Shown here piece by piece: positions 1-28,832 of a DNA stretch of 28,832 bases (positions within the stretch are counted from its first letter, which is position 1; each line of letters starts with the position of its first letter). The notes below the pieces were generated by a model. The model worked only from the letters and a program-made list of their open reading frames with translations, was not told the origin of the DNA and searched no databases. The stretch lies in the IMG/VR virus record IMGVR_UViG_3300037088_000020, positions 1-28,832 of that record; one strand, written 5' to 3'. The DNA is from a virus. The position numbers were made by a program, and so were the translations under genes.

Positions 1-33
1 TGCCCGGTCCTGACCCACGCGAGGGAGAGATCG

Positions 34-657
34 TTACGCGGTGACAGTGTACGTGACCTTCAACTGGTCGCCGTTCAGCACCGCCACGTCGCCGGCCGTG
101 AAAGCTGCGGCAGCCCACAGCACGCCGTCGCTGGATGCGGTATCACCCTTGGTCTGCGACCCGGGGCTCGCCGTCCCGCCGACGATGAAGAGGCCCTTCA
201 CCGTGTTACCGCTGGTAATGTCGAACACCGCCGCTGCGGCATTGGTAGTGGACGCAACGTGGCTGACCACGCCAACTGCCCCGGCTCCCCACGTCGGCCG
301 CGTGCCCGCATTGCCGCCGTTGAGATTGTCGGTGTAGTCCTGGAACTCACGCCAGGCGTTGGTGCCCGCCAACTGGGCGTAGGAATCGCCCTGACCGTAG
401 CTCGTAAAACTGCTGGCACTGACCAGACCCATCCACCAGGCCGTCAGCTTCGTGCCGTTATGGAACATCACCTCCAGCAGCTTCGTGCGGCCCTCGTCGG
501 TAATGAAATTCGACACGTCGAACTCATTGATCTTCACGCCGTTGCGCCAATGCTCGACGTGGAAGCGGCCCTTGGCGGCCAGCTTGTCGGACACGCCCTT
601 GCTCGGCCGAACCAGTTCGACGCCGGCCGACTGCCCCATGTGCAATTCGCTCTTCAT
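34..657 (-). CDS. Tail-region virion protein, unknown function
   Basis: A 207-residue protein encoded directly after the tape measure gene, so probably a tail tip or tail-associated virion component; I do not recognise a named family. The first 60 residues are mixed and charged, with a motif FDVSNFITDEGRTKLLEVMF that looks structured. The second half is rich in Gly, Ala, Thr and Ser with alternating hydrophobics, as in beta-rich virion proteins. No signal peptide or membrane span is seen. The ATG is preceded by GGAG at 8 bases spacing and lies 15 bases after the tape measure stop, so it is co-transcribed with the tail genes. Reality of the gene is secure; function is an inference from position only. 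Confidence 0.8.
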   Translation of the reverse strand: MKSELHMGQSAGVELVRPSKGVSDKLAAKGRFHVEHWRNGVKINEFDVSNFITDEGRTKLLEVMFHNGTKLTAWWMGLVSASSFTSYGQGDSYAQLAGTNAWREFQDYTDNLNGGNAGTRPTWGAGAVGVVSHVASTTNAAAAVFDITSGNTVKGLFIVGGTASPGSQTKGDTASSDGVLWAAAAFTAGDVAVLNGDQLKVTYTVTA

Positions 658-672
658 TGTAGATTCTCCGTG

Positions 673-3600
673 TTAAAGGATGGACGTGCCACGCCGCAAC
701 TCACGTCGCAGTTCAGTGGCAATGGATCGAGCCGTTTGGCGGCCCGTTCCGCCGCCTTCGACAGTCACGTTGATGTCGCCAATGTTGGTAACATGGCCGC
801 CCTGACTGTGATAGGCGGGCCGGCTGCCGGCGTTCATTGCCGTAAGCTGCGAGGCAAACCGGCGCGTCGTCGCAGCACTCATTATCATTTCGCCAGGCGA
901 AAGCATGGCGGGGATCACGTCCGTGCCCTTCGGGCGACCGCCGCCCGCTAAGAAAGCTGTGCCACCGTGAGCCGCGGTCATTTCACCGCCGACCGGAGCC
1001 ATGTTGGCAGCCGTATTTGCCAATTGCTGCATGGCGTCATTGGCCGCGGTGATCTGATTGATGAAAGGCAGCATCGACAACTGGCTAATCTCAGCTTGAA
1101 CCGAGGCGACCTTACCATTCACCTCGTCAACCTTTGTCGCCACTTTCTGCCACTCGTCGCCTTGATGCTCGAAAGTTTGGCCTCCAACCGTGATGCTGCG
1201 AACATCTTTCCGGTTAGCATACCTTGCTTGCTCCTCAGCAATTTGCTCCTGGAGAGCCTTCCGTTGAGCCTCTTGGCGGGCAAGAGCGCTACCAGGTGAA
1301 CCCACGCCTTCAACGGCACTCTTCAATCCCTTGACATCAGCCGTCGCAGCCTTCACCTGATCCTGATAGCCACCCATTGACAGATTGTTGTTGGCACCTT
1401 GGACGGCATCAAGTTGCTTCTTGACACCTTCGATTTCCTTATTGACGCCCTCAGCACTCTTCTGTGTGGCTTCCAAGTGCTTTGCAGCACCTTTGATCTC
1501 GGCGTCCAAATTGCCGGACCTAGCCTTAGCAATCTTGTCGTGCAGACGCGCAACCTCAGCCAAGATAAGCAATGCGTTACCCAACGCTTGTTGCTGGACA
1601 ACGGTTGCATTTGTTGACTTCTGCCAGGCTTCTCCGGCCCGTTGGGCCAAGTCAACATACTCTTTCCAACCGAAGTTCGCAGAGGTGGCCGCAGCTTCGA
1701 TCTCGGCGCGGAACTTCTTGACGCTTGCCAACTCCTCAGCCAGTTTCGGGCCAGGTGTAGCGCTGCTGAACGCACCACCCATAACCTGCGCCCATTTCGA
1801 CGCCGCGGTGTCCATACCGCCAAGAGTATTGGCAACCTCGCCAGCCTTCACAGCAACGTCGTCCTCCCACTTCCCGGCTTGCTCCAGTTTCTTGTTCAGC
1901 GCCTCAGCCGCAGCGCCCTGTGCTTGAATCTGCCGGGTGGTTTCAATAAGCGCTTGGTCAGCCGTCAATCCTGCCAGCTTCGACTTGTCGATGCCAACAA
2001 TCTTCACCAGGATAGGGATGACTCCGATACCCTGGGTTATCTGCGTGTTAAGTTCCGCCAGTTTGGCCGGCGCAAGTTTCACAGCTTGAATCTGCAAGTC
2101 GGTTGTGGATTCCTTCCAAGCCAATTCCATCTTCTGCTTGAAGCCGGCAAAATTGAGCAATTCGCTGACAGGCATCTTGCTACTGAAAGCGATCTTCTGG
2201 AACTCAGCCATGTCGCTTTGCAACTTGGCAAAGTTCTCCTGGCGCTTGGTGTCCGAAAGCGGTTGACCTTTGAGATCGAAGGGGTTCCCTTCCTTGATGA
2301 TGTCCTTCAACAGGTTACGCATCCGACCGACTTTAGCTTCTTCAGCCGCAGCAGCCGCAGCCGCCTCGTCGGCGGTCTTCTTCTTCATCGTCTGCAATTG
2401 ACCTTCAGCGTCGATTTCCGACCGCATGACGCCTTCAATCGCCGCCTCTGCATCCTGCTGTCCAAGCGTATCGCCACGACGCTTCGCAATTGCCATCGAC
2501 TCTTGCGCAAAGGCTTCAGCCCGCTTGAAGATATTTTGGGCCGCAGACTCTTCGCCTGGCGTCTTAGCATGTGCCAACCGATCTTCGGCTTCCCGGGCCA
2601 AACTGAACGCGCGGCCGGCAAAGTCTTGCTGCTGCTCCCACGCAGACTTCCAAGTGCTCTCGTAATACTTGAACTGGGTGTCCGCAAGACGCCCGGAAGT
2701 TTCGGCGGCCCGCTTCTGCGAGTTTTCAACTTCACGAAGGGATTCAGTTGCTAGATCACGGAGCAATTTAGCGCCGTGTTCACGCGCTGACACCAGGGAC
2801 TCCATCGCCCCTTTCGTTGTCTCGGCCCACTGGTGTGCTGCGTCCTTGCCCTGGGCGATCTGCTGACGGTAGACTTCACCAACCTTGGCGACAGTCCCGA
2901 CAGCACTCTTCACAAGTTCTTCATCGTGCGCACGCGCGGCCGCCAAGTCCGCTGCCTTCTCGGCGCGGGCTTCTTCCAACTGTTGTCGTTGTACCTCGGC
3001 CAGTTTCTCGACGGCTGCACGCTGCGCATTGATGTAACCCGTGCCAAGTGCAACACCAGCACCGTAGGCAATCAACGCAGCGCCAAGAAGATTAAGTGAC
3101 AACCCCCACCCATTCAAGGCGGTTGTAGCAAGATAGGCTTCAGTCTTAACGGCAACTAGATGTCCCAAGAAGATCACGAGGCCCGCAGCCGCGACACCAA
3201 CAACCGGTGCAATCGCCTTCAAGGCAAGGACAAGATTGTCTGCGCCGCCAGTGAATTTCATCAGACCCAGGATGGCGGATTGAATTGACTTACCGAACTC
3301 TAGCCCTGCAAGAGCGAGTTTGTTCACTTCGGTCGTCAGCTTCTCTACGTCGGTCGCCTTGACAGCCGCAGTAAGACCCTTGAGATCGGCTTCGCCCTCA
3401 GCAGACATTTTCTTCAAGATTTGACCGAAAATGTCGGCACCGGTCCCGGTCTCACGCAATACGGCATTCATGCCACGAATGTTGCCCACCAACTTGGCAA
3501 GTTCAGCAACCGTCCCGTTCGTGTCGCCACGCAGTTTAGCCCATGAGCCAACCAGCCCGTTGACTGCGACCATCTGTTCCGCCGACATGCCCGACAACTC

Positions 3601-4593
3601 TTCTCGTAAGTCGCGGGACGGCTTGAACAAAGCCGTCATGGAAGCGCGCAGTGACGTAGCCACCTCAGCGGACTTCATGCCGCCGATGGAAAGTGTGTCA
3701 ATTGCCGCAAGAAGTTCGTCGAAACTAACGCCCAACTCCCGGGCGGTCGGACCCACACGGCTAATAATGCTCGCCAAATCCGCAAAACGAATGTGCCCTT
3801 CGCCAACCGCCTTGAACATTTTCGCCGTCATGGCTTCCGCTTCACTGGAATCCTTGCCATAGACATTCAGAGCAGCGGCCACAATCTCGGCGGCCTTGCC
3901 CATATCGACCATGCCGACTTTACTTGCCTCAGCAGCAGCACGAAGAACATTAGCCTGTTGTGCAGTGGAAACAAACTGATTCGATATGGCTTGGTAGGTG
4001 GCTTCGACAACCTGCTGGATTGGGATATTGAACTCGCGTGAAAGAGCCTTCACGTTTTCGGTGATCTGGGCCATGTTGCTGCCCGGCGCAATCGCCATCA
4101 CCTCGTTCAAGGACTTGGCAAACTGGACGCTGGCCTCATACGCCTCCTTGATGGCATCCCGGGCTTCCGACATCGCGCGCACAATGAACTGTGTGGTTAC
4201 AACGCGAGCTAACGTCTGCCAAGACACCATGAACAACTGAGTCTTTTCAGTCGCTTCCTGGATCGGCTTGCTGTCAACAACCGGTGTAATCGGTGCGGGG
4301 GCCGCAGGCGCAACAGACGGAGGCACAACACCCCCGGGTGCTGTGACACCAGAAACCGACGGCGCACCCAAGCCGGACAACTTCGACATGGCCGTGGACG
4401 CTGCGGCTGCCCCGGAGGCAATCTCCTTGAGCATTTGCACCGTGTCCCGAGCACACGCATTCCATACCTCCATCGACTCGGCCACCGAACTCAATCGTGA
4501 GCCGAAGTTAATGAAAGCCGTATCCATCTTCGCCAACGCATCAAGCGCGGCCGAGGCGTCGAATCCCAGTTGTTGGATAAGTTCATCGGCCAT
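673..4593 (-). CDS. Phage tail tape measure protein (TP901-like core)
   Basis: A 1306-residue protein, the longest in the window. The first 130 residues are followed by a region at about 160-340 that resembles the TP901-type tape measure core, with runs such as LGVSFDELLAAI and SAEVATSLRASMTALF. Two hydrophobic stretches at about 455-530 fit the membrane-active segment typical of these proteins. Residues 540-1250 are long, Ala/Glu/Lys-rich coiled coil. The C-terminus carries GGG-rich linkers and a basic end. Tape measure proteins set tail length at roughly 0.15 nm per residue, which would give about 195 nm here. The ATG has a GAGGT site five bases upstream and starts four bases below the stop of the tail completion gene. 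It follows the chaperone genes as in other siphoviruses. Confidence 0.95.
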   Translation of the reverse strand: MADELIQQLGFDASAALDALAKMDTAFINFGSRLSSVAESMEVWNACARDTVQMLKEIASGAAAASTAMSKLSGLGAPSVSGVTAPGGVVPPSVAPAAPAPITPVVDSKPIQEATEKTQLFMVSWQTLARVVTTQFIVRAMSEARDAIKEAYEASVQFAKSLNEVMAIAPGSNMAQITENVKALSREFNIPIQQVVEATYQAISNQFVSTAQQANVLRAAAEASKVGMVDMGKAAEIVAAALNVYGKDSSEAEAMTAKMFKAVGEGHIRFADLASIISRVGPTARELGVSFDELLAAIDTLSIGGMKSAEVATSLRASMTALFKPSRDLREELSGMSAEQMVAVNGLVGSWAKLRGDTNGTVAELAKLVGNIRGMNAVLRETGTGADIFGQILKKMSAEGEADLKGLTAAVKATDVEKLTTEVNKLALAGLEFGKSIQSAILGLMKFTGGADNLVLALKAIAPVVGVAAAGLVIFLGHLVAVKTEAYLATTALNGWGLSLNLLGAALIAYGAGVALGTGYINAQRAAVEKLAEVQRQQLEEARAEKAADLAAARAHDEELVKSAVGTVAKVGEVYRQQIAQGKDAAHQWAETTKGAMESLVSAREHGAKLLRDLATESLREVENSQKRAAETSGRLADTQFKYYESTWKSAWEQQQDFAGRAFSLAREAEDRLAHAKTPGEESAAQNIFKRAEAFAQESMAIAKRRGDTLGQQDAEAAIEGVMRSEIDAEGQLQTMKKKTADEAAAAAAAEEAKVGRMRNLLKDIIKEGNPFDLKGQPLSDTKRQENFAKLQSDMAEFQKIAFSSKMPVSELLNFAGFKQKMELAWKESTTDLQIQAVKLAPAKLAELNTQITQGIGVIPILVKIVGIDKSKLAGLTADQALIETTRQIQAQGAAAEALNKKLEQAGKWEDDVAVKAGEVANTLGGMDTAASKWAQVMGGAFSSATPGPKLAEELASVKKFRAEIEAAATSANFGWKEYVDLAQRAGEAWQKSTNATVVQQQALGNALLILAEVARLHDKIAKARSGNLDAEIKGAAKHLEATQKSAEGVNKEIEGVKKQLDAVQGANNNLSMGGYQDQVKAATADVKGLKSAVEGVGSPGSALARQEAQRKALQEQIAEEQARYANRKDVRSITVGGQTFEHQGDEWQKVATKVDEVNGKVASVQAEISQLSMLPFINQITAANDAMQQLANTAANMAPVGGEMTAAHGGTAFLAGGGRPKGTDVIPAMLSPGEMIMSAATTRRFASQLTAMNAGSRPAYHSQGGHVTNIGDINVTVEGGGTGRQTARSIATELRRELRRGTSIL

Positions 4594-4596
4594 GAC

Positions 4597-5091
4597 TTAC
4601 CTCACCTTAATCGGCTTGGACTGCAAATACACAAACGGATTCGGAAGACGGACATTCTCGGCACATGCACGGAACGTCGCCAGCCCCTTCTTCTGGAACT
4701 CGTAGGGGCCGGGTTTCGTGAGGTGAAATCCCCACTGCCGTGCGTCAAAATACTCGTTGATAATCAGCCAGGGGAGGGTTGTACGATACGTGAAGACATA
4801 ACGGCCCCGGGCCTCGTCAGTCTCCAGACCGCTACCCATACTCTCGGCGATACCACGCGGGATTCGGCTTGGGGCGACAGGCGAGATCGGAATGTTGTAC
4901 CGAATGCTATTCGCCAATATCTGAAACGTCGCCGCTGACGCCCCGCTCCACACTGGCACCTCCATTATCACCGTCGTTTGTAGCCATTCGTAGAGCGCTG
5001 ACGCAATCTCTTCACGAAGATGTTTGTCTAAAGCGCGTCGGTAGGCCGACAAGTCGATCCGTGGTGCCTTGAATGTTCCCGTCAATTTCAT
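4597..5091 (-). CDS. Tail completion / minor tail protein candidate
   Basis: A 164-residue protein between the tail assembly chaperone and the tape measure gene. The segment VPVWSGASAATF at about residues 46-57 resembles the 'PV.TG.LR.S' turn of HK97-gp10-like tail completion proteins, and the N-terminal part before it is predicted helical. The C-terminal half is rich in aromatic residues. No membrane span is present. The ATG is preceded by GGGAGG, which also follows immediately after the stop of the frameshifted chaperone reading frame, so translation is probably coupled. Position slightly differs from the classical gp10 location upstream of the tail tube, so the role could also be a distal minor tail protein. 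Confidence 0.75.
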   Translation of the reverse strand: MKLTGTFKAPRIDLSAYRRALDKHLREEIASALYEWLQTTVIMEVPVWSGASAATFQILANSIRYNIPISPVAPSRIPRGIAESMGSGLETDEARGRYVFTYRTTLPWLIINEYFDARQWGFHLTKPGPYEFQKKGLATFRACAENVRLPNPFVYLQSKPIKVR

Positions 5092-5105
5092 GGTCAGGAA
5101 CCTCC

Positions 5106-5372
5106 CTAAGCGTCCTCGGGCATCCGTGCCCCCGCCAGGCGTGCTTCCCGCACGGATTCGTCATAGTCGCGTGTCTGGTCGAAAGCAATCAGCAAGGCTT
5201 GCGTCTCAACCGAGCAATCGTCCCAGGCAGCTTTGACGTTAGGTGGCCGTAGCCCTAAGCGCTCGCAGGCGCACCAGACGGCGTACTCGCCGGTTCGGTG
5301 GGGAGGCCAGAGGACGTGGGCTTCGGTTCCTGACCAGCAAGAAAAACCTCGCGGGCTTGCTTCAGCTTGGTT
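5106..5372 (-). CDS. Tail assembly chaperone, -1 frame extension (T part)
   Basis: The -1 frame relative to the chaperone gene is open from just after a TGA at 5375-5373 to a TAG at 5108-5106, about 88 codons, and continues some 49 codons beyond the chaperone stop. The extension reads as a plausible protein: TGEYAVWCACERLGLRPP followed by VKAAWDD and ALLIAFDQTRDYDE, the pattern I expect for the T domain of a G-T chaperone that binds the tape measure protein. No usable start codon lies at the head of this frame, so ribosomal frameshifting is the likely way to reach it. The slip site is not certain: a GGTTTTTC run near 5347-5340 and CCTCCCC near 5310 are candidates, but neither is a perfect X XXY YYZ heptamer. 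The frame ends one base before the next gene's ribosome binding site. Confidence 0.65.
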   Translation of the reverse strand, partial: NQAEASPRGFSCWSGTEAHVLWPPHRTGEYAVWCACERLGLRPPNVKAAWDDCSVETQALLIAFDQTRDYDESVREARLAGARMPEDA

Positions 5373-5779
5373 TCATCCAAGCAGTTGGCTTCGAGCACAA
5401 GGTTCAGGACCCGGTGACACTCGATGTCACTGAGGCCGCCGGCCAGCAGGTCTTTCGACCAATTTCGGTACGTCTGAGGATTGTCGGCCGAGACCGTATC
5501 CCACTCGATCTGGCTCGGTTCCAGTGACTTCACAACCATGTAACCGAGTCGCTGGCTGGCCCAATTCGCAAGAATCACTTGGTAGGACGGGTCCTTCTCC
5601 ATCGGCACATAGCCGTCCCGAGTCAACTTGCCCGGTGGCGTCGGCCGCGGGCACAACGCCTCAAACGCATCCATGTCACGAGCAGGCTGTGCCTTGAACA
5701 CGATCTGCGTGTCACCACGCGGAATCACGAGAAACACTTCACTCGGAAGTGTGGTGGGGTCTACCCCTGCGATCTTCAT
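5255..5779 (-). CDS. Tail assembly chaperone (G part)
   Basis: A 174-residue acidic-to-neutral protein between the tail tube and tape measure genes, the standard place of the lambda-G-like tail assembly chaperone. Residues 1-60 are beta-rich (EVFLVIPRGDTQIVFKAQPA), the middle contains helical segments with a conserved-looking WASQRLGYMVVKSL, and the tail from about 150 is a Pro/Ser/Thr/Ala linker in which frameshifting into the T part could occur. The ATG has GGGAG at 8 bases spacing. A strong hairpin lies just upstream, between this gene and the tail tube gene, which would lower its expression relative to the tube, as expected for a chaperone. Confidence 0.8.
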   Translation of the reverse strand: MKIAGVDPTTLPSEVFLVIPRGDTQIVFKAQPARDMDAFEALCPRPTPPGKLTRDGYVPMEKDPSYQVILANWASQRLGYMVVKSLEPSQIEWDTVSADNPQTYRNWSKDLLAGGLSDIECHRVLNLVLEANCLDETKLKQAREVFLAGQEPKPTSSGLPTEPASTPSGAPASA

Positions 5780-5809
5780 TGGTTTATCTCCCTCGAAGGA
5801 AATGGAAAT

Positions 5810-5839
5810 GGCGGCACCGGCACCGAGGCCGGTGCCGCC
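5810..5839 (-). terminator. Hairpin after tail tube gene, probable partial terminator
   Basis: A perfect 12-bp inverted repeat (GGCGGCACCGGC with its complement) with a 6-base loop sits 22 bases after the tail tube stop. On the minus strand it is followed by ATTTCCATTTCC, a moderately T-rich run. A terminator or attenuator here would give high tube expression and less of the downstream chaperone and tape measure. The T run is not continuous, so partial read-through is likely. Confidence 0.7.
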
Positions 5840-5861
5840 AACAAGTCACAGACACACGCCG

Positions 5862-6962
5862 TTAGGCGTTCGGACGGGTGACGATGGGCTCCTTCACAAA
5901 GCACTTGCCCGTCAGCATGATGGTCGCGGCGTTGAAATTCATTTCCCGCGTCTCGGCCCGGAACATCGGGAACACCGTCAGTTCCGCTTGCGACGGGGCA
6001 CACGGCGGCTCGTAATCGACTTCCAGGTCGATGCAATACGGCTCGCACTGGTCCGGCGAGGAGCTAACCCACTCCGACGCCCGACCCGTGCCCTTCAACG
6101 CCTCGATAGGCGTCACGTTCTCGCCGGTCAGCGAAGCAACGTGTTCGTACACACCGTCCACCTTCACGTCCATCGGAACATCCTTCGGCTCGCGGACGGT
6201 ATCCAGGTATCCGCGGTCCAGGAGGTATTGGTAGTCCCGATGCTCCGTGTAGGTCAGGTTGCCTTCCCCCATCTTGATGTTGAGTTGCTGTGGCCCGAAG
6301 GTAATCACAGAAACATCATCCGTATAGGTTCCGGGACCCAGCGGCGGGGTGAAGGTGATGGTGGCCGTAGTGTCCGTCGTGGACGCCGGGACACCGGGGA
6401 CCGTGATGTCACCGACCACGGTAGCGCCCACGTCGGGGGACTCGCCGGTGAGCAGGGGTTGATCCGACTTGGCCAACTTTCCGGTGAACTCGACCGTAAA
6501 GAGGCTACCGGTGCCCGTCACGGTGAAGTCCGCGGCCGTGTAGCTGTCGTCCAAGGCGACAAGGGCAGCCTTGATGGCGTCCTTGTCGGCATCGTAAGCC
6601 AGGTCGGTAGTCCGATCCCCGGCGAACGTCAACGAGAAGGTGGTCGTCACCGAAGTCAAGGTGATCGTCTGCTGCTCGTTGGTCCCAGCGACGACGCCCG
6701 CCTGCGTGCGAGAGACAACCGTGTGGACTCCCGCAAAGGTGTTGTCCAGACGATCCGGCGGAATGACCGGCGGATTCGTTTCACCGAGGATCGTAAAGGT
6801 CGCACCCACGGGGACCTTCTCCGGCGTGAGCGTGTTGAGCGCCACCGTATCGAGGGTGAGGGTCGTATCACCTTCGTCCAAGTCGGCCTGGTTGAGCAGC
6901 GCCGTCCCCTTCAAGCCATCCTTCATGCGGATGGTGCAGAATTTCAGTTCAATACGTGCCAT
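5862..6962 (-). CDS. Major tail tube protein with inserted beta domains
   Basis: A 366-residue protein upstream of the tail chaperone, the position of the major tail protein. The likely tube core is residues 1-20 plus about 220-366 (GPQQLNIKMGEGNLTYTEHR, then DVPMDVKVDGVYEH and a C-terminal MLTGKCFVKEPIVTR). Between them lie Thr/Gly/Val-rich modules: one around residues 20-100 and a second around 108-180 with FSLTFAGDRTTDLAYDA and TVEFTGKLA, a repeat type I associate with bacterial surface proteins. Cysteines cluster near the end (CEPYC and PPC). The start has AGGAG at 9 bases spacing. Family assignment is from recalled patterns and gene order; the insertion reading is an inference. Confidence 0.8.
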   Translation of the reverse strand: MARIELKFCTIRMKDGLKGTALLNQADLDEGDTTLTLDTVALNTLTPEKVPVGATFTILGETNPPVIPPDRLDNTFAGVHTVVSRTQAGVVAGTNEQQTITLTSVTTTFSLTFAGDRTTDLAYDADKDAIKAALVALDDSYTAADFTVTGTGSLFTVEFTGKLAKSDQPLLTGESPDVGATVVGDITVPGVPASTTDTTATITFTPPLGPGTYTDDVSVITFGPQQLNIKMGEGNLTYTEHRDYQYLLDRGYLDTVREPKDVPMDVKVDGVYEHVASLTGENVTPIEALKGTGRASEWVSSSPDQCEPYCIDLEVDYEPPCAPSQAELTVFPMFRAETREMNFNAATIMLTGKCFVKEPIVTRPNA

Positions 6963-6987
6963 GTTGATGGTCTCCTGTTGCCTGCTG

Positions 6988-7473
6988 TCAAGGTAAGTAC
7001 ATTACGTGTCGGGCGTCGATCATCACCTGCTTTATGCGATCAGTCTGATCGGTTTGCCCAAACTGAAACACCCTTACGGCGTCGTTACGTCCTGTGCGCG
7101 TCATAAGGCAGCCCACAAGGCTTTCGTCATCACCGGGTTGGTCGCCGAAGCGCTTCATCGGGATCACGTCATCCGCTGCTTCGTGAAATATCCCGACAAT
7201 CCGGTTGATGTCGTATTGGTTCCCGTTGGTCTCATACCGGCTCATAAAGAGCAGGTTGATGTCAACACCAAACTCGTAGTAGTCTTTGCTCAGTTCCTTA
7301 GTGAAAGGTCCCGACATGCGGATTTCCACCCGCATTGGTGACTCCATGAACTCGGTCGTTCGTTCGTCCAATCCCTCCACCAGTGCTGGAATGTTTGCTT
7401 CCTTGGCAACATGCCTGAAGCGTGTTGCCACGGATGCGAAGGCCCAGCGTGCCCAATTCGGGTCTACTCCCAT
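6988..7473 (-). CDS. Head-tail/tail terminator-type protein, putative
   Basis: A 161-residue protein lying between the head closure candidate and the tail tube gene, where siphoviruses encode the tail terminator. The open frame extends further upstream but would overlap the preceding gene by about 80 bases; the ATG at 7473 (MGVDPNWARW) follows that gene's stop by 7 bases and has AGGTG upstream, so I take it as the start. The sequence has an N-terminal helix, then MRVEIRMSGPF and FGVDINLLFMSR strands and a C-terminal VMIDARHVMYLP, compatible with a small alpha/beta tail terminator fold. No specific motif confirms this, so the name rests on order. Confidence 0.75.
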   Translation of the reverse strand: MGVDPNWARWAFASVATRFRHVAKEANIPALVEGLDERTTEFMESPMRVEIRMSGPFTKELSKDYYEFGVDINLLFMSRYETNGNQYDINRIVGIFHEAADDVIPMKRFGDQPGDDESLVGCLMTRTGRNDAVRVFQFGQTDQTDRIKQVMIDARHVMYLP

Positions 7474-7480
7474 GTGGCAC

Positions 7481-8002
7481 CTATATGGTTTCAGGATGAT
7501 CGTGAATCGTAAGCTGGCTACTTGCGTCAGGCGCATACGTCTGACGGTTGTGGATTTCGTCAATCACTTCCTTGCGACCTTTCAGTTCCTTCGCAATCAC
7601 CAACCAGGCGGTGTCGTACTCATACTCCGTTATGCTCTCGACATCGTAGTGCCTGTCATTGAAGACGATCCAATCGTCTTGTTTCAAGACAAGATCGGCA
7701 GGCACTTCGCGGCGGTCGAAAATGAAATGCCGGCCGCCCGTATCGAAACTACCGCCTTGTATGATCGCTCGATTGGCCGCCATTGCCCCAGCATTCTGTC
7801 GCACTTCCCGATGGTTCTTGGCGGGGAGCACACAGACATGCCGACACTTCCAAGTCTTAATCATCCATCCCGTCTGACCCGTCTTCGTGTCAGCGTCAAC
7901 TTGGAGTTTCCGTCGCACAAACACAGTGGCACCATGACGGCGCTTGTGATTGTAAAGTGCCAGCCGCATAAAGCGATTCTGGATGGGATTGTAATTCTTC
8001 AT
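7481..8002 (-). CDS. Head closure / head-tail adaptor protein, putative
   Basis: A 173-residue protein. The C-terminal part, DWIVFNDRHYDVESITEYEY then TAWLVIAKEL, matches the general pattern of head closure proteins, in which a small beta barrel ends with a conserved Tyr-rich strand. The N-terminal third is basic (NHKRRHGATVFVRRKL). A GTG lies directly before the ATG; I chose the ATG because GGAGG then sits at a normal 8-base distance. The ribosome site overlaps the stop region of the upstream holin-like gene, so the two are translated in sequence. It lies between the capsid module and the tail genes as expected for a connector. Confidence 0.75.
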   Translation of the reverse strand: MKNYNPIQNRFMRLALYNHKRRHGATVFVRRKLQVDADTKTGQTGWMIKTWKCRHVCVLPAKNHREVRQNAGAMAANRAIIQGGSFDTGGRHFIFDRREVPADLVLKQDDWIVFNDRHYDVESITEYEYDTAWLVIAKELKGRKEVIDEIHNRQTYAPDASSQLTIHDHPETI

Positions 8003-8006
8003 CACA

Positions 8007-8237
8007 CTACCCTCCCAGGGCTTTCTCCAGCCGCTCCATCATGGCCGTATTCTGAGAGATCACATCCGTGCAGCGTTCCACCATCGGCAGCAACACGTTG
8101 CGCTGCTCGTCTTCCAGCTTATTGATGCGCTTGTCCATGCGCAGTTCGCGGAGCCAATTCTGCCAGAGGAAGAATCCCACCACCAGAACCAGCGGCCCGT
8201 ACTGTCGGAGCATGAGCCATAGGTCAGACAGTTCCAT
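8007..8237 (-). CDS. Small one-span membrane protein, BhlA/holin-like
   Basis: A 76-residue protein with one hydrophobic segment at residues 12-28 (YGPLVLVVGFFLWQNWL) followed by a charged helix, RMDKRINKLEDEQ, and a second helical stretch to the end. This architecture is that of BhlA/UviB-type holin-like proteins, which insert in the inner membrane and help release the endolysin. The ATG has GGAGG at 7 bases spacing. It is the first gene after the capsid terminator. The location between capsid and connector genes is not a classical lysis cassette, so a structural or membrane-anchoring role is also possible. Confidence 0.7.
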   Translation of the reverse strand: MELSDLWLMLRQYGPLVLVVGFFLWQNWLRELRMDKRINKLEDEQRNVLLPMVERCTDVISQNTAMMERLEKALGG

Positions 8238-8267
8238 GTCAAGTCCTCCAACAAAGTGTGAGAAAGG

Positions 8268-8297
8268 CCGCCTGCCCGGATTGCTCCGGGCAGGCGG
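8268..8297 (-). terminator. Strong hairpin terminator after capsid gene
   Basis: A perfect 13-bp GC-rich inverted repeat, CCGCCTGCCCGGA and its complement, with a 4-base loop, lies 23 bases beyond the capsid stop. On the minus strand it is followed by CCTTTCTCAC. It would terminate most transcription after the capsid gene, so the capsid is probably made in excess over connector and tail proteins. The same hairpin is symmetrical and could act on either strand, but all neighbours are minus strand. Confidence 0.8.
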
Positions 8298-8320
8298 ATT
8301 CGTACCTTGAGACAGCGGGG

Positions 8321-9829
8321 TTAGCCCTGGAGCACGACCGCGAGGTTCGTGTCCAAGATGGCGACACCCGCCAACAGGTCCAGGTTGACCACCGTGCCGC
8401 CCTGCTGGATGCTGTACTGCATCGACACCCTCATGGCGATGTCATTGTAGACACCGACGTGAGACAGCACACCCATCGCGTTGTTCGGAATAGCCAACGG
8501 ACGGGTGACGAGGGCGATGGCGTTCCGGTGGAAAGCCAGGTTCAGCGCACCAGCCGGGCCGGGGTAGCACTTGTCGTCATCGGTGATCCCGTAGTCCAGC
8601 GGCCGGTCCAGGTAAAGGGCCTGGTAAGTACCGTTCGCGTCCGGCGTTCCGTCCACGAGGGACCGATAGGACTCGATGATCGTGTACGTGTGCCGGGTGG
8701 CACCGTAACCCTTCGTTCCGGTCTGGAACGCGATCAACTGGCCCACGGCGGGGGCAACGCCCGGCGCGGTGAAGCCGTCCACGACGACCTGCTCCACCCA
8801 ACCCGCCGCCTGCGTGGCACCCACGTCGCACGCATTGTAGACCGCCATCGGCGCAGCCGCCTGCGTAGCGTACTTGTTCGCCTCGTTGAGGGTGATCGTG
8901 GCGAGCGAAGCCCCCGACGCCACGAGATACGTCGGCTGGTCGTTGCCAGCCACGACAACGAATTCGTTGCTGGTCGTGGAGGCCGCCGTCGCGCTACCTG
9001 CCGTAACGGCCCCTGCCGACACGGTGGCACCCGCAGCCACAGCGTCATCCAGCGTAGCCGACGTGTCCACGTCGGCGCTGCCGAGCGAGACACTGTTGAC
9101 GTTCTGGTCCATGTAGGTATCGAACCCGAGAATCCGTCCCAGGGTGGCGCTTTCCAGCGCGGTGCCGAAGTCACCGCGTTGCTGGGCGGCGATGAACAGT
9201 TCGTTCTTCAGCAGTGAAGTCTCGCTCACGGGAGCCAAGACCAGGTTTCGGCCCTCCAGCGGAGCCTTCTGGACGTTCAGCCGCTCACGGGCTTCCAGCA
9301 CGTAGTCCTTGCTGTTCGCGGCGGTCAGGTTGTTCAGCCGACCGACGCGCTGCGTCGGGTTGCCGAGGAAACCGTGAACGCGACCGAGAACGGCGCGGTC
9401 CACCGAACGGGCAATCGTAATCATGCCCGGCCGGAGGTAGATGTCCACCAAGTCCTGGAAGGACTTGCTGGCTTCGCCGTCCTTGATGGTGAAGCTGGTG
9501 TAGAACCACTGGTCGAGAGGCACGCGGACGTTCGTGGCGTTCGCGGCCTGGTTCGCCAGGGCGGTCCCGTCCTGCTTCCTGCGAATCTGGAAGTTGCCCG
9601 GCCGGCGGGTGTTCACCACGTCGCCGAACTGGCGGATTTCGTTCTCGAAGTCGCGGTGGACCAAGTTGGCGATGACCATGTTCTCCTGGAGAATGGCCAA
9701 GCCCTCGGCAGCCCACAACTCGGGAATGAAGGCGTTCGTGCCCGCGGTGGGACCACCGAAGTCGTTGCCACCGGCGTAGGGCACATCGAAGCACGCCAAG
9801 GCGGCGCGCGAAAGGTACAGCGGATTCAT
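8321..9829 (-). CDS. Major capsid protein, P22-coat-like
   Basis: A 502-residue protein directly following the scaffold gene. Residues 25-170 resemble the P22-coat family: FIPELWAAEGLAILQENMV, then GDVVNTRRPGNFQIRR, LDQWFYTSFTIKDGEASKS and a helix ending in ARSVDRAVLGR. A region at about 240-350 is rich in Ala, Thr, Ser and Val and probably forms an inserted surface domain. The C-terminus, MRVSMQYSIQQGG to AILDTNLAVVLQG, is the usual end of these coat proteins. The frame also opens with a GTG three codons upstream; the ATG is preferred because GGAG is 8 bases away. Its first 15 residues match the N-terminus of the scaffold protein. Confidence 0.92.
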   Translation of the reverse strand: MNPLYLSRAALACFDVPYAGGNDFGGPTAGTNAFIPELWAAEGLAILQENMVIANLVHRDFENEIRQFGDVVNTRRPGNFQIRRKQDGTALANQAANATNVRVPLDQWFYTSFTIKDGEASKSFQDLVDIYLRPGMITIARSVDRAVLGRVHGFLGNPTQRVGRLNNLTAANSKDYVLEARERLNVQKAPLEGRNLVLAPVSETSLLKNELFIAAQQRGDFGTALESATLGRILGFDTYMDQNVNSVSLGSADVDTSATLDDAVAAGATVSAGAVTAGSATAASTTSNEFVVVAGNDQPTYLVASGASLATITLNEANKYATQAAAPMAVYNACDVGATQAAGWVEQVVVDGFTAPGVAPAVGQLIAFQTGTKGYGATRHTYTIIESYRSLVDGTPDANGTYQALYLDRPLDYGITDDDKCYPGPAGALNLAFHRNAIALVTRPLAIPNNAMGVLSHVGVYNDIAMRVSMQYSIQQGGTVVNLDLLAGVAILDTNLAVVLQG

Positions 9830-9907
9830 CGTTGTCACTCCGTAGAAAATGTTAAGAAAGGCGAGAGTCGCACACGCGGCCCTCAGACGACGAACCCCTG
9901 AGACAGG

Positions 9908-10801
9908 TTAGCGGCCTGACTTGCCTCCCTTTTGGGGACGCAATCCGAGCAGAGCAGGGTTCTCCGCACGAATCTTGAGGTACTGCTCCTGGGTCAGTTT
10001 CCTCGGGTCGATCTTGCCGCCCGCACCCGACGCAAGGCCGCCGGTAGCCGCACTCGACCCAATGCCGCTCACTACTCCAGAGTTGAAGAGATTGCCGTAC
10101 TTCTTCGGCAACTCCCGCATCCGTTTCACGGCGCTTTCAGGCGAGTGCAAGGTGATGGTCGGCTCCCCCGTATTGGGATCGGTGTCGGGGAAGTCCACCT
10201 GGACCTTGAATTTCCCAGTGCCCTTGCCCTTGTCGTCCGTGATCTCGGTCAAGCGCGTCATGGGACGCAACACTGACATGATCTGGTCGGGATCGAACGC
10301 ATCGCCCTTGACGGCAGCGTCCATCAGGCCCCGCTCCACGGTCTCCCCGCGGTATCGGTGTTCCCAATCTTCCCGAGCCTTGTTGGCATCCGCCAACTGC
10401 TTTCCGTACTGCTCTTCCAACTGCTTCTTCTCGTGAGCCAACTGCGCTTCCTTCGTGCGCCCTTCCTTCCGCAAGTCCTCCAACTGCTGGGCCAACTGCT
10501 CGCGCTCCTGGATGGTGAGGTTCTTACTCGCCATCGTCTCCTCCAGCGTCTTCTCGACTCGCTGGACCTGCGCTTGATGCTTGCGCCGGTCATCGGCAAG
10601 CATCCGGTTGACATCATCCTGGGTGAAGCGGCCATCAACAGCCCCGGCCCCGGCACCCGCGCCAGCCCCGGCCCCGGCCCCGGCACCCGCGCCGGCCCCG
10701 GCACCTGCGCCAGCCCCGGCACCCGAGCCGTCACCAGCACCCACACCACCCTCACCCTCGAACGAAGCCAACACTGCACGCGACAGATAGAGAGAATTCA
10801 T
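9908..10801 (-). CDS. Capsid scaffold protein with Gly-Ala tract
   Basis: A 297-residue protein immediately upstream of the capsid gene. It has a 15-residue N-terminus nearly identical to that of the capsid protein, then a (Gly-Ala)14 tract at residues 27-54, a long charged coiled coil at about 60-160 rich in Glu, Lys and Gln, a middle domain with MSVLRPMTRLTEITD and a basic Gly-rich C-terminus ending GGKSGR. Coiled coil plus basic tail is typical of phage scaffolds, whose tail contacts the inner face of the coat. The ATG has only a weak AGAG upstream. A GA tract of this kind in a scaffold is unusual; it may be a flexible spacer. Confidence 0.85.
   Translation of the reverse strand: MNSLYLSRAVLASFEGEGGVGAGDGSGAGAGAGAGAGAGAGAGAGAGAGAGAGAVDGRFTQDDVNRMLADDRRKHQAQVQRVEKTLEETMASKNLTIQEREQLAQQLEDLRKEGRTKEAQLAHEKKQLEEQYGKQLADANKAREDWEHRYRGETVERGLMDAAVKGDAFDPDQIMSVLRPMTRLTEITDDKGKGTGKFKVQVDFPDTDPNTGEPTITLHSPESAVKRMRELPKKYGNLFNSGVVSGIGSSAATGGLASGAGGKIDPRKLTQEQYLKIRAENPALLGLRPQKGGKSGR
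10640..10723 (-). repeat. Gly-Ala coding repeat in scaffold gene
   Basis: Fourteen consecutive Gly-Ala dipeptides are encoded by GC-rich hexamer-like units with varied third positions (GGC, GGG, GGT / GCC, GCT, GCG, GCA). The mixed codon use means the tract is not a very recent slippage product, but it can still expand or contract in frame. Confidence 0.9.
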
Positions 10802-10887
10802 CGCTCTGTTCTCACTCCCACGACTTTGACACCAAGACGCTCAACTACATCGTGGTCTGTAGGGCATCTAATTCCCCGGCCTTAAAA

Positions 10888-10907
10888 TGGGCCGCCAGGT
10901 TGGCCCA
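10888..10907 (-). terminator. Weak hairpin after bacterioferritin gene
   Basis: TGGGCC and GGCCCA form a 6-bp stem with an 8-base loop five bases after the bacterioferritin stop, followed on the minus strand by ATTTTAA. This could be a weak terminator separating bacterioferritin from the scaffold/capsid unit. The gap 10802-10911 has no other gene; it may carry a promoter for the scaffold and capsid genes, but I see no convincing -35/-10 pair. Confidence 0.4.
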
Positions 10908-10911
10908 GCAA

Positions 10912-11352
10912 CTATTTCTGCGTTGACAGGTATCCTTCGACACCCAACTGTGCGATCACAGACAACTGTGTTTCCAACCAGTGAAGATGATCCTCCTCTT
11001 CCTTCAAGTTGGCTTCCAGCAGCGGGCGGATCGCCTCACTCACTGTCCGCAAAGCCATCTTGTAATCGGCAATCGCTGACACTTCCGATTGCCGATCAAA
11101 CTGAAATTGCATCGGCACTTCCCGGCCGGTATTGATCGGATTGAGTCGGTTGACCACTGGCAGGCCACCCAGAGCTAGGATGCGGGACATCAAGGACGAG
11201 GCGTGCCGCATTTCCATCATGGCTCGCTTCTTGACCATTTGATGCAAGGACGCATAGCCCCAGTTTTCAGCCATCTCAGCGTGGACCACATACTGGTGGA
11301 TCGCGGTCAATTCACCAGCCAGCAACAAGTTCAACGTCTGAATATCGTTCAC
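10912..11352 (-). CDS. bfr: Bacterioferritin
   Basis: A 146-residue protein with the full bacterioferritin pattern: LLAGELTAIHQYVVHAEM near the start, NWGY at 30-33, MMEMRHASSL at 45-54, RILALGGLP at 57-65, KEEEDHLHWLETQL at 117-130 and QLGVEGYLSTQK at the end. Diiron ligands correspond to Glu14, Glu47, His50, probably Glu90, Glu119 and His122. Met48 matches the haem-ligating methionine at the subunit interface. Bacterioferritins form 24-subunit shells that oxidise and store iron. The GTG start has AAAGGAG at 6 bases spacing. It sits between a head-tail connector and the scaffold gene, in line with the late operon, which is an unexpected setting for a host-type iron protein. It appears intact. 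Confidence 0.93.
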   Translation of the reverse strand: MNDIQTLNLLLAGELTAIHQYVVHAEMAENWGYASLHQMVKKRAMMEMRHASSLMSRILALGGLPVVNRLNPINTGREVPMQFQFDRQSEVSAIADYKMALRTVSEAIRPLLEANLKEEEDHLHWLETQLSVIAQLGVEGYLSTQK

Positions 11353-11363
11353 CGCTGGCTCCT

Positions 11364-11936
11364 TTACGAAACTCGTGAGAGTCTGACCGCCTCGTCGTCA
11401 CGCAAGAATGGTTTCAAGAGCGACCACGCCAGGGGATTCGGTATGAGATTGATTAGGTGCTCAATCGGCACCATGTTTCTCTCATAGTGCGTTCGCACTT
11501 CGGCGTGGCCTTGTGCCGTGACTGCCAGGTTCTCCAACTCCAGTTGGGGGTCAATCCCGTCCAAGAGACTGAATGCCAACTCATACTGGGCTATTCGGAC
11601 GGCCTCGGGCACAACCGTGTCAGTACCGCGAGGGAACTCCAACGGTTGCGTTGCGTCCGCGGCACGTTTCTGAGACTCGTATCGTTCCCACGCCTTCTGA
11701 TCGAACGTCGAATTCAACGGGTCCGTGAACGGTGGCGGCGTTGCCACAAGGAAAAGGTAGACGGCATGTTTTGCACCCTTGTAGGCAAGGTTGTCCATCA
11801 ACCGCCGTGCGGACAACAGCGCCTTTTGCTGGTCACTTGCACCTGCATCATCCCACGCCTCGGTGTGCAAACGAGTGCTGAAATACTCGTTTGCCTCCGT
11901 CAAGGAACCATAAATGTCGGCGTTAATTGTCGGCAT
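11364..11936 (-). CDS. DnaT-like head-tail connector protein
   Basis: A 190-residue protein of the type annotated as phage 'DnaT-like ssDNA binding' proteins, which in structural clusters act as head-tail connectors. Evidence is the N-terminal DIYGSLTEANEYFSTRL, WDDAGASDQQKALLSARRLM, the LEFPRGTDTVVPEAVRIAQY block and ALLDG-like LAFSLLDGIDPQLE. These segments match the recalled family in order. The open frame extends further upstream, but the ATG at 11936 has GGAG with 8 bases spacing and begins 11 bases after the glycosyltransferase stop, so it is the likely start. The next gene, bacterioferritin, begins 11 bases after its stop. Confidence 0.82.
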   Translation of the reverse strand: MPTINADIYGSLTEANEYFSTRLHTEAWDDAGASDQQKALLSARRLMDNLAYKGAKHAVYLFLVATPPPFTDPLNSTFDQKAWERYESQKRAADATQPLEFPRGTDTVVPEAVRIAQYELAFSLLDGIDPQLELENLAVTAQGHAEVRTHYERNMVPIEHLINLIPNPLAWSLLKPFLRDDEAVRLSRVS

Positions 11937-11947
11937 GGGTCGATCTC

Positions 11948-13099
11948 CTACCTGGGCGTCAGCCAATCGAGTTGTGTTCGTTCCCGCTCGGTGTACCAAC
12001 CCTTACCCATAAGGTCGGTCAACATCTGGAAATACTCTTGATAGCGGTAGCGAATGCGATCCATGCTGTAGTTGGCGACCGCTCGCCGGTGAATGTACTC
12101 ACGGTCCAGCGTCGGAGCCGTCTTGGCTGCAAACAGGAAATGGTCCAACGTCCGGCAGCGGAAGCCAGTCTTACCATGTTCCACTGTCTCGGGGAATGCA
12201 CCCCAGTCCGTTGTAATGGCCGGCGTACCCGCCATCTGCGATTCCACATTCACTGTGCCAAACGGCTCGATGTACGTTGTCGGGACGAATGTGGCAATCG
12301 CATGGCCGTAGAGATCAGCACGTTGTTGACCGGTCACACAGCCCACGTATTCCAGGTTGTCACCTTCGTACACTTCGCCATCCGTGCAGAAAATCCGGTT
12401 GCCTTCCACCTTGTCGCAACCTTGCCCGGCGATCTTCAACTTGAGGCCGAGTCGATTGCACGTCTCGACCGCAATGTTAATGCCTTTTCGCTTGATAAGG
12501 CGGCCCACGTACAAGTAGTAGTCACCTGGCTCCTTGCGATAGGTGTAATCGGCAGGATTCAAGTAGTTAGGAACCACCACGTCATAGAACCGGCCGTCCG
12601 GGTCATAGCCGCCTTGTGCGCCCCATATCTTGTGCATGTGGCTGTAGGACTCAAACACCCGGTACTTGGCGAAGGTGCCATTGTAGCCGATGCCGTACTC
12701 CACAACCAACACGTCCTCACCGACCGCCTTGACCAGCGGCAAGTTCATCGTGCCCATGATAATGCACACAAAGTCGCCCGGCCGCTTCCTCTTGTTAATC
12801 TCGGCCGCCGCCCTCTCGTTGAGGAGTCGCCAGTATGGTGCCTGGCCGCTCCAATCACAATCGTAGAGGGCGTCGGGATTGAACTTACCGAACCAACCTT
12901 CCTGTTCGGCCGCCGACAGGACTGTTACGTCTTCGACGCAACAGTCCTGTACCTGGCTCCCCTCTGCACCATAATGGAAAACCTCGTGACCGAGACTGCC
13001 CATCATCTGGCAAAAGTGAAGCACCTTCGTCGTGAACGCGCACGCAGTATGCTTCGGATGCGTCTGCGTGTGCGGCAAAGCCACAACATGGAATCTCAT
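11948..13099 (-). CDS. GT4-type glycosyltransferase (GT-B fold)
   Basis: A 383-residue retaining glycosyltransferase of the GT4 type. The N-terminal domain begins RFHVVALPHTQTHP and ends before VVVPNYLNPADY, the interdomain segment. The C-terminal nucleotide-sugar domain starts with YYLYVGRLIKRKG (Arg200, Lys205) and contains KLKIAGQG and the E-x7-E motif EPFGTVNVE (Glu278, Glu286) followed by SQMAGTPAITTDWGAFPETV. These are the conserved donor-binding features, so the enzyme looks active. No membrane span or signal peptide. The start has a GAGAGAG run upstream. It lies just below four fibre genes, three with Thr-rich collagen repeats, and above connector genes. The acceptor is unknown; fibre threonines are a reasonable guess, host surface glycan an alternative. 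Confidence 0.92.
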   Translation of the reverse strand: MRFHVVALPHTQTHPKHTACAFTTKVLHFCQMMGSLGHEVFHYGAEGSQVQDCCVEDVTVLSAAEQEGWFGKFNPDALYDCDWSGQAPYWRLLNERAAAEINKRKRPGDFVCIIMGTMNLPLVKAVGEDVLVVEYGIGYNGTFAKYRVFESYSHMHKIWGAQGGYDPDGRFYDVVVPNYLNPADYTYRKEPGDYYLYVGRLIKRKGINIAVETCNRLGLKLKIAGQGCDKVEGNRIFCTDGEVYEGDNLEYVGCVTGQQRADLYGHAIATFVPTTYIEPFGTVNVESQMAGTPAITTDWGAFPETVEHGKTGFRCRTLDHFLFAAKTAPTLDREYIHRRAVANYSMDRIRYRYQEYFQMLTDLMGKGWYTERERTQLDWLTPR

Positions 13100-13141
13100 A
13101 CTGGTCTCTCTCTCGCGTTGACGTAACTAGGTTAAGGGTTA

Positions 13142-13166
13142 AAGTCGCGTCTCTCAGGTGCGACTT
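13142..13166 (-). terminator. Hairpin after collagen-like spike gene
   Basis: AAGTCGC and its complement form a 7-bp stem around an 11-base loop, overlapping the spike gene stop, followed on the minus strand by TAACCCTTAACC. It lies in the 65-bp gap before the glycosyltransferase and may be a weak terminator or mRNA-end stabiliser. Confidence 0.4.
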
Positions 13167-15516
13167 AGTATTCAGTTGAGGACCAATTGGAAATGTAGGC
13201 GTTGGCATTTCCTACCGTGTTCAAGGCTGGATTGTAATTGTTAGTGTTGGATTGGACGCTCACCGACGTGACACGGCAAAAACCGCCCACGTAAGCACTC
13301 GCCCCATAGCCCACACCACTTCCAACCAGGAACCCGCCGGTGATGTCGATGAAGCCGCAGTTCCGTGCCAGGATGCCCGTGTAGGCACCGCCGATAGCCA
13401 CAAAGAATGCGTCGATATGCGAACCACCACCGGACGCATAAAGCCCGTGCCCGGCACCCATGCCGCCGCAACCGCTAATCCCTAGCCATTGATCGGTCGT
13501 CACGTAGCCGTGATACACCGTCACGCCGCCGTCAAAGTTGTTGATGCCGAGTGACTTCAACAAGATCGACGGATTGCTTCCGCCATTGACCCATGCAGTT
13601 GATGTCGGGACCATAACGGCGCTTGTCCCAGCATTCCGTACACCAACCAGCGCCATCCTCCCGAACGTCACGTCGGAGACAATGACAAAACCATTGCCCG
13701 CAAACGTCAGAACGCTCTTGAGCACGCGAATGTAGCCCGTTACTGAACCACTTGGCACGGTGCTGGCAAAACTGTAGACCAGCAACGTGATGCGATGATT
13801 CACACTGTCAACATTCGTAACTTGGTGACAGCCACACAGCATCAAGGGATTCGTGCCACCACTCGGTATCCGAATCACCACGTAGTCATTGACCGCGATA
13901 TTGCTCACGTCGCTGACATTCAGGATGACCGTATAGCCGCCGCCCACAGCCGTCGTACTAAACACTGACGACATTGTGATGTCGTAGGTGTTGACACCGA
14001 GAATCTGAACTCGTGCGCCGCACGGATGCCAGTAGTCGATCTCAGCCACCGACGAATAATGTCCATCCTGGACATAGAGCGTAGCGGTGTAGGCTGGCGG
14101 AATATACATGGGACCGATGACCGACAAGAACTTGCCGACCGTCTTCCACGGATTACCGCTGCTGCCATCACCTGTTGAATCGTTCCCCGAAGGACCGATG
14201 TAGTAAGTAATGTTGCTGTTGATCGCCGAGCCCGCGGGGCCGGTCGCACCAGTCGCACCAGCAGGACCAACAGGTCCCGTCGATCCAGTAGGACCGGCAG
14301 GGCCACCAGATGGACCACTTGGCCCCGATGGTCCTGTTGCACCCGTTGCACCCACAAGGAAAGCAGTCAAGCCGCCCCAATGCGTGCTCTGTGGGCCTGT
14401 TGACCCCGAGGGACCCGTCGAACCAGTTGGCCCGGATGGACCAGTAGCGCCCACAGGTCCCGAGGGACCACTTGGGCCAGTCGCACCAGTCGGGCCGCCC
14501 GGGGGACCACTAGCCCCTGCTACGCCCGCCGGACCCGTTGGACCCGTTGCTCCAGTCGGACCACCCGCGGGTCCCGTTACACCAATTGAACCCGTTGCAC
14601 CAATTGCACCCGCGGGTCCTGTTGCACCAGTCGCACCAACCAGGAAAGCAGTCAAGCCACCCCAGCGTGTGCTCCGCGGGCCAGTTGCCCCCGCCGTTCC
14701 GGCCGGTCCACTTGGACCAGACGGCCCCGTCGCCCCAGTTGGGCCGCCGGATGGTCCACTCGGTCCCGTTGCGCCAGTGGCACCTTTGAGACCTGTAAGT
14801 CCAGTCGGACCAGTCGGCCCCGTCACACCAACCGGCCCAGTAGTGCCAGTTGCACCTTTGAGGCCAGTCAAACCAGTCGGACCCGTCGCGCCTGTTGCAC
14901 CGTTGAGACCAACCGGCCCAGTTGTGCCAGTTGCACCCTTGGGACCACTTGACCCAGACGGTCCGGTTATTCCCACACCAGTCGGCCCAGTAGTGCCCGT
15001 TGCACCCTTGAGACCAGTTGGTCCGGTCGGGCCAGACGGTCCGGTTGCGCCTGTTGCACCCTTGGGACCCGTCGCACCAATCAAACCCGTTAAACCTGTC
15101 GGACCCGTCGCACCAGTCACACCCGCACCAGTCGGTCCAGTAGTGCCCGTTGCACCCTTGGGACCAGTTGATCCAGTCGGACCAGTCGCGCCAGTTGCAC
15201 CAGCACCCGTTGGGCCAATCGAACCTGTTGCACCCGCAGGACCAGTTGCCCCCGCCGTTCCGGCCGGTCCACTTGGACCAGACGGCCCCGTCGCCCCAGT
15301 TGGGCCGCCGGATGGTCCGGTCGGTCCAGTCGGACCAGTTGTACCCGGTGCCCCGGGGTTATCAAACGAGAGATTTCCAGCCCCGTCCGTTTTCAGGACT
15401 TGACCGGTCGTACCGTCGCTGACAGGGAATTTAAGTGGCGGAATCACCAGTTGATCGCCGGAAGCGAACTGGCGAACCTGTCCACTTTCGACGACCAATG
15501 GTTTGTGTTCTGCCAC
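13165..15516 (-). CDS. Collagen-like tail spike with beta-helix C-terminus
   Basis: A 783-residue fibre. Residues 1-52 form a module ([33 protein letters not shown]) related to the start of the 15538-16107 protein. Residues about 53-435 are collagen-like Gly-X-Y triplets, mostly GPT, GAT and GPS, with two interruptions carrying WGGLTAFLV. The C-terminal 350 residues begin [20 protein letters not shown] and continue as Gly/Val/Asn-rich strands, the pattern of a right-handed beta-helix spike, ending NWSSTEY. Collagen stalk plus beta-helix head suggests a receptor-binding or glycan-binding fibre. GTG start with GGGAG at 7 bases. The gene carries an exact 77-bp in-frame direct repeat. No catalytic residues can be assigned by eye. 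Confidence 0.88.
14353..14388 (-). repeat. Duplicated non-collagen interruption, copy 2
   Basis: Encodes [12 protein letters not shown], an interruption in the Gly-X-Y pattern of the spike. It is almost identical to the copy at 14638-14673 ([12 protein letters not shown]), each followed by GATGATGP. The two copies are 285 bases (95 codons) apart. Confidence 0.9.
14638..14673 (-). repeat. Duplicated non-collagen interruption, copy 1
   Basis: Encodes [12 protein letters not shown], the first hydrophobic interruption of the collagen stalk in transcription order. Differences from the second copy at DNA level are mostly third positions, suggesting an older duplication held by selection on the peptide. 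Confidence 0.9.
14681..14757 (-). repeat. 77-bp exact direct repeat, distal copy
   Basis: Identical over 77 bases to 15242-15318 and in the same reading frame (offset 561 bases, 187 codons). It encodes part of a [15 protein letters not shown] segment. Recombination between the copies would remove 187 codons of stalk without a frameshift. Confidence 0.93.
15242..15318 (-). repeat. 77-bp exact direct repeat, proximal copy
   Basis: Partner of the repeat at 14681-14757, near the start of the collagen stalk of the spike gene. Exact identity contrasts with the drifted codons of the surrounding triplets, so the duplication or a gene conversion between copies is recent. Confidence 0.93.
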
Positions 15517-15537
15517 GATAAAACTCCCGTCTGCTGC

Positions 15538-16107
15538 TTACAACTTGATCGGAGCCGCAAGCACCAAGTCCATCTTCGTCGCGGAGATCGCCTTGCCGAC
15601 CCGCACGACAAACTGCCCGGCCGTTGTCGGGGCCGAAGCCGTCAGCAGGCCAGCCGTGGCGGGGTCCAGGAAGTAGACCGCACCCGGAGTCAGACCACCC
15701 GAGCCACCCGTGACAGCATCCCAGTCGGTCGTCAAAGCCGTCAGGGTGCCATCCGTCAGGATGTTGCCCGGATCGCCTGCGGCAATAGACGTGTCCTTCA
15801 CCAACCCGAAGACATCCGTTGTCGCCTGGGCATTCGCCTCAGCGAGATCGACCGTGCCGTCCGCCTTGAGATAGACCGGCGCACCGATCAGGATGGGGTT
15901 GGCGTTGGCGTTCGTCAGCGACTCTTGCGCGACATCGGGATCAACCCATTCCAGCACTGTCCCGCTGGCCGGCAGCGCCAGCACTTGCTTCGCGGCACCC
16001 GCACCCGGCGGCAACTGATAGCCGCCGACATCGAGACCATCGACAGACTGAATCTGTTCCAGTTCTCCGGCCTCGATCACGATTGGTTTGCGATACGTTA
16101 CGGACAT
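15538..16107 (-). CDS. Fibre-associated protein without collagen repeats
   Basis: A 189-residue protein lying between two collagen-like genes. Its N-terminal 50 residues (RKPIVIEAGELEQIQ, AKQVLALPASGTVLEW) resemble the start of the spike protein encoded downstream. Its C-terminal 120 residues (IGAPVYLKADGTVDL, TDVFGLVKD, GLTPGAVYFLDPATAG, FVVRVGKAISATKMDLV) align with the C-terminal domain of the 16120-16833 collagen protein. It thus links the two module types and may be a fibre connector or a virion surface protein. The ATG has AAGGAG at 8 bases spacing. No membrane span. Molecular role unknown. Confidence 0.82.
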   Translation of the reverse strand: MSVTYRKPIVIEAGELEQIQSVDGLDVGGYQLPPGAGAAKQVLALPASGTVLEWVDPDVAQESLTNANANPILIGAPVYLKADGTVDLAEANAQATTDVFGLVKDTSIAAGDPGNILTDGTLTALTTDWDAVTGGSGGLTPGAVYFLDPATAGLLTASAPTTAGQFVVRVGKAISATKMDLVLAAPIKL

Positions 16108-16119
16108 TGTTGTTGCTCC

Positions 16120-16833
16120 TTAAAGCCTGACCCTTGTTTTGACACACACGTCAAAGATTGTTGGCGTCACAGCGACCCCCACTTGAATCACGTACCCTTG
16201 TGCTGGCGGTGTCGGAGTCATTTGCCCGGCGGTATCGTAGCTCAAATAGTACACCACACCAGGACGTAGACCAGCGACACCCGTAGCAGCCGACCAGTCA
16301 AACAATTCCAGTCGCCCGGCTGGAACAATCGTAATGGGGTCTCCTGCGCGTGCCCCAAACGAAAGCCCGCATACCTGACTATTTGGTGCATTATCCGCAC
16401 CAGCATTATACGCGCCTAACGTATCAGGTATCACAAATACTGGTGCGCCCGGTGCGACATCCTCGCCAGCAATTGTTTCGATGTTGACCGAAGGACCACT
16501 TGGCCCCACTGGTCCTGTCGCTCCTGTCGCTCCTGTTGGCCCGCCCGGTGGACCGATGGGGCCACTTGGTCCACTGGGACCCGTTGCTCCCGTGGGTCCC
16601 AATCGGCCTAACGGACCGCGTGGCCCAATCGGTCCTGTTGCTCCTGTTGCTCCGTCAATTCCTTGTAGACCTTGTGGCCCCGTCACTCCCGCCGGGCCAG
16701 TCGCCCCAATAGGACCCGTCGCCCCAATTGGCCCGGTCGCCCCAACAGGACCCGTAGGTCCTATTGGACCGCCCGAGGGTCCCGAAGGACCACTCGGACC
16801 AACCAACCCTGGTTGTTCATAGTCAAACTGCAT
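16120..16833 (-). CDS. Short collagen-like fibre with C-terminal globular domain
   Basis: A 237-residue protein. After MQFDYEQP there are about 110 residues of Gly-X-Y triplets ([21 protein letters not shown] and similar; [10 protein letters not shown] as an animal-collagen-like stretch). The C-terminal 115 residues form a non-repetitive domain with [45 protein letters not shown] and a terminal VKTRVRL. This domain matches the end of the next gene's product. Collagen stalk plus small head suggests a trimeric head or tail fibre. No clear ribosome site is seen upstream of the ATG; translation may be coupled to the preceding gene, whose stop is 18 bases away. Confidence 0.85.
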
Positions 16834-16850
16834 GACTTAGCCCAATCAGG

Positions 16851-18257
16851 TTAGGGGTTAAATCGGAACCAACTCAAGTTGCCGCCTCCGTCTGATTGCA
16901 AGCACCAGAACGAATTATTGCCAATCGGTGCAGTCGGCAATCCCGCACCTACGGGGCCTGTTGGACCAGTCATGCCAACAGGGCCGGTCGCACCGGCTGG
17001 TCCAATCGCTCCAGCCGGACCAGTCGGGCCAGTCGGGCCAGTTGCCCCACCAGGACCAGTCGCCCCCGCCGGACCCGTTGCACCGGCATGGCCAATCGAA
17101 CCAGTCGGACCAGTTGCCCCGCCGGGGCCAGTTGCCCCACCGGGGCCAGTCGCACCCGCCGGACCTGTTGCGCCGGCCGGACCAATCGGACCAGTCGCCC
17201 CATCAGGGCCAGTCGGACCAGGCGAAGGTGCGCCAGTTGCGCCAACTGGACCAGTTGGTCCAATTGCCCCACCAGGGCCAACGGCTCCTTGTGCTCCGGT
17301 AAAACCTCTCGGACCCGCAGGTCCGGTTGCGCCGCTCGGGCCAACATCACCTGAATCACCTTGCGGTCCGGTTGCGCCAATGTCACCTTGCGGTCCCGTC
17401 GCTCCGTCCGGCCCGGTTGCGCCAATGTCACCTTGCGGTCCCGTTGCTCCGTCAGGTCCCGTCGCTCCATCAGGCCCCGTTGCTCCGTCAGGCCCCGTCG
17501 CCCCCGTTACACCGACGCCCGTTGGACCAACAGGACCAGTAGCGCCAACAGGACCCGTCGCGCCGACAGGCCCCGCGGGACCTGTTGCTCCAGTACGACC
17601 CAAGGAACCTTGCGGCCCGGTCGCCCCGATAGGACCCGTCGCACCAATCGGCCCAGTCGCCCCGTCAGGCCCAGTCGCCCCCGTAGGACCACCATCAGGC
17701 CCGGTAGCGCCAATAGGTCCAGTGGCTCCAGTTGCACCAACACCCGTTGGTCCAGCAGGGCCAGTCGCCCCGGCAGGACCCGCAGGCCCGGTTGCCCCGA
17801 CAGGCCCGGTTGCCCCATCCGGCCCCGTGTCACCGATTGGCCCATTCGGACCAGTCGGCCCCGTGACACCATCTGGCCCAGTCTCACCGATTGGTCCGGT
17901 TGCGCCGTCAGGACCAGTCGCCCCGGCAGGACCCGCAGGACCAGTCGCCCCGGCAGGACCAGTCGCCCCGGCAGGACCAGTTACTCCGGCAGGACCAGTC
18001 GCCCCGGCAGGACCAGTCGCCCCGGCAGGACCAGTCGCCCCGGCAGGACCAGTCACTCCGGCAGGACCCACGGGACCAGTTGCCCCAGACAAACCCACGG
18101 GACCAGTCGGCCCGGTCGGGCCGTGGTTGCCTTGTACGCCTTGTACGCCTTGGGGTCCCGTTGCGCCAACAGGACCAGTTGGTCCAGCGCCAGGCCCCGT
18201 TGCACCAACCGGACCTGTTGGTCCGATGGCTTCATTCGGTGGAACGTAGCTGAACAT
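16851..18257 (-). CDS. Long collagen-like fibre protein
   Basis: A 468-residue protein of which about residues 10-440 are Gly-X-Y triplets, dominated by [12 protein letters not shown] and GPD, with rare breaks such as GAGPTGP. A short C-terminal cap, [19 protein letters not shown], resembles the [14 protein letters not shown] element at the start of the spike gene. Proteins of this kind form trimeric rod-like appendages on phage heads or tails. The ATG lies 4 bases after the stop of the small virion gene. Threonine is frequent in the third triplet position, which in bacterial collagen-like proteins (for example BclA) is a site of O-glycosylation; the downstream glycosyltransferase makes this relevant. 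No signal peptide. Confidence 0.9.
17920..18068 (-). repeat. 18-bp tandem repeat in collagen gene
   Basis: About eight near-identical 18-base units of the form CCCGGCAGGACCAGTCGC occur in tandem, encoding repeated GATGPA / GVTGPA hexapeptides. Only single-base changes (for example GTCACT or GTTACT for GTCGCC) separate units. The near identity, unlike the rest of the gene, indicates recent slippage and makes this a likely length-variable site, always in frame. Confidence 0.88.
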
Positions 18258-18260
18258 GGT

Positions 18261-18590
18261 CTACACCCCCATCCACGCGATGTCTTGCGGTGTTGCGGTG
18301 CTCGTCACGACGTACACCTCGGACGGGTCCTCCAGCGGCAATTCGATCGCGCTGCCCGGCAACATCGGCATACCACCCGTGTTCGGGTCGGTATCTGCCG
18401 TCACACCCTTGCGCCCGACATAGACGGCATCCACATTCGGTGTGGTGAAATCATCGGGACCCGGCGTGCGCAAAAGAATGCCGCGCACCAACTTCACAGA
18501 CACACTGGACAACGGCACCGGTGTCTGCCCAACCACCGTATGTCCATGCCGAAGATCACCACTCGGCGAGGTTTCTTTGATTTCCCACAT
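18261..18590 (-). CDS. Small virion protein, head decoration candidate
   Basis: A 109-residue beta-rich protein between the portal and the fibre genes. The pattern VSVKLVRGILLRTPG, DAVYVGRKGVTADTDPNTGG, LPGSAIELPLEDPSEVYVV and a final IAWMGV matches a common small phage structural protein type with an upper beta sandwich, often found beside capsid or fibre genes. No membrane span. GGAG lies 8 bases before the ATG, and the gene starts 3 bases after the portal stop. It could be a base for the collagen-like fibres or a capsid decoration protein; the sequence does not decide. Confidence 0.8.
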   Translation of the reverse strand: MWEIKETSPSGDLRHGHTVVGQTPVPLSSVSVKLVRGILLRTPGPDDFTTPNVDAVYVGRKGVTADTDPNTGGMPMLPGSAIELPLEDPSEVYVVTSTATPQDIAWMGV

Positions 18591-18592
18591 GG

Positions 18593-20482
18593 TTACTTCT
18601 CCGTTTTCTTGCCAGGCCCACGAACGGGCGGCTTGGGTTCAGGATTCAATGTCGTTTCACGACTTGCCGCCTTCTCCTCCTTGCCAGCGTTCTTGTTCGC
18701 CGAAAGGTCAGACACTCCCCGTGCCCCGGCGTCACTGTTTGTCTGACCAACGACACTGAGGTTCGTGGACTCAGACCCCAGTTGTTTGTCTGCCGCCGGA
18801 TCGCGCCTCGTGCCTCCGGTCGTTTGATCGCCGAATTGGCCGCCCTTCTGTTGGGCTTGCAAAATCCGAATTGCCCTGTCCGCATGATCTTGACGGGCTT
18901 GAAGATGCTCGTCGTCGTTGAAACCGAGCGCCATAGCGGCCGTCTTCTCGCCGCACAGACCCGCCGTGACCGCCGCAATGATGGTCGTCGGGTCGCTCGT
19001 TGCGTAAGGAGCCTTGTCGATCTCGGTGAAGATGGATTGAATATCATCCACACTGACTTTGCCACCGAGCAATGCCAGCACGATGTTCTTCGCCAACTCC
19101 CGTTTGACTTTCTGGCCCGGCACAGCGTACATCAGCTTGACCAGGTTCTCTGCTTCCGTGATACGGTCCGAATCCGTCTTGAGGCTGTAGCGGTCGGGAT
19201 ACTTGATCGTGGCGATCTCGCGCTTCAACGGGTCACGCTCCTCATAAGCCGCCCAGAACTCCGCGATCTGCCGCTCGGCCGCTTCCAGTACCAGGCCGAT
19301 GTAAGACAACCCGGCCTCAAGGCCCTGGTTATCCATCGACTTCGACTCTGCGGTAGCACGATTCGCCGTCGCTGCCACCGCTAAATGGATCAGCTTACGG
19401 ATGTCATCCTCTAGCTTGGCTTGCAGGTTCATCGACGCCGTAAGCGGCTCACTCGACGGATTGATGAATGCCGGAGGATTCATCTTCATATCGTAGGTCC
19501 GGCCTTGCGTCATCCCGACCTTGATGTCGGAGTCCGCACCCGGCTGTCCACCGGTTGTCGCCGTGCCATCCTCGCCCACTGCATTTTTGAGGTGACTGCC
19601 GGCCGCCCGGATGTCCTTCTGCTCGATGTAGAAGGGGAAGTTCGACTTGAGAGCGTAGTTCACGTCGCTGGACACCAGATTCAGCAACGCAATCTGATGG
19701 TTCACCACGTCCTTAATCATGCTGTCGCCAATGTCCAGCAGCACGAAGGGGATGCGGGTCAACTCCAACTCGATGGCCCCACACGGATTCCCCTCACGGT
19801 CGATGGGATTGCCCTGCACGTCAAGGAATTGCAAATTGACTCTGCCGGTGTCGCGGTCAACCCACAGCATACGGAACCGCTCGACCGTTGTGGTCGGCAG
19901 GTAGGTTCGCTGATCGAAGTTGAGCACCACGTCACGAAGCAGCAGTGCTTGGAATGTCGAAGGTTCGTCCGGCTTCGAGCACGTCCAACTCAAGATGTCT
20001 TCGATTGGGTAGAAGTACAGATACGGCCGGAAGTTCTGCACGTCCGCCAAGGTTGCGTTGCCTGGGACCAGCGGCGAGTCCACGTAGACACCGACGCGCC
20101 CCATAATGAGCAGTTCCGACAGCACCTTGATGCCAAGGAAGCCGTTCATCGTGTTGCCGCGCAAGTCCACGCCGAGATTCATGCCATTGATAGCTTCCTG
20201 GTACACCTTGCTGCCGCCACGACGGACGGTATCACGCAGGCGTTGGAAGATGGCGTTGCGCACGTCATTGATCGCCACACGCGCGTAGCTCGGGATCGGC
20301 GTCATGTTGAGCCGATTCTGGAAGTCCTGCTCGTCCTCGCGGCCGGAGAACTTCTGGAGATACAGCTTGCGGAAATACTCACCGCCGTTGTACGTGATGC
20401 GCCACTTGCGCCAATCCAGCAGGCTACTCAGATAAGAGGGATGCCTGACTTCGACAATGTTGGTGATGTATTGAACAACCAC
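18593..20482 (-). CDS. Portal protein
   Basis: A 629-residue protein directly after the large terminase, as portal genes usually are. The sequence fits the DUF4055-like portal type: ITYNGGEYFRKLYLQKFSGR near the start, FRPYLYFYPIEDILSW, then IPFVLLDIGDSMIKDVVNHQ with the long helix IALLNLVSSDVNYAL, and a C-terminal stem and helical region. The last 110 residues are low complexity, rich in Gln, Lys and Pro, as in the crown or clip tails of large portals. The GTG start has GGAG at 8 bases spacing and follows the terminase stop by 11 bases. The protein forms the dodecameric DNA channel at one capsid vertex. Confidence 0.9.
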   Translation of the reverse strand: MVVQYITNIVEVRHPSYLSSLLDWRKWRITYNGGEYFRKLYLQKFSGREDEQDFQNRLNMTPIPSYARVAINDVRNAIFQRLRDTVRRGGSKVYQEAINGMNLGVDLRGNTMNGFLGIKVLSELLIMGRVGVYVDSPLVPGNATLADVQNFRPYLYFYPIEDILSWTCSKPDEPSTFQALLLRDVVLNFDQRTYLPTTTVERFRMLWVDRDTGRVNLQFLDVQGNPIDREGNPCGAIELELTRIPFVLLDIGDSMIKDVVNHQIALLNLVSSDVNYALKSNFPFYIEQKDIRAAGSHLKNAVGEDGTATTGGQPGADSDIKVGMTQGRTYDMKMNPPAFINPSSEPLTASMNLQAKLEDDIRKLIHLAVAATANRATAESKSMDNQGLEAGLSYIGLVLEAAERQIAEFWAAYEERDPLKREIATIKYPDRYSLKTDSDRITEAENLVKLMYAVPGQKVKRELAKNIVLALLGGKVSVDDIQSIFTEIDKAPYATSDPTTIIAAVTAGLCGEKTAAMALGFNDDEHLQARQDHADRAIRILQAQQKGGQFGDQTTGGTRRDPAADKQLGSESTNLSVVGQTNSDAGARGVSDLSANKNAGKEEKAASRETTLNPEPKPPVRGPGKKTEK

Positions 20483-20493
20483 GAGGGTATCTC

Positions 20494-22242
20494 CTACAAA
20501 ACCTTGCGGATATTCGTGCTGCCACTGATGGTCGCAGCGAACGTCAACGCAATGTCGGCGTAAACCAGTGAATGAGCAAAGTGGTCAGGCCCAGTCTCAA
20601 CGTAGACTGCTTCCGGGTTCCCGTGTTCGTCCTTCTCGTAGGTTCGCACGAGGTTCTTGATATGCTCGCGGTACTCCACTGAGATGTCCGCCGGCAACAA
20701 AATCCGAGTCGGGTTCGTCTTGAACCGGCCGAGTGTGCAACCCAACCAGTTCGTCCGGTCCACCGTTGCCATCGGGGCTCCGGTATCCTCTTCCGTGACT
20801 GTAATTTCCTTCGCTTGTTGGCCCCGTCGATACCGAGACAGCCAGACGAAGCCGTGAAACTTTCGAGCAAAGCGGCGGGCGTCGTTAATGTTCGGGTCAG
20901 CGTCAATGACGCAGGCCAGGACTTGCCACTCACGCATCAATTGCCCGAGGTAGGTGAAATCTTCCTCGCGGAACTTGCCGTACCACAGCAGCTTGCCAAT
21001 TGCCGCCTGATTGATGTCCACACGGATGTCGCCGTCCAGCGTCCAGTCCACCACGGAAATGTAACCAGTCTTACCCTGGTCAACACCCATCGTGATGCAC
21101 CGCCGTCCGCCGACCACCGGCCGCAGGTCAGTGATCGAATACTTCCGCACTGCATTGTCCAGCATCGTATCCGTGACCTGGGCGTTCGCACCGATAAACG
21201 GCAACCCAATCTTCGAGTTGTGAAACTCCTTGTTCGCTACTTCGTCTCCCTGCCCGCGAAAGTAAGCAATGGCGATCTCGCCGGGTGAGACGGTAGACGA
21301 ATAAAGTTGGTTGGCATAAAAGCCACGGGACTCCTGCGGGTCCACGTTATGATTCGTTGGCTGCCAGAGTCCATTTGCCAGAAACTCGAACTTGGCAGCA
21401 TGTTCCAACTTGTGTGCGCATTCCTTGCACTTGATGAAGGACTCCGAAGTCCGCGGATCGCTACTCGTCTCCCCGCGAATCTCGAAGCAATCCGGCCACA
21501 CCAACTCCGTCCATCGACCACAGCAAGGGCACTTGAAGAAGTAGTGCTCTTGTGTGCTTGACAGGTACAGCTTATGGATGCCATACTTCGGCACAGTCGG
21601 TGTCGATATGGCGACGACATGCTTCTCGATCTGACCAGATAGACGTTCCAAGGCCAACCAAATGGCCTTGGTGTCCATTTCATCCAACTCGTCCAACACC
21701 AGTTCGGAGACCGGAATAGACTTCAAGTTGGAGTCGCCACGACTTCCACGAATGTACAGGACGTTGGTGCCAGTTGACTTCAAGCCAACGGTGTTGGTGT
21801 CCACGAACAGCGACTTGAGATAGGGACTGAGTTTCAGCGCGGTGGTGAAGCGAGCCTTGGAAAAGTCACTCGCATTCAAGGTCGTCGGCAGAACGTACAA
21901 CACGTCCCGCTTCGCCTGATCCATCGTGTAGAAGGCTCGATTGATCCCAACTTCCGTGATCCCCAACTGGGCCGCCTTCATCGCCACTGTGAAGGCGGCT
22001 TTGCTATTGTGAATCTCACGGCACCACGGATGGTGCAAGAAGCTGTAAGGACCCGGAAACGGTGCGCCCATCACACGTCGATGTTCAGCCCACCGGCTAC
22101 ACGATAACAGAGACGAGTTTTCCAACCCAGTCGTTATGCCCTGCGTAAAGGCATCCCACAACTCGGCATGGCTGTCGCGTGTCTGAGTCATCGTGTAGCC
22201 ACCGTTATAAGCGAGGTTGCATGGTTCAGGTTCGCTCGGCAT
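20494..22242 (-). CDS. terL: Terminase large subunit, lambda GpA type
   Basis: A 582-residue packaging ATPase-nuclease. The adenine/Walker A region is AFTVAMKAAQLGITEVG (residues 83-99), the Walker B is LVLDELDEMD (181-190), and the coupling motif is AISTPT (211-216). A zinc-finger-like insertion, KCPCCG and KCKEC at about 237-275, is typical of GpA-type terminases. The nuclease domain begins TMGVDQG (Asp388), with CVIDADPN (Asp447, Asp449) and GPDHFAHSLVYADI near the end (Asp553, Asp563). All key acidic residues are present. The start at 22242 has no clear ribosome site; an in-frame ATG at 22191 (MTQTRDSH) is an alternative. The portal gene follows by 11 bases. Confidence 0.93.
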   Translation of the reverse strand: MPSEPEPCNLAYNGGYTMTQTRDSHAELWDAFTQGITTGLENSSLLSCSRWAEHRRVMGAPFPGPYSFLHHPWCREIHNSKAAFTVAMKAAQLGITEVGINRAFYTMDQAKRDVLYVLPTTLNASDFSKARFTTALKLSPYLKSLFVDTNTVGLKSTGTNVLYIRGSRGDSNLKSIPVSELVLDELDEMDTKAIWLALERLSGQIEKHVVAISTPTVPKYGIHKLYLSSTQEHYFFKCPCCGRWTELVWPDCFEIRGETSSDPRTSESFIKCKECAHKLEHAAKFEFLANGLWQPTNHNVDPQESRGFYANQLYSSTVSPGEIAIAYFRGQGDEVANKEFHNSKIGLPFIGANAQVTDTMLDNAVRKYSITDLRPVVGGRRCITMGVDQGKTGYISVVDWTLDGDIRVDINQAAIGKLLWYGKFREEDFTYLGQLMREWQVLACVIDADPNINDARRFARKFHGFVWLSRYRRGQQAKEITVTEEDTGAPMATVDRTNWLGCTLGRFKTNPTRILLPADISVEYREHIKNLVRTYEKDEHGNPEAVYVETGPDHFAHSLVYADIALTFAATISGSTNIRKVL

Positions 22243-22302
22243 GTCGCTCGGTCAGTGCGTTCATCCTGGCAACCTCGTTGTCTCCTTGTCCCGCAGCGTC
22301 GA

Positions 22303-22542
22303 TCAGATGTCCCCGAACAACTGGGCCAACCGATTGTAGGCGAACCCGCCCTGGAGGCTGCGCAGACGATACAGCACTTCCTCCATCGGGCTGGCATACG
22401 TGTCGGCGTCAGTGCTCGCATTGAGCAGATCGGCCACGGCGAGGACCAGGTAAGCCATGTCGCCTCCGTTGTCCTGGCAATTGGCATCGAGACCCAGGGC
22501 CATGATCGCGCGGCGGTAAGAACTGATTGCAGGGGCGGCCAT
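22303..22542 (-). CDS. Small helical protein upstream of terL
   Basis: A 79-residue protein not recognised. It appears fully helical, with SYRRAIMALGL, MAYLVLAVADLLNA and EEVLYRLRSL as amphipathic segments. The ATG has GAAGGAG at 8 bases spacing, so expression is likely. It ends 60 bases before the large terminase start. A DNA-packaging accessory or small-terminase role is possible from position, but no DNA-binding motif is evident. The 90-bp gap upstream (22543-22632) holds nothing I can identify. Confidence 0.7.
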   Translation of the reverse strand: MAAPAISSYRRAIMALGLDANCQDNGGDMAYLVLAVADLLNASTDADTYASPMEEVLYRLRSLQGGFAYNRLAQLFGDI

Positions 22543-22632
22543 CGTAAGAACTCCTTCATTTCAAGAACCAGCACGTCTTGTCACAGTGTCATCGACACCG
22601 TACCAAACAAGACTATGCAGCACACAGGGGCG

Positions 22633-22893
22633 TCAGACGACAGCCGACGCATTGTTGTTTTCCACAGCTTTCGCCACTTCCAACAAGTTTGATGCCATCC
22701 GGCGAAGCGGTGTAGGATCGCCGCCGGGAGCATTGAGTTGTGCATACACTCGCATCATTTCAACCGTCGCGTTGCAGGTGACAAGCGTATGATGCCAGAG
22801 ACGCTTGCCATCTTCGAGCACGAGCCCGGACACGGGCGGTAGTTTTCGAGGTGTCGGTGTCTGCGGACAATTTGCACACCGTCGCTCGGCCAT
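22633..22893 (-). CDS. Small CxxC-containing protein, unknown
   Basis: An 86-residue protein. The N-terminal MAERRCANCPQTP contains one CxxC pair, with a further Cys at about residue 40 and His residues nearby, so a metal or redox role is possible. The rest is predicted helical (VEMMRVYAQLNA, RRMASNLLEVAKAVENN). The ATG overlaps the TGA of the thioredoxin lipoprotein gene (TGATG), with GAGGTG upstream, so translation is coupled. A GTG one codon earlier is possible. No signal peptide. Function unknown. Confidence 0.7.
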   Translation of the reverse strand: MAERRCANCPQTPTPRKLPPVSGLVLEDGKRLWHHTLVTCNATVEMMRVYAQLNAPGGDPTPLRRMASNLLEVAKAVENNNASAVV

Positions 22894-23300
22894 CACAGCA
22901 CCTCGTCGATTAGCTTGACGGCTTCGTCAATGTCCTGTGTCCGCACGGTTTCATGTCCACTGCGGAACACAAAGTAGACAGGGATACTCGTGATGCCAAG
23001 CCCTTCCATCTTCTCTGGGGAGGTGTCAATGTTGACGCGCTCGACAATGACGCCTCGCCTCTGCAAGGCCGTCAGCTTCTCTTGGCCTGCACGGCACGCG
23101 GAACACCACTCGGCTCCAAATGCAATGACTTGCGGCGGCGCTGGCTTCACTTCCGGTGGTGCCGGTCGATCTGGCCATACCTGATGCCTTGGCATCGGGG
23201 CCACTGGCGACGATGGCTGCTCACAGCCCGAAATCAGAAGCGTGCCAATGATAGCCGCCAGCGGGATCAACACCGATTTGCAAAAGGATGCCGTTCTCAT
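22893..23300 (-). CDS. Thioredoxin-fold lipoprotein
   Basis: A 135-residue protein with a lipoprotein signal peptide: hydrophobic residues 8-24 and lipobox LISGC (Cys26). A Pro-rich linker (27-56) leads to a thioredoxin domain with VIAFGAEWCSACRAGQEKL, active site WCSAC at 65-69, NIDTSPEKMEGLGI and the cis-proline loop SIPVYFVF at 105-112. It should be lipid-anchored facing the periplasm (or the cell exterior) and catalyse dithiol-disulfide exchange. The ATG overlaps the previous stop (ATGA), with AGGGG upstream; an in-frame GTG lies three codons earlier. Membrane-tethered thioredoxins are not a usual phage late gene; it may aid folding of disulfide-containing envelope or lysis proteins encoded nearby. 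Confidence 0.88.
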   Translation of the reverse strand: MRTASFCKSVLIPLAAIIGTLLISGCEQPSSPVAPMPRHQVWPDRPAPPEVKPAPPQVIAFGAEWCSACRAGQEKLTALQRRGVIVERVNIDTSPEKMEGLGITSIPVYFVFRSGHETVRTQDIDEAVKLIDEVL

Positions 23301-23995
23301 ACCGACCACCCCTTCCCACTGTTGAACGCAGCAATCACACGAAGCACGGTCCTCACTGCTGACTCCACAGTCCCCATGCCTTCCGCTCGGCTGGCGTATT
23401 CCACGTCACTTGCTGTCTTGTGTGCCCGCGGATACTTCCAGCCGAAAGCCAACATCAGAAACCGTTCGACGCACTCATGGATCAAGATGAACGGCAACTC
23501 GGTCGGGTGCATCGTGTATTCCAACCACACTTCGTTGGGTGGAATCCAATCGTAGCGACCGTGATTGCCGCCCTCAATGAACGGCACGTAGTAACGATCC
23601 CGAACGGCTTCACCGTTGACCAGCCAGACCGTGATCGGACCGAACGTGACATACTTGCGGACGTAAATCTGGCCGCCAAGGTTCGGGTCCCGCGTGACGC
23701 GCATCCGCTTCTCGGCGGAATCACCTGCATTGTAAGCGGCATCCTTCTTGGAACCATTCTCCAGCCACTTGAGTTGCGTGAAGGCGTTCGTCAGGATGTA
23801 CGGATACTCTGTCTCCTGAAGGTCGTCCTCGATCCAGATTTCATTCTCGGGGATCAGTCCGGGAAAATCAATCGAAAGCGCCCACTCACCAAATTCTTCA
23901 TCGCCTTCTGGCCGAGAGTTACGAATTGCCTCACCGTCCACAACATAGACGGTGTAATCGCCATATCGACGGTACAACCGTTTTTGTATGTTCAC
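23297..23995 (-). CDS. Duplicated-domain protein with one intact HExxE site
   Basis: A 232-residue protein made of two copies of one domain, residues 14-97 and 120-203. Copy pairs are clear: YTVYVVDGEAIRNS with ITVWLVNGEAVRDR, and IPENEIWIEDDL with IPPNEVWLEYTM. The second copy has LIHECVE (His173, Glu174, Glu177) followed by a helix with AHKTASDVE (His192, Glu199), a likely metal site seen in small phage proteins of unknown function. In the first copy the matching residues are Asn70, Ala71, Gln74 and Tyr88, so only the second can be active. I chose the GTG at 23995 because GGAG precedes it at 8-9 bases. No signal peptide. Could be a metal-dependent hydrolase; no reaction can be assigned. Confidence 0.8.
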   Translation of the reverse strand: MNIQKRLYRRYGDYTVYVVDGEAIRNSRPEGDEEFGEWALSIDFPGLIPENEIWIEDDLQETEYPYILTNAFTQLKWLENGSKKDAAYNAGDSAEKRMRVTRDPNLGGQIYVRKYVTFGPITVWLVNGEAVRDRYYVPFIEGGNHGRYDWIPPNEVWLEYTMHPTELPFILIHECVERFLMLAFGWKYPRAHKTASDVEYASRAEGMGTVESAVRTVLRVIAAFNSGKGWSV

Positions 23996-24015
23996 GGTGA
24001 TGTCTCCTTCAATTC

Positions 24016-24078
24016 TCAAAGGCTCGCATTCGAGAGCCCTTGAGGACTGGCCCCGGCCGGTTGCAAGCCGACCGGGGC
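24016..24078 (-). terminator. Two consecutive hairpins in intergenic gap
   Basis: The gap 23996-24127 holds two imperfect inverted repeats. At 24050-24078 GCCCCGG(T/C)CGG arms flank TTGCAA; at 24016-24045 CTCAA(G)GGCTC arms flank a short loop. In transcription order the GC-rich hairpin comes first, after the coiled-coil gene's stop. There is no T run, so a terminator is uncertain; mRNA processing or attenuation ahead of the HE-motif gene is possible. Confidence 0.4.
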
Positions 24079-24127
24079 AGATTCCAAACACCTGTCAAAG
24101 TGCGCATGACTCAGAGGCGTGACAGGT

Positions 24128-24526
24128 TCACTTGGCGGGGACTGCCGGAGGCGGTGCCGCCGGCGCAAGGGCCGCAATCTTCGCTTGGACCAACGCCAGA
24201 CCCTCGGGCGTGGCCAGCTTCGCGTCCAGCACCTTCTCGTAGGTGGCTTCCAACTCCTTCTCGATGGCGTCGTTGCCGGACTCCACCAGCTTGGCCAGAT
24301 CGTGAATCTTTTCCAACAGGTCGGCCACGTTGCCCACGACGAAATCTTCCAGCAAGGAAGGCAACAGCTTGAGGCCCACGGACCGCAGCTTGATGGCGAG
24401 CGCCTGCGCGGCCCGCTTCTTCGCCACCAGCTTCTCGTTCGTGCCGAAAAGCCACTTGCCGGCCTCACGGCCGAGCAACACGCACACCAACGCCACCAAC
24501 ACCAACAGTAGAACGGACGGATTCAT
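24128..24526 (-). CDS. One-span membrane protein with coiled coil
   Basis: A 132-residue protein with an N-terminal membrane segment (residues 4-18, VLLLVLVALVCVLLG), then a basic region with KLVAKKRAAQALAIKL and a long helical, heptad-like stretch to about residue 115, ending in an Ala/Pro tail. The ATG at 24526 has GGAG upstream; the open frame starts 19 codons earlier without ribosome site. Topology is probably N-in or N-out single span with the helix free. In a phage late region it could be a holin- or spanin-like factor, but the sequence does not prove it. It is placed among other envelope proteins. Confidence 0.78.
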   Translation of the reverse strand: MNPSVLLLVLVALVCVLLGREAGKWLFGTNEKLVAKKRAAQALAIKLRSVGLKLLPSLLEDFVVGNVADLLEKIHDLAKLVESGNDAIEKELEATYEKVLDAKLATPEGLALVQAKIAALAPAAPPPAVPAK

Positions 24527-24588
24527 GCTTTGTCTCCAGAATGGGAATGCTGCATCAGGCAGCGGGTAGGTCACAGGAAGCACACCGG

Positions 24589-25284
24589 CTACTTCACCGG
24601 CGGCAACAGCTTGTCTTTCAGCTTCCGGCCATAGCCGAGCATCAGGCCCACCAGAACTGCAACAGTGCAGACCGGGACCACAACATACCAGGGCAAGAGC
24701 GCATCCACGGGGTCCACTACCGGAGTCGCATTGTCATCGACCGGCTGTGGCTCGGGATCGACATTCGGCCCTGGCTGCGGATTAGGCACTGGCTTCGGCC
24801 CTGGCGCGGGACATCGCTTTTCCATTTCCCGTCGATACGGCAAGAGCCGCCAGCGGGCAGTCGCCTCACCCACCGCGGATGCCAAAGCGCCATTGAGACC
24901 TTCGGCCGTCAAAGGGATTTCCTTCGCCGAGGCTTCGTAGGCCACGTTACCCGCGGCATTCTGCATACGAACGGTCGGCAGTGCCTTAACATTGGGCGCG
25001 TAGCGTTCCGTATAGATAGCCGTGTCGGTCGTCACCGGGCAGAAATGCACTTGACTCTTCAACTTGGCAAGACTCGTATTGCTGTCAAACCAGCCAAGGA
25101 TTTCCTTGTAGCCGGCATCATTCGCGTTGCCGACCACACTGATGTACCACTTGCCCTGATCGCCGGGCAAGTTCACGATACGCTCTTCGGCCAGGACGCC
25201 ATTCGTCGGCGTTGCGGCAAAGCACGGGGCCACCGCCGCCAAGAGCAGGAAGACACACAGGACACTGAGTAGCAGCTTGTTCAT
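24589..25284 (-). CDS. Secreted, membrane-anchored thioredoxin-like protein lacking CxxC
   Basis: A 231-residue protein with a signal peptide (1-23, ending CFAA), a globular domain at about 45-140, a Pro-rich linker at 158-190 (PGPKPVPNPQPGP), a transmembrane span at 199-218 and a short basic tail (GRKLKDK). The globular part resembles a thioredoxin fold: KWYISVVGN as first strand and VKALPTVRMQNAAGNVAYE as the cis-proline loop plus final strands. Where CxxC should lie (NANDAGYKE) there is no cysteine, so a redox role is unlikely; a binding role is more probable. The start has a GAGAG site, and the next gene upstream ends 28 bases away. Fold assignment is an inference by eye. Confidence 0.75.
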   Translation of the reverse strand: MNKLLLSVLCVFLLLAAVAPCFAATPTNGVLAEERIVNLPGDQGKWYISVVGNANDAGYKEILGWFDSNTSLAKLKSQVHFCPVTTDTAIYTERYAPNVKALPTVRMQNAAGNVAYEASAKEIPLTAEGLNGALASAVGEATARWRLLPYRREMEKRCPAPGPKPVPNPQPGPNVDPEPQPVDDNATPVVDPVDALLPWYVVVPVCTVAVLVGLMLGYGRKLKDKLLPPVK

Positions 25285-25312
25285 TGTTCTCTCGCTTGTG
25301 AAACTTGTGACC

Positions 25313-25864
25313 TTATTGCGGAAGCGGAGCCGCCGGAGTGTAGATTGGCGTAACCGCCCATCCCAGGCTTGCCTTCCACTCGGCAATCAGCGTCTCTCGC
25401 GGAACCCAGATGTAATGCTCGACGGCGTTGTCATCCAAGAGGGCAGCCCACTTATCGTCGAGATACACCAAGGCGACCATGTGTGCGCCGCCCAGCACTG
25501 TGATGCCACAACCCCGTCGCGTTCGACAGGCCCACTCCAAGAACTTCACGTTCCCGGTGTCAGTGTAGGCGTAACGAATCTTGGCTGCATCTAACTTGGC
25601 AGCCATGTCCTCGGGGTTCTCGCCACCGCCGTAATTCTGTCGCACCCAATCCGCCGTTTTATAGCGACCCTGCCAACGCAGCAGAGACACCATTGAGGCC
25701 CAGGTGCAAGAGCCATCACCTGACAACCAATTGCTTTGCCGCATAGAAAGCGGCAGATTCACGGTGGGGCGTTCCTTCCTCACCGGTTTGATCTTAATGC
25801 CGTCTCCGGTGCAACCGCTGAACACGAGGCACGCAAGTAAGACGACCAAAATGTTTCGTTTCAT
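25313..25864 (-). CDS. C39-like papain-fold cysteine peptidase lipoprotein
   Basis: A 183-residue protein with a lipoprotein signal (hydrophobic 5-17, lipobox VFSGC with Cys18). The mature part has papain-fold features of the C39-like group: RQSNWLSGDGSCTWASM (candidate nucleophile Cys53), GGAHMVALVYLDD (His128) and LLDDNAVEHYIWVP (Asp145 or Asn146). It should act at the outer face of a membrane, cleaving a peptide or peptidoglycan link. The ATG overlaps the TGA of the upstream NlpC/P60-like gene (ATGA) with GGAGG upstream; the longer frame from 25999 would overlap that gene and lose the signal peptide. Lysis, superinfection exclusion or host envelope modification are all possible. Confidence 0.8.
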   Translation of the reverse strand: MKRNILVVLLACLVFSGCTGDGIKIKPVRKERPTVNLPLSMRQSNWLSGDGSCTWASMVSLLRWQGRYKTADWVRQNYGGGENPEDMAAKLDAAKIRYAYTDTGNVKFLEWACRTRRGCGITVLGGAHMVALVYLDDKWAALLDDNAVEHYIWVPRETLIAEWKASLGWAVTPIYTPAAPLPQ

Positions 25865-26505
25865 CGCATCCTCCGTGGCTTGAAGACAAGTTCTTTGCCG
25901 CGGAGTGTCCGACAAAGGTGATTCGGATTCCATCGGCCAGCGTTGTCGGTCGGCATGATGCCAATGGTCGCGTGGGCAGCAGCCACCCACTCTGAACAAA
26001 ACATCATGTGCAAGTCTTGTTCTCGTAAGCAGGACTCAACCCAGGACAACCCGATGCCAGCCGATCTGAATGCGCCCATTTCGTCGTAGGGTGTGTGGAT
26101 CGTCGCCATCAAGAAGTCGGTCAGCCGCTTGTCCTCGTGCTCGAAGAGCCGCCGATAAAGTGGGTAGTGCCAAACTTTGCCGGGGTAAACCTTGAGAATC
26201 TTGTCGAGATCGTGAGCCTGCGTGCCGTTGAAGCACGCACCCATAATCTCGCACGGCATACCCTCTAAGGTCGTACTCTCGAACAACAACAATCGGCCAT
26301 CCGACGCATGAGCCAGGATGCCGACATGACTTAGGCCCCACCACGGGAGCCCGTAAGTACCGATGTTAATAAGGCCGCTGATCCAACCATTGCCCGAGAA
26401 ACCGATCACGTCCCCGGCCTTAAACTCCTCCGGGTGAACAATCTGGCACACGTCGCGCTGACACAACACCGGCAGTTGATCACAAGGGAGAAGGTTCTGG
26501 GACAT
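25861..26505 (-). CDS. Permuted NlpC/P60 (YiiX-like) hydrolase
   Basis: A 214-residue protein with the circularly permuted papain fold of YiiX/YaeF-type enzymes. In order: FKAGDVIGFSGNG, then LSHVGILAH with catalytic His60, LLLFESTT with Glu76, and MFCSEWVAAA with nucleophile Cys170. These are the three expected residues and spacing. Family members cleave amide bonds in peptidoglycan peptides or lipid substrates. No signal peptide is visible, so export would need a holin or it acts in the cytoplasm or virion. The ATG at 26505 has GAGGT five bases upstream; an ATG 4 codons earlier lacks a site. It overlaps the small zinc-ribbon gene by 26 bases. A good candidate for the endolysin of this phage. 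Confidence 0.85.
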   Translation of the reverse strand: MSQNLLPCDQLPVLCQRDVCQIVHPEEFKAGDVIGFSGNGWISGLINIGTYGLPWWGLSHVGILAHASDGRLLLFESTTLEGMPCEIMGACFNGTQAHDLDKILKVYPGKVWHYPLYRRLFEHEDKRLTDFLMATIHTPYDEMGAFRSAGIGLSWVESCLREQDLHMMFCSEWVAAAHATIGIMPTDNAGRWNPNHLCRTLRGKELVFKPRRMR

Positions 26506-26656
26506 GCTCCACCTCATAGCCTGTATGTATCAGGGTCTTCACCGCGCGGCTATGACCGTGATAGCGCTTCTGATCGTTAGCCCAACAATCCTCGCAGCGC
26601 GTCTCACCCGCGTAAAGGATGATCTTGCCGCACGCACACCACCGAGGCATCTGCAT
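26480..26656 (-). CDS. 58-residue zinc-ribbon-like protein
   Basis: A short open frame starting with ATG immediately after the TAA of the small-terminase-like gene and ending 26 bases inside the NlpC/P60-like gene. It encodes MQMPRWCACGKIILYAGETR, then CEDCWANDQKRYHGHSR and a C-terminal TGYEVEHVPEPSPL. The CxC...CxxC arrangement (Cys7, Cys9, Cys21, Cys24) with nearby His residues looks like a small zinc ribbon. The exact junction with the upstream stop, coding-like composition and conserved-looking cysteines support a real gene translated by coupling. No strong ribosome site is present. Function unknown; nucleic acid binding or transcription control is possible. Confidence 0.65.
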   Translation of the reverse strand: MQMPRWCACGKIILYAGETRCEDCWANDQKRYHGHSRAVKTLIHTGYEVEHVPEPSPL

Positions 26657-27229
26657 TTAGGACTCGTTTGATGGGGACATGAGGGCCGGAGGCCGAGGCT
26701 CATTTTGTGCCTGTTGGATGACTTCGATGATGTCGGCAATCAGTGGGTCCACGATCTGCTCGTAGTTGGGCAACCCTTCCAGCCGGCGGGTGATTGCCCC
26801 GCAGATTGCTTGGCCGACACGAATCAAAGTTGGCTTCGACAACAGGTTGCCTAACTTCTCCTCGATCTGATTGCAGGACTTGACCAGTTTTTCGAGGGTG
26901 AGCATGTGACTGTTTACACGCCCATAGACGGCCAACTGCTCGACATCTGACTGGCCGGACAGAATCAGTAGGTTCTCGATCATCATACGTGTCAAGAAAA
27001 TCTCTTCCCGAAGTGACTTGATCCCGTCACTCTCGGCGAAGGCGGCCAGCTTCGCCCGGTCCTGGGCGCGAGCCAAAAGATAGCCTCGCACCCCCTTCTC
27101 CGGGGGTCGATATGAGCCGGCATGGACACGGCAGTAGTCTGACCCGTCCAAGGCCACAGTCATGCACTGTCCGGTGCCGACCGATGCCTTACACCTCCGG
27201 GGGTCCGCCAAATCCGTCACCCGGTCCAT
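26657..27229 (-). CDS. Putative small terminase-like protein with zinc knuckle
   Basis: A 190-residue protein and the first gene of the late operon. The N-terminus has RRCKASVGTGQCMTVALDG followed by DYCRVHAG, with Cys13, Cys22, Cys33 and His36 forming a zinc-knuckle-like group. The rest is helical: LREEIFLTRMMIENLLILSG, LTLEKLVKSCNQIEEKLG and QICGAITRRLEGL, a pattern I recall from phage proteins proposed to be small terminases or their relatives. I chose the ATG at 27229 because GAGGT lies upstream; the frame opens at a GTG 11 codons earlier without a site. It is separated from terL by about ten genes, which is atypical, so the terminase role is tentative. Confidence 0.6.
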   Translation of the reverse strand: MDRVTDLADPRRCKASVGTGQCMTVALDGSDYCRVHAGSYRPPEKGVRGYLLARAQDRAKLAAFAESDGIKSLREEIFLTRMMIENLLILSGQSDVEQLAVYGRVNSHMLTLEKLVKSCNQIEEKLGNLLSKPTLIRVGQAICGAITRRLEGLPNYEQIVDPLIADIIEVIQQAQNEPRPPALMSPSNES

Positions 27230-27292
27230 AGATACCTCGCTGACACGGCACAGTGATTCCACACCATTACCAATCGCCAGAACGGACGTTTT

Positions 27293-27310
27293 GGCTAAGA
27301 AAATATAGCC
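27293..27310. promoter_or_regulatory. Palindrome over the late promoter -10
   Basis: GGCTA and TAGCC form an inverted repeat with an 8-base spacer, and the -10 hexamer of the proposed late promoter lies inside it. This arrangement suits an operator for a repressor or activator of the divergent unit. A TAGCC half site recurs at 27342-27346. Confidence 0.4.
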
Positions 27311-27330
27311 ACCTACACCACTTTGAGCAA
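27302..27330 (-). promoter_or_regulatory. Sigma70-like promoter for late operon
   Basis: On the minus strand TTGCTC (27330-27325) and TATATT (27307-27302) are separated by exactly 17 bases. The -10 matches the consensus in five of six positions, the -35 in three. The start point would be near 27295, about 65 bases before the first gene. It lies in the only divergent gap of the window, the natural place for the late operon promoter. Confidence 0.55.
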
Positions 27331-27342
27331 AATCACTGATTT
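27330..27342. promoter_or_regulatory. Perfect palindrome next to -35, operator candidate
   Basis: AAATCACTGATTT is a perfect 6-bp inverted repeat with a single central base. It touches the -35 of the minus-strand promoter and lies about 20 bases before the plus-strand gene, so a protein bound here could affect both directions. Confidence 0.45.
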
Positions 27343-27363
27343 AGCCTGGGAGAGAGGATCACT

Positions 27364-27879
27364 ATGCAACATCAGCGCCCACGCCCGACCACCGTACCGC
27401 GTCCAACCGGTCCAAAACCTACCCTCCAAATGGTGCATCTTCCAGTCTACCGCGTCAAGCAGCGGCACTTGGAAGCCTACCTAGCCCGAGTCTATCGGAT
27501 GGAGAAGTTCGATTTCCTGATCGCGTCCGGGGCCACCCCGGGCATGTGCCCTGAGTACCGCGTCAGTCCGACGCTGCCGCCAGCCTGGGAATCCAGACAG
27601 GAAGCCGACCGCATCCGCCACGGCCGCCATGTCCGCAACATGCCCTTCATCCTCAACGTGCTCTGCTTGGATGGCTACATCCCCGCGGGCGTCTACATCA
27701 TCGACACCCACCCCGAGCCGGCCCCAGGTCAAGTCTACCGTGCGCTGCTCGTCAAGACAGAGAATCCGAGCCACCCCGATTGTGTGGCCTTCAAGCACGC
27801 GAACCAGCACAATCGTGCATTCCGGGAACTGGCGGCCAGGATGGACAACGCCGTAAGGGAGCAGAAGGCCCCGAAGTGA
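27364..27879 (+). CDS. Plus-strand gene of unknown function
   Basis: A 171-residue protein, the only gene on the plus strand. It begins with a Pro/Thr/Arg-rich region (1-20), followed by LPVYRVKQRHLEAYLARVYR, a segment around 60-75 containing CPEYRVSPTLPPAWES, and FILNVLCLDGYIPAGVYIID in the middle, then ALLVKTENPSHPDCVAFKHA and a helical C-terminus. No DNA-binding helix-turn-helix, signal peptide or membrane span is evident. The ATG has GAGAGG at 6 bases spacing. Its stop abuts the stop of the opposing gene with no space. Position at the divergent promoter suggests a possible regulatory role, but I do not recognise the family. Confidence 0.78.
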   Translation: MQHQRPRPTTVPRPTGPKPTLQMVHLPVYRVKQRHLEAYLARVYRMEKFDFLIASGATPGMCPEYRVSPTLPPAWESRQEADRIRHGRHVRNMPFILNVLCLDGYIPAGVYIIDTHPEPAPGQVYRALLVKTENPSHPDCVAFKHANQHNRAFRELAARMDNAVREQKAPK

Positions 27880-28161
27880 TTAGCACTCGTCAGGCAGCAT
27901 GACGCAAGTGGAAGTCCTGTCTGCGGACGTGACAACGCAGACAATCTCGCCGGTGTCCAGCGGATAGGCGCTCAACAACTGCGTCCCTTCCGCAACTGCG
28001 TCATCATTGGCACGGCATTCAATGGCATCAACAACGCCCCAATCACCAGCCATGTGCCGCATTAACAGATCGCATGGCTGTTGGCCGGCGATCTCTAACG
28101 CTACCAACGCCCGGGGTGTGGCCGTCAACTGACCAGTCGCAAACATCGGGCGCTCGTTCAT
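27880..28161 (-). CDS. Small conserved-type protein, unknown function
   Basis: A 93-residue protein of a type I recall from plasmids and phages of several bacterial groups: MFATGQLTATPRALVALEIAGQ, then DLLMRHMAGDWGVVDA, ANDDAVAEGTQLLSAYPLD and TSADRTSTCVMLPDEC. The conserved pattern is GDWG, LLSAY and a final TxADRxxTxxLLPDE. No catalytic role is known to me. The ATG overlaps the previous stop (ATGA), so it is coupled to the small gene upstream. It ends back to back with the plus-strand gene. Its recurrent partner in mobile elements is the kind of small protein encoded just upstream. Confidence 0.8.
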   Translation of the reverse strand: MNERPMFATGQLTATPRALVALEIAGQQPCDLLMRHMAGDWGVVDAIECRANDDAVAEGTQLLSAYPLDTGEIVCVVTSADRTSTCVMLPDEC

Positions 28162-28325
28162 TTCTTCCCCTTCTTGACCGGCGACCGGTGATCTTCGACC
28201 ACAATCTTGCCGGCAATCAGCACGATGTTCAAGGCGAACTGATCGTCGCTGACAATCTGCACGTAGTCATTCGTGCCGTCCGCGGTCTTCGTGACCGTCA
28301 CAGTCAGATTGGGAAGAGGACTCAT
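28158..28325 (-). CDS. 55-residue conserved-type small protein
   Basis: Encodes MSPLPNLTVTVTKTADGTND followed by YVQIVSDDQFALNIVLIAGKI and a basic tail VVEDHRSPVKKGKK. Strongly beta-like with a pattern (LPNLTVTVT...DYVQIVSDD...NIVLIA) that I recall in small proteins of phages and plasmids, often beside the kind of protein encoded downstream. The frame is longer upstream, but the ATG at 28325 has AGGAG at 5 bases spacing and gives the recalled start. Function unknown. It overlaps the next gene by 4 bases. Confidence 0.75.
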   Translation of the reverse strand: MSPLPNLTVTVTKTADGTNDYVQIVSDDQFALNIVLIAGKIVVEDHRSPVKKGKK

Positions 28326-28333
28326 TGGTGCTC

Positions 28334-28832
28334 CTAGTGGTCGATTCGGATGATGCCATTCTTCTTGCAACACTCGCAATGGCAGGGTGGGGTCGTCTTC
28401 TCACCCTGCGGATCACCTGTCATGCAGCCATGCCACCGCCAACGATCCTCGGCTCCCATGAGTGTGCCACCAATCTCGGACTCCGACCAGCCGGATTGTT
28501 GGACGCGATCAATGTACCGCTCGAAACTCTCCAACACTTCACGGTCCGTCAAGCCCACGTTGAACGTCCAGTGTGAGAACCAGCCGGCGCACCACACGTC
28601 ATTACCGAGCGGATGCACTGTGACCGTCAAATCGGCCGGTTGTAGCAACTTCACTTTGTACTTGGGCCACCAGACACGCTCAATGTCCTCTGTGATGTCG
28701 AAACCTGACCGTGGCGTCCGCTCCATCGTATCCCAACTGGCACTGTTCCAGAAGCGGCCTGGCGGCAACGGAGGTTTGTTGGCCCGGTGCATCCGCTGCT
28801 CGGCCCCAGGTGGATAGTCCTCGGACCACTCG
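28334..28832 (-). CDS. Cys-rich protein, 5' end beyond the window
   Basis: At least 166 codons, open to the right-hand edge (reading EWSEDYPPGAEQR before the first ATG at 28792, which lacks a ribosome site), so the true start is probably outside. The middle is beta-rich (KVKLLQPADLTVTVHPLG, WCAGWFSHWTFNVGL). A helix EVLESFERYIDRVQQSG follows, and the end, PCHCECCKKNGIIRIDH, holds a compact CHCECC cluster that may bind a metal. It ends 8 bases before the next small gene's start. I do not recognise the family. Confidence 0.7.
   Translation of the reverse strand, partial: EWSEDYPPGAEQRMHRANKPPLPPGRFWNSASWDTMERTPRSGFDITEDIERVWWPKYKVKLLQPADLTVTVHPLGNDVWCAGWFSHWTFNVGLTDREVLESFERYIDRVQQSGWSESEIGGTLMGAEDRWRWHGCMTGDPQGEKTTPPCHCECCKKNGIIRIDH

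Follow-up and report, generated by a model that had tools for sequence, protein, structure and literature searches.

A conserved block of envelope-directed cysteine peptidase and thioredoxin-fold genes beside terL in phages of Planctomycetota, with a possible role in lysis

A 28.8-kb virus fragment from IMG/VR, the whole stretch that we analyzed and refer to below as the window, carries next to its large terminase gene a set of genes for cysteine peptidases and thioredoxin-fold proteins. The set proves to be a genuine module that is conserved among relatives, and the hosts of the phages that carry it are Planctomycetota. We give an even chance to the explanation that the block is expressed late and serves these phages to take apart the host envelope (lysis), combining proteolysis with thiol-disulfide exchange and, in hosts that call for it, with cleavage of peptidoglycan.

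All genes of the block lie on the minus strand. From the putative small terminase gene (terS, 26657-27262) toward terL (20494-22242), they encode a 58-aa protein with four cysteines conserved in the alignment of relatives (26480-26656); an NlpC/P60-like permuted cysteine hydrolase (25861-26505); a C39-fold peptidase lipoprotein (25313-25864); a thioredoxin-fold protein, Trx1 (24589-25284); a protein that we call coil, with a single span at its N terminus and a helical domain after it (24128-24526); a protein with an HECVE motif (23297-23995); a thioredoxin lipoprotein with a WCSAC motif, Trx2 (22893-23300); an 87-aa protein containing CxxC (22633-22896), which by the synteny of relatives usually adjoins Trx2 in this terL lineage; and a 79-aa protein. 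An initial annotation of this DNA had named five of these (NlpC, C39, Trx1, coil and Trx2); each is on the minus strand where it had been placed, and profile, fold and conserved residues bear out the identities. The HECVE gene, a sixth one inside the block, was missing from that list. It is an insertion present in the window and six close relatives only, possibly coding for a metalloprotein, and we rejected it as a core member. The starts had been described as coupled, and this is so at the NlpC/C39, HECVE/Trx2 and Trx2/87-aa junctions, where start and stop overlap by a few bases, but not at the remaining junctions within the block, which have gaps of 28-130 nt. Of the two terminase genes said to enclose the block, terL is certain (GpA type; PF05876, E 7.6e-31; phrog_675, E 3.6e-98), whereas terS was assigned by its position, which is syntenically conserved, and had no confident family match in Pfam or PHROG. 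Similarly, the description of the products as envelope targeted holds for C39, Trx1, coil and Trx2, each of which has a signal peptide, lipobox or membrane span, but not for the NlpC-like protein, which has no signal peptide.

Other features of the window and its relatives deserve mention. In the late operon of the window, a gene located between those for scaffold-like and head proteins (10912-11352, minus strand) encodes what we recognized by eye as a bacterioferritin-like protein, and the window also encodes several long proteins with collagen-like Gly-X-Y repeats (13165-18257, minus strand) that are probably fibers. In several relatives (L092:10217-12299, L016/L089, and L103), an insertion interrupts the portal gene after roughly 35-42 codons, pointing to an intron or an inserted element. 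A likely phage-borne CRISPR locus is found on the related contig IMGVR_UViG_3300041955_001975 (L020:927-4453), where a Cas9/IscB-like protein of ~989 aa, with both an RRXRR and an HNH domain, is encoded next to five direct repeats; these are 37 nt long and for the most part spaced 66 nt apart.

Relatives of the window were collected with a terL profile, and gene order was counted in the 40 loci for which 4.6 kb or more of sequence upstream of terL was available. All five genes were present in the same order in 36 of these 40 loci, some of which are on near-duplicate contigs. The block is thus conserved as a unit in related phages, and its genes do recur together elsewhere, at a frequency far beyond chance. 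The other four loci (L039, L122, L129 and L130) form one sister clade, in which other genes occupy this position; they encode a small protein with two spans, an anchored protein, a papain-like peptidase with a TAT signal and with its Cys, His and Asn present, and an exported thioredoxin with CxxC. An exported thioredoxin and an exported cysteine peptidase therefore occur together in 40/40 loci despite the change of peptidase type. One shorter locus, L008, is an exception that has no Trx2. Beyond the terL lineage the link is looser, and C39-Trx1, often with coil, is found in prophages with other terminases, mostly without Trx2. A tblastn search of 50,697 phage records gave no match for NlpC, C39 or the papain-like protein, and a search of cultured phage records with the holin-like proteins described below was without result; a comparable gene set was not found in the phage databases searched.

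The hosts are Planctomycetota: related terL genes lie on two Planctomycetota MAG contigs (L038 and L039), and of 348 genomes from a single planctomycete class, 52 contain C39; some of the host genomes are MAGs or consist of many contigs. When 40 flanks of C39 were inspected, about three quarters of them had a Trx1 homolog next to it. At one locus (L242), the C39-Trx1 pair sits in the head-gene operon of a different prophage, between capsid-decoration and head-tail genes.

The C39-like lipoprotein had no Pfam match at E values up to 1 and no PDB profile match. Its AlphaFold model (mean pLDDT 81.9) gave 6mpz as the best Foldseek match (E 2.4e-4), followed by ComA and PCAT1, all of them C39 double-glycine peptidases with the papain-like C39 fold. 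All 80 full-length homologs have the catalytic Cys and His and 79 have the Asp (L214 has Asn), an Asn is also among the conserved catalytic-site residues, and 40 further homologs from host genomes all have the Cys, His and Asp. The NlpC-like protein likewise had no Pfam or PDB profile match, its sole profile match being phrog_1128 (E 4.7e-10), the annotation of which is uninformative. In the alignment of relatives its motifs follow the permuted order SHVG...FES...FCSE, and the His, Glu and Cys are invariant (H59, E75 and C169, in a numbering one lower than from the ATG); this residue order, together with the SHVG and FCSE motifs, we take to be the signature of the permuted NlpC/P60 (YiiX/YebB-like) family.

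The two thioredoxin-fold proteins differ in their active sites. Trx2 is by Pfam a true thioredoxin (PF00085, E 2.8e-7, above the cut-off), and as judged from its homologs the lipobox is conserved and WCxxC is retained in nearly all. Trx1 has a signal peptide, a thioredoxin fold, a proline-rich stalk and a C-terminal span; in its AlphaFold model pLDDT exceeded 90 across much of the domain, and Foldseek matched it to PDB thioredoxins with E values of about 5e-4 and TMt of 0.63-0.70. CxxC was found at the active-site position in none of 40 aligned relatives, so Trx1 cannot be the peptidase reductase in the usual way, and we ruled it out as an active reductase.

For coil, the charge pattern predicts an N-out/C-in orientation, and we rejected it as an i-spanin. 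Small one-span coiled-coil proteins with an XhlA/BhlA-like layout recur at the block in L233, L234 and L236, although their holin scores were weak (PHROG holin E 0.08-0.81; XhlA E 0.027). The one in L236, which lies inside the C39-Trx1 pair, is 50% identical to a one-span coiled-coil protein with a holin-like layout that the window encodes outside the block, after the capsid gene (8007-8237, minus strand). The latter is a possible partner of the block.

We also looked for a redox link between Trx2 and C39. Two additional cysteines of C39, C114 and C120 (in a numbering one higher than from the ATG), are nearly invariant. The prediction that homologs without them would also be without Trx2 agreed in the first three cases (L136-L138). 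Across 78 C39 sequences, those with both cysteines had Trx2 in 52 cases and were without it in 2, compared to 9 with and 15 without Trx2 among the others (Fisher P = 3e-8, a naive test); a later case, L233, has both cysteines and no Trx2 and breaks the pattern. On the C39 tree, the association comes down to only 4-5 independent changes, and a paired ancestry-corrected test was not significant. We therefore treat the apparent association of Trx2 with the extra cysteines as a lead only. Since C39-Trx1 is often found without Trx2, C39 is generally not in need of it.

The walls of the hosts bear on what such enzymes might do. Planctomycete walls have been described as Cys/Pro-rich protein stabilized by disulfides (PMC3035269, PMC2754498), most Planctomycetales are without peptidoglycan genes and possess YTV wall proteins rich in Cys in their place (PMC8567305), and in P. 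limnophila some peptidoglycan genes are dispensable (PMC10632474). A protease combined with a disulfide reductase would therefore be a sensible means of opening cells of this kind. Among 42 genomes carrying this gene family or the papain replacement, a penicillin-binding transpeptidase scored over the Pfam cut-off in five (G009, G644, G646, G588 and G399), four of which also had mraY over the cut-off. The NlpC gene was present in 3 of the 5 transpeptidase-positive hosts vs. 1 of the 37 negative hosts (Fisher P = 0.003, naive and uncorrected for kinship). The exceptions are its presence in the transpeptidase-negative G694 and its absence from the related positives G399 and G588. C39-Trx1 is present in transpeptidase-positive and -negative hosts alike. 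This distribution fits NlpC being a peptidoglycan enzyme added where it is useful and the target of C39 being something that every host has.

No canonical lysis cassette, the finding of which outside the window would have spoken against the initial annotation, was recognized in the related contigs, which may be incomplete. Pfam scans of 91 of the 106 proteins of an 84.6-kb contig (G002) and of 46 unknowns of a 113.8-kb contig (G001) revealed no endolysin, holin or spanin family; neither Amidase_2 nor Phage_lysozyme was present in 18 related records (43-178 kb), and PG_binding_1 was absent from 8 related records. Members of the block had no confident match to known holins, endolysins or spanins. 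A phrog_2252 "endolysin" match in G002 was rejected, as the protein is a relative of dGTP-pyrophosphohydrolase. Both of these contigs encode, outside the block, a second exported protease that is trypsin-like (L027:14017-14952 and L022:7972-8835, both on the minus strand). The G399 prophage, which by eye looks complete and spans some 38 kb from the integrase to the replication genes, carries next to terL the genes for C39, Trx1 and coil together with one for a small coiled-coil membrane protein, and we noticed no further envelope-directed or lytic gene in it, again judging by eye. Our literature search on planctomycete phage lysis found nothing.

How these products might work together can be outlined as follows. 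The core would be the envelope-tethered C39 cysteine peptidase and the membrane-anchored, redox-inactive Trx1, which probably holds or controls C39, with coil as a frequent third member. The peptidase would cleave host wall or envelope proteins. Trx2 would carry out thiol-disulfide exchange in the same compartment, acting on the cysteines of the peptidase, on a disulfide-rich host wall, or on both. In hosts having peptidoglycan, the NlpC/P60-like enzyme would cut it, for which it would have to leave the cytoplasm. Within this outline we infer lysis itself, the substrates, the contacts between partners, the direction of redox flow and the exit of NlpC from the cytoplasm. The initial annotation had imagined a tethered thioredoxin activating cysteine peptidases or keeping them reduced, in an undescribed lysis system or in one that alters the envelope or blocks other phages. 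This is supported in part, by the conservation of the unit, by the lack of a recognized lysis cassette in related contigs and by the pairing of an exported thioredoxin with an exported cysteine peptidase even where the type of peptidase changes, but Trx1 would not be a reductase of the usual kind, given its lack of CxxC. A bolder and distinctly tentative proposal, which we hold to be doubtful as it stands, is that the block represents a new class of phage lysis, in which a thiol reductase and a cysteine protease would dissolve a disulfide-crosslinked protein wall and a peptidoglycan enzyme would be included only where the host makes peptidoglycan.

Other functions could also account for an envelope-directed gene set of this kind. 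Exported peptidases and a thioredoxin might alter or destroy surface proteins, thereby blocking other phages or protecting the infected cell, and would then be dispensable for lysis. Exclusion factors are typically lipoproteins or anchored proteins, and C39-Trx1 occurs in numerous prophages and is passed between phages that are not related, as this explanation would have it. Yet exclusion genes are usually accessory, whereas the block is near-universal in the terL lineage and is replaced rather than lost; it is also co-directional with the late genes and gave no PADLOC match. We regard envelope alteration or superinfection exclusion as unlikely, and lysis appears to us the better reading of the two.

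A double-glycine peptidase being the closest fold, C39 might instead mature an exported phage or host peptide, as its counterparts in ABC exporters do; Trx1 would then act as a scaffold and Trx2 would assist folding. The strict pairing with a Trx-fold scaffold would suit such a role, but the block has no transporter, no substrate peptide was noticed, and the sister clade has a papain-like enzyme in its place, and we consider peptide processing improbable. Loading of the proteins into particles, or action on the envelope during DNA entry, might be read from the position of the L242 pair among head genes; signal peptides, lipoboxes and membrane anchors would be odd for virion proteins, however, and no structural families were matched in Pfam or PHROG, making a virion or entry role very improbable.

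For the question of how phages leave Planctomycetota, many of which are without peptidoglycan genes, the block provides a concrete, testable gene set. If the lysis explanation is true, phage lysis would extend beyond peptidoglycan hydrolysis, the enzymes would be ones that open planctomycete cells, and the block could serve as a genomic marker for planctomycete phages among unassigned viral contigs.

Compared to known systems, the block resembles canonical holin-endolysin-spanin cassettes in being presumably late, envelope directed and beside terminase genes, but it consists of peptidases and a thioredoxin, with no recognizable holin, endolysin or spanin. The Lyz endolysin of phage P1 is reportedly controlled by disulfide caging and isomerization (Xu 2005 and Kuty 2010, as cited in PMC9025707). 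The likeness to Lyz would be that of a lytic enzyme whose periplasmic cysteine state matters; Lyz, however, is a muramidase, carries a SAR domain and has no dedicated phage thioredoxin. With C39 double-glycine peptidases (the ComA/PCAT1 peptidase domain and 6mpz), the phage lipoprotein shares the fold and the catalytic Cys-His-Asp, but it is a stand-alone envelope protein without a fused ABC transporter and without a Pfam C39 match. Finally, the phage NlpC-like protein has the His, Glu, Cys order and the SHVG and FCSE motifs of the permuted NlpC/P60 (YiiX/YebB-like) hydrolases, from which it differs in matching no Pfam or PDB profile and in being a member of a five-gene phage cassette.
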